Assembly (NCBI GenBank): GCA_025350865.1
Contig: JANXWZ010000189.1
Coordinates: 1 to 40,310 of the forward strand
DNA length: 40,310 nucleotides
Direction of reading: 5' to 3'
Source: Rhodanobacteraceae bacterium
GTDB taxonomy: Bacteria > Acidobacteriota > Terriglobia > Terriglobales > Acidobacteriaceae
Position 1 is the first letter of the stretch, and each line of letters begins with the position of its first letter. Shown piece after piece: positions 1 through 40,310 of the stretch. The notes under the pieces are model-generated. The model searched no databases, was not told the origin of the DNA, and was given only the letters and a program-made list of their open reading frames with translations. The position numbers and the translations under genes were made by a program.

Positions 1-100
1 GCATTGTGGCTTGATCGATGGTGCCGGCCCGATACATTCCCGCAATGTTGCTGTGAACCGCCTCGGCAATCTCACTTTTGTATTTGCGACTCTTGTACAT
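1..100 (-). CDS. HigA/HTH-type antitoxin, N-terminal part (runs off the window edge)
   Basis: Only the first 33 codons are present. The N-terminus reads MYKSRKYKSEIAEAVHSN, followed by a short helix ending GTIDQATM. This is the usual opening of the small helix-turn-helix antitoxins paired with PF06296-type RelE/HigB toxins, which begin with K-S-[ED]-I-x-x-A-[VI]-H. A GGAGA Shine-Dalgarno (SD) sequence lies 6 bases before the ATG. It sits 64 bp downstream of the toxin gene, so the order is toxin first, as in higBA. The expected function is to bind and neutralise the toxin and to repress the operon. The DNA-binding helix-turn-helix should lie in the missing part, so the family call rests on the N-terminus and the neighbour. 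Confidence 0.6.
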   Translation of the reverse strand, partial: MYKSRKYKSEIAEAVHSNIAGMYRAGTIDQATM

Positions 101-164
101 GACAAATCTCCACAATTTCTTTCGCCTTCAAGTCTCGTTCGATATCAATGTCTGACTTTCGCGA

Positions 165-446
165 CTAAACGTCAGCTAGTCCGCGCAACAGAACAAGGTC
201 ACCTTCGTCGATGTTGGCTCGGTCCTTCTTTGCAAATAGGTAGGTGTAAACCCAATACCTTCCGCCCTTCGCGATAACGATCGACCGGTACTGGTTTTTA
301 CCCAACCGCTTCTTGTAAACGCCGCCGCCCAGATCGTCAGCCTGACCTAATTTCACCTGCGATATTGCCGAGCACAGCTCTTCGTCGGCGATGTGCGCCT
401 TCTTTGACGCTTTGGCGAACCAAGCGGTCTTGAAGACGCGTTCCAC
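165..446 (-). CDS. RelE/HigB-family (PF06296-type) toxin
   Basis: A protein of 93 residues starting with GTG. It has the PF06296 RelE-like pattern: an N-terminal FKTAWFAK, a central LGGGVYKKRLGK, then YRSIVIAKGGRYWVYTYLFAK and a C-terminal KKDRANID. Toxins of this family cleave mRNA, usually on the ribosome. A same-frame reading extends much further upstream but there it is only the antisense of the dehydrogenase gene. The GTG at 444-446 is preceded by GAAGAGA, and a TTG three codons earlier is the alternative start. It begins 29 bp after the dehydrogenase stop and precedes its antitoxin by 64 bp. The family is clear from the sequence; the activity is inferred. Confidence 0.8.
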   Translation of the reverse strand: MERVFKTAWFAKASKKAHIADEELCSAISQVKLGQADDLGGGVYKKRLGKNQYRSIVIAKGGRYWVYTYLFAKKDRANIDEGDLVLLRGLADV

Positions 447-475
447 TCTCTTCAAGTGTAGCACTTGGTGCGACC

Positions 476-1546
476 TCACACCTCCACCGTGCGCCCTTCG
501 GCTGAACTCACTCGCGCCAACTCCAGCAAGCGGACGACGAGTTCGCCGTTCGCGCTGGGGATGGCCAGTTGGGAGGTGCCGTTGATGGCGTCGCGGACGT
601 TGGCGTAGAAGTGGCGGTAGTCTCCGGGTAGCGTGGGGACGGGGGTGACGTTGAGGGTTCCGGGCTCGGTGAGGACGGGGGCGATGGAGAGAGTGCCCCA
701 GTGCTCTTTTGCTTCGGTGAGCCAGTCGGTTGGGTCGCCCATTGGAGGAACTTTCGTTCCGGCGACGAGGGCGGGTTCCTGGGGGTCGAGGCCGTATTTC
801 TTGAAGCTGCCGGCGGTGCCGTGGAGCAGGAAGCGGGGGCTGGCGTCGCAGGCCAACATGCTGGAGCGGCACCAGGCGAGCAGGCCGTCGTAGCCGAGGC
901 AGATGTCGAAGGCGTCTTCGATGTCGGTCTTGTCGCGGTCGGTGCGGACGCTGGCCGTGATGGTCTGTGGGGTGCCGAAGAGGGCGATGCATTGGTCGAC
1001 GAGGTGTGGGCCGAGGTCCATGAGGAGGCCGTTGGCGGAATTGGCGGCTTCCTTCCAGGTGTTTTCGCGCTGAATGGGGCGGTAGCGGTCGAAGTGAGAC
1101 TCAAAGGTGACGAGGCGGCCGAGGGAGCCATCGGCGAGGATTTTTTTGACGGTGAGGAAGTCGCCGTCCCAGCGGCGGTTGTGGAAGGGCGCGACGATGA
1201 CCCCATTGGCGGCGGCCAGCGCGATCAATTCTTCGGCTTCGGCGCTGGAGCCGGCGAAGGGCTTGTCGATGACGACGTGTTTGCCCACGCTGAGGGCCTG
1301 TTTGGCGAGGGCGAAGTGGGTTTCGTTGGGAGTGGCGACGACGATGAGGCTGATTTCGGGGTCGGCGAAGAGCTCTTCGGGGGTGCGAACGGTTTTGGTG
1401 GCGGGGTAGGCCTGGGCGGCCTCGTTCGCTTTGCGTTCGACGAATGCGAGGAGCTTGAGGCCGGGGACCGCGCTTACGAACGGTGCATGAAAGACCTTTG
1501 CCGCGAGGCCGAAGCCGATGATTCCTACGCCGATGTCTGCTGCCAT
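476..1546 (-). CDS. Gfo/Idh/MocA-family NAD(P)-dependent oxidoreductase (YdgJ/IolW-like)
   Basis: 356 residues, normal for the family. The N-terminal Rossmann domain opens with GVGIIGFGLAAKVFHAPF, the variant typical of the YdgJ/IolW (scyllo-inositol 2-dehydrogenase) branch. ATPNETHFALAKQAL and the catalytic-loop signature GKHVVIDKPF (Lys of the E/D-K-P motif) follow at about residues 70-105. The C-terminal half holds the conserved GLLMDLGPHLVDQ substrate-domain motif with its catalytic-type His. The ATG at 1544-1546 has GGGAGAA upstream; an in-frame extension of 32 codons looks non-coding. Members oxidise or reduce sugars and inositols, and the substrate cannot be told from sequence. It is transcribed divergently from the tolC-like gene, with 170 bp between the starts. 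Confidence 0.85.
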   Translation of the reverse strand: MAADIGVGIIGFGLAAKVFHAPFVSAVPGLKLLAFVERKANEAAQAYPATKTVRTPEELFADPEISLIVVATPNETHFALAKQALSVGKHVVIDKPFAGSSAEAEELIALAAANGVIVAPFHNRRWDGDFLTVKKILADGSLGRLVTFESHFDRYRPIQRENTWKEAANSANGLLMDLGPHLVDQCIALFGTPQTITASVRTDRDKTDIEDAFDICLGYDGLLAWCRSSMLACDASPRFLLHGTAGSFKKYGLDPQEPALVAGTKVPPMGDPTDWLTEAKEHWGTLSIAPVLTEPGTLNVTPVPTLPGDYRHFYANVRDAINGTSQLAIPSANGELVVRLLELARVSSAEGRTVEV

Positions 1547-1716
1547 TTCGATTCTCCCGATTGCTGATGATTGTGGAATGTGTGCCTTCGAAGTGTACCC
1601 GGAAACTTTTTTTGAAGACTTCGCAATCTGTGCGGCATCCAAACTCAGACAACAAACCTAAGGGCTTGGCTTCGTCCGGCCGCATCACCTACGTCAGGAC
1701 AGTTACCATTAGAGAT

Positions 1717-3264
1717 ATGCCAAAAAGTGAATCAGAGCTTCATCGGAGTGCCGCGCCTGCGGGAAGCTTCTCTGCCCGGCATCGCGGAGCATGGATGTGG
1801 CTCGGAACGATTGCCCTTTCGTCCACCGTAGCTGTGATGCAGGGGCAGGCTCCGGCTGCGAGGGCCAGCCAACAACCGGCGGCGCAAAATGTGGACGCCA
1901 TCAGCGCGGGCCAGCCGAATTTATACAACGCCACTGGAGCGAACGGCGCGACTCCGAACCAGGATTCGTTCAAAGGGTCGATCGTCAACGGCAAGAACAC
2001 GGGTACCGTGATCGATCTGTCGTTGGACGAGGTGATTCAGCGTGGTCTGCGGCAAAATTTGGGGATTATTCTGCAGGGCTCGTCGGTACAGGCAGCGAAT
2101 GGACAGCGGTTGCAGGATCTGCAGCGTTTGCTGCCGACGATCAATGCCGGGGGCAGCATTGAAGTAGAGCAGGTGAACCTGGCAGCGTTTGGGTTCAAGT
2201 TCAACGGGCTGAAGCCTATCGTCGGGCCGTTTCAGGTGATCGATTTCCGTGCGTACCTCACGCAGAGCCTGTTCAACCTGAATTCGCTCGAGAACTATAT
2301 TGCGGCGCGGCATAACTTTGCCGCCCAAAAGCTGACTGCTGAAGATGCGCGTGACCTGGTGGTGCTGACGGTTGGGAATGCGTACCTGGTTTGCGTAGCG
2401 GATACGGCTCGAATCGAGGCGGTGAATGCGGAGCTGAAGACCTCCAAGCTGACGCTGGATCAAGCGGTTGCGGGGCATGACGCCGGCACGAACCCGCGGC
2501 TCGATGTGCTGCGGGCGCAGGTGGACTACCAGACCGAGCAGCAGACGTTGATTTCGACGACGAACCAGTTGGCGAAGGACAAGATCGCGTTGGCCCGGGC
2601 CATCGGGCTTCCGCTGGACCAGAGGTTTGCGCTGACTGATACGGTGCCGTACAAGGTTTTGGACAACGTGGACCCGGAGACTGCGTTTGCCGCGGCATTG
2701 AAGGTTCGCAAGGATTTGCAGGCGTCGGAGGAGCAGGTTCGCTCGGCGGAAGCATCCAAGAAGGCGGCCAAAGCGGACATGCTGCCGACGGCTAGCTTCT
2801 CAGGCGACTACGGCGATATTGGCGAGACTCTGGGCCACTCGCACGGAACGTTTTCGGCGACGGGATCGGTGACTGTCCCGATTCTTCAGATGGACAAGAA
2901 TCGCGGCGAGCAGCAGTCAGCGGACGCGAGCCTGCAACAGGCGAAGGATCGGCTGGCGGATCAGGCACAACAGGTAAACGCGGACATTCGGTCGAACATT
3001 CTGGATATCCAGTCGGCGGCGAAGCTGGTGGAGGCTGCGAAGTCGAATGTGGACCTCGCGACCGAGGCGTTGGCGGAGTCGCAGCAGCGGTTCCATGCGG
3101 GCGTGGCCGACAATCTTCCGGTTTCGCAGGCCCAGACGCAGTTTGAACAGGCGAACGACCAATACATTAGCGCGCTGTACCAGCACAACGTGGCAAAGCT
3201 ATCGCTTGCGCGTGCGCTGGGTGTGGCGCAGAGCAACTACAAAGACTATCTCGGAGGCAAGTAA
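1717..3264 (+). CDS. TolC-family outer-membrane efflux protein
   Basis: 515 residues from the ATG at 1717. The N-terminus carries an Arg/His-rich stretch and a hydrophobic export segment (about residues 25-50). Two OEP (PF02321) repeats follow. The first, near VIDLSLDEVIQRGLRQNLGIIL, continues through long Ala/Gln-rich helices; the second covers about residues 300-510 and ends with LALARALGV-like text (KLSLARALGVAQSNYKDYLGG). Such proteins form the trimeric outer-membrane duct of tripartite pumps. The next gene, 4 bp downstream, is its membrane-fusion partner, so the two form an operon. The SD is weak, and longer in-frame starts lack support. Substrate unknown. Confidence 0.87.
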   Translation: MPKSESELHRSAAPAGSFSARHRGAWMWLGTIALSSTVAVMQGQAPAARASQQPAAQNVDAISAGQPNLYNATGANGATPNQDSFKGSIVNGKNTGTVIDLSLDEVIQRGLRQNLGIILQGSSVQAANGQRLQDLQRLLPTINAGGSIEVEQVNLAAFGFKFNGLKPIVGPFQVIDFRAYLTQSLFNLNSLENYIAARHNFAAQKLTAEDARDLVVLTVGNAYLVCVADTARIEAVNAELKTSKLTLDQAVAGHDAGTNPRLDVLRAQVDYQTEQQTLISTTNQLAKDKIALARAIGLPLDQRFALTDTVPYKVLDNVDPETAFAAALKVRKDLQASEEQVRSAEASKKAAKADMLPTASFSGDYGDIGETLGHSHGTFSATGSVTVPILQMDKNRGEQQSADASLQQAKDRLADQAQQVNADIRSNILDIQSAAKLVEAAKSNVDLATEALAESQQRFHAGVADNLPVSQAQTQFEQANDQYISALYQHNVAKLSLARALGVAQSNYKDYLGGK

Positions 3265-3268
3265 AACC

Positions 3269-4570
3269 GTGGCCGATCAAGACCCAAATGTGAAACCAGC
3301 GGCGCCCGATCAAGGCGCTGAGACGGAAGAGAAGCCGAAATCCGGCAAGCGGTTCATTGCGATGGCAGTGGTGCTGCTGCTAGCGCTCGGCGCGGGCTAC
3401 TGGTACTGGCGCGGAACCTTCTCGGAAGAGACGGACGATGCGCAGGTGGACGGCGATATCTACCAGATCAGCTCCCGTATACCGGGGCAGGTGACCGCTG
3501 TTTACGTGCAGGATAACAAGCCGGTGAACAAGGGCGATCTGCTGTTGGAGATCGATCCGAAGGATCTCCAGGTAGCGTTAGAGCAGGCTCAGGCCCAGTT
3601 GGCGAACGCACAGGCTTCGTATCAGCAGGCGACGGTGAACGTGCCGATTGCGTCGGTGACGACATCGACGCAGCTCTCGAACAGCGGCACGGATGTTCGG
3701 GCATCGCAATCGGGTGTGGAGCAGGCGAGGCAGCAAGCCGATGCCGCCGCTGCTCGCGTGGAGCAGGCCAAGGCGAATGCGGTAAAGGCCATCAAGGATG
3801 TGGAGCGCTACACACCGCTGGTCGAGAAGGATGTGATCAGCCGGCAGCAGTTCGACGCAGCGGTTGCATCGGCAACGGCGGCGAATGCGAGCGTTTTGGA
3901 GGCGGAGAAGTCGTTTGTGGCGCAGCAGTCTGCGATCAGCCAGGCGCAGCAGAAGTTGGAGCAGGCGCGCAACCAGGCGGCGGAGTCGGCGAAGAATGGA
4001 CCACAGCAGGTTTCGGTGGAGCGTGCCCGCGCGGCCGCTGCGATGGCCCAGGTAAAGCAGGCGCAGGCGCAGGTGGACAATGCGTTGAACAATCTTTCGT
4101 ACACGCGGGTCTACTCTCCGGTGTCCGGCATTGTGAATAAGAAGAACGTTGATATCGGGGCGAACCTTTCGGCGGGCCAGAATCTGCTGAATATCGTGCC
4201 GCTCGAAAACCTGTGGGTGACGGCGAACTTCAAGGAGACTCAGCTGAAGCAGATGCACCGTTGCCAGGAGGTCAAGCTGAAGGTGGATGCTCTTGGGAAT
4301 CGTGAGTTCTCGGGACGTGTTTCGCAGATTGGCGGAGCGACGGGTTCCCGTCTTTCGCTCTTTCCGCCGGAAAATGCCACGGGCAATTATGTGAAGGTGG
4401 TGCAGCGGATTCCGGTACGGATCGACTTCACGAATCTGGCCCAGGAGAATGGCGACCACGCCCTGCGACCGGGCTACTCGGTTACGCCTGAAGTGTCTAT
4501 TAAGGGTGCTGGCGACAATAAGGATAGCCAGACTTGCGGAGGCACGGCGCAGGCTGACAATTCGCGCTGA
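3269..4570 (+). CDS. HlyD/EmrA-type membrane fusion (periplasmic adaptor) protein
   Basis: 433 residues, GTG start at 3269-3271 with GGAGG upstream inside the end of the tolC-like gene. A charged cytoplasmic N-terminus is followed by one membrane anchor (FIAMAVVLLLALGAGYWYW, about residues 30-50). The EmrA signature TDDAQVDGDIYQISSRIPG and the lipoyl half-motif VYVQDNKPVNKGDLLLEIDP follow, then a long Ala/Gln coiled-coil hairpin (about 110-275). The second lipoyl half is YTRVYSPVSGIVNKKNVDIG, with a beta-barrel up to about 400. It would link an inner-membrane pump to the TolC-like duct. A strong terminator lies 15 bp after the stop, so no EmrB-type transporter gene belongs to this operon here. 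Confidence 0.88.
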   Translation: MADQDPNVKPAAPDQGAETEEKPKSGKRFIAMAVVLLLALGAGYWYWRGTFSEETDDAQVDGDIYQISSRIPGQVTAVYVQDNKPVNKGDLLLEIDPKDLQVALEQAQAQLANAQASYQQATVNVPIASVTTSTQLSNSGTDVRASQSGVEQARQQADAAAARVEQAKANAVKAIKDVERYTPLVEKDVISRQQFDAAVASATAANASVLEAEKSFVAQQSAISQAQQKLEQARNQAAESAKNGPQQVSVERARAAAAMAQVKQAQAQVDNALNNLSYTRVYSPVSGIVNKKNVDIGANLSAGQNLLNIVPLENLWVTANFKETQLKQMHRCQEVKLKVDALGNREFSGRVSQIGGATGSRLSLFPPENATGNYVKVVQRIPVRIDFTNLAQENGDHALRPGYSVTPEVSIKGAGDNKDSQTCGGTAQADNSR

Positions 4571-4585
4571 TGAACCTGGTTGTGG

Positions 4586-4617
4586 AAAATGCCCTGCGAG
4601 AGTTCGCAGGGCATTTT
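4586..4617 (+). terminator. Intrinsic-type terminator after the tolC-emrA pair
   Basis: A perfect 14-bp stem, AAAATGCCCTGCGA against TCGCAGGGCATTTT, with a 4-base GAGT loop. It begins 15 bases after the emrA-like stop. The stem ends in A4/T4, so it can terminate transcription from either side. Confidence 0.88.
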
Positions 4618-4681
4618 CATTTAAATGCTACAAACCGATCGCTCGCTGCAGGCATCAAATAAGCACGTGAGGTAAAGAAAA

Positions 4682-5272
4682 ATGTCAGTAAAGACAACGA
4701 AGACGGCCAGTGGAGATGTAGCTCCGCACTGGCACGCCAAGGCGAACGAGATACAGCAATTTGGAACGGTAATTGCGGATTTGCCGCACCCTTTATCCGC
4801 CGATGTTCGCGGTTCGATGTGCGAGCAGCTAAATGTTTTGCTTGCCGATACGTTGGCGCTGCGGGACATGTACAAGAAGCACCACTGGCAGGTGTCGGGT
4901 CCGACGTTTTACCAGCTCCATCTGCTGTTCGACAAGCACTACGAAGAGCAGGCGGAGATGGCAGACACGATCGCTGAGCGGATTCAATCGCTGGGCGGGG
5001 TGACGGTGGCGATGGGCGGCGATGTTGCTGCGCTGTCGACCATTCCCGCACCACCGAAAGGCAAGGAAGAAGTTCCTGTGCAGATTTCGCGGCTACTGGA
5101 GGCGCACAAAATTGTGATGTCGCTATGCAAGGACATTGCCGATGCAGCGGACGACGCGGGCGATGACGGCACGAACGATCTTGCGATCTCGGACATTCTG
5201 CGGCCGAACGAATTGCAGTCATGGTTTATCGGCCAGCACCTGGTCGAGATGCCGTTAATTCTGGCGAAGTAG
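4682..5272 (+). CDS. dps: Dps-family ferritin-like DNA-protection protein
   Basis: 196 residues. The intersubunit ferroxidase site of Dps is complete: His68 (KHHW), His80, Asp84, Asp95 and Glu99 in the block KHHWQVSGPTFYQLH through DTIAERIQSLGG, spaced as in E. coli Dps. The N-terminal tail is longer than minimal Dps and carries several Lys residues, which in other Dps proteins bind DNA. Family members oxidise and store iron in a dodecamer using hydrogen peroxide and protect DNA under stress. The ATG has GTGAGGTAAAG upstream. The gene stands alone between a terminator and the DedA gene. Confidence 0.93.
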   Translation: MSVKTTKTASGDVAPHWHAKANEIQQFGTVIADLPHPLSADVRGSMCEQLNVLLADTLALRDMYKKHHWQVSGPTFYQLHLLFDKHYEEQAEMADTIAERIQSLGGVTVAMGGDVAALSTIPAPPKGKEEVPVQISRLLEAHKIVMSLCKDIADAADDAGDDGTNDLAISDILRPNELQSWFIGQHLVEMPLILAK

Positions 5273-5400
5273 CAGCCCTCCCACAAGGTCCCTGTGCCCG
5301 ACGTTGCCTTGACGTTGGGTGCGGGGACTTTCGTGTTTTACGAAAATCATGGCGCACCCTTGTGAGTCGCACTATCATCTACTCACCAGAGAGTCTCCCC

Positions 5401-6399
5401 ATGTCAATCGCGCTTGAGTTTTTCGTACAATACGCCTACGCAATCCTATTCTTGTGGGTGCTGGTGGAGATGATCGGCCTGCCGGTCCCCTCGGTGCCGC
5501 TGCTGCTGACTGCCGGCACACTCTCGGCCATGCACCCGGCGCGGGTTAATGGATTTGTGGCAATGCTGGTCGTGATTGCCGCCTGCCTGATTGCCGACAC
5601 GTTTTCGTATTGGCTTGGACGACGATACGGTCACGCGATCCTGCAACTGCTGTGCCGCTTTTCCTTTGAGGCATCGACCTGCGTGGTGAAGACGGAGCGG
5701 TACTTCGAGAAACGCGGAGCCGCAACGTTGTTGTTCTCTAAGTTTGTGCCGGGACTTTCGACCGTCGCCCAGCCCATTGCCGGGCAGATTGGGATGCCGT
5801 ACGGGCGGTTTTTGCTTTATGACGCGGGCGGCTCGGCTCTCTGGGCGATCACTTATCTTCTGGCCGGGTATTTCTTTGGCGACATCGCACAGCGCAGCCA
5901 GATGTTCCTTACGGAGCTTGGGCACTTTGCGGTCGTCATCTTTGTGCTGATGGTGCTGAGCCTGATGGTCCATAAGTTGTGGAAGCAGCGCAGGTTCCTC
6001 AGCGGGGTTCGCCAGATGCGGGTTGCACCCGAGGAACTGCTGCGCATGATTGAGATGGCGGAGCGGCAGGACAACATCCCGCCGTTCATCGTCGACCTGC
6101 GGCATCCCCTGGACTACCTGCCGGACCCTCGGGTCGTGCCGGGATCGCTGCGGGTGAGCCCCTCGGAGTTGACCTCGCACTCTGCGCAGTTGCCGAGGGA
6201 TCGGGATGTGATTCTGTACTGTACCTGCCCGTCGGAGGAGACGAGCGGCAAGGTGGCGCTGCAGTTGCGCAAGCTGGGCATCAACCGGGTGAGGCCTTTG
6301 CGGGGTGGATTTGAAGGCTGGCGCAATGCGGGGTATCCGCTGGTTGACTATGTGGCACCGGCCGAGGCTGCGGAACTGATTTCCAGCTCCGCAGCCTAA
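5401..6399 (+). CDS. DedA/SNARE-associated membrane protein fused to a C-terminal rhodanese domain
   Basis: 332 residues, ATG at 5401. Residues 1-200 are a DedA (PF09335) domain: several membrane helices, the GLPVPSVPLLLTAGTL entry motif, FSYWLGRRYG, and F-x-x-R-F-x-P-type FSKFVPGLSTVAQPIAG followed by GGSALWAITYLLAGYFFG. Residues 220-320 form a rhodanese fold with PFIVDLRHPLDYL and the active-site loop YCTCPSEETSGKVA, whose Cys lies after the beta strand, ending LRGGFEGWRNAGYPL. DedA proteins are linked to lipid-carrier (undecaprenyl phosphate) translocation and membrane homeostasis. The rhodanese part suggests persulfide chemistry on the cytoplasmic side. It ends 2 bp from the converging TonB-domain gene. 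Confidence 0.9.
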   Translation: MSIALEFFVQYAYAILFLWVLVEMIGLPVPSVPLLLTAGTLSAMHPARVNGFVAMLVVIAACLIADTFSYWLGRRYGHAILQLLCRFSFEASTCVVKTERYFEKRGAATLLFSKFVPGLSTVAQPIAGQIGMPYGRFLLYDAGGSALWAITYLLAGYFFGDIAQRSQMFLTELGHFAVVIFVLMVLSLMVHKLWKQRRFLSGVRQMRVAPEELLRMIEMAERQDNIPPFIVDLRHPLDYLPDPRVVPGSLRVSPSELTSHSAQLPRDRDVILYCTCPSEETSGKVALQLRKLGINRVRPLRGGFEGWRNAGYPLVDYVAPAEAAELISSSAA

Positions 6400-6401
6400 C
6401 G

Positions 6402-7133
6402 CTAGCTAGTCATCCGGAAGTTGACCGAGATCGTGGTGATGACTTCGGTGGGTTCACCGTTGAGCAGGTACGGGCGGTAGCGGGCTTCTTTCACTGCGTC
6501 GACGGCAGCGGTTTTGAGCATGTCGGGGCCGCTCAGAACCTGCAGTCCAGTGATGCGGCCGTGTTTGTCGATGATGGCGGTGACCACGACGGTGCCTTCC
6601 ACGCGGGACATCACAGCGATCCTTGGGTAGATGGGGCGGATGGGCGCGAGCAGAAGGCCGGTTGAGACGCCTTGCGATATCTTGACAGGCGACGTGGTCT
6701 TTGGGACTGCTGCGACGACGGTTGGTGTGCGGTTGCCGATGCCGTCTCCGCCGAGTCCGAATCCGGTTGGCCGATTGCTGCCCATAATGCCGCCTATTTT
6801 GAAGTCGGGGGCTTCCATCGCCAAGACGTTCGGGGTGCTGGTATGGATGAAGCTGCTTCCTCGCGATTCGACCATTGGTTGGGCTTGCGCGGGGCCGTGG
6901 TAGGCGTTGTCTGTGGCGGTGGGGAGGATTTTGGGCTGGACTTTGACCTCGGGTTTTCTGAGAGTGAACGACGTCATTTTGGGGGCGATTGCGACCAGCG
7001 GCAGCGTCTCCGGCCAGATGAGCGGGACGATGACGAACCCCGCCAGAACGGTTCCCTGAATGGCGACCGAGGTGAGGGCGATCCAACGTTTGCTTGCGGT
7101 CTTGCGGCCTTCGATGATGCTGTCTTCGAACAT
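6402..7133 (-). CDS. TonB C-terminal-domain energy transducer
   Basis: 243 residues from the ATG at 7131-7133 (GAGGGACT upstream); a longer in-frame start lacks support. After a short cytoplasmic N-terminus comes one membrane helix (ALTSVAIQGTVLAGFVIVPLIW, about residues 19-40). A Pro/Gly-rich periplasmic linker is followed by the TonB C-terminal fold (PF03544): PIRPIYPRIAVMSRVEGTVV, then DKHGRITGLQVLSGPDMLKTAAVDAVKEARYRP. It would couple the proton gradient to TonB-dependent outer-membrane transport. No ExbB/ExbD or receptor lies nearby. Single-gene TonB paralogues are common in acidobacteria, so its specific partner is unknown. Confidence 0.85.
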   Translation of the reverse strand: MFEDSIIEGRKTASKRWIALTSVAIQGTVLAGFVIVPLIWPETLPLVAIAPKMTSFTLRKPEVKVQPKILPTATDNAYHGPAQAQPMVESRGSSFIHTSTPNVLAMEAPDFKIGGIMGSNRPTGFGLGGDGIGNRTPTVVAAVPKTTSPVKISQGVSTGLLLAPIRPIYPRIAVMSRVEGTVVVTAIIDKHGRITGLQVLSGPDMLKTAAVDAVKEARYRPYLLNGEPTEVITTISVNFRMTS

Positions 7134-7339
7134 GGCAGTCCCTCGCGGTGGTGTGGATTCATGTGCGCGCGGCCAGCGAGGGAGTGCGTACAGATGCTTA
7201 GACACCGGCGGTGGGCGCGGTGTTCCATTGTTGGTGGTGTGAAAGGCTTGGGCTTCGAGTTGCGAGTGGGGAGTTCAGAGTTGAGAGGAAGTACGTGCTG
7301 GTCCGGTAACATCGTTGTGGACGCACGAGGAGCAGGGAA

Positions 7340-8932
7340 TTGGCCTATAAGGACCTACGCGAATGGATTGCCCGGATGGATCGGGCGGGTGAATTGGTGA
7401 CGATCTCGGAGCCGGTGTCGCCGTACCTGGAGATGGCGGAGATCGCGGATCGGACGTCGAAGCTGCCGGCGACCGCGAAGCGCGGCCCGGGTGGCCCGGC
7501 GCTGCTGTTTACGAATGTGGTGGGGCATCCGGGTGCGATGGTGCTGATGAACCAGTTTGGCTCGGAGAGCCGCATGAAGATGGCTCTGGACGTGGACTCG
7601 CTGGATGCGATTGCGGAACGGATTCGGACGCTGCTGCATCCGCCGACGCCCATCACAATGATGGACAAGCTGAAGCTGCTGCCGATGCTGGCGCAGGTGG
7701 GGAGCTTCTTTCCGAAGACGATCGAGCGCAAGGATGCGGCCTGCAAGCAGGTGATATTGAAGGGGGCGGACGTCGACCTGACGAAGCTGCCGGTGCTGAC
7801 GACGTGGCCGCAGGATGGCGGGCCATTTATTACGCTGCCGTGCGTGATTACGCGGGATAAGAAGTCGGGCAAGCGAAACGTCGGGATGTACCGCATGCAG
7901 GTGTATGACAAAAATTCCACCGGGATGCACTGGCAGCGGCAGAAGAATGCCGCAGAACAGTTGCGCGACCGACTTCGGGCGGCAAGTCCCGATCTGGCGA
8001 GTGCGGTCGATCTGATGGCTTTGACGGCAGGTGGCACGGCTTCTGCTCCACCGTCGGACACGGTGTCTACTCAGACGATTACGGCGATCAAGGGCGACCG
8101 AATGGAGGTCGCGGTGGCCATCGGGACCGATCCGGCGACGACCTTTTCTGCCATCGTTCCTGCACCGCCAGAGATTGAGGAGTACCTGATCGCGGGGTTC
8201 CTGCGGCAGAAGCCGGTGGAACTGGTGCGTGCGGAGACCGTCGACCTGGAGGTGCCAGCCCATGCCGAGTACATTCTTGAGGGCTTCGTGAACCTGGCGG
8301 AGTTGAAGACGGAAGGGCCGTTTGGGGATCACACGGGCTTCTACACGATGACGGACGACTACCCGGTGTTCCATGTCACCTGCATTACGCATCGGAAGAA
8401 GCCGATCTACGCGGCGACCGTGGTGGGCAAGCCGCCGATGGAAGATGCGTGGATGGGCAAGGCGGTGGAACGGATTTTTCTGCCACTGATGCAGTTGACG
8501 ATGCCGGAGATTGTGGATGTGAACCTGCCTGCGGCTGGGGTGTTTCACAACCTGATGATCGTGGCGATCCGCAAGTCGTACGCGGGTCATGCGCGGAAGG
8601 TGATGAGCGGCATCTGGGCGATGGGGCAGGCGATGTTTACCAAGTGCATCATCGTGGTGGATGAGGATTGCGATGTGCAGGATTTGAACGAAGTGACGCT
8701 GCGGACTGCGAACAACATCGACCCGGAGCGGGATATTCAATTCACTCTAGGGCCGGTGGATTCGCTGGATCACGCATCAAGGCTGCCGAATTTTGGAAGC
8801 AAGATGGGGGTCGATGCTACGCGGAAGTGGGCTGCGGAAGGATTCACGCGGCAGTGGCCGCCGATGCTGACGATGGATGCGGCCGTGAAGGCGAAGGTGG
8901 ATGGGATGTGGAAGAAGCTCGGGATTGGGTAG
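7340..8932 (+). CDS. ubiD: UbiD-family prenyl-FMN-dependent decarboxylase
   Basis: 530 residues, TTG start at 7340-7342 preceded by GAGGAGCAGGGA. The full UbiD pattern is present: N-terminal YKDLREWIARMDRAGELVTI, the prenyl-FMN/metal region NVGMYRMQVYD with GMHWQRQK, and the catalytic segment EGPFGDHTGFYT with conserved Glu and Asp. KKPIYAATVVGKPPMEDAW and DATRKW close to the C-terminus complete it. UbiD removes the carboxyl group from 4-hydroxy-3-polyprenylbenzoate or related aromatic acids and needs UbiX to supply its cofactor. Acidobacteria mostly use menaquinone, so the true substrate may be a menaquinone-pathway or other aromatic acid. No ubiX is nearby. Confidence 0.88.
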   Translation: MAYKDLREWIARMDRAGELVTISEPVSPYLEMAEIADRTSKLPATAKRGPGGPALLFTNVVGHPGAMVLMNQFGSESRMKMALDVDSLDAIAERIRTLLHPPTPITMMDKLKLLPMLAQVGSFFPKTIERKDAACKQVILKGADVDLTKLPVLTTWPQDGGPFITLPCVITRDKKSGKRNVGMYRMQVYDKNSTGMHWQRQKNAAEQLRDRLRAASPDLASAVDLMALTAGGTASAPPSDTVSTQTITAIKGDRMEVAVAIGTDPATTFSAIVPAPPEIEEYLIAGFLRQKPVELVRAETVDLEVPAHAEYILEGFVNLAELKTEGPFGDHTGFYTMTDDYPVFHVTCITHRKKPIYAATVVGKPPMEDAWMGKAVERIFLPLMQLTMPEIVDVNLPAAGVFHNLMIVAIRKSYAGHARKVMSGIWAMGQAMFTKCIIVVDEDCDVQDLNEVTLRTANNIDPERDIQFTLGPVDSLDHASRLPNFGSKMGVDATRKWAAEGFTRQWPPMLTMDAAVKAKVDGMWKKLGIG

Positions 8933-8948
8933 GGGTTGAAATGAGTAA

Positions 8949-8983
8949 CCCCATGGTCGACGATGAGACCGTCGAACATGGGG
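8949..8983. terminator. Hairpin between convergent ubiD and cupin genes
   Basis: A two-part stem, CCCCATG/CATGGGG outside and TCGACG/CGTCGA inside, separated by single mismatched bases with a 7-base loop. It lies 16 bp after the ubiD stop and 8 bp from the cupin stop. There is no T-run on either side, so it may act as a weak bidirectional terminator or a 3'-end stabiliser. Confidence 0.55.
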
Positions 8984-8991
8984 CACCCGCT

Positions 8992-9504
8992 CTACATCAT
9001 CATGCCTTGGGAGGAGATCAGGGTGAAGGTGACGTTTCCCGCGGTGCTGCGCCGGTGGGGGGTGTTGCGGGGGATGGTGACCATGTCGCCCTTCTTCAGG
9101 GTCATTCTGGTGGCACCTTCGCTATCGGTCGCGAGGTATTCGCCGGACTTTCCGCTGGGGTTGGCGTGGGTGCCTTTCGGTGTGCCGCCTAGCTCGTAGA
9201 CGGTGGTGCCGTCGAGGATCTGGACGATGTGGTCACGGCCTTCATGCCACTCGAACTCCTTGGCGGAGTGGGCGACCTCGGTGGTCATGACCATGGTTGC
9301 GGTTTTGATGTCGACGAGGTTATTGTTGCCCGGCTTGGCGGCGAGGGCCTTGGCGTCGTCTGCGAGCTGCGCAGCCGTGAAGACCTGAAACTTCCCAGCG
9401 GGCGGCGCGGCGGCGTGGATCGACTTGTTGGCGACGGCGAGACCGGCGACAGCGGCGGCTGGAGCGATACGAAGGAAGTTGCGGCGGGATGCTTGAATGG
9501 CCAT
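8992..9504 (-). CDS. Tat-exported cupin-domain protein
   Basis: 170 residues from the ATG at 9502-9504. The N-terminus has the twin-arginine signal SRRNFLRIAPAAAVAGLAVA followed by NKSIHAAA, so it is predicted to be exported folded. The rest is a single cupin barrel: FEWHEGRDHIVQILDGTTVYELGG supplies metal-ligand type His/Glu residues and MTLKKGDMVTIPRNTPHR the second motif with its His. A small-molecule-binding or metal-dependent enzyme role is possible; no substrate can be named. Its start codon overlaps the first codons of the divergent DUF2252 gene by 8 bp if both annotated starts are right. Confidence 0.8.
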   Translation of the reverse strand: MAIQASRRNFLRIAPAAAVAGLAVANKSIHAAAPPAGKFQVFTAAQLADDAKALAAKPGNNNLVDIKTATMVMTTEVAHSAKEFEWHEGRDHIVQILDGTTVYELGGTPKGTHANPSGKSGEYLATDSEGATRMTLKKGDMVTIPRNTPHRRSTAGNVTFTLISSQGMMM

Positions 9505-10882
9505 GGCGAAAGTCAAACACATTGGCGACTGTTCTGCCAAGCCGGAGCCGTCCGTGCCGTACACTGAGGCGGTGAAAAAGACTGTCACCGCGATGACTCT
9601 GCGCGAAATGGGGGAGCAGCATCGGAAGCTGCTGCCTCGCGCCGATTTGGGCAGACTGGGCGTTGCGAAGCGGAAGCGTACGGCGCTGGAGTTGCTGGAT
9701 GAAGCGGCCCACGACCGGGTGGCCTCGCTGGTGAAGTTGAAAAATGAGCGCATGGCCCTGTCTCCCTTTGGTTTCTTTCGGGGTGCAGTGCCGGTGATGG
9801 CTTACGATCTTTCGCTCTCGCCGCATACCGGCATCGCGGTCCAGTTGTGCGGGGATGCGCATGTCCAGAATCTGGGTGCGTACGCTGGTCTGGATGGGCG
9901 CCTGATCTTCGATATCAACGACTTCGATGAGACGCTGCACGGACCGTTTGAATGGGATGTGAAGCGAATGGCGACGAGCATTCAACTTGCCGGTGAAGCG
10001 GCAAAGGTCAAGCCGTCGAGCTGCAGGGAGGCGGTCGAGCTATTCCTCAGCGCGTACTGCGGATTGATGCGGAAATTTGCCGGGATGCCGGTTTTGTCGG
10101 TCGCGCGGTATGTTGTGCACCGGCTCGGGGCGATTGAACCCGTCGAAAGGATTTTGCGAAAGGCAGAGCGAGCGAATCCGCTGCTGTCGCTCGAGCAACT
10201 GACTGAAGTGAAGGGGAAGGGCCGTGTCTTCCGGACGAAGCCTCCGGTATTGCGACCGGTGAAGGGGAAGGAGGCACAGGGCGTTCTCAATTCGCTGGCA
10301 GAGTTCTCGACGAGCCTGTTGCCCGAACGGCAGCAATTTCTGGCGAAGTTCCGGCCGGTGGCGGTTGGGTTCAAGGTAGTGGGGACGGGTTCGGTGGGGC
10401 TGCGCGATTATTGCGTTCTGCTGGAGGGAAATGGCGCGGACGATCCGCTGTTCCTGCAGATCAAGCAGGAGGTGAAATCGGCTTATGCGGCGTATCTCCC
10501 GCAGCGGGCAGCAACGCCAAAGAACGAAGGGCAGCGGGTGGTGGAGGGGCAGCGGGCCATGCAGCTCCAGTCCGACCCGATGCTAGGGTGGACGAGTATC
10601 GGCGAGCACAGCTACCTTGTGCGGCAGTTGAACGATCACAAGGCTGGCGTAAATATTGCGATGCTGAAGTCTGCCGGTTTGGAGGCGTATGCGACGGTCT
10701 GTGGCGAGATGCTGGCGCGGGGTCATGCGAGGTCGGGCGAGTGCAGGGAGATCGACGGATATATTGGCAGCGGGTCGCGCTTCAAGGTGGGGATTCAGGA
10801 GTTTGCCAAGGCCTATGCGGCGCAGACGGAGGCGGACTGGAAGCTCCTGGTGGCCCGGCAGAAAAAGGTGGAGAAAAAGTAA
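9497..10882 (+). CDS. DUF2252 family protein
   Basis: 461 residues as drawn. The DUF2252 signature is plain: KNERMALSPFGFFRGAVPVMAYDL, then CGDAHVQNLGAY, LIFDINDFDETLHGPFEWDVKRMATSI, and near the C-terminus DPMLGW with YLVRQLNDHKAG. The GDAHxxN plus FDINDFDE arrangement resembles the catalytic loop of aminoglycoside-phosphotransferase-like folds, but no activity is established for the family. Start uncertain: the ATG at 9497 overlaps the divergent cupin start. GTG at 9572 and ATG at 9593, just before the conserved MTLREMGEQH, are reasonable alternatives and would leave room for a promoter. Confidence 0.85.
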   Translation: MAMAKVKHIGDCSAKPEPSVPYTEAVKKTVTAMTLREMGEQHRKLLPRADLGRLGVAKRKRTALELLDEAAHDRVASLVKLKNERMALSPFGFFRGAVPVMAYDLSLSPHTGIAVQLCGDAHVQNLGAYAGLDGRLIFDINDFDETLHGPFEWDVKRMATSIQLAGEAAKVKPSSCREAVELFLSAYCGLMRKFAGMPVLSVARYVVHRLGAIEPVERILRKAERANPLLSLEQLTEVKGKGRVFRTKPPVLRPVKGKEAQGVLNSLAEFSTSLLPERQQFLAKFRPVAVGFKVVGTGSVGLRDYCVLLEGNGADDPLFLQIKQEVKSAYAAYLPQRAATPKNEGQRVVEGQRAMQLQSDPMLGWTSIGEHSYLVRQLNDHKAGVNIAMLKSAGLEAYATVCGEMLARGHARSGECREIDGYIGSGSRFKVGIQEFAKAYAAQTEADWKLLVARQKKVEKK

Positions 10883-10928
10883 CGGATCGGCGGCGGTGTG
10901 TCAGTTGAGGAAAGCGCGACCAGCAGGC

Positions 10929-10957
10929 TTAACGAAATTCACTTGTCTGCGTATAAA
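10929..10957 (+). promoter_or_regulatory. Predicted sigma70-type promoter for the 10999-13661 operon
   Basis: TTAACG (-35) and TATAAA (-10) are separated by 17 bases, placing the transcription start near 10964, about 35 bases before the ATG at 10999. The match is 4/6 and 5/6 to the consensus. Confidence 0.45.
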
Positions 10958-10998
10958 GGTATTGGGCCCCTGTTCTTTGATTCGCGAGGTTGCTGACT

Positions 10999-12207
10999 AT
11001 GGCTAGTTCCGTTGCAACATATGCGGCAGAAGTGCCGTCCCTGGAGCGCAGGCAGGGAGTTCCGTGGACGATATGGGCGGGATTGATTGCGGTGACTTCG
11101 TCCACGATTGGCGGGACGTGGGATGTGTCGTGGCACCGCACGATCGGGCGCGACTCCTTTCTGACGCCGGCACACATGCTGATCTACGCGTGTGGCGTCA
11201 TCGCGGCACTGATCTGCGGGTACCTCATTTTCTATACGACGTTCGGCAAATCGCAGACACTGCGCGCTGAGTCGGTTTCTGTGCTGGGTTTCCGTGCGCC
11301 GTTGGGCGCTTTTATCGCGGCCTGGGGCGGCATTGCGATGATGACGTCTGCACCGTTCGACAACTGGTGGCACAACGCCTACGGGCTGGATGTAAAGATC
11401 ATCTCGCCACCGCATACGCTGCTGATCCTGGGGATTCGGTGCGTGTCGGTGGGTATTATTTTCCTGATCCTGGCGGCGATGAACCGGCTGGAGGCGGAGC
11501 GGGTCGAGCGTGGACTGACGGCCGCCGGGGAATCGACTTACACGACCCTGCAACAAGCGTTTTTGTATATGGGCGGCCTGACTGTTGTGGGCCAGATGTT
11601 CTTCCTGCAGGAAGAGACGTGGGATGTCGTGCTGCACACTACGAGCGCCTACATTGCTTTGGGGATTGGCGTTCCTGTGGCGCTGGCTGTGATCTCGCGG
11701 GCCTCGGGGAATCGCTGGGCGTGCACCATCGCGACAGCAATCTACACCGCGTTCATTCTGGCGGAGATATGGATTCTTCCCCTGTTTCCGGCGACTCCAA
11801 AGCTGGGCCCGGTCTATAACCCGGTGACCCATCTTGTTCCCGGTAAGTTTCCGGTGCTGATTATTATTCCGGCGATCCTGCTGGACCTGCTGTGGCAGCG
11901 AATGAAGGGCTGGAAGATGTGGCAGGTGGCGCTGCTCTCGGGCGTGCTATTTACGGTGGTAATCTTCGCGGTGGAGTGGCCGCTAGCGAACTTTTTGATG
12001 TCGAAGGCGAGCCAGAACCGCTTCTTTGGGACGATCTACTTTGATTACAACTCGCGACCCAATGGGCTGGACCGGATGCGGATCTTCCTGAATCCCGCGT
12101 CGGGATTGCCGCTGTTCATGGGGCTGATTTGGGCGTCGGTCTGCGCCGCGATCAGTACCTGGTTTGGTTTGTTCTTCGGGCAGTGGATGCGTGGGGTCAA
12201 ACGGTGA
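10999..12207 (+). CDS. Polytopic membrane protein of unknown function
   Basis: 402 residues, ATG at 10999 with GAGG about 10 bases upstream. There are about ten hydrophobic segments. Between them are conserved-looking polar motifs: GGTWDVSWHRTIGRDSFLTPAHMLIY near residue 40, PFDNWWHNAYGLDVKIISPPHTLL near 120, and EETWDVVLHTTSAYIALG. The repeated pattern of Trp-Asp/Asn and His next to or inside membrane helices suggests a membrane metal or haem site, but this is speculation. The stop overlaps the next gene's GTG start by 4 bases (GTGA), so the two products are likely made together. I do not recognise a named family. Confidence 0.78.
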   Translation: MASSVATYAAEVPSLERRQGVPWTIWAGLIAVTSSTIGGTWDVSWHRTIGRDSFLTPAHMLIYACGVIAALICGYLIFYTTFGKSQTLRAESVSVLGFRAPLGAFIAAWGGIAMMTSAPFDNWWHNAYGLDVKIISPPHTLLILGIRCVSVGIIFLILAAMNRLEAERVERGLTAAGESTYTTLQQAFLYMGGLTVVGQMFFLQEETWDVVLHTTSAYIALGIGVPVALAVISRASGNRWACTIATAIYTAFILAEIWILPLFPATPKLGPVYNPVTHLVPGKFPVLIIIPAILLDLLWQRMKGWKMWQVALLSGVLFTVVIFAVEWPLANFLMSKASQNRFFGTIYFDYNSRPNGLDRMRIFLNPASGLPLFMGLIWASVCAAISTWFGLFFGQWMRGVKR

Positions 12208-13661
12208 AGGCTCGACTTACGGCGTTGTTGCTGATTTTCTTCGCGATTGTTCCCGCTGCGTCGGCGGCGCATGTGGGGTCTAAGGATGTCTTTGAAACGG
12301 TTCATGCGGGGCCGTACACGCTGTTCGTCACGGTGCGGCCGCCGAATGTGATTCCGGGCGTGGCGACGGTTGAGGTTCGGAGTACGGGAGCGGCGATCAC
12401 GTCGTTGAAGGTGACTCCGCTGCCGGTCACGGGCGAGGCTTCGAAGCATCCGCCGGCTGCGGATGTGATGGAAGCGTCGAGCGCGGACCCGGCCTTCTAC
12501 ACCGGCGCGGTATGGATGATGGCCGGCGGAACGTGGCAGTGCAGGTTCGATATCGACGGCGCGGCGGGACATCAGCAGGAGTCTGTGCCGGTTGTTGCCG
12601 TACCGCTTGCAGTGTTGACGATGGATAAGGGTATGGGTGCGGTGCTGGGGATCATGGGGCTATTCCTGGTGCTGTCCATGGCGGGGATCGTGGCGGCCTC
12701 CGTGGGCGAGGCGCGGCTGCAGCCCGGTGCAGAGCCGACGGCCGGGATGCGTCGTCTGCGGACGGTGGCGACTGCGGGCAGCGTCGTTTTAATGGTGCTG
12801 GCGGTGGTGGGCGGAGCGCATTGGTGGAATGTTGAGGCGGCGGGATACTCGGAAAATATCTTCAAACCGGCCCCGACGACTGCGACTTTGACTGGCGATC
12901 AGCTCGATCTGCAGGTGAAGAGTTTATACGTGGATGCGCGGCGCGGAGGGCGGAAGAATGACGACTATCTTCCCGATCACGGGCATCTGATGCACCTGTA
13001 TGCGATTCGTCAGCCGGAGATGGATGCGGCGTTTCATCTTCATCCGGAGCTGGTTGCGCCGGGGGATTTTCGCATGAGACTGCCGGCGATGCCGGCCGGG
13101 CACTACAAGCTTTATGGCGATGTTGTGCACGCGTCGGGGTTTCCGGAGACGCTGCTTGCGGCGGTGGATATTCCGGAGGGGATGCAGGGCGGTGGGCTTG
13201 GTTCGGAGGATGCCAAGGGGCTTGCGGCACCGGTCAGCGCGGGTCAGTTGTCGACGGCGTGCAAGTTGCCCGATGGCTACACGATGGTGTGGGACAAGCC
13301 TTCGGATATCACTGCGGGAGTGGCATCTAGCTTCCGATTTCTTCTTCTGGACGCAAGCGGCGCGCCTGCGAAAGACGTGCAGCCATACCTTGGCATGGCG
13401 GGTCACGCGGCGTTCGTCAAGACGGATGGGACGGTGTTTGCGCATACGCATCCGGAGGGATCGGCTGCGATGGCAGACGTGATGCTGGCCAACGAAAGCA
13501 TCGGTATGGGACCAATGGCAACGATGATGCCGGAGGGGCCACTTCCGCCGGAAGTGAGCTTTCCGTACGGGTTTCCGACGGCGGGCCGGTATCGGATCTT
13601 CGTTCAAATGAAGCATGGGTCGACGGTGGAGACTGGGATCTTCGACGCGCCCGTGAAATAG
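12204..13661 (+). CDS. Exported protein with YtkA/FixH-like domains and an internal membrane region, unknown function
   Basis: 485 residues from the GTG at 12204, which overlaps the preceding stop (GTGA). A signal peptide (LTALLLIFFAIVPAASAAH) leads to a beta-domain YTLFVTVRPPNVIPGVATVEV like YtkA/FixH immunoglobulin-type folds. Two membrane helices follow at about residues 145-165 and 190-210. The second exported half contains DDYLPDHGHLMHLYAIRQPEMDAAFHLHPE and PYLGMAGHAAFVKTDGTVFAHTHPEG, two His-rich repeats of a kind found in copper-associated and YtkA-like proteins. A role in metal or redox handling in the envelope with its membrane partner is a reasonable guess, not shown. Confidence 0.78.
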   Translation: MKARLTALLLIFFAIVPAASAAHVGSKDVFETVHAGPYTLFVTVRPPNVIPGVATVEVRSTGAAITSLKVTPLPVTGEASKHPPAADVMEASSADPAFYTGAVWMMAGGTWQCRFDIDGAAGHQQESVPVVAVPLAVLTMDKGMGAVLGIMGLFLVLSMAGIVAASVGEARLQPGAEPTAGMRRLRTVATAGSVVLMVLAVVGGAHWWNVEAAGYSENIFKPAPTTATLTGDQLDLQVKSLYVDARRGGRKNDDYLPDHGHLMHLYAIRQPEMDAAFHLHPELVAPGDFRMRLPAMPAGHYKLYGDVVHASGFPETLLAAVDIPEGMQGGGLGSEDAKGLAAPVSAGQLSTACKLPDGYTMVWDKPSDITAGVASSFRFLLLDASGAPAKDVQPYLGMAGHAAFVKTDGTVFAHTHPEGSAAMADVMLANESIGMGPMATMMPEGPLPPEVSFPYGFPTAGRYRIFVQMKHGSTVETGIFDAPVK

Positions 13662-13792
13662 TACAGATTTTCTGTGCACTCAAGCACTCCGAAGGTATAT
13701 CGTTTCGGCCAGCGTTAATTGGGTCAAGAAAGATCGCTGACCGAAGCAGACGACTGCGCCAAGCGGCATCAGCGATATACAGGAGCGATGCA

Positions 13793-15829
13793 ATGAAAAA
13801 AATTCTATGGATTCTTCTGCTCGTGCTGCTGATCGTGCTCGGCATCTACTTCATCTGGTCGTGGCGGAATCGTCCGATTGATGTGACGGGCATGATGCCC
13901 GGGGTGGCCGTGGAATCGAATACCAAGTTGCTGATCGCGCTGCCGATCAAGAACTTTGGTGAAGAGGAAGCGGACGACGTCACGATCGACAAAGTCACCG
14001 TGACCTCTGGAACGCGGGAGTTTCCGGCCTCTCTGCCGATTGCGCTGGGGAACATTCCGGAGGATCAGCGCAAGGTGGCACAGGTGCGATTCGATATCGC
14101 CGGACTGAATCCTGCGAACACCTATGAGCTGGTTGCGGAAGGGCACTATCGGCCTTCACGCGACAAGGACGATCGCAAGTCGTGGTCGTACAAGACGAAT
14201 GTTGCGATTCCGCCGCTGGGTCCTGGGTCAGATCCGGTGAAGACGAACACCGGCCCGACTCATGTGACGGCAGGCCCGTATCCGGCTTTGCCTGAGCCGC
14301 CGAAGGCCAATGAGAACGAAGATGTTGCGCCGACCCCGGAAGGGACGCCGCGTGCCGTGTTCCCCAAGACTCCTACGGGGTCTGCGGTACAGAAACCCGG
14401 GGGTGGCGGCGCAGCGGTCGGGTTTGTGATCGACTCGCAAAGCAACGGCGTTGGCTCGCAGAATTTCCCGCCCGATCCGAGCGCGGCGGGGTCCGGCACG
14501 GGTGCGGGTGGTGTGGTGATCGCGACGGGCAATCTCTACGTCAAGTATTCGAAAGACGGCGGGAGCACCTTCACGACGATCACGAATCTATCGACCGTGT
14601 TTGGCGATACGCCGGGCGGTGGCTATTGCTGCGATCAGGTGGTCCACTACATTCCGAGCATTGATCGCTTTATCTGGTTGATCCAGACGAACCAGAAGAC
14701 CGATGCCAAAGGCAATGTGACGGCCGCCAATGGAAATCGAATGGCGTGGGCCAAGCCCGCGGATATCGCGGCCAACTTCAACACGGCGTGGACGTGGATG
14801 GATGTCACTTCGACATTCCTGGGGTTGGGGAACGATGCGCTCGATTATCCCGATCTGGCGGTGTCGGATGGATTTCTTTATATGTCCACCGACGATACGG
14901 CGAAGGGCGGATTGGTGGTCGCGCGCATCTCGTTTGCCGACCTGCAGAAGCCGGGCGGCAGCAATGTGGGCTGGAGCTTTACCGATCCGACCAAGTCGAC
15001 TGCCGCGGTAGCGTCGCACCTGACGCAGAATGCCCACGGAACGATGTATTGGGCGGGACACAACACAACCAGCCAATTGCGGGTGTTTTCGTGGCCGGAT
15101 AGTTCCGGCAGCTACAGTTGGACCGACGTGAACAGCACGTCGTACAACAACACGAATTACACGTCGGAGGTAAAGGACGGGACGTACTGGCTCGACCCGC
15201 GGCCCAAGGGCGATGCGATTATCGGGGCTGCATTCAAGCAGTCGCTGGGCGCGTTTGGTGGACCGCCTCCGGCGGACCAGCTCTGGTTTGCATGGACTGC
15301 GGGGCGCGACAGCAATTTTGCGCAGCCGTATGTGCGGATGGTGTTCATCGACGATCAGCAGTTCAAGAATGTGGGGGAGTTTGAAACCTGGAACTCGGAC
15401 TATGTGTTTGCATACCCTGCGTTTGCGGTGAACAGCGCGACGTCGGAGGTTGCGGTGTCGATGCTGTCCGGCGGCAACGACAAATATTTCATGAACAATG
15501 TGGTCGGGTTCCCGCAGGACTTTCTTCTGTACTTCACGACCAACAGCGATGTCGGATTCTCAGTCAACCCGGCTGGAGCGACGGGCTGCGATGACGTGTC
15601 GGGAGGCACGGTGAAGGGCAGATGCACGCGGTCGGGCGACTACCTTTCGACCCGGCGCGTGGGCAGTGCATCCGGATTGTTCGGGACGCTGGGGTACGAG
15701 ATCAACCTGGTCGATTCGACCAAGTCGACCGACTGCCTGAAGGCCCCTGGCTGTTTGCAGAATGTGCGCTGGGTGGTGTTCGGAAGGCCGGGAGACATCA
15801 ACCCGCAGCCTCCGCCGCCGATCAAGTGA
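13793..15829 (+). CDS. Membrane-anchored exported protein with a sialidase-like repeat region, unknown function
   Basis: 678 residues, ATG at 13793 with AGGAG 8 bases before. An uncleaved-type anchor (KKILWILLLVLLIVLGIYFIW) is followed by an immunoglobulin-like domain (about 30-130: LLIALPIKNFGEEEADDVTI). A Pro/Gly/Thr-rich linker (about 145-215) leads to a long region with beta-propeller character, with phrases such as LYVKYSKDGGSTFTTITNL (an Asp-box-like S-x-D-G-G-x-T-F), YPDLAVSDGFLYMSTDD and YPAFAVNSATSEVAVS. It ends in a Pro-rich tail. Asp-box propellers occur in sialidases and in non-enzymatic adhesive proteins; catalytic residues could not be assigned. A terminator follows. Confidence 0.78.
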   Translation: MKKILWILLLVLLIVLGIYFIWSWRNRPIDVTGMMPGVAVESNTKLLIALPIKNFGEEEADDVTIDKVTVTSGTREFPASLPIALGNIPEDQRKVAQVRFDIAGLNPANTYELVAEGHYRPSRDKDDRKSWSYKTNVAIPPLGPGSDPVKTNTGPTHVTAGPYPALPEPPKANENEDVAPTPEGTPRAVFPKTPTGSAVQKPGGGGAAVGFVIDSQSNGVGSQNFPPDPSAAGSGTGAGGVVIATGNLYVKYSKDGGSTFTTITNLSTVFGDTPGGGYCCDQVVHYIPSIDRFIWLIQTNQKTDAKGNVTAANGNRMAWAKPADIAANFNTAWTWMDVTSTFLGLGNDALDYPDLAVSDGFLYMSTDDTAKGGLVVARISFADLQKPGGSNVGWSFTDPTKSTAAVASHLTQNAHGTMYWAGHNTTSQLRVFSWPDSSGSYSWTDVNSTSYNNTNYTSEVKDGTYWLDPRPKGDAIIGAAFKQSLGAFGGPPPADQLWFAWTAGRDSNFAQPYVRMVFIDDQQFKNVGEFETWNSDYVFAYPAFAVNSATSEVAVSMLSGGNDKYFMNNVVGFPQDFLLYFTTNSDVGFSVNPAGATGCDDVSGGTVKGRCTRSGDYLSTRRVGSASGLFGTLGYEINLVDSTKSTDCLKAPGCLQNVRWVVFGRPGDINPQPPPPIK

Positions 15830-15855
15830 GGATGTTGACGTGGTAACACGAGGAT

Positions 15856-15896
15856 GCTCGCGGGCGGGATCGCAGTTCCAGCCCGCGGGCTTCTTT
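15856..15896 (+). terminator. Terminator hairpin after the propeller-like gene
   Basis: A 10-bp stem, GCTCGCGGGC against GCCCGCGGGC with one G-T pair, and a 15-base loop, followed by TTCTTT. It lies 26 bases after the stop at 15829 and just before nuoI. Confidence 0.7.
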
Positions 15897-15921
15897 GCGA
15901 CGCCTTTGGTATTCTTGTCGT

Positions 15922-16429
15922 ATGTCGATCGTCGATAACGCAGCCGCCATTGCCAAGGGAATGAGCATCACGCTCCGCGAGATGTTCCAGCCGACCGAGG
16001 TCGAGAACTATCCCGATGGACCGGGACCCATGCGCGGCGCGAAGTTCCAGGAGCGGTTTCGCGGCAAGCACCAGTTGCAGCGCGACGAGAACGGGCTGGA
16101 GAAGTGCGTCGCCTGCTTCCTGTGCGCGGCGGCCTGCCCTTCGAACTGCATCTACATCGAGGCGGCGGAGAACACCGAAGAGGTGCGGATTTCGTCGGCT
16201 GAACGGTATGCCAAGGTCTATAACATCGACTACAACCGCTGCATTTTTTTGCGGGTACTGTGTCGAGGCTTGTCCGACCGATGCGATTACGCATGGGCAT
16301 GGGTTTGAGCTTGCCAGCCTGAACGCGACGACGCTGGTGATGCGCAAGGAAGATCTGCTGGTGGGGATTCAGCCGGCGATGCCGCTGAATGCAGGCAGCC
16401 AGCAGGATGTAGCGGACCGGTTGCGGTAA
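15922..16429 (+). pseudogene. nuoI: NADH-quinone oxidoreductase subunit I, frameshifted
   Basis: From the ATG at 15922 the reading frame gives a NuoI N-terminus (SITLREMFQPTEVENYPDGP) and the first 2x[4Fe-4S] motif CVACFLCAAACP. At a run of seven T (16244-16250) the frame breaks. Removing one T yields CIFCGYCVEACPTDAITH, the second cluster motif, and a normal C-terminus ending at 16429. The repaired product would be 168 residues, the usual size. NuoI carries clusters N6a and N6b of complex I. No other nuo gene is adjacent, so this may be a stray copy. The break is either a sequencing error in a homopolymer or a true loss; slippage at the T-run could also restore some product. Confidence 0.85.
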
Positions 16430-16554
16430 GGGTTTACCTTTTATCCGTAATAAGCTGTCGTGCAGCGGCATTAATGGTCGTGCGAAGACAAAGGCATGAT
16501 TGGAGAGATGTGAGCGTTCAGCTGATTTTTAGCTAGAGCTTGGAGCATAGACAG

Positions 16555-17280
16555 ATGCGGATTGGCGAGGTCCTTGAGGCAGTGGGCATGGCATTCGTAG
16601 GGTACGTCATCTTTCTTGTTCTCATTGGTTTTCACGAACTCGGACATCTGGGTGCTGGCCTAGCGGTGGGCTTCGAAATCCGAGGTTACCGAGTTGGGCC
16701 ATTTGGATTTCAAAAAGATAGAGGGTGGTCAATGAACTGGCGCTGGGACCGTTTGCTCAGTGGTCATATTTTGCCGCAAGCGAATAGCCGATCGATTTCG
16801 GCGGTTCGCTTACGTTATCTGGTCTGCGTGGCCGCTGGGCCGTTCGCAACGAGTTTGATACCGCTCGTGATGGCTGGTTGGCTTACCTCTGCACGGGGTT
16901 TGAAAGCCGAGCTTTGTGGGTATTGCATATCAGCATCGTTCTTTTTGCTTTTTTGCACCTTGATTCCAGGATCGGCGAAAAAGGTTAGTACGGATGCATA
17001 CAAAATTCTGACACTTCTTTTGGGAAGGAAGACGAAACGGGAGGAACTCTCAGCACGTCTTACGATCCACCATCTGCTGACGAGTTTTGGGAGGACATGC
17101 AGCGTAGATGATCTTCAAACCCGTCGCATCAAGCTGGATGAACTCATTCACACTTGCGAAGCGATACCGGAATTGCGTACGGGTTTTCAGTATCTGGATA
17201 CCTTGCGTGAATTTCGTAATTGCCTGAGTCGAGAGTCCGCCGGCTCAATACCATCTCTTGAATCGGTGCTTCCTGCATGA
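16555..17280 (+). CDS. Membrane protein with an M50-like zinc metalloprotease motif
   Basis: 241 residues from the ATG at 16555, with GGAG about 9 bases upstream; a TTG five codons earlier is possible. HELGH sits in the first membrane helix (VIFLVLIGFHELGHLGAGLAVG), giving the HExxH zinc motif of site-2-type proteases. A second hydrophobic block with VAAGPFATSLIPLVMAGW and a later TDAYKI may be the equivalent of the LDG/NPDG aspartate motif. The C-terminal 80 residues are soluble. The base composition is visibly more AT-rich than neighbouring genes, a possible sign of transfer. Its stop overlaps the next gene (ATGA), so the pair is co-expressed. Substrate unknown. Confidence 0.72.
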   Translation: MRIGEVLEAVGMAFVGYVIFLVLIGFHELGHLGAGLAVGFEIRGYRVGPFGFQKDRGWSMNWRWDRLLSGHILPQANSRSISAVRLRYLVCVAAGPFATSLIPLVMAGWLTSARGLKAELCGYCISASFFLLFCTLIPGSAKKVSTDAYKILTLLLGRKTKREELSARLTIHHLLTSFGRTCSVDDLQTRRIKLDELIHTCEAIPELRTGFQYLDTLREFRNCLSRESAGSIPSLESVLPA

Positions 17281-17891
17281 CAGACGAGGCCTTTTCATGG
17301 CGCGTCAGGCTTGCTGCCTTCGTCGAAGGCGAAGCCCGCCCAATGGAGAAGTACGGCCATCAGCCGCGGTTGTATGCGCTCACGTTGAAAGTCGGGGCTG
17401 GGCTGGCGTACGACGACGATGTCGTTTGCGCTGCGGTCTGGCTGCATGACCTGGGTGTGTTTGTGGGGCATCGGCCGGAGGAGCCTGGGGCGTTGAGCCG
17501 GTGGGATCATGCGGTTTATGCGGTGGAGAAGGTGCCGGGGATTCTGGCTTCGGCAGGGTTTCCGGCTGAGAAAACGGAGGCGGTCCTAGAGTGTATTCGC
17601 AACCATCAGCCAAAGGATGAGCCGGAGACGCTGGAGAGTACGATCCTGCGGGATGCGGATATTCTGGAACAGCTTGGGGCGATCGGGATTCTGCGGACGG
17701 TGTGCAAGGTGGGGCGGGATACGCGGTTTGCGACTTTCTCGGATGCGGAAGCATCTTTGCAGAAGGCGATTGATGGGTTGCCGGGGAAGTTGCGGCTGGA
17801 TTCGTCTCGCGAGTTAGCGAAAGAGCGAATGCGGGTGCATCGGGAGTTTCTGGCGGCGGTGGCGAGTGAGGCGGATGGGCGGCTGTTTTAA
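17277..17891 (+). CDS. HD-domain phosphohydrolase-like protein
   Basis: 204 residues. The HD metal motif is seen as YGHQPRLYAL (first His), AAVWLHDLGVF (HD pair), an intermediate RNHQPKDE with His, and RDADILEQLGAIGILR (final Asp). The order H...HD...H...D is complete, so catalytic competence is plausible; nucleotide or phosphate-ester hydrolysis is typical of the superfamily. The start ATG overlaps the stop of the M50-like gene by 4 bases, which suggests translational coupling. The ending is followed by a REP-like repeat. The specific substrate cannot be read from sequence. Confidence 0.82.
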   Translation: MTDEAFSWRVRLAAFVEGEARPMEKYGHQPRLYALTLKVGAGLAYDDDVVCAAVWLHDLGVFVGHRPEEPGALSRWDHAVYAVEKVPGILASAGFPAEKTEAVLECIRNHQPKDEPETLESTILRDADILEQLGAIGILRTVCKVGRDTRFATFSDAEASLQKAIDGLPGKLRLDSSRELAKERMRVHREFLAAVASEADGRLF

Positions 17892-17918
17892 TTGGCCGGG
17901 ATGAGAGGGCATACCCCA

Positions 17919-17974
17919 GGGGCTAAAGCCCCATTCTTTCGGAACATGGAGAATGCCAAGGCTGAAGCCTTGGC
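17919..17974. repeat. Double-palindrome (REP-like) repeat, copy A
   Basis: GGGGCTAAAGCCCC (17919-17932) is followed 22 bases later by GCCAAGGCT-GA-AGCCTTGGC (17955-17974), both perfect hairpins, then GTACCT. Relatives occur at 33840-33893 and 39969-40020. This intergenic stretch (17892-18054) shows no coding potential. Confidence 0.75.
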
Positions 17975-18054
17975 GTACCTAAAAGCCAAAGCAGCCCGGG
18001 GCGAACTATTCGTGTTGACGCCTCGACCTTGTATTCTGGGAGTTGGGAATATCT

Positions 18055-19152
18055 ATGACTAAGACAGAGAAGCATCCGTTGGAGAAAGTTCTTGAGCAGC
18101 GGATTGCCATTATCGACGGTGCGATGGGCACGACCATCCGGACATATGGGATGAAGGAAGCGGACATTCGCGGCGAGCGATTCCGCGACTCCGGCAAAGA
18201 TTTGCTGAACAACGGCGACCTGTTTTCGCTGACTCAGCCCAAAATGATCGGCGACATTCACCGGCGATTTCTGGAGGCGGGTGCCGACATTCTGGAGACC
18301 AATACGTTTGGCGCGACGAGCATTACGCAGAGCGAGTTTTTCGTCGACGACCCACGCGAGACCGGCGGGCGCAAAGACCCGGAGTTTTATCAGAAGGTAA
18401 TCGAAGATACGATGCTCGGCGACCTGGCGTGGGAGATCAATGAGACGTCCGCGCGGCAGTGTCGGGAGTGGGCGGATCGGGTGGGAAACGATACGGGGCG
18501 GCAGCGATTTGTGGCGGGGGCGATTGGGCCGCTGACGGTGTCGCTTTCGAACTCCCCAGATGCGGACGATGCCGGGTTTCGGGTAGTCACGTTCGATCAG
18601 GTGCGGACGGCGTACAAGCAGGAGGTTCGTGCACTGATTTCGGGAGGCGTCGACCTGTTGCTGGTGGAGACGATCTTCGATTCGTTGAACGCGAAGGCTG
18701 CGCTGGTCGCGATTCGTGAGGTCTTCGACGAGGATGGGAAAGACTTGCCGATCATGATTTCGGCGGCGGTTGGACGCGGAGGCGAAACGATGATTTCGGC
18801 GCAGACGACGGAGGCTTTCTGGAACGCGGTGAAGCATGTGAAGCCGCTTTCGATTGGGCTGAATTGTTCTCTGGGACCGGACCTGATGTACCCATTTTTG
18901 AGTGAGCTTTCGGAGAAGGCGGATGTGGCTGTTTCCTGCTATCCGAATGCGGGGCTGCCGAACCCACTGTCGGAGACGGGGTTCGACCTTGGGCCGGAGG
19001 ATATGGGCCGGTATCTGGGTGGCTTTGCGAAGGATGGGTTGATCAATATTGCGGGGGGATGCTGCGGGAATACTCCGGAGCATATTGCGGCGATTGCGAA
19101 GGCGTTGCAGGGTGTTGCGCCGCGTGAGTTGCGGGTTGAGGTGGCGGCTTGA
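18055..19152 (+). CDS. metH: Cobalamin-dependent methionine synthase, homocysteine-binding module (separate gene)
   Basis: 365 residues from the ATG at 18055; a TTG at 18043 is less likely. This is the Hcy S-methyltransferase domain (PF02574) alone: [33 protein letters not shown] and LLVETIFD. The zinc-ligand cysteines are in GLNCSLGP and [11 protein letters not shown]. It binds and activates homocysteine through zinc for methylation by the corrin domain. The remaining domains of MetH are encoded by the next gene, which overlaps this stop by 4 bases (TTGA). Split MetH is known in several phyla; here it matches modules of the single-chain enzyme end to end, so it is probably functional rather than broken. 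Confidence 0.9.
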
Positions 19153-21911
19153 AGGGTGGGAATAGTAGCGATCCGAACGACAACTACGGAGATTCTGGCT
19201 TCGCCAGAATGACGACAGTGGGGGGAATGACGACAGTTTCTGGGAAGCCGCTGCGGTTGTCGGGATCGCAGCCGTTTACGCAGCAGGCGGGCGTGTACAT
19301 CATGATCGGCGAGCGGACCAATGTGGCCGGGTCGCCGAAGTTCGCCAGGCTGGTGAAGGAAGGGAAGTACGAAGAGGCGGTCGCGATTGCGCGGCAGCAG
19401 GTGGAGAACGGCGCCAACGTGATCGACATCTGCATGGATGAGGGGATGATCGACGGCGTGGCCGCCATGACGCGCTACTTGCAACTGCTGGGCAGCGAGC
19501 CGGAGGTTGCAAAGGTTCCGTTCATGGTGGACTCCTCGAAGTGGGAGGTCGTCGAGGCGGGCTTGAAGTGCCTGCAGGGCAAGGGGATTGTGAACTCGAT
19601 CTCGCTGAAGGAGGGCGAGGAGAAGTTTCGCGAGAACGCCGCGAAGGTGATGAAGTATGGCGCGGCTGTGGTCGTGATGGCGTTCGATGAGCATGGCCAG
19701 GCGGCTACGCTTGGCGAGAAGATCCGCATCTGTTCGCGCGCTTACAAAATTCTTGTGGATGAGGTTGGTTTCCCGCCGGAAGACATCATCTTCGATCCAA
19801 ACATCCTGACCGTTGCTACCGGAATGGAAGAGCACAACAACTACGCGGTCGACTTTATCGAGGCGACGCGGTGGATCAAGGCGAACCTGCCGCACGCCAA
19901 GGTGTCGGGCGGCGTGTCGAACATTTCGTTCAGCTTTCGGGGCAATAACAAGGTTCGCGAGGCGATGCACTCGGCGTTTCTTTACCACGCGATCGCGGCG
20001 GGTATGGACATGGGCATCGTCAACGCCGGGATGTTGGAGGTGTACGAGGAGATTGAACCGGAGCTGAAGGTGCTGGTCGAGGACGTGCTGCTGAACCGGC
20101 GTCCGGATGCGACGGAGCGGCTGGTCGAGTATGGCGAGACGCTGAAGGCCGTGGGCACGATTGCGCAGGAAAAGAAGGCAGAGGAGTGGCGCAGCGGGTC
20201 GGTGGAGGATCGGCTTGCACATGCGCTGGTGCGCGGAATCGACGCCTACATTGAGATCGATGCGGAAGAGGCTCGCGTGAAGCTGGGACGGCCGCTCTTG
20301 GTGATCGAAGGGCCCCTGATGGCAGGGATGAGCATCGTCGGGGACCTTTTCGGCGCGGGCAAGATGTTTCTGCCGCAGGTGGTGAAGTCGGCGCGCGTGA
20401 TGAAGAAGGCCGTGGCTCACCTGACGCCGTTTATGGAGGCCGAGAAGGCTGCTCTGGAGGCAGCGGGGCATGTCGTCAAGGCCCAGGGGAAGATTTTGCT
20501 GGCGACGGTGAAGGGCGATGTTCATGACATTGGCAAGAACATCGTGGGTGTGGTGCTGGCTTGCAATAACTACGAGGTCATCGACATGGGGGTGATGGTC
20601 TCGAGTGAGAAGATTCTCGAGCGCGCCAAGGCGGAGAAGGCCGACATGATCGGGCTGAGCGGACTGATTACACCGTCGCTGGACGAGATGGTGCATGTGG
20701 CGAAAGAGATGGAGCGGCAGGGGTTTACCCTGCCTCTGCTGGTGGGCGGCGCGACGACCAGCCGCGCCCACACCGCTGTCAAGATCGCCCCGCATTACAG
20801 CCAGCCGGTGGTGCATGTGCTTGACGCCAGCCGTGCCGTGGGCGTGACGACGAGCCTGCTGAGTGACGATGGCAAAGCTGATTTCGTCGCGCAGCATCGG
20901 GCTGACTATGAAGCGCTGAGGAAGGCTCATGCCGCTCCGAAACAGGCTGTTGTGGCGTTGGCCACAGCGCGACAACGCAGGACGCCGATTGCATGGCGAG
21001 CCGAAGATTTGGCGACGCCGGAATTTACCGGAGCGCGGGTTCTGGATGACTTCCCGTTGGCGACGCTGCGCGAATACATCGATTGGACGCCGTTCTTCCA
21101 CACGTGGGGGATGAAGGGTATTTATCCGCGCATTCTGGATCACGCGGAGCAGGGTGTCGAGGCTAAGAAGATTTTTGAAGACGGCAATGCGCTTCTGGAC
21201 AGGATGATCGCGGCTAAGTCGATTACGGCGCGAGGCGTGTACGGGCTGTTTCCGGCGAACGCTGTTGGCGACGACGTCGAATTGGCGGGTGGGCCGCGTT
21301 TTCATTTTCTACGCCAGCAGGCGAATCGCGAGGGTAGTGAACCTTGCCGCTCGCTGGCGGACTTCATCGCCCCGCAGGAGACGGGGCTGCCGGACTCGAT
21401 CGGTGCTTTCGCGGTGACGACGGGCATCGGGCTAAAGGCTCTTTGCGACGATTTTCGAGCCGCGAACGACGACTACAACGCCATCATGGCGGAGGCACTG
21501 GCGGATCGGCTGGCCGAGGCGTTTGCAGAATGTTTGCATAAGCGGGTTCGCGACGAGTGGGGGTACGGTCGCGCTGAAGGGCTATCCCCGGCAGAGCTGA
21601 TTCAAGAGAAGTATCGCGGCATTCGCCCAGCACCGGGGTATCCGGCCTGTCCAGACCACACGGAGAAGGGGACGATCTGGAATTTGCTGAACGTGGAAGC
21701 CAACACCGGCATCAAGCTGACCGAATCTTTCGCGATGTGGCCGGGGTCGAGCGTTAGCGGGCTGTACTTCGCGCATCCGGAGGCGCGATATTTCTCGCTC
21801 GGAAAGATTGATCGCGACCAGGTTTCCGATTACGCTGCGCGAAAGGCCATGCCTGTGGTCGAGGTTGAACGTTGGTTGGGCCAAAACCTGAACTACGACC
21901 CTGCGGGGTAG
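19149..21911 (+). CDS. metH: Cobalamin-dependent methionine synthase, pterin/B12/activation modules
   Basis: 920 residues from the TTG at 19149 (GAGGTGG upstream); ATG at 19209 or 19227 are alternative starts. In order: the pterin-binding domain ([30 protein letters not shown]), the helical cap (about 320-420), and the B12 domain with [12 protein letters not shown], where His459 is the cobalt ligand of D-x-H-x-x-G. The AdoMet activation domain follows ([19 protein letters not shown], then [21 protein letters not shown] and [11 protein letters not shown]). It transfers the methyl of 5-methyltetrahydrofolate to homocysteine. The first 26 residues are encoded by repeat-like DNA, so the true start is probably at one of the ATGs. 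Confidence 0.93.
19192..19237. repeat. Hairpin plus 18-bp-spaced direct repeat at the metH split
   Basis: ATTCTGGC-TTC-GCCAGAAT is an 8-bp hairpin (19192-19210). It overlaps two copies of ATGACGACAGT (19209-19219 and 19227-19237). Both ATGs are in frame with the second metH gene. A similar hairpin followed by ATGACA is found at 40052-40076. Confidence 0.6.
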
Positions 21912-22000
21912 CCAGGGTTTTTTCGTGGCCTAATCAGGCTCATAAGCCGATCGGTTTGCGTGACTTATATGCCCGATTTACACTATTGGCACGGTGCCAT

Positions 22001-22474
22001 ATGCCAAACCCCGCCGAGATCGACGGGGTCGTTGTGTGTATCGAGGCGGATCCGTGGGGCCCCATGACGATAGACCAGAACCAGCCGGAACAGAAAAAAT
22101 CGATTCTCCATGTATGCAAGGTGGAGATTCTCCGACCTATCCGAGACGAAATCCTGAAGTTATCCGGATTTTATGTGGAATCGACCTACTTGCATGACGA
22201 GGCTCTGACAATGTTTCACGCGCGCCCCTTCTCGCTTGTGTTGGTGGATGTTTCCGGTGAGGAGGGAATACCGCTGGCGGAGCACCTGTGCTCAGAACTA
22301 AAGACCATCCGTCCTGAGCAAATTGTGTCGTTCGTGTGCAACTGGCGCGTGGCTCTTCTGACTGATTGTCCGGATCACATACTGCGGACGGAGTTTGATC
22401 CAGCGGCGTTTGTGGCCGGGGTGAAGGACATACTCACCCCTGTTAGTCCTTCGGATATTGCCGATCAGTCTTGA
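22001..22474 (+). CDS. Degenerate response-regulator receiver-like protein
   Basis: 157 residues from the ATG at 22001; the ATG at 22064 (136 residues), just before the domain, is also possible. The region SILHVCKVEILRPIRDEILKL through ARPFSLVLVDVSGEEGIPLAEHLC follows the alternating strand/helix plan of receiver domains. The phosphoacceptor-type Asp in LVLVDV is present. However, the acidic pair that follows strand 1 is replaced by CKVE, and the conserved Lys region (IVSFVCNW) lacks Lys. It may be a phosphorylation-independent signalling domain. No output domain and no kinase are nearby. Its 3' end overlaps the converging DinB-like gene by 32 bp. Confidence 0.55.
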   Translation: MPNPAEIDGVVVCIEADPWGPMTIDQNQPEQKKSILHVCKVEILRPIRDEILKLSGFYVESTYLHDEALTMFHARPFSLVLVDVSGEEGIPLAEHLCSELKTIRPEQIVSFVCNWRVALLTDCPDHILRTEFDPAAFVAGVKDILTPVSPSDIADQS

Positions 22475-22991
22475 TCTGTTCGATCTGACGGCAGTGGCGC
22501 AGCGTGTGCTGGCCGACGACGATCAGCCACTGGTAGCAGTCGAGATCGCCAAAGGCAATGTGCGGGAAGAAGTGCAGCCGAAGGTCGGCTTGAGTTTCGG
22601 TCGCGAAGCCGACGGTTAGGGCGCGGGTGGCGCGAAAGTCGGCGATCATGGCTGTTGGATCGGGGTGGGCACCGTAGGGGCGGACGGCGTCGCGGGCGCT
22701 GAATGGAGTCGCTCTTGAGTTAGCGAGGTCCAGGACCAGAGCTTCTCTTTCCATGGCTTTCTGCGACTTCTCAGGCGTGGCGGGAGCTGCCAGGGTACGT
22801 CGTACGGCGTCGCGGATGAAGGCTTCGAAGAGGATGAGGTGTTCGAGGTTCTCGGCGATCGACCAGCGGTCGGGGGATTCGCGGAAGTGAAACTGGTTGG
22901 GTGTGAGGTCGCCTAGTTCGGCAAGGAGTCGGACTTCGCTCGCGGTGAGCTGATCGAGGATCAGTTGGCGGGAGACGGTAGAGACTGCCAT
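22443..22991 (-). CDS. DinB-like (YfiT/DinB-2) metal-binding four-helix protein
   Basis: 182 residues. The three His ligands of the DinB fold are in place: His51 (WSIAENLEHLILFE), His162 and His166 (VVGQHTLRHCRQIEQI). DRWSIAENLEHL is the recognisable DinB-family phrase. Members bind Ni, Zn or Fe; some are thiol-dependent transferases for mycothiol or bacillithiol, while many have no known role. The upstream sequence has no strong SD. The end overlaps the converging receiver-like gene by 32 bp. Confidence 0.85.
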   Translation of the reverse strand: MAVSTVSRQLILDQLTASEVRLLAELGDLTPNQFHFRESPDRWSIAENLEHLILFEAFIRDAVRRTLAAPATPEKSQKAMEREALVLDLANSRATPFSARDAVRPYGAHPDPTAMIADFRATRALTVGFATETQADLRLHFFPHIAFGDLDCYQWLIVVGQHTLRHCRQIEQIKTDRQYPKD

Positions 22992-23104
22992 GGAAACAGT
23001 TTACGAGTAGGCGAGCGATCAAGACCCCCACCTCAATCGCGGTGAGGCTACGATTGAGATGGGGCTACCGGTAGTTGGATGGCGGAATTGCGTGTTTCCA
23101 CAGG

Positions 23105-23133
23105 TTGCACGGCATGGGGTGTAGTGGTATAAC
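23105..23133 (+). promoter_or_regulatory. Predicted sigma70 promoter of the riboswitch-thrC-like operon
   Basis: TTGCAC (-35) and TATAAC (-10) with an optimal 17-base spacer. Transcription would start near 23140, about 24 bases before the riboswitch P1 helix, which fits a leader RNA. Confidence 0.6.
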
Positions 23134-23163
23134 CGAGTTATTCCGATCAGCTTCGGCTGGTTT

Positions 23164-23284
23164 GAATTTCATGCAGAGTGGTTGAGGGACGAGCCCTTTG
23201 ACGCCACGACAACCGGACAGAACAAAGGCGTACCGGTGTCAACTCTCTCCTGGAAGCGAAAGCTTTTGAGGGTACATGAGATTC
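23164..23284 (+). ncRNA. SAM-I-clan (S-box-like) riboswitch
   Basis: Elements read directly: P1 is GAATTTCATG (23164-23173) with CATGAGATTC (23275-23284), 10 bp with one T-G pair. P2 is GTGG (23178-23181) with CCAC (23204-23207), enclosing AGGG-ACGAG-CCCT, the GAGGGA...GCCC...TGA shape of the S-box kink-turn arm. GACAACC follows, as in the S-box core. P3 is ACCGG (23212-23216) with CCGGT (23233-23237). P4 has an AAGC-GAAA-GCTT tip. The layout matches SAM-I or SAM-I/IV riboswitches, which sense S-adenosylmethionine. No T-run terminator follows. A TCCTA (23360-23364) can pair with TAGGA of the SD (23389-23393), so control of translation is more likely. Confidence 0.8.
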
Positions 23285-23401
23285 GGAGTAGTGGGACACG
23301 GTTAAATCGTGATCCCGGTTGCCTACCCGCATTTCATTCCCCCTTCCAATTGAGTGGCGTCCTAGATAAGCCAGCCCCCTTTGCCCTTTAGGAGCTGAGC
23401 T

Positions 23402-24697
23402 TTGGAATATTCCTGTCAGACCTATGAGTTGAAGTGCAATGAGTGCGGTCGCCGCTTTGGCAATCGCCCGCTGTCCGGCTGCCCGGACTGCCTCGCACCA
23501 CTGGAAATCGCGTACGACCTCGACATCATCCGCAAGGAAGGCAAATTTACCCGCGCAAATATTGCGGCGGGGCCGTTTAATATCTGGCGATATGCTGCAC
23601 TTCTTCCCATTCCCGAGGGCTTTCAGCCGGATATTCCGGTGGGCTTCACGCCTTTGGTTCGGGCGCGGGGACTGGGGAAGCGCATCGGCGCGGACAATCT
23701 TTATGTGAAGAACGATGCAGTCTGCTTCCCAACGCTTTCGTTCAAGGATCGCGTGGTTTCCGTGGCGCTGGCAAACGCGCAGAAGTTTGGCTTCACGACT
23801 GTGGGCTGTTCGTCGACTGGAAACCTGGCCAATTCGGTTGCAGCGCAGGCGGCTCGTCTGGGGTTGAAGGCTACGATTCTGATTCCGGCGGATCTGGAGC
23901 CGGCAAAGATTTTGAACACGCTGGTGTATGGAGCGCGGCTGGTTCGGATCGATGGGAACTACGATCATGTGAACCGTCTCTGCACCCTCATTGCTGATGA
24001 ATATGATTATGGGTTTGTAAACGTGAACCTGCGGCCGTACTACGCGGAAGGCTCGAAGACGCAAGGGTACGAGATTGCCGAGCAACTCGGCTGGAAGCTG
24101 CCCGATAACGTCGTCTGCCCGATGGCCGGTGGGTCGCTGATCCGCAAAATTCGCAAGGCATTCAATGAGCTGATTGCGCTGGGCCTGGTGGAAGACAAGC
24201 CGGTTCGGTTCTTCGGTGCGCAGGCGACTGGCTGCTCGCCGATCTCCCAGTCCGTCCGCAATGGGTGGGATTACATTGAGCCGCAGCGCCCGAACACAAT
24301 CGCGCGGTCGCTCGCGATCGGCAACCCGGCAGACGGCCCGGCGGCCTCGAAGATGATCCGGTCGACCGGTGGCTGGGCTGAGGATGTGTCGGACGTCGAG
24401 CTAGTGGCTGGAATTCAGGAATTAGCGGAGACCGAGGGTATCTTCACCGAGACCGCCGGCGGCGTGACGACCGCGGTAACTGCTCGGCTGTACGCCCAGG
24501 GGCGCATCTCGGGCGACGAGACGACGGTGGTTTGCATTACCGGAAACGGTTTGAAGACGACCGATGCCCTTGCCCATCATTATGACCACATCGACGTTCG
24601 GGCAATTCGTCCGCGGCTTGTGGACTTTGTGGACTACATCGCGGCGCTAGATTGTCAGGATGTCGATGCGTTTCCAGAACCGGCTTTGGTTGGATAG
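23402..24697 (+). CDS. Threonine-synthase-family PLP enzyme, candidate O-phosphohomoserine-dependent homocysteine synthase (MetM-like)
   Basis: 431 residues, TTG start with TAGGAG 7 bases upstream. An N-terminal zinc ribbon (Cys12, Cys15, Cys27, Cys30) precedes the PLP fold: Lys115 in PTLSFKDR is the Schiff-base lysine. SSTGNLANSVAAQAARLGLK binds phosphate/PLP, and MAGGSLIRKI and TETAGGVTTA are further fold-II motifs. By family it is ThrC (O-phosphohomoserine to threonine). The SAM riboswitch in its leader and the sulfur-carrier gene 33 bp downstream argue instead for the MetM role: O-phosphohomoserine plus carrier thiocarboxylate giving homocysteine. The sequence alone cannot separate the two; a second thrC elsewhere in the genome would favour MetM. 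Confidence 0.88.
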   Translation: MEYSCQTYELKCNECGRRFGNRPLSGCPDCLAPLEIAYDLDIIRKEGKFTRANIAAGPFNIWRYAALLPIPEGFQPDIPVGFTPLVRARGLGKRIGADNLYVKNDAVCFPTLSFKDRVVSVALANAQKFGFTTVGCSSTGNLANSVAAQAARLGLKATILIPADLEPAKILNTLVYGARLVRIDGNYDHVNRLCTLIADEYDYGFVNVNLRPYYAEGSKTQGYEIAEQLGWKLPDNVVCPMAGGSLIRKIRKAFNELIALGLVEDKPVRFFGAQATGCSPISQSVRNGWDYIEPQRPNTIARSLAIGNPADGPAASKMIRSTGGWAEDVSDVELVAGIQELAETEGIFTETAGGVTTAVTARLYAQGRISGDETTVVCITGNGLKTTDALAHHYDHIDVRAIRPRLVDFVDYIAALDCQDVDAFPEPALVG

Positions 24698-24730
24698 TGG
24701 TAACCGCTCTTTCGAGAGCAAGGAGTGTAA

Positions 24731-25021
24731 GTGGCAATCAAAATTATTCTTCCGACGGCCTTTGTGCGACATACGGATGGGCAGAAGCAACTCTCGTCCG
24801 ATGCGGCAAATCTTCCCGCATTGATTCTCGATATCGATAAGAATTTTCCGGCTCTTTCGACGCAGATCAAGGACGAAAGCGGCAAGTTGCGGCGGTTCAT
24901 CAACATCTACGTGAACGACGAGGACATCCGCTTCCTTGGTGGCGATACCTACGTATTTCAGGATGGGGATGAAGTAATGCTAATTCCGTCGATTGCGGGT
25001 GGAACGGCCCGACTAAGCTGA
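24731..25021 (+). CDS. MoaD/ThiS-like ubiquitin-fold sulfur carrier protein (MetO/CysO-like)
   Basis: 96 residues, GTG start with AAGGAG 5 bases upstream. The MoaD/ThiS beta-grasp pattern is seen: IKIILPTAFVRHTDGQKQL, LRRFINIYVNDEDIRFLGG and QDGDEVMLIPSIAGG. The Gly-Gly that would carry the thiocarboxylate is at 90-91 but is followed by the tail TARLS. Carriers such as QbsE and HcyS also have tails, which are removed by a JAMM-type protease before activation. It is co-transcribed with the threonine-synthase-like gene and is probably its sulfur donor. No E1-like activator or JAMM protease gene lies in the window. Confidence 0.88.
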   Translation: MAIKIILPTAFVRHTDGQKQLSSDAANLPALILDIDKNFPALSTQIKDESGKLRRFINIYVNDEDIRFLGGDTYVFQDGDEVMLIPSIAGGTARLS

Positions 25022-25132
25022 AGAAAAAGAGAAATTTGAACCACTAATGAGCAACGCTTTGCGGAGATATCCGCTCTCAAGTCTTGTACTCGACGTTGTT
25101 GGTCGATCCCTCAAGCCCGAAAGAAGGTTGCC

Positions 25133-25282
25133 ATGTTTCTAATTCTCGCGGTTGTTCTCGTTGTTCTGTGGCTGGGCGGTTTTACAGTCATGCATGTGTC
25201 CAGCGGACTGATCCATATCCTGCTGCTGTTCGCTCTGATTTCGGTGATTATGCACTTCATCAGCGGGCGGCGAACGGTCTAG
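25133..25282 (+). CDS. lmo0937-family small membrane protein
   Basis: 49 residues with two hydrophobic helices (FLILAVVLVVLWLGGFTVMH and LIHILLLFALISVIMHFI) split by VSSG and ending SGRRTV. This is the pattern of the lmo0937 family of tiny membrane proteins common in acidobacteria and other soil bacteria. The ATG has GAAGG 5 bases upstream. Function unknown. A hairpin terminator follows about 33 bases after the stop. Confidence 0.8.
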   Translation: MFLILAVVLVVLWLGGFTVMHVSSGLIHILLLFALISVIMHFISGRRTV

Positions 25283-25315
25283 GCTGCAAGGCATCGCACA
25301 AATTGCGCACGACGG

Positions 25316-25345
25316 GGGCTCGCGTGGAAAACATGCGAGCCCTTT
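25316..25345 (+). terminator. Terminator after the lmo0937-like gene
   Basis: Stem GGGCTCGC with GCGAGCCC (8 bp) and an 11-base loop, followed by TTT. Confidence 0.55.
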
Positions 25346-25394
25346 GTCCAGTCATGCGGGTGGCGGCTCTTGAGCGGGCGATCCAGGCTCACTT

Positions 25395-26309
25395 TTAGTC
25401 GATAAACCGACGAGTGATGTTGCCGTATGCGTCGATCCGGCGATCACGCAGAAACGGCCAGTTGCGGCGGGTGTCTTCAAGGAGCTTCACGTCGATTTCG
25501 GCGATGAGGATCTCCTCCTTGTCGTGCGAGGCTTGCGCGATAACGCGGCCAAAAGGGTCGGCGATAAAGCTGCCACCCCAAAACTCAAGCCCTGCCCCTT
25601 CGGGGCCCTTCATCATGACGCCGTTGTGCTGGACGTCGCCGTACTCGTGTCCGACGCGGTTCACAGCTCCGACGAATACTCCGTTGGAAATGGCGTGGGC
25701 TCGCTGCATGGTCTGCCAGGCGGAGTATTGCGCCTCGCCGAACTCGGCTTTCTCGCTCGGGTGCCAGCCGATGGCTGTGGGGTAGAAGAGCGTCTCGGCG
25801 CCCATCAGAGCGGTGATGCGCGCCGCCTCCGGATACCACTGGTCCCAGCAGATGAGCGTGCCCACAGGGCCGGCGGTTGTATCGAATTTCTTGAAGCCGA
25901 GGTCGCCGGGCGTGAAGTAGAACTTCTCGTAGTAGAGCGGGTCATCGGGGATGTGCATCTTGCGATACTTCCCGGCGAGGGAGCCGTCGGCCTCCAGAAT
26001 CGCCACCGTGTTGTGGTAAAGGCCGGCAGCACGGCGCTCGAAGAGGGAAGCGATGATGACGACCCCTTCCTCTTTGGCAACTGCGGACAGGACGTCTGTG
26101 GACGGCCCCGGGATGGACTCGGCGGTGTCGAAGAGGGCGTGCTCCTCGCGCTGGCAGAAGTACTGTGCGCGGAAGAGCTCAGGCAGGCAGACGATGTCTG
26201 CGCCCGCGCGGGCGGCCTCCCGGACGAGGGTGGCGGCCTTGTCGAGGTTGGCCTGGGTGTCGGCAGAGCAGGACATCTGGATGAGGGCGATTTTTTTGTT
26301 TGCAGACAT
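25395..26309 (-). CDS. aguB: N-carbamoylputrescine amidase (nitrilase superfamily)
   Basis: 304 residues. The nitrilase triad is present: Glu44 (LPELFRAQYFCQ), Lys117 (YRKMHIPDDPLYYEKFYFTP) and Cys154 (LICWDQWYPEAAR). The last two segments are nearly diagnostic of AguB, which converts N-carbamoylputrescine to putrescine, carbon dioxide and ammonia in the agmatine route to polyamines. NRVGHE and FWGGSFIADPFGRV complete the C-terminal part. The start at 26309 lies 10 bp from the stop of the vapC gene, so it may be read with the toxin operon. No agmatine deiminase (aguA) gene is adjacent. Confidence 0.9.
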   Translation of the reverse strand: MSANKKIALIQMSCSADTQANLDKAATLVREAARAGADIVCLPELFRAQYFCQREEHALFDTAESIPGPSTDVLSAVAKEEGVVIIASLFERRAAGLYHNTVAILEADGSLAGKYRKMHIPDDPLYYEKFYFTPGDLGFKKFDTTAGPVGTLICWDQWYPEAARITALMGAETLFYPTAIGWHPSEKAEFGEAQYSAWQTMQRAHAISNGVFVGAVNRVGHEYGDVQHNGVMMKGPEGAGLEFWGGSFIADPFGRVIAQASHDKEEILIAEIDVKLLEDTRRNWPFLRDRRIDAYGNITRRFID

Positions 26310-26319
26310 TTCTTTCTTT

Positions 26320-26742
26320 CTAAGCTTTCAGCACTGCGAGGTTTGTAGCTTTCGCAAAATCGAGGATATCGCGATCGCGTGTCACCAGTGTCAATCGTTC
26401 AACGCGAGCGGACGCGACTAGAATTCGGTCGCAAGGGTCCTTGTGCATGGGATTTGGGAGATCAACCGCGTCGATGGCAATCGGTGGTGAAAACGACAGC
26501 AAGTTGACTCCAGGCAGCAGTAAAGCCTGATTTACCCAGTCCGAGATCGAGGTATGAAGAGACAGCCGCTTGAGTCGTACCAGGAGGGCGACCTCCCAAA
26601 TGGAGATTACGGAGACGAAGACATTGCCTGAGGATCGCGCCTCTTCGATTGCTTGCACTGTCTTTGACCGCAAGATGGGAGAAGCGTTGAGATAGTTGAC
26701 CCAGATGTGTGTATCCAGCAGCAATGGCAAATTGCTACTCAT
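26320..26742 (-). CDS. vapC: VapC-family PIN-domain toxin, first copy
   Basis: 140 residues. PIN catalytic acids are visible: Asp10 (LLLDTHIWV), Glu50 (ISIWEVALL), and Asp102/Asp105 in HKDPCDRILVASA, followed by TLVTRDRDI. Toxins of this type are Mg-dependent RNases that inhibit translation. Its ATG lies inside the 3' end of the antitoxin gene (8-bp overlap), the typical arrangement for coupled translation. aguB begins 10 bp downstream. The variant with HKDPxDR is common among Phd-paired VapC proteins. Confidence 0.9.
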   Translation of the reverse strand: MSSNLPLLLDTHIWVNYLNASPILRSKTVQAIEEARSSGNVFVSVISIWEVALLVRLKRLSLHTSISDWVNQALLLPGVNLLSFSPPIAIDAVDLPNPMHKDPCDRILVASARVERLTLVTRDRDILDFAKATNLAVLKA

Positions 26743-27013
26743 CGCCTGCGGCCCACTCTACTCCGGTAGGACCAACGATGTCGCCAAGCTCTTGTACCGT
26801 TCCGCGCATCCATCCGTAACCCGACGTGAGCTGCTGTGTGGGGAACGGTACGATCTGCGCTATGGGAACGCCGCGACGGAGAATTGTGACCGGGCCACGG
26901 TTATTCTCGACTGTCGAAATGAGAGATGAAAAATGGGTCTTAGCCTGTGCAATCGACATGGCGGGTGCCGTACTGGATAACGTATTAGATTGCCGCTTGC
27001 TTGACTGCCCCAT
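26735..27013 (-). CDS. Phd/YefM-family antitoxin, first copy
   Basis: 92 residues from the ATG at 27011-27013, chosen because GAGGTGA lies 6 bases before it; a GTG three codons earlier is possible. AMSIAQAKTHFSSLISTVENNRGPVTILRRGVPIAQIVPF is the standard Phd/YefM N-terminal DNA-binding and dimerisation module. The C-terminal tail (GWMRGTVQELGDI...VEWAAGDE) would wrap the VapC partner. It probably represses its own operon at the palindrome 20 bp upstream. Confidence 0.87.
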   Translation of the reverse strand: MGQSSKRQSNTLSSTAPAMSIAQAKTHFSSLISTVENNRGPVTILRRGVPIAQIVPFPTQQLTSGYGWMRGTVQELGDIVGPTGVEWAAGDE

Positions 27014-27032
27014 TATGGTCACCTCGACATGA

Positions 27033-27051
27033 CTAGTTTACCTCAAACTAG
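27033..27051. promoter_or_regulatory. Candidate operator of the first Phd/VapC operon
   Basis: CTAGTTT-ACCTC-AAACTAG is a perfect 7-bp inverted repeat with a 5-base spacer. It sits 20 bp upstream of the antitoxin start, where Phd-type repressors bind. Inferred from position only. Confidence 0.5.
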
Positions 27052-27078
27052 GTGGCGAGCAATCAAGCGGACATGAAA

Positions 27079-27115
27079 ACGGGTGCGTGAAGCGTATTCC
27101 GCTTCACGCACCCGT
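27079..27115 (-). terminator. Terminator of the GSII glnA gene
   Basis: A perfect 16-bp stem (ACGGGTGCGTGAAGCG with CGCTTCACGCACCCGT) and a 5-base loop. On the minus strand it is followed by TTTTC, as expected for termination after the glutamine synthetase gene that ends at 27138. Confidence 0.88.
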
Positions 27116-27137
27116 CGTTCTTATCAATTCAAACTTA

Positions 27138-28154
27138 CTACGGCTTCGGTACGCTGTTGATGGTCTTCAAGATCACCGAGACGATCTGGTACGGGTCACC
27201 CTGCGAGTTAGGGCGGCGGTCTTCCAGGTAGCCCTTGTAGCCGTCCTTGATGAAGTTGACCGGCATGCGGATGGAGGCGCCGCGATCGGACAGGCCGTAG
27301 GTGAATTTGTCGATGGCCTGGGTTTCGTGGTGGCCGGTCAGGCGGAGGTGGTTGTCCGGGCCGTAGACTGCGATGTGGGCGGCCACGTTTTCGGCGAACT
27401 TCGCCATCAAGGCTTCAAAGTATGCCTGACCGCCGGTCTCGCGGATGTAGTCGGTCGAGAAATTACAGTGCATTCCCGAGCCGTTCCAATCGCCCTTGAC
27501 GGGTTTGCAGTGGAACTCGACGTCGACCTCGTACTGCTCGCAGAGGCGCATCAGCAGGTAGCGCGCGATCCATACGTCGTCGGCTGCCTTGGCGGAGCCT
27601 TTGCCGAAGATCTGGAACTCCCACTGGCCTTTGGCGACCTCCGCGTTGATGCCTTCGTGGTTGATTCCGGCTGCTAGGCAGAGGTCGAGATGCTCTTCGA
27701 CGATGGTGCGGGCGATCGAACCCATGTACTTGAAGCCGACGCCGCAGTAGTACGGTCCCTGTGGGACGAGCGGATAGCCACCCTCGGGGAAGCCCAGCGG
27801 CCGGCCATCCTGATAGAGGAAGTATTCCTGCTCGAAGCCAGCCCAGAAGTCGGGGTCGTGGATGATTGTGGCGCGGCAGTTGCTCGGATGCGGGGTGCCG
27901 TCAGCGTTCATAACTTCGCAGAGAACGAGAAGGGCGTCCTTGCGGCTGGCGTCGGGATAGAGCGCGACGGGCTTGAGGATGCAGTCGGAACTTTTGCCTT
28001 CGGCCTGCATAGTAGAGCTGCCGTCGAAGCCCCACAGCGGCATATCGGCGAGCGTCGGAGGGTACTCGAACGATTTGAGTTGAGTCTTGCCGCGAAGGTT
28101 GGGAACTGGGATATAGCCGTCCAGCCAGATGTATTCCAGTTTGTATTTGGTCAT
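27138..28154 (-). CDS. glnII: Glutamine synthetase, type II (eukaryote-like)
   Basis: 338 residues from the ATG at 28152-28154. GSII features are clear: LEYIWLDGY, LPLWGFDGSST-type PLWGFDGSSTMQ, WAGFEQEYFLYQ, YYCGVGFKYMG, GINAEVAKGQWEFQIF, WNGSGMHCNFST and GHHETQAIDKFTYG, with a short C-terminus. It makes glutamine from glutamate, ammonia and ATP in the cytoplasm. GSII lacks the adenylylation site of GSI-beta. It is divergent from the type I gene. A 7-bp GC hairpin (28174-28195) lies in its 5' leader about 20 bases before the start. The SD is weak, so a TTG at 28172 cannot be excluded. Confidence 0.93.
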   Translation of the reverse strand: MTKYKLEYIWLDGYIPVPNLRGKTQLKSFEYPPTLADMPLWGFDGSSTMQAEGKSSDCILKPVALYPDASRKDALLVLCEVMNADGTPHPSNCRATIIHDPDFWAGFEQEYFLYQDGRPLGFPEGGYPLVPQGPYYCGVGFKYMGSIARTIVEEHLDLCLAAGINHEGINAEVAKGQWEFQIFGKGSAKAADDVWIARYLLMRLCEQYEVDVEFHCKPVKGDWNGSGMHCNFSTDYIRETGGQAYFEALMAKFAENVAAHIAVYGPDNHLRLTGHHETQAIDKFTYGLSDRGASIRMPVNFIKDGYKGYLEDRRPNSQGDPYQIVSVILKTINSVPKP

Positions 28155-28488
28155 ATCGATGCAGGATCTCAACCCGGGCGCAGTCTTACGCCCGGCTTTC
28201 AGATGGGATTTGGCGCAACAATAGAGGACACTTCGTCACCCAGGGCAGGGTGAGTTCGATGCGTTTCTAACTTTGCTATAACCGAGACTTTATCAGAGAT
28301 TGACCGAATCGAAGCCGGGAATCATTGTTCAAGGTTACTCAGTTTGTCGGGTTCTCGAGACCATTCTCCGAGCGACTTGCTGGATCGGGATTTGCCAGAG
28401 CAGAGATTAGGACGACGACGGGATTTGATCAAAGCCTTCTGGGCTGTATTCTGTTCATCAGGATTCCCCACCAAGGAGCAGGAACACT
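28155..28488. promoter_or_regulatory. Divergent intergenic region between the two glutamine synthetases
   Basis: 334 bp without a convincing gene. It holds the hairpin CCGGGCG-CAGTCTTA-CGCCCGG (28174-28195) in the glnII leader. A TATAAC at 28277-28282 has a poor TTCGAT 16 bases upstream that could serve the type I gene. I saw no sigma54 (GG-N10-GC) site in good context and no clear NtrC palindrome. Confidence 0.4.
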
Positions 28489-29919
28489 ATGTCGATGGAA
28501 CTGCGCAATTTTCTCGAACTGTCGTATCCCGAATTGGAAGACCTCAACCTGGCCGCCAAAGAGCAGCGCAAGCACCGCGTGGCTCCGCAAACGATCCAGG
28601 AAGAGCGCCTGAAGTATCTGACCGATGAGCCCAGGATCAAGGCCGTGACGGTGGTCTTCTCCGACCTTGAAGGCCGTCTGCATATGCTGGACTACGACAA
28701 GAAGTTCCTGGTCAAGAGCTACGACAACCTGACGTTCGATGGCTCTTCGATCCGCGGCTTTACGGCGCAGCGCGAGAGCGATCTTCGTTTGGCGCTGGAC
28801 TGGTCGGCGTTCTACTGGGTTCCTGCCGACGTGTTCGGTGCGGGCAAGGTGCTGGTGTTCGGAGAGGTGATCGACAAGAACGGCAGCCATTACATCGGCG
28901 ATCTGCGCGGCGTGCTGAAGGACTTCGCACAGCAGATGTTTACCGAGAACGGCTGGACTCTGAATGCGGCGAACGAGATCGAAGGCTTCCTGTTCGAGGG
29001 TATCGACGCTGAGCGGTCGTTCCATGAGACTGGCTCGTTCGAGTATGTGAACAAGGGTGGCTATTACCACTCGCTGCCGGGCGATCCGCTGCGCGAGTTT
29101 ATCGACACCACGGCTGAAGTGCAGCGGGCGATGGGCTTTGAAAACGAGAAGGACCACCCGGAAGTTGCGCCGAGCCAGTTCGAGATCAACTACAGCTACG
29201 GCGACGTGGTTGCCGCTGCGGACCAGATCCAGTTGTACAAACTGATCTGCCGGCAGGTTGCGACGCAGATGGGCATGACGGCGAGCTTCCTGCCCAAGCC
29301 GGTGACGGGCGTCAACGGCAGCGGCATGCACACCAACGTTTCCATCACCAAGAACGGCAAGAATCTCTTCTGGGACCCCAGGGGCGACGAGAAGGTGTCG
29401 AAGATGGCGTGGACGTTCGTCGATAAGATCCTCACACACGGCAACGATATCTGCCTGCTGCTGAACGCGAGCGTGAATGCGTATCGGCGCCTCGACCCGC
29501 ACTTTGAGGCCCCGAATCAGATCAAGGCTTCGGCTACGGACCGCGGTTCGATGATCCGCATCCCGATTGGCAACGAGAAGTCGGCTCGGGTCGAGGTTCG
29601 GTCAGTTGGTCCGGATGCGAACCCGTACATGGTGCTGTACTCCGTCTTCAAGACGGGGATTAATGGCAACCTGTCGAAGATGAAGAACTTGCGCCAGGCG
29701 GAGCGGTATCTGCCCGACAACATCTACTCTGCGCTGGCCGACTTCAAGACGGCGGAGTGGACGACGACCCTGCTTGGTCCGGACGTGAAGGAGCGGTACG
29801 CGGACCTGAAGCAAGCTTCGGCGGATCGGTGCCCGCGTTTGTTAGGCACGATCGTGAAGCCCTGCGAGGTTCAGTTCCACCACGATGTTTATAACCAGCT
29901 GCTTTGGGGTCAGTTCTAA
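28489..29919 (+). CDS. glnA: Glutamine synthetase, type I family
   Basis: 476 residues, ATG at 28489 with AAGGAG about 10 bases upstream. GSI signatures: FDGSSIRGF, EIEGFLF, the NGSGMHTN ATP/ammonia loop, KASATDRGSMIRIPIG, and RVEVRSVGPDANPYMVL. The region where GSI-beta enzymes carry the adenylylated tyrosine (NLYDLP) reads QAERYLPDNIYSAL here, so adenylylation control is unlikely. The length and N-terminal FSDLEGRLHML resemble a subgroup frequent in acidobacteria and Bacteroidota. It is divergent from glnII and ends before a tetraloop hairpin. Confidence 0.92.
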   Translation: MSMELRNFLELSYPELEDLNLAAKEQRKHRVAPQTIQEERLKYLTDEPRIKAVTVVFSDLEGRLHMLDYDKKFLVKSYDNLTFDGSSIRGFTAQRESDLRLALDWSAFYWVPADVFGAGKVLVFGEVIDKNGSHYIGDLRGVLKDFAQQMFTENGWTLNAANEIEGFLFEGIDAERSFHETGSFEYVNKGGYYHSLPGDPLREFIDTTAEVQRAMGFENEKDHPEVAPSQFEINYSYGDVVAAADQIQLYKLICRQVATQMGMTASFLPKPVTGVNGSGMHTNVSITKNGKNLFWDPRGDEKVSKMAWTFVDKILTHGNDICLLLNASVNAYRRLDPHFEAPNQIKASATDRGSMIRIPIGNEKSARVEVRSVGPDANPYMVLYSVFKTGINGNLSKMKNLRQAERYLPDNIYSALADFKTAEWTTTLLGPDVKERYADLKQASADRCPRLLGTIVKPCEVQFHHDVYNQLLWGQF

Positions 29920-29934
29920 ACCTTCGCAACGTCA

Positions 29935-29964
29935 ACAACGCCCCGGCTTCGGCTGGGGCGTTGT
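29935..29964 (+). terminator. UUCG-tetraloop terminator after glnA
   Basis: A 13-bp stem, ACAACGCCCCGGC with GCTGGGGCGTTGT, closed by TTCG. It lies 15 bp after the stop. There is no long T-run, only scattered T. Confidence 0.75.
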
Positions 29965-30074
29965 CGTTGATGAACGGTAAACGGAAGTCGTGTGCGATAA
30001 ACGGCTTCCTGAGTTGTCAGTTGTAATTTGAGAATGATAGCTTGACCTCATTCCAATTTCGGAGCGCAACCTTC

Positions 30075-31475
30075 ATGCAATCGAGTTATAACGGCATTTC
30101 AGTTCCGGCAGACGGCACGGCAATCACCTACGCAGACGGCGTTTACACCGTGCCTGACAACCCGATCATCCCGTTTATCGAGGGCGACGGCACGGGCCGC
30201 GATATCTGGAAGGCCTCAGTGCGAGTGTTCGATGCGGCTGTGGAGAAGGCCTACGGCGGCAAGCGGAAGGTCTCCTGGTACGAAGTGCTGGCTGGCGAGA
30301 AGAGCTACCGCGCGACACAGAACTGGCTGCCCGACGATACCGTGAAGGCGACGATCGATTTCCGCGTGTCGATCAAAGGACCGCTGACGACGCCGGTGGG
30401 CGGCGGTATCCGCTCGCTGAATGTGGCGCTGCGTCAGTTGATGGACCTGTACCAGTGCATTCGGCCGGTGAAGTATTATGCCGGCGTTCCGAGCCCTGTG
30501 AAGGCTCCGGAGAAGCTTGACGTGGTGATCTTCCGCGAGAATACCGAGGATATCTACGCTGGCATTGAGTTCCGTGAGGGTACACCGGAAGCGGCGAAGG
30601 TGATCTCGTTCTTCAACGACGACATGCTGAGGGGGACGAAGAAGAAAATTCGGCTGGACTCAGGTGTGGGCATTAAGCCGATCTCGATTACGGGATCGAA
30701 GCGGCTGGTTCGCGCAGCGATCGAGTACGCGATCAAGTCGGGACGCAAGACGGTGACGCTGGTCCATAAGGGCAACATCCAGAAGTTTACTGAAGGTGCG
30801 TTCCGCGAGTGGGGCTACGAGGTTGCGTCGGGTGAGTATCGCGACCAGACCGTGACCGAGCGTGAGAGCTGGATTCTGGGCAATGTGGAGGCCAACCCAA
30901 ACATCTCGCCGGAGGAGAATGCTGCGCTGATCGAGCCGGGCATTGAGTTTGCAGCGAAGGAGTTTGGCGAGAGCGTTGTGGCCGAAGTGAAGGAAGTGTT
31001 GGCCACCATCGGCGAGACGCATGGCGGTGGTAGGTGGAAGTCGAAGATCCTGGTCAACGACCGCATCGCCGATTCGATCTTCCAGCAGATCATTCTGCGG
31101 CCATCGGACTACAGCATTCTGGCGACGACGAACCTGAACGGCGACTACATCTCCGACGCTGCGGCGGCGCAGGTTGGCGGGTTGGGAATCGCTCCTGGTG
31201 GGAACATCGGCGACGGTTTCGCGGTGTTTGAGGCGACGCACGGCACGGCTCCGAAGTATGCGGACCTGGATGTCATCAATCCGGGCAGCGTAATCCTGAG
31301 CGGCGTGATGCTGTTCGACTTTCTGGGCTGGACGGAAGCGGCTCGGCTGATTGAAAGCTCGATGGAGAAGACGATCGCGCAGAAATTCGTGACGTATGAC
31401 TTTGAGCGCGGCATGCAGGGCGCGACCAAGGTGAAGACGAGCGAGTTTGCGACGCATATGATTGGGAATATGTAG
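30075..31475 (+). CDS. icd: Isocitrate dehydrogenase, NADP-dependent
   Basis: 466 residues from the ATG at 30075 (GGAG 10 bases upstream). [12 protein letters not shown] opens the fold. [20 protein letters not shown] carries the substrate-binding and, in E. coli, kinase-regulated Ser. [13 protein letters not shown], the Lys/Tyr pair in [11 protein letters not shown] (NADP choice, as in the E. coli enzyme) and [18 protein letters not shown] follow. It oxidises isocitrate to 2-oxoglutarate in the TCA cycle and feeds glutamate synthesis next to the glutamine synthetases. It is longer than E. coli Icd through an internal insertion before the NADP motif. It ends 9 bp from the converging vapC gene. 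Confidence 0.94.
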
Positions 31476-31484
31476 GACGGAATT

Positions 31485-31901
31485 TCAGGACCGTGGATGG
31501 AGAAATGGGTCGACGTGAGGAACGTCAAGCAGCAGGAAGTGTTTGGTGTTTCGGGTAGCGACGGTCAGACGATGGATGCGCGCGGTCGCCGCGATCATCG
31601 CGTCTTCCAGTAGATCCGGCGAAATTCCATCGAGCAGCCTCGCCGTCTCACGGGCCTCGTCGTCACCTAGCGGAATCACGGGGCAAACTGCGGCGATGTC
31701 GTCCGCCCACCGCTCGATTTCCCTGGCTTTGCGGTGGTCCTGGCGGCGGGTCAGTTCGGCGCCAGCCTGCATTTCATAAAGGGTGATGGAGGATATTGCG
31801 TAGTCAGATTGTGGATGCGAGGAATACCAGGCGAGCAGGCCACCGTGAGGCTTGTGCTTGCGAAGTTCGGAGATCACCATCGTGTCCAAAAGGAACTTCA
31901 A
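31485..31901 (-). CDS. vapC: VapC/FitB-family PIN-domain toxin, second copy
   Basis: 138 residues. PIN acids: Asp6 (FLLDTMVISELRK), Glu43 (ITLYEMQAGAE) and Asp100 (LLEDAMIAATARIHRLTVATRNTKHF). This form is closest to FitB. It is expected to be an Mg-dependent RNase. The start overlaps the antitoxin stop by 4 bases (ATGA). It belongs to a different subgroup from the copy at 26320, so the two modules were probably acquired separately. Confidence 0.9.
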   Translation of the reverse strand: MKFLLDTMVISELRKHKPHGGLLAWYSSHPQSDYAISSITLYEMQAGAELTRRQDHRKAREIERWADDIAAVCPVIPLGDDEARETARLLDGISPDLLEDAMIAATARIHRLTVATRNTKHFLLLDVPHVDPFLHPRS

Positions 31902-32158
31902 AAAGTCACCGGTTTGCGATGTTTGTGCTGGCCGCGAGGGGGAATATTGAGGTCATACTGGGGGCCGGATTGAAGGACTTCGAGCAACGTTTTCTTTGTC
32001 GGGGAGTGCGTGGCCTGAAGCTGCTTCCATTCTGCGATAGAAATCAGGACGGCAGTTTCTCTCCCGCGCTGGGTAATCGTTTGAGGTCCATCCTTTGTCG
32101 CAACCTCGATAACCTCAGTGAGTTTTGCTTTCGCTTCCTGCAATTGCCAAGTTCCCAA
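31898..32158 (-). CDS. Phd/YefM-family antitoxin, second copy
   Basis: 86 residues from a TTG at 32156-32158, chosen because AGGAGA lies 7 bases before it; longer in-frame readings run into the mdh promoter. The WQLQEAKAKLTEVIEVATKDGPQTITQRGRETAVLISIAEW module is the Phd/YefM N-terminal domain. The C-terminal tail is basic and proline-rich (PPRGQHKHRKPVTF). It neutralises the following VapC (4-bp overlap) and likely binds the direct repeats between it and mdh. Confidence 0.85.
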   Translation of the reverse strand: MGTWQLQEAKAKLTEVIEVATKDGPQTITQRGRETAVLISIAEWKQLQATHSPTKKTLLEVLQSGPQYDLNIPPRGQHKHRKPVTF

Positions 32159-32168
32159 GACGGTGTCT

Positions 32169-32191
32169 CCTGACCAGATACCTGACCAGAT
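32169..32191. promoter_or_regulatory. Direct repeats in the shared antitoxin/mdh promoter region
   Basis: CCTGACCAGAT occurs twice (32169-32179, 32181-32191), one helical turn apart (12-bp period), in the 70 bp between the antitoxin start and mdh. It may be the operator of the toxin-antitoxin operon. If so, mdh transcription could also be affected. Confidence 0.5.
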
Positions 32192-32210
32192 TATCAGAGT
32201 CGTATGATGA

Positions 32211-33158
<948 letters not shown>

Positions 33159-33205
33159 TACAAAAGCCGACCGCGGATTTATGCGGAAGAACGTGGATAA
33201 AGCAG

Positions 33206-33240
33206 AAGGCCCGCTCGATTGAGCGGGCCTTTCTTGTTTC
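33206..33240 (+). terminator. Intrinsic terminator of mdh
   Basis: An 11-bp perfect stem, AAGGCCCGCTC with GAGCGGGCCTT, a GATT loop, then TCTTGTTT. Confidence 0.9.
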
Positions 33241-33252
33241 AGAGGTAGCGAG

Positions 33253-33774
33253 TTAGGCTACGCGCTCGATCGTGACGCTTTCCAGGACAACCGGCGTCTT
33301 GGGGCGGTCCATGCCGTCGCGGGAGACCTTGCTGATCTTCTCGACGATGTCGTAGCCTTCGACGACTTCGCCGAAGATGGTGTGCTTGCCCGTCAGCCAG
33401 TTCGTGTCGGTTACGGTGATGAAGAACTGGCTGCCGTTGGTGTTGGGGCCGGAGTTCGCCATGGCGAGCTTGCCCGGAGCCTTGAAGTGGTGCGGCGAGC
33501 CCTTGGTCTCGTCGGCGAACTTATAGCCGGGGCCGCCCATGCCGGAGCCTTCGGGGTCTCCGCCCTGGATCATAAAGCTGGGGATGACGCGGTGGAAGAC
33601 GGTGCCGTCGTAGAGCTTCGGCCCCTTCTTGGAGCGGCTGTTCCACTCGCGCGAGCCTTCGGCGAGCTCAATGAAGTTCTTTACGGTGACGGGTGCGTCC
33701 TTTTCGAACAGCTCGCAAACGATGGTGCCTTCGCTGGTCTTGAAGGTGGCGTAGGTGCCGGGCTTGGTAGGCAT
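33253..33774 (-). CDS. Cyclophilin-type peptidyl-prolyl cis-trans isomerase, cytoplasmic
   Basis: 173 residues without a signal peptide. Cyclophilin catalytic residues: FHRVIPSFMIQGGD (Arg, Phe, Met, Gln), LAMANSGPNTNGSQFFIT, and WLTGKHTIFGEVVEGYDIV. It speeds proline isomerisation in protein folding. It is followed on the same strand, about 170 bp upstream, by an exported cyclophilin. A double-palindrome repeat lies between them. The C-terminus matches the family length. Confidence 0.93.
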   Translation of the reverse strand: MPTKPGTYATFKTSEGTIVCELFEKDAPVTVKNFIELAEGSREWNSRSKKGPKLYDGTVFHRVIPSFMIQGGDPEGSGMGGPGYKFADETKGSPHHFKAPGKLAMANSGPNTNGSQFFITVTDTNWLTGKHTIFGEVVEGYDIVEKISKVSRDGMDRPKTPVVLESVTIERVA

Positions 33775-33839
33775 GGTTTGTGTCGACTCCTGGATCGGTT
33801 ATCGGTGAAAGTGGCGCGGAGAGGGAAGATCGATCCCCA

Positions 33840-33893
33840 GGGCTGAAGCCCGCTTCTTCTGCGGTTCTAGAAAGCCAAGGCTAACGCCTTGGC
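33840..33893. repeat. Double-palindrome (REP-like) repeat, copy B
   Basis: GGGCTGAAGCCC (33840-33851) and, 22 bases on, GCCAAGGC-TAAC-GCCTTGGC (33874-33893), then GTACTT. It is related to copy A: the second hairpin keeps the stem AAGGC with a changed loop. Confidence 0.72.
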
Positions 33894-33945
33894 GTACTTA
33901 GAAGCAAGTGATTCAGAATCGAAGCCGGAGCGATGCAAACCGGCT

Positions 33946-34707
33946 CTACTTCTTTGGCGGCGGCATCGGAGAGACGGCTGGTACGGCGGACGCGGGTGCC
34001 GCTGTCGGAAGAACCGGCTCGGGCGGCATGGGCTGTCCTTCGCGCACGATGGTCATTTTTTTGATGACAACGTCAGTAGCGGGCTTGTCGTTGGAGTTGC
34101 GGTCGACGCGGGCGATGGTGGCGACCATCAGGACGGTGTGCTCGTCGCACTGGCCGAAGATGGTGTACTTGCCGTCAAGTTCGGGCTGCGGCGCTTCGGT
34201 GATGAAGAATTGCGTGCCATTGGTGTTGGGACCGGCGTTGGCCATGGCTAAGCGGCCTGGCACCTCGAAGGTGAGGTTGGGCAGCGCCTCGTTGTCGAAG
34301 TAGTAGCCTGCGTCGCCTGAGCCGTCGCCCTTGCGGTCACCGCCCTGGATCATAAACCCAGGGATGACGCGGTGAAAGGTGGTGCCATCGTAAAAGCGCT
34401 GGCCGTGAACCTTCCTGGTGGTGTTCGGGTCGACCCAGTCCTTGGTGCCTTCGGCGAGTTGGATGAAGTTGTCCGAGGCGATCGGGGCTTCCTTGCTGAA
34501 AAGTTTGCACGTCAGGCGGCCGGCTGTCGTGTCCAGCACCGCGGTTGGCCCCGTCGGCACCGGGGGTACCTTGGCCTGCACTGCAGCGCCTGGGGAATCG
34601 GGCAGGGGAGCGGGAGTCTGCGCTGTCAAGGCTAATCCGCCGCCAAGCAGAAGAAACGCACTGGTCAGCAGATGAAGGTTCAGGTTCGGAAACTTGCGTA
34701 AGCTCAT
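33946..34707 (-). CDS. Exported cyclophilin-type peptidyl-prolyl cis-trans isomerase
   Basis: 253 residues from the ATG at 34705-34707. A signal peptide (LHLLTSAFLLLGGGLALTAQ) and a Pro-rich linker lead to the cyclophilin core: FHRVIPGFMIQGGDRKGDGSG, LAMANAGPNTNGTQFFIT, DGKYTIFGQCDEH. The C-terminus is a Pro/Ala-rich tail ending PPPKK. It is predicted to act in the periplasm on newly exported proteins. The SD is weak. A longer in-frame start (34764) would bury the signal peptide and is not favoured. It is 170 bp upstream of the cytoplasmic paralogue. Confidence 0.9.
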   Translation of the reverse strand: MSLRKFPNLNLHLLTSAFLLLGGGLALTAQTPAPLPDSPGAAVQAKVPPVPTGPTAVLDTTAGRLTCKLFSKEAPIASDNFIQLAEGTKDWVDPNTTRKVHGQRFYDGTTFHRVIPGFMIQGGDRKGDGSGDAGYYFDNEALPNLTFEVPGRLAMANAGPNTNGTQFFITEAPQPELDGKYTIFGQCDEHTVLMVATIARVDRNSNDKPATDVVIKKMTIVREGQPMPPEPVLPTAAPASAVPAVSPMPPPKK

Positions 34708-34781
34708 CACGATTAAGGCTACCCCATTCCGCCGCCTAACGGCAAAGGTTAGACGTGCATCCAACTCCGCAGGAGGAATTT

Positions 34782-35075
34782 ATGGCAAAGTTTGCGTTGT
34801 ATGGACGTTTGAAAGCCAAGCCCGGCAAAGAGGCCGAGGTGGAGGCGTTCCTGAAGCAGGGTGCGGTGATGGCCCAGGATGAGCCACAGACGATCAGCTG
34901 GTACGCCATCCGCGAGGATGATGGTGCTTTTGGCATCTTTGACACGTTTGACGATGAGTCCGGCCGGGAAGCACATCTTAACGGGGAAATCGCCAAAGCC
35001 CTGATGGCGAAGGCCGGCGAATTGCTTTCTGAACCACCTCACATCAGCAAGATCGCTATTTTGGCTGAGAAGTAA
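34782..35075 (+). CDS. Antibiotic-biosynthesis-monooxygenase-fold (ABM) protein
   Basis: 97 residues. AGGAGGAATTT before the ATG is a near-ideal SD. KFALYGRLKAKPGKEAEVEAFL and the DEPQTISWYAIREDDGAFGIFDTFDDESGREAHL block are typical of PF03992 dimeric alpha/beta barrels. Members include quinol monooxygenases (YgiN) and haem-degrading enzymes; the activity here is open. Its 3' end overlaps the converging dipeptidase gene by 20 bp. Confidence 0.85.
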   Translation: MAKFALYGRLKAKPGKEAEVEAFLKQGAVMAQDEPQTISWYAIREDDGAFGIFDTFDDESGREAHLNGEIAKALMAKAGELLSEPPHISKIAILAEK

Positions 35076-36198
35076 GCGATTCCGCGCGGGATTGAATCGC
35101 CGCGAAAACACGCATCAGGTTGCCGCCGAGGATCTTGTGCAGGTCCTCGGCGGTATACCCCTTGGCGAACAGGGCTTCGGTGATGCGGGGAAGGTCTGCG
35201 GCGGAGTCGATGCCCTGGGGAAGTTCCTGAATGCCATCGAAATCGGTTCCGATTCCTACATGGTCGAGGCCCATCGTCTGGATCATGTGGTCGAAGTGTG
35301 CTACGAGGGACTCGAATGGCGGGCGCGGAATTCGCGAAGTGAATTCCCGATCGACCTGATGCGATATGTGGAAGGGAACTGCCTGGCCAGCTTCGCGGAA
35401 GGGTTTTGAAGCGGCTTCGAAAGCAGTATCCCGCTCCGGCTTGAGGGCTCGCCATGCCTGCTGCCAGGTTGCGTCGATGAACGCTGGATAGAAGTTCACC
35501 AGCGCAACTCCGCCACGCGCTGCCAGAGCTCGAAGTTGCTCATCAGTCAGGTTTCGGTGGGATGGCGTGATGGTTCGGGAACTCGAGTGCGACGCAATCA
35601 CCGGCGTTTGTGAGGTCTCGAGGACATCCCAAAACGTTTTGTCGGAGACATGCGATATGTCCACCATCATTCCAAGGCGGTTCATCTCGCGGATCACCTC
35701 GCGCCCGAAATCCGTGAGGCCGTTGTGGATTGGCGCGTCACCCGACGAGTCGGCCCACTCGTTGTTATTCGCCCACGTCAGGGTCATGTAACGGATGCCG
35801 AGACGATGAAAAGTCCGCAGCAGTCCGAGGTCGTTCTCGATCGCGTGTCCACCCTCCAGACCAAGCACGATGGCAAACTTCCCATTGGCCTTGGCGTCGA
35901 GAATGTCGGCTGGACTAAGGCATAGCTGTAACTCGCTGGCGTGCCGCCGAACCTGCTCGTGGACGGCATCGGTCAGGGCCAGCGCGCGATGCGCGAAGTT
36001 GCCCGCGTGCTGCTCAGGTTCCACCCAGATGGCGAAGAACTCGGCTGCAAGGTTCCCCTTTCGCGCCGACGTGAGATTGATGTGGCCGCCGTTCAACTCA
36101 TCCAGAAAGGACCAGCCCTCATCCAGGAAACGCTGGGGAGTGTCGGCGTGGGTGTCGATGACGAGGGCGGAAGCGTGGATCGATGCGGCATCATTCAT
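35056..36198 (-). CDS. Membrane-dipeptidase family (M19) metallopeptidase
   Basis: 380 residues. The binuclear zinc site of renal dipeptidase-like enzymes is visible: His17/Asp19 in VIDTHADTPQR, the bridging Glu of LGLEGGHAIEN, His of MVDISHVSDKTFWDVL, His of VIASHSSSR, and the Asp in GIGTDFDGI. GEDL-type PPFESLVAHFDHM supports the fold. It hydrolyses dipeptides, including some with D-residues. No signal peptide is present, so it is likely cytoplasmic. It overlaps the converging ABM gene by 20 bp. Confidence 0.92.
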   Translation of the reverse strand: MNDAASIHASALVIDTHADTPQRFLDEGWSFLDELNGGHINLTSARKGNLAAEFFAIWVEPEQHAGNFAHRALALTDAVHEQVRRHASELQLCLSPADILDAKANGKFAIVLGLEGGHAIENDLGLLRTFHRLGIRYMTLTWANNNEWADSSGDAPIHNGLTDFGREVIREMNRLGMMVDISHVSDKTFWDVLETSQTPVIASHSSSRTITPSHRNLTDEQLRALAARGGVALVNFYPAFIDATWQQAWRALKPERDTAFEAASKPFREAGQAVPFHISHQVDREFTSRIPRPPFESLVAHFDHMIQTMGLDHVGIGTDFDGIQELPQGIDSAADLPRITEALFAKGYTAEDLHKILGGNLMRVFAAIQSRAESLTSQPK

Positions 36199-36268
36199 AG
36201 TCGTCTTGCGATGGTAGCAAGGGCAACGCCGAAGTCACAGGAGGAATCGTATTGACCGAGGTGAACCT

Positions 36269-36454
36269 ATGGCACACGGCGTAGATGCAACGAAAACCCC
36301 GGCTCGTCCTTCCCATGAAGCGACTGAGATCTCAGGCGAAGAATCGGACTCAAGCAAACTCGACAAGGCAGCGATGGAGGGCGCGAAGAGAGCACAAAAT
36401 CGAATCCACTCGGACGAGACGCAGAACCCGGGGAGCAGCGAGTTCACGAAGTGA
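36269..36454 (+). CDS. Small hydrophilic protein, unknown
   Basis: 61 residues, ATG with GAGGTGA 4 bases upstream. The composition is charged, low in hydrophobic residues and probably disordered: PSHEATEISGEESDSSKLDK and GAKRAQNRIHSDETQNPGSSEF. Such short Lys/Glu/Ser-rich proteins are frequent in acidobacteria but I recognise no named family. It is transcribed divergently from the dipeptidase gene. Confidence 0.5.
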   Translation: MAHGVDATKTPARPSHEATEISGEESDSSKLDKAAMEGAKRAQNRIHSDETQNPGSSEFTK

Positions 36455-36522
36455 ACATACCGTGAGCGGAAGAGCGTGGAAGTGCTCGTGTCGTGTGCGG
36501 GCCCTTCCGGTTGATCAGCAAC

Positions 36523-38091
36523 CTATATTCCGGGCGACGTATCAATCTCCCCCACGGTCATCTTAACCTGTGACTGAAACCGGTTCACAAGGTGGAACGG
36601 GGTAACGGTCATGGGTGTCCCTGGACATACTGTTAGCTGTGTCGCCTTGTCCTCTTGTTGTGGCTGATACCACCTGTCCAGTATCTTAATCGATGAGGTC
36701 CAAACCGGTGCGAATCCAATGTCGGCCAAGGCCGGACTGAGTTGTTTGCCGACCCATGCCGTTTGGATTTGCCAACCCGGTGGAACGGGGTGGGAAGTAT
36801 CGCAAGGAACTGGAGATTCGATGGCCGCAACCTGAACCAGCGCCGGTTGGTGGAACGGAACGCGGCATTGGATGTCTCCGTAAGTTTGCTTGCAAATTCC
36901 AACAAGCGGAACGGCAAAATCTTTTCCTGTCACAAATTCCACTTTTGCCGGTTTGCCGGGAGCAATCCGTGTCAGGGCGAGATCCACGGTCAGTGATAGC
37001 GGACCTGATTTGATGCTCGAGAGGAAGGTCTGATCGACCGCGACGACATAGGTCTCACTGCCGGTTTCGGTAGCTGTGACTCTTCGGTCGTCAATTCCCT
37101 GCCATGGACTGATCCAATGGGCACCACCGGGTGCGTTGATAGTCAGACGGATGTTGTCCGGCGTCACCGCCTCGCCATTGGGGATCCCAATAATGGCAAT
37201 CGGAACCTTCACGTACGTCAGCTTTTCGCTAAGGCGACTGATTCCGAGCCTATCCACCGAGGCTTTTGGGGCGACCGCGTGGATCGAATCCGCATGCCCC
37301 GGCTCCGGGAGCCCATAAATCCGCTCCAACATCGCCACATCGAATGGATCGCTGGCAGCGATCACCAGAGACACCGCCAGAGCAACCAGCAGTGTGCGGC
37401 CCAGCCAGACCTTGCGTCCCGAATATTGGACAAACAGAATTCCCGCGGAGAACGCCAGAATGATTGGAAGAATCAGCCGATCAGAGGAATAAGGAACAGA
37501 GGCCGGGGACGCAATAATCGTCGACGGAAAGAGAAATGCGGCAACAGCTATACAGACCGCTGCCCCCACCATCATTCCAATGATTCGCAGCAGGCTCGAT
37601 GTCACCGCCGAAATCGCAAAAATTGGGAGCACGACTGTGATCACGATTGTGAGCAGGCAATAAGCCAGCCCCGGAATGTACTGAAGCGGATGAAAGCCGG
37701 CTCGCAACAACAGCGCCATCTGGGCAGCAGTGAATGGCGCACAAACAAACAATCCCACGAACAGTAGCTTCTCGATCAGCAGCCATTGCCACCGATAAGG
37801 TCGCGTTATCCAGAACTGCTTAGTCCCGACCAGGTTTTCGTCATGTACTACCCTCGCAATCAAAAGCAACCATGAGACCGGCAGCAGGACCGTACATACT
37901 CTAGCCAGCGTCTCCAGATGGTTCTGGTCCAGTCGAAACCATGATCCTGGCGAGACCGCGACAGCAGATCCCTCGGACATCCAAAGAAGCGGATAAGCCC
38001 ACACGAACGCACAGGTCACGGCGAGGGTGAGCACGATCTCCGGCCAGAACTTCCGACAATCCTTGCGCAGTACAAGCAGAATCTGCTTCAC
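36523..38091 (-). CDS. ABC-2-like multi-pass membrane protein, unknown function
   Basis: 522 residues from a GTG at 38089-38091 (GAGGAAC upstream); an ATG 16 codons earlier has no SD. The start VKQILLVLRKDCRKFWPEIVLTLAVT is like ABC-2-type permeases (a polar Lys/Arg helix before the first membrane span). About seven membrane helices lie in the first 260 residues, then a soluble exported-side half with immunoglobulin-like strands and four Cys. No ATPase gene is adjacent, so if it is a transporter its motor is elsewhere. Codon use is less GC-biased than its neighbours. Confidence 0.7.
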   Translation of the reverse strand: MKQILLVLRKDCRKFWPEIVLTLAVTCAFVWAYPLLWMSEGSAVAVSPGSWFRLDQNHLETLARVCTVLLPVSWLLLIARVVHDENLVGTKQFWITRPYRWQWLLIEKLLFVGLFVCAPFTAAQMALLLRAGFHPLQYIPGLAYCLLTIVITVVLPIFAISAVTSSLLRIIGMMVGAAVCIAVAAFLFPSTIIASPASVPYSSDRLILPIILAFSAGILFVQYSGRKVWLGRTLLVALAVSLVIAASDPFDVAMLERIYGLPEPGHADSIHAVAPKASVDRLGISRLSEKLTYVKVPIAIIGIPNGEAVTPDNIRLTINAPGGAHWISPWQGIDDRRVTATETGSETYVVAVDQTFLSSIKSGPLSLTVDLALTRIAPGKPAKVEFVTGKDFAVPLVGICKQTYGDIQCRVPFHQPALVQVAAIESPVPCDTSHPVPPGWQIQTAWVGKQLSPALADIGFAPVWTSSIKILDRWYQPQQEDKATQLTVCPGTPMTVTPFHLVNRFQSQVKMTVGEIDTSPGI

Positions 38092-38204
38092 GCGTTCCTC
38101 TGTGTGAATATGAGGGAATTGTAGCGTGATTGCAATCACGGGACGCGAGTGACGGAGGGAACCTTTCGTAACCTTAGGAGTCGAAACGAAATTCGTGAGT
38201 TTGA

Positions 38205-38240
38205 TACAAAGAGAACCGCCCCACTAACAAGCTGGGGCGG
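38205..38240 (-). terminator. Terminator of the GlcG-like gene
   Basis: An 8-bp stem (CCGCCCCA with TGGGGCGG) and a 9-base loop. On the minus strand it is followed by TTCTCTTTG, 19 bases after the stop at 38260. Confidence 0.72.
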
Positions 38241-38259
38241 CTTCGGTTTTGCTATAGAA

Positions 38260-38664
38260 CTAAAGGGCGGCAGCACCAGCCTCCGCCACGGCCTGATCCT
38301 GCGCACCCAGGCCGCCGGAGACTCCGATCGCACCGATGACTTTGCCCTCGCGCAGCAGCGGGACGCCGCCGGCGAAGATCATCACCTTACCGTCGTTGGA
38401 GACGTTGATGCCGAAGAACTGGTCGCCCGACTGCGAGAGCGTTCCGAGGGTGCCGGTTTCGATGTCGAAGGCGCGGCTGGTCCAGGCCTTCTTCTGGGCA
38501 ATGTCAACTGATCCGAGCCAGGCTTTCTCCATGCGCTCGAAGGCAAGCAGGTAGCCGCCCGCGCAGACGACGGCAATGTTCATGGGCTGGCCGATTTCTT
38601 CTGCCTTGGCGGTGGCTGCGGCGATGATCTTGCGGGCTTCGGGGAGGGTTACGGTGTGTGACAT
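38260..38664 (-). CDS. GlcG/HbpS-like (DUF336) haem-binding-type protein
   Basis: 134 residues, ATG with GGAGAA upstream. LPEARKIIAAATAKAEEIGQPMNIAVVCAGGYLLAFERMEKA and KKAWTSRAF are the DUF336 opening. IFAGGVPLLREGKVIGAIGVSGGLGAQDQAVAEAG is the signature C-terminal loop. Relatives include HbpS, an octameric haem-binding protein, and GlcG of the glycolate locus. The His residues of HbpS haem contacts are not all evident, so the ligand is unsure. It stands alone with its own terminator. Confidence 0.9.
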   Translation of the reverse strand: MSHTVTLPEARKIIAAATAKAEEIGQPMNIAVVCAGGYLLAFERMEKAWLGSVDIAQKKAWTSRAFDIETGTLGTLSQSGDQFFGINVSNDGKVMIFAGGVPLLREGKVIGAIGVSGGLGAQDQAVAEAGAAAL

Positions 38665-38712
38665 AGGGGGATTCTCCGTTGAGATTGCTTGTATGGATGG
38701 ACAACGATGATC

Positions 38713-38950
38713 TTAGATTCCGGCAAGGATCGCCGCGACCGAGACCTGCTTGTGTTGGGCGATATAGGTAATAATCCCCTTCAGTGTTCCCAGTTTAATC
38801 GGCTTGTGTGACGGGACGGAGACAGTGTGCGGCACCGACCCAAGGCTCCGAAGGATGATATGGCTACCAGTCTGCCTCTCCCCGGAATTCCCAACGTCGG
38901 ATGAGATGACTTGCGAGGTCGCGCCCGTCAAGGTTCCTGGGAAGCTTCAT
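38713..38950 (-). pseudogene. hicA: HicA toxin, frameshifted
   Basis: From the ATG at 38948-38950 the frame gives MKLPRNLDGRDLASHLIRRWEFR, a normal HicA N-terminus, then runs into a stop. The other frame from the same point continues ERQTGSHIILRSLGSVPHTV and SHKPIKLGTLKGIITYIAQH, the canonical HicA body with its RQTGSH catalytic-His motif. Removing one base from the four-C run at 38880-38883 joins the two parts perfectly. HicA cleaves mRNA, so a loss mutation is selectively plausible; an assembly error is also possible. The gene overlaps the end of hicB (ATGA). Confidence 0.8.
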
Positions 38951-39156
38951 GCCACTTTCAGAGTCTGCTCGCGAACGGGGAGACGCACCGTTGCGGGAGC
39001 TTGCGAGTCGAAGTAGTAGGCTTTCGTTGCGTCAAGGACCATCGCGCAAAGTTCTTCCCATGTGTCGCCTTGCGTGAAGATCCCTGCACCCACGGCCGAA
39101 GCGCAGAATCCCCCATCTTCTTCATCGGGCGTGACTACGAAAACCAGTTCGTCCAT
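38947..39156 (-). CDS. hicB: HicB-like antitoxin
   Basis: 69 residues from the ATG at 39154-39156. DELVFVVTPDEEDGGFCASAVGAGIFTQGDTWEELCAMVLDATKAYYFD is the partial RNase H-like HicB fold with its F-x-Q-G-D-T-W-E-E-L phrase. The order antitoxin then toxin is hicBA, with a 4-base overlap into hicA. It has no separate DNA-binding domain, as in the short HicB class. A longer in-frame start (39192) lacks an SD. It ends close to the sdhB stop on the same strand. Confidence 0.8.
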   Translation of the reverse strand: MDELVFVVTPDEEDGGFCASAVGAGIFTQGDTWEELCAMVLDATKAYYFDSQAPATVRLPVREQTLKVA

Positions 39157-39198
39157 AGATGTGAGACTACGCCGGGGGTCCGGATAGTGCAATCATCG

Positions 39199-39954
39199 TT
39201 ACATGGCGAACAAGTCTTTCACCTGTTGGATGACCACATCGCGGCTGACGTCGGAGATGGCTTCGATCAGCGGTAGCTGCTTCGGGCAGGCGGCTACGCA
39301 GTTCTGGGCCATCCCGCACTCCTGAACGCCACCGTCGCCGGCCAGTGCGCGGAGACGTTCTTCCTTGAGGACCGAACCTGCGGGGTCCATGTTGAACAGC
39401 TTGGTCTGCGCGATGGTGGCTGCGCCGACGAAGTTGGTGGAGTCATTGAACTGCGGGCAGACCTCCATGCAGATGGTGCAGGAGATGCAGTTCGAAAGCG
39501 GGTAGCGCTGTTCCTGGATCTGCGGGAACTGGCGCGGGCCGGGCCCGAGGTCGTAGGAGCCGTCGATCGGCACCCAGGCCTTGACGGCCTTCAGGTTCTG
39601 GAAGAGGACCGAGCGGTCGACGGAGAGATCGCGCACGATGGGGAACTTTGAGAGTGGGGCGAGGGTGATCGGCTGCTCCAGCTTGTCGACCAGGGCGGAG
39701 CAGGCCATGCGGGCCTTCCCATTGATCAGCATCGCGCAGGAGCCGCAGATCTCCTCCAGGCAGTTGGAGTCGTAGGCGATGGCGGTGGTGGTGTCGCCAG
39801 TGTTGGTGACAGGGTTCGCCGCGATCTCGCCGAGCAGCGAGGTGACGTTCATGTTCGGGCGATAGGGAATCTCGAAGGTTTCAGTGCGCGCCGGGGTCTG
39901 CGGGTTGGGCTGGCGCTTGATCGAGACTTTGATGGTTTTCTGCGTGGTGGCCAT
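39199..39954 (-). CDS. sdhB: Succinate dehydrogenase/fumarate reductase iron-sulfur subunit
   Basis: 251 residues. The [2Fe-2S] ligands are in CLEEICGSCAMLINGKARMAC, the [4Fe-4S]/[3Fe-4S] ligands in CISCTICMEVCP and CGMAQNCVAACPKQLPL. It passes electrons from SdhA to the quinone. The long first cluster loop and lack of an MQM motif point to the Bacillus-type (B-type) complex II. It follows sdhA with a 131-bp gap that is filled by repeats. The ATG has GAGGGAA upstream. Confidence 0.93.
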   Translation of the reverse strand: MATTQKTIKVSIKRQPNPQTPARTETFEIPYRPNMNVTSLLGEIAANPVTNTGDTTTAIAYDSNCLEEICGSCAMLINGKARMACSALVDKLEQPITLAPLSKFPIVRDLSVDRSVLFQNLKAVKAWVPIDGSYDLGPGPRQFPQIQEQRYPLSNCISCTICMEVCPQFNDSTNFVGAATIAQTKLFNMDPAGSVLKEERLRALAGDGGVQECGMAQNCVAACPKQLPLIEAISDVSRDVVIQQVKDLFAM

Positions 39955-39968
39955 TGAAGATTCCCTCA

Positions 39969-40020
39969 GGGGCTAAAGCCCCATTTCTAGCCTGATTCTG
40001 TTGTCCGGGCTGAAGCCCGG
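39969..40020. repeat. Double-palindrome (REP-like) repeat, copy C, in the sdhA-sdhB gap
   Basis: GGGGCTAAAGCCCC (39969-39982), identical to copy A, then 22 bases later CCGGGCT-GA-AGCCCGG (40005-40020) and ACCTACC. It lies between two genes that should be co-transcribed. Confidence 0.75.
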
Positions 40021-40051
40021 ACCTACCTCAGATGCAAGTGCGAAAAGCAGG

Positions 40052-40076
40052 TCCTCCGCTGGGCGAAGGATGACAA
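40052..40076. repeat. Short hairpin plus ATGACA element
   Basis: TCCTCCGC-TGG-GCGAAGGA (one mismatch in the stem) followed by TGACAAAA. It resembles the hairpin and ATGACGACAGT element at the metH junction (19192-19237). Confidence 0.45.
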
Positions 40077-40085
40077 AAGGTGCCC

Positions 40086-40310
40086 TTAGGTGCTCGTATA
40101 GACGCGCGGACGCGGCTTGATCCAGCTGATGTCGACGTCCTCGAAGGTGATGCTTGGCGCGCCATTTACAAACGCGGCCTTGGTGGTCTTGAGGAACTTC
40201 TCATCGTTGCGATCCGGAAACTCCGGCTTGTAATGTGCGCCACGCGATTCGTCGCGGACGCGGGCGCCTTGGACGATGACGCGGGCGAGTTCCAGCATGT
40301 TACTAAGCTG
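40086..40310 (-). CDS. sdhA: Succinate dehydrogenase flavoprotein subunit, C-terminal end (cut by window edge)
   Basis: The last 74 codons only. LELARVIVQGARVRDESRGAHYKPEFPDRNDEKFLKTTKA is the conserved SdhA/FrdA C-terminal region, where Arg and His of RDESRGAH belong to the substrate/FAD-side active site. The sequence continues beyond 40310. SdhA oxidises succinate to fumarate with covalent FAD and sits upstream of sdhB on the same strand. The tail after the motif (WIKPRPRVYTST) is normal for B-type enzymes. Confidence 0.92.
   Translation of the reverse strand, partial: QLSNMLELARVIVQGARVRDESRGAHYKPEFPDRNDEKFLKTTKAAFVNGAPSITFEDVDISWIKPRPRVYTST

Follow-up and report, generated by a model that had tools for sequence, protein, structure and literature searches.

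A putative MetM/MetO operon for homocysteine synthesis behind a SAM-I riboswitch in Acidobacteriota, and its likely place in a wider SAM-RNA regulon

Layout of the locus

The window (the whole 40,310-nt stretch of contig JANXWZ010000189.1 that was analysed) belongs to the draft genome of a soil acidobacterium (246 contigs, 99.83% complete), and carries the following features:

18043-19152, + strand: split MetH, homocysteine-binding half (Pfam PF02574, 265.3 bits)
19149-21911, + strand: split MetH, pterin, B12 and activation half (Pfam PF00809, PF02607, PF02310, PF02965)
23105-23133, + strand: weak promoter-like TTGCAC-17-TATAAC, read in the sequence
23166-23282, + strand: SAM-I (S-box) riboswitch aptamer with P1-P4 (RF00162 covariance match)
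23275-23282, + strand: 3' strand of P1 (Rfam alignment), with 23331-23337 as alternative partner
23331-23337, + strand: candidate anti-P1 strand within the expression platform (ligand-free minimum-energy fold)
23390-23394, + strand: Shine-Dalgarno AGGAG, read in the sequence, 7 nt 5' of the metM start
23402-24697, + strand: metM, TTG start, PLP-dependent ThrC-family enzyme, by its sequence a probable O-phosphohomoserine to homocysteine synthase
24731-25021, + strand: metO, ThiS/MoaD-like sulfur carrier (PF02597), C-terminus AGG-TARLS
24998-25003, + strand: Gly-Gly codons of the metO carrier, with five residues beyond (translation and tail survey)

The succession of leader RNA, ThrC-family gene and carrier gene given in the original prediction was confirmed by Rfam, Pfam and the ORF positions. 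The enzyme matches Pfam PALP with 220.9 bits and the carrier matches ThiS (PF02597) with 43.6 bits, the metO start following the metM stop codon after the predicted gap of 33 bp. The MetH that had been placed about 1.5 kb away was recovered by Pfam as two ORFs sharing 4 nt and ending 1.49 kb 5' of metM; the intervening stretch carries a DinB-like gene on the opposite strand. The proposed promoter with 17-bp spacing is present, but only 8 of its 12 bases match the consensus and it was not reported by a consensus promoter scan (0 found versus a mean of 0.9 in shuffles).

The SAM-I riboswitch of the window

The assignment of the leader to the SAM-I clan was borne out by the covariance search, in which RF00162 matched over the full model (1-108) and in all helices with 62.7 bits (gathering cut-off 44.4; E-value 2.2e-12). 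This aptamer was the sole Rfam match above gathering within the window and the single RF00162 match found genome-wide, where 150 of 369 first-look candidates were scored. The SAM-IV class, a guess derived from actinomycetes, was ruled out, the leaders of both the window and the Nonomuraea metM matching RF00162. The score is the third lowest among the 71 RF00162 matches found in the class and metM starts with TTG, as might be expected of a degenerate aptamer that no longer senses SAM; against this stand the wide distance to the gathering cut-off, the match of every helix and a core that is mostly invariant across 17 aligned leaders, and such a loss of sensing is most unlikely.

In the predicted ligand-free minimum-energy fold the 3' strand of P1 (AUGAGAU) pairs with AUUUCAU, and an ATTTCA-like element was found by eye in several leaders of the same genus and was absent from some. 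The modelled unpaired fraction of the Shine-Dalgarno sequence was 0.26 with P1 forced, 0.32 in the free fold and 0.38 with P1 blocked. Control is probably translational because no terminator was seen in the window leader. We infer SAM binding by this aptamer and the direction of its switch, the folds being modelled ones.

The enzyme and the gene content of the genome

For the phylogenetic placement of the enzyme the reference rows were a Nonomuraea MetM, which was among the long branches flagged by the tree program, and cyanobacterial homologues; the MetM of Streptomyces albulus was absent from the tree. The window enzyme fell together with these references into a MetM clade of 46 rows (support 100/100), and the two other ThrC homologues of the same genome were both placed outside, in line with the predicted separation from ThrC. 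The clade carries specific motifs (NLRPYYAEGSK and ETAGG) that differ from the ThrC forms. The Nonomuraea metM has its own SAM-I aptamer in front (68.7 bits) and a metO 24 nt downstream whose product ends in GG. The NCBIfam threonine synthase model PRK08197 scored the window enzyme at 262.5, below its cut-off of 303, and a separate threonine synthase was found on contig C68 (488.2). Sequence comparison thus strongly supports the identification of the ORF as MetM of the MetM/MetO route, its activity being predicted.

An ordinary threonine synthase lowered by SAM, next to a carrier for molybdopterin or thiamine synthesis, would fit the PALP family membership, a score of 269.4 with TIGR00260, the general model for threonine synthase (cut-off 167.1), and the label "Threonine biosynthesis" which the consulted part of PMC8079986 gives to a comparable S. 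lividans pair. However, two more ThrC homologues are present, one of them over the specific threonine synthase cut-off, and the MetM clade leaves out both; unlinked metO has its own SAM-I switch in three genomes; and repression of ThrC at high SAM would shift O-phosphohomoserine towards methionine, which is the wrong direction. Phylogeny, gene content and regulon thus all speak against a threonine synthase, which was rejected and is regarded as very improbable. Because MetM passes TIGR00260, automatic annotation would name it threonine synthase and the host would seem unable to make homocysteine; the same misannotation may be expected for many of the 78 MetM-bearing genomes among the 121 genomes of the class.

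The search for canonical homocysteine genes covered MetA, MetX and PF01053 (Cys_Met_Meta_PP). No MetA was detected in the draft genome at E-values up to 1e-20, and no PF01053 enzyme was detected there beyond eight weak matches, the top three of which (at most 42.6 bits) were two aminotransferase-like proteins and GcvP. Nor was a MetX detected in this draft genome, the best match reaching 140 bits: the two MetX-like proteins (140 and 104 bits) are alpha/beta hydrolases far below the 346-493 bits of MetX in the class, and they were rejected because of these low scores, better scores over the cut-offs of other families and starts that by eye resemble signal peptides. A thrB gene is present (208 bits). 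Both genomic expectations, a second thrC and the lack of metA-, metX-, metB- or metY-type genes, thus agree with what was found in the draft genome, and nothing that would have refuted the original prediction was observed, in that the RNA matches a SAM model, the enzyme groups apart from a ThrC encoded elsewhere and no classical pathway was detected.

The sulfur carrier, its putative partners and the proposed reaction

The nearest solved structure to the window carrier is 3dwg (1e-21), which we take to be CysO of M. tuberculosis. The Gly-Gly of the window carrier is followed by TARLS and is hence not C-terminal, so that processing is probably needed. Among 53 MetO proteins encoded downstream of metM, 51 had readable ends, of which 8 end in GG and 43 have extra residues. 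Two carrier-charging E1s were found in the genome, one of the ThiF type on contig C230 and a MoeZ-like one with a rhodanese domain on contig C47, where the genes for a CysM-like protein, a JAMM peptidase, a carrier and this E1-rhodanese stand in a row. The C47 E1 had at first been read as the charger of MetO and was demoted, the C230 E1 being the nearer homologue of the E1 linked to metM in a related family (44.5% over 346 residues versus 31.1% over 241).

We consider it highly probable that the window carries a SAM-repressed metM-metO operon for the conversion of O-phosphohomoserine to homocysteine via the MetO thiocarboxylate. This reading is based on the RNA family match, the gene order, the phylogeny, the genome content and the class-wide regulon, from which we infer the reaction and the roles of the E1 and the JAMM peptidase. 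Against it count the pass of TIGR00260, the long Nonomuraea branch in the tree, the PF01053 genes kept by the rest of the surveyed genus, the 25 metM loci where MetO was unseen in the downstream stretch, the 15 class genomes with neither MetM nor a detected acyltransferase, and the result reported for the related Microcystis protein. Homoserine kinase would supply O-phosphohomoserine, from which MetM, a PLP-dependent relative of threonine synthase, would eliminate the phosphate; the C-terminal thiocarboxylate of MetO would then add at the gamma carbon, yielding homocysteine for methylation by the split MetH. The C230 E1 would most likely charge the carrier, owing to its closer relationship to the metM-linked E1, with the C47 E1 as the alternative, and the JAMM peptidase (C47) may cut off the TARLS tail, release homocysteine, or both. 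When SAM is plentiful, the S-box aptamer would be bound, P1 formed and expression reduced.

Distribution of MetM in the class

Among the 121 class genomes MetM was found in 78, homoserine acyltransferases in 32, both in only four and neither in 15, "neither" meaning that an acyltransferase was undetected at the thresholds used. The MetX threshold (E-value up to 1e-80) was set by us because the curated cut-off of 500 bits was attained in none of the class genomes. Co-occurrence was assessed by Fisher's test (p 1.2e-12, uncorrected for relatedness). PF01053 genes are present in 118 of the 121 genomes, MetM-bearing relatives included, with one to four in each of the 14 other surveyed genomes of the genus, and their absence is thus limited to this draft genome, G015 and G047. 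A strict replacement of PF01053 enzymes by MetM was therefore ruled out: MetM replaces acyltransferases, not PF01053 enzymes.

Plant cystathionine gamma-synthase acts on O-phosphohomoserine, and relatives might likewise have a second homocysteine route, e.g., through a PF01053 enzyme using this substrate, with MetM bifunctional or sulfide-using and MetO accessory. This softer reading overlaps with the preferred one. It would accommodate the same-genus genomes with PF01053 genes but no detected MetX or MetA, the tandem PF01053 pair without a cysteine-synthase-like neighbour in G079 (contig C32; three PF01053 loci of the genus were inspected), and the 25 of 78 metM loci at which MetO was unseen on the same strand in the downstream stretch examined (236 to 4839 bases). 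The host genome itself, however, is without a PF01053 enzyme. A cysteine-synthase-like gene stands before the PF01053 gene in G053, in G025 and in G075 (a family member), and the best-scoring model for the G053 protein, below its cut-off, was cystathionine gamma-lyase; both are suggestive of reverse transsulfuration. On balance, this softer reading is unlikely and the MetO-dependent synthesis by MetM is preferred.

Two aptamer types and a wider regulon

A SAM-type aptamer is present in every one of the 74 metM leaders that are not truncated at a contig end: 54 have SAM-I and the remaining 20 a divergent pseudoknot of SAM-II-like type, which stands in tandem in four genomes. The SAM-II-like leaders score 23-25.5 bits against RF00521, under its gathering cut-off of 36, and four of seven such loci searched reached an E-value of 0.5. 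They share with SAM-II the full-model match, P1 and the conserved GAUUU, UUGC and GCUAAA, and differ in the score below gathering, a shorter P2 and hosts in the Acidobacteriota. Over 20 distinct rows 97.8% of the cells of the H-type pseudoknot are paired (P1 99.2%, P2 95.0%) versus 27-43% in slid controls; P2 pairs occur as GU, GC and AU variants, but equally high covariation arose in 97 of 500 shuffles and so does not stand out from the control. The consulted part of PMC2864571 lists a "SAM-II long loops" family, to which these leaders gave no match.

Filters were stricter in the class searches with RF00162 and R1, and only some of the first-look candidates were scored, so that sites may have been missed. 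Of the 25 sites found with the R1 model, 22 had served to build it; the other three are an asd site and the near-identical metM leaders of G107 and G110, which had been kept out of the alignment. The Rfam scan covered 20 of the 34 named loci L164-L197 and 20 of the 46 named loci L118-L163. Matches to two microRNA families, which are long hairpins, were below their cut-offs and were taken as chance.

In three genomes (G046, G101, G119) metO lies apart from metM behind its own SAM-I, with an aspartokinase gene beside it. SAM-I also precedes SufS and E1 genes (G068) and cysteine-desulfurase-like genes (G022, G086). In family f8 an E1 gene directly follows metM in 10 of 10 loci, a cysteine-desulfurase-like gene coming next in 8 of 10. 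It seems likely that the thiocarboxylate route to homocysteine in Acidobacteriota forms a SAM-RNA regulon with exchanged sensor classes, in which metM stands behind SAM-I in most families and behind a short-P2 SAM-II-like aptamer in others (in tandem in four genomes), and unlinked metO, E1, cysteine desulfurase, aspartokinase and asd genes stand behind such switches too. The regulon argues that MetO, its charging E1 and cysteine desulfurase work together with MetM, and two structurally unrelated SAM aptamers heading one gene constitute a natural experiment. As far as the literature was searched, the SAM-I/SAM-II-like split, the self-switched unlinked metO and the metM-E1 order of f8 are new.

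Comparison with known systems

The MetM/MetO pathway was reportedly described by Hasebe and colleagues in 2024 (AEM 90:e01247-24) in Streptomyces albulus, and the present locus extends the Streptomyces pathway to another phylum. The route under SAM feedback, as originally predicted, is supported by the Rfam match, the phylogeny, the separate ThrC, the absent genes and the regulon; the accompanying belief that the pairing of riboswitch and MetM/MetO was unreported is contradicted by the Nonomuraea locus and by the consulted parts of PMC12172450 (S. albulus) and PMC8079986 (S. lividans). According to the former part, which cites Hasebe et al. (2024), thrC of Microcystis is without an upstream SAM riboswitch, unlike S. 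albulus metM, so that a SAM riboswitch 5' of metM is already in print for Streptomyces; there, the related Microcystis protein raised no methionine and a threonine deaminase role is stressed. As reported, S. albulus shares with the window the ThrC-like enzyme with adjoining carrier, the upstream SAM riboswitch and the lack of canonical homocysteine genes; the window differs in its phylum, in the residues past GG and in being known from sequence alone. In S. lividans RF00162 likewise heads a pair (SLIV_16930-SLIV_16925), labelled there as threonine biosynthesis and not as MetM/MetO (PMC8079986, in part).

Two further systems share single elements with the window. In the HcyS/HcyF/HcyD-MetY system of Wolinella, which has a processing metallopeptidase, a protein thiocarboxylate donates the sulfur for homocysteine, as proposed here, whereas its substrate is O-acetylhomoserine and its enzyme belongs to PF01053 instead of the ThrC type. 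The CysO/CysM/Mec/MoeZ system of M. tuberculosis resembles the host in the carrier structure nearest to that of the window and in the gene row on C47, but it serves cysteine synthesis, its product being cysteine and not homocysteine.

A probable metM-metO locus and its SAM-I riboswitch

The genome that contains the window, as contig C40, is a 4.78 Mb draft of 246 contigs (99.83% complete). The original prediction of a SAM-clan leader before a ThrC-family gene, followed after 33 bp by a MoaD/ThiS-like gene, was borne out. In the Rfam covariance search the SAM-I riboswitch RF00162 was the sole family in the window above the gathering score, and this was also the sole RF00162 found in the genome. 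The proposed promoter with a 17-bp spacer is a weak one.

Features of the locus (window coordinates)
23166-23282: SAM-I aptamer, RF00162, Rfam 62.7 bits
23402-24697: ThrC-family PLP enzyme (metM), 431 aa
24731-25021: ThiS/MoaD-like sulfur carrier (metO), 96 aa, 33 bp past metM

MetH is encoded at 18043-21911 by two ORFs that share 4 nt, one for the homocysteine domain and the other for the pterin, B12 and activation domains.

Phylogeny of MetM

In a maximum-likelihood tree of 65 rows, which retains the long branches flagged by the program (several ThrC rows and Nonomuraea among them), the window enzyme was placed inside a 46-row MetM clade with 100/100 support, in agreement with its proposed assignment to MetM instead of ThrC. 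The clade comprises Acidobacteriota, Cyanobacteriota, Nitrospinota, Armatimonadota and others, together with Nonomuraea gerenzanensis, an actinomycete in which RF00162 (68.7 bits) lies immediately 5' of the gene and a GG-ending carrier 24 nt 3' of it. The motifs NLRPYYAEGSK and ETAGG are common to MetM rows and are replaced by differing residues in ThrC rows. PMC12172450 gives 51.6% identity between Streptomyces albulus MetM and the Microcystis protein.

The suggested check for a second thrC was positive: the genome's two other ThrC homologues (contigs C68 and C134) both fall outside the MetM clade, and with the specific NCBIfam model for threonine synthase the C68 enzyme scores 488.2 against a cut-off of 303. 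The window enzyme passes the general model TIGR00260 and scores 262.5, below the cut-off of 303, with the specific one.

Homocysteine genes and candidate carrier-charging genes

Homoserine kinase is present in the window genome (208 bits; cut-off 168.25). Of metA, metX, metB and metY, whose absence was to be checked, none was detected in the draft genome: the PF01053 search (MetB, MetC, MetY, MetZ) returned eight weak matches only (top 42.6 bits), the first three being two aminotransferase-like proteins and GcvP, the best MetX score was 140 bits versus 346-493 bits for class matches counted as MetX, and MetA had no match.

Two putative carrier-charging enzymes (E1) were detected, on contigs C230 and C47. 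The C230 copy is the nearer by sequence to the E1s that accompany metM or a SAM-I switch in relatives, at 44.5 and 48.4% identity; the C47 copy shares 31.1 and 34.7% with them. The C47 gene row (L020:261-3721) encodes a CysM-like protein, a JAMM protein (PF14464), a sulfur carrier ending in GGCR and an E1-rhodanese. The window carrier ends in GG-TARLS, and MetO was found downstream in 53 of 78 metM loci, 43 of the 51 readable ends having residues beyond GG, so that a peptidase would probably have to expose the GG; the C47 JAMM protein would be a candidate for this step. The reaction chemistry and the identity of the E1 and of the peptidase are those that we infer.

SAM-type aptamers heading metM

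A SAM-type aptamer was found in all readable metM leaders of the class survey. RF00162 lies 100-262 nt 5' of metM in 54 of 78; in four of the remaining 24 the metM start is at a contig end, and one of these genomes (G101) has an orphan RF00162 at the end of another contig. The other 20 leaders share one conserved motif, ACGTGGNGATTTA...TTGCTCCACGT...GCTAAA. Of seven motif loci searched with Rfam at E up to 0.5, four align with the complete model of the SAM-II riboswitch RF00521, scoring 23-25 bits where gathering is at 36, and the rest have no match; one additional 86-nt site matches RF00521 alone (25.5 bits, E 1.8e-4). This SAM-II-like motif, below the Rfam threshold, occurs in metM leaders among loci L044-L062 and L091-L103 (e.g., L094, L103).

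In the alignment of 22 SAM-II-like copies (20 distinct), pairing holds in 99.2% of P1 cells and in 95.0% of those of the 3-bp pseudoknot P2, and in 97.8% for the structure overall versus 27-43% in the slid control; covariation was not significant against the shuffle control. Searching the 121 genomes with a model built from these copies recovered 25 sites, confined to the 20 motif genomes and present in every one of them, with tandem double copies in four. All sites but one head metM (24/25), and the other heads aspartate-semialdehyde dehydrogenase; a hairpin resembling a terminator was seen by eye after it. SAM-II-like rows occupy two separate regions of the tree. A minimum of five switches between the states SAM-I, SAM-II-like and none is required. 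Among 20 named acidobacterial loci scanned, RF00162 was present in 18 and the SAM-II-like motif in L133 and L152; in a second set of 20 loci, of which 19 belong to other phyla, the acidobacterial L193 alone gave a match.

By a simple rule, terminator-like hairpins follow the aptamer in 11/20 SAM-II-like and 22/49 SAM-I leaders, a count that omits five SAM-I leaders missed by the core pattern. No terminator-like site was found in the leader of the window's metM, in whose ligand-free minimum-energy fold the P1 3' strand pairs with 23331-23337. With P1 forced, modelled Shine-Dalgarno accessibility relative to the free ensemble was lower in 11 of 16 leaders, unchanged near zero in three and higher in two (L027, L039), falling only from 0.32 to 0.26 in the window leader, and these models hint that SAM may repress translation.

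Distribution of MetM and the classical pathway

MetM, counted at ≥56% identity to the window protein with partial genes at contig ends included, occurs in 78 of the 121 class genomes. MetX (E up to 1e-80) was found in 31, MetA in four and either in 32; MetM together with an acyltransferase in four, MetM only in 74, an acyltransferase only in 28 and neither in 15 (Fisher p 1.2e-12, a value that ignores relatedness). Strict replacement of PF01053 by MetM is countered by the presence of PF01053 (E up to 1e-60) in 118/121 genomes; it is absent from the window genome, G015 and G047, all MetM carriers. PF01053 loci were inspected in three genomes of the same genus as the window genome and one of the same family. 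G053, G025 and G075 have a cysteine-synthase-like gene and then a PF01053 gene, the G053 protein scoring best, under the cut-off, as cystathionine gamma-lyase; G079 (contig C32) has a tandem PF01053 pair without a cysteine-synthase-like neighbour. The gene order in G027 and G080 is SAM-I, metM, PF01053 gene, metX.

The SAM-I regulon

In family f8 a ThiF-type E1 gene follows metM, in metO's place, in 10/10 loci (L065, L068, L075, L077, L079, L080, L081, L084, L088, L104) and is followed by a cysteine-desulfurase-like gene in eight; the eight readable leaders carry SAM-I at 95-99 bits. A homoserine-kinase-like gene, 35-40% identical to thrB of the window genome, follows metM in seven loci of other families (L059, L070, L071, L072, L082, L085, L098) and would tie O-phosphohomoserine supply to the same riboswitch. 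Operons with metM thus include genes for both halves of the proposed reaction, the supply of O-phosphohomoserine and the charging of the carrier.

All 17 class RF00162 sites not heading a same-contig metM were considered. In G046, G101 and G119, which belong to a single genus, RF00162 precedes metO and aspartokinase, and the 1770, 1755 and only 236 bases downstream of their respective metM genes showed no metO; the relocated metO therefore keeps a SAM sensor. Elsewhere RF00162 stands before a gene resembling aspartokinase (G070; G116, where a PF01053 gene and asd come next), before a PF01053 gene (G014, G041, G074, G104), before SufS plus a ThiF-type E1 (G068), before a cysteine-desulfurase-like gene (G022, G086) and, at one site in G101, before a contig end.

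In one genus of family f5, RF00162 (60-66 bits) heads a MoxR-like AAA ATPase gene (L250, L114 and L251, in G077, G097 and G100), downstream of which no sulfur or methionine gene was recognised, and in G113 (L115:254-1823) it heads a 455-aa protein with no Pfam or NCBIfam match. The MoxR-like and G113 sites misfit the methionine-regulon picture.

Comparison with known systems

The original prediction knew of no report of a riboswitch-MetM/MetO pairing; this is countered by PMC12172450, which, citing Hasebe et al. (2024), describes a SAM riboswitch 5' of metM in S. albulus, and by PMC8079986, which does so for S. lividans under a threonine label. Among the literature matches listed, the pairing in Acidobacteriota, a SAM-II-like metM leader and a separate metO switch were not found. 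Given the earlier reports, the pairing in the window is itself of an already known type, and the newer part is the probable exchange of sensors between SAM-I and SAM-II-like aptamers together with the regulon.
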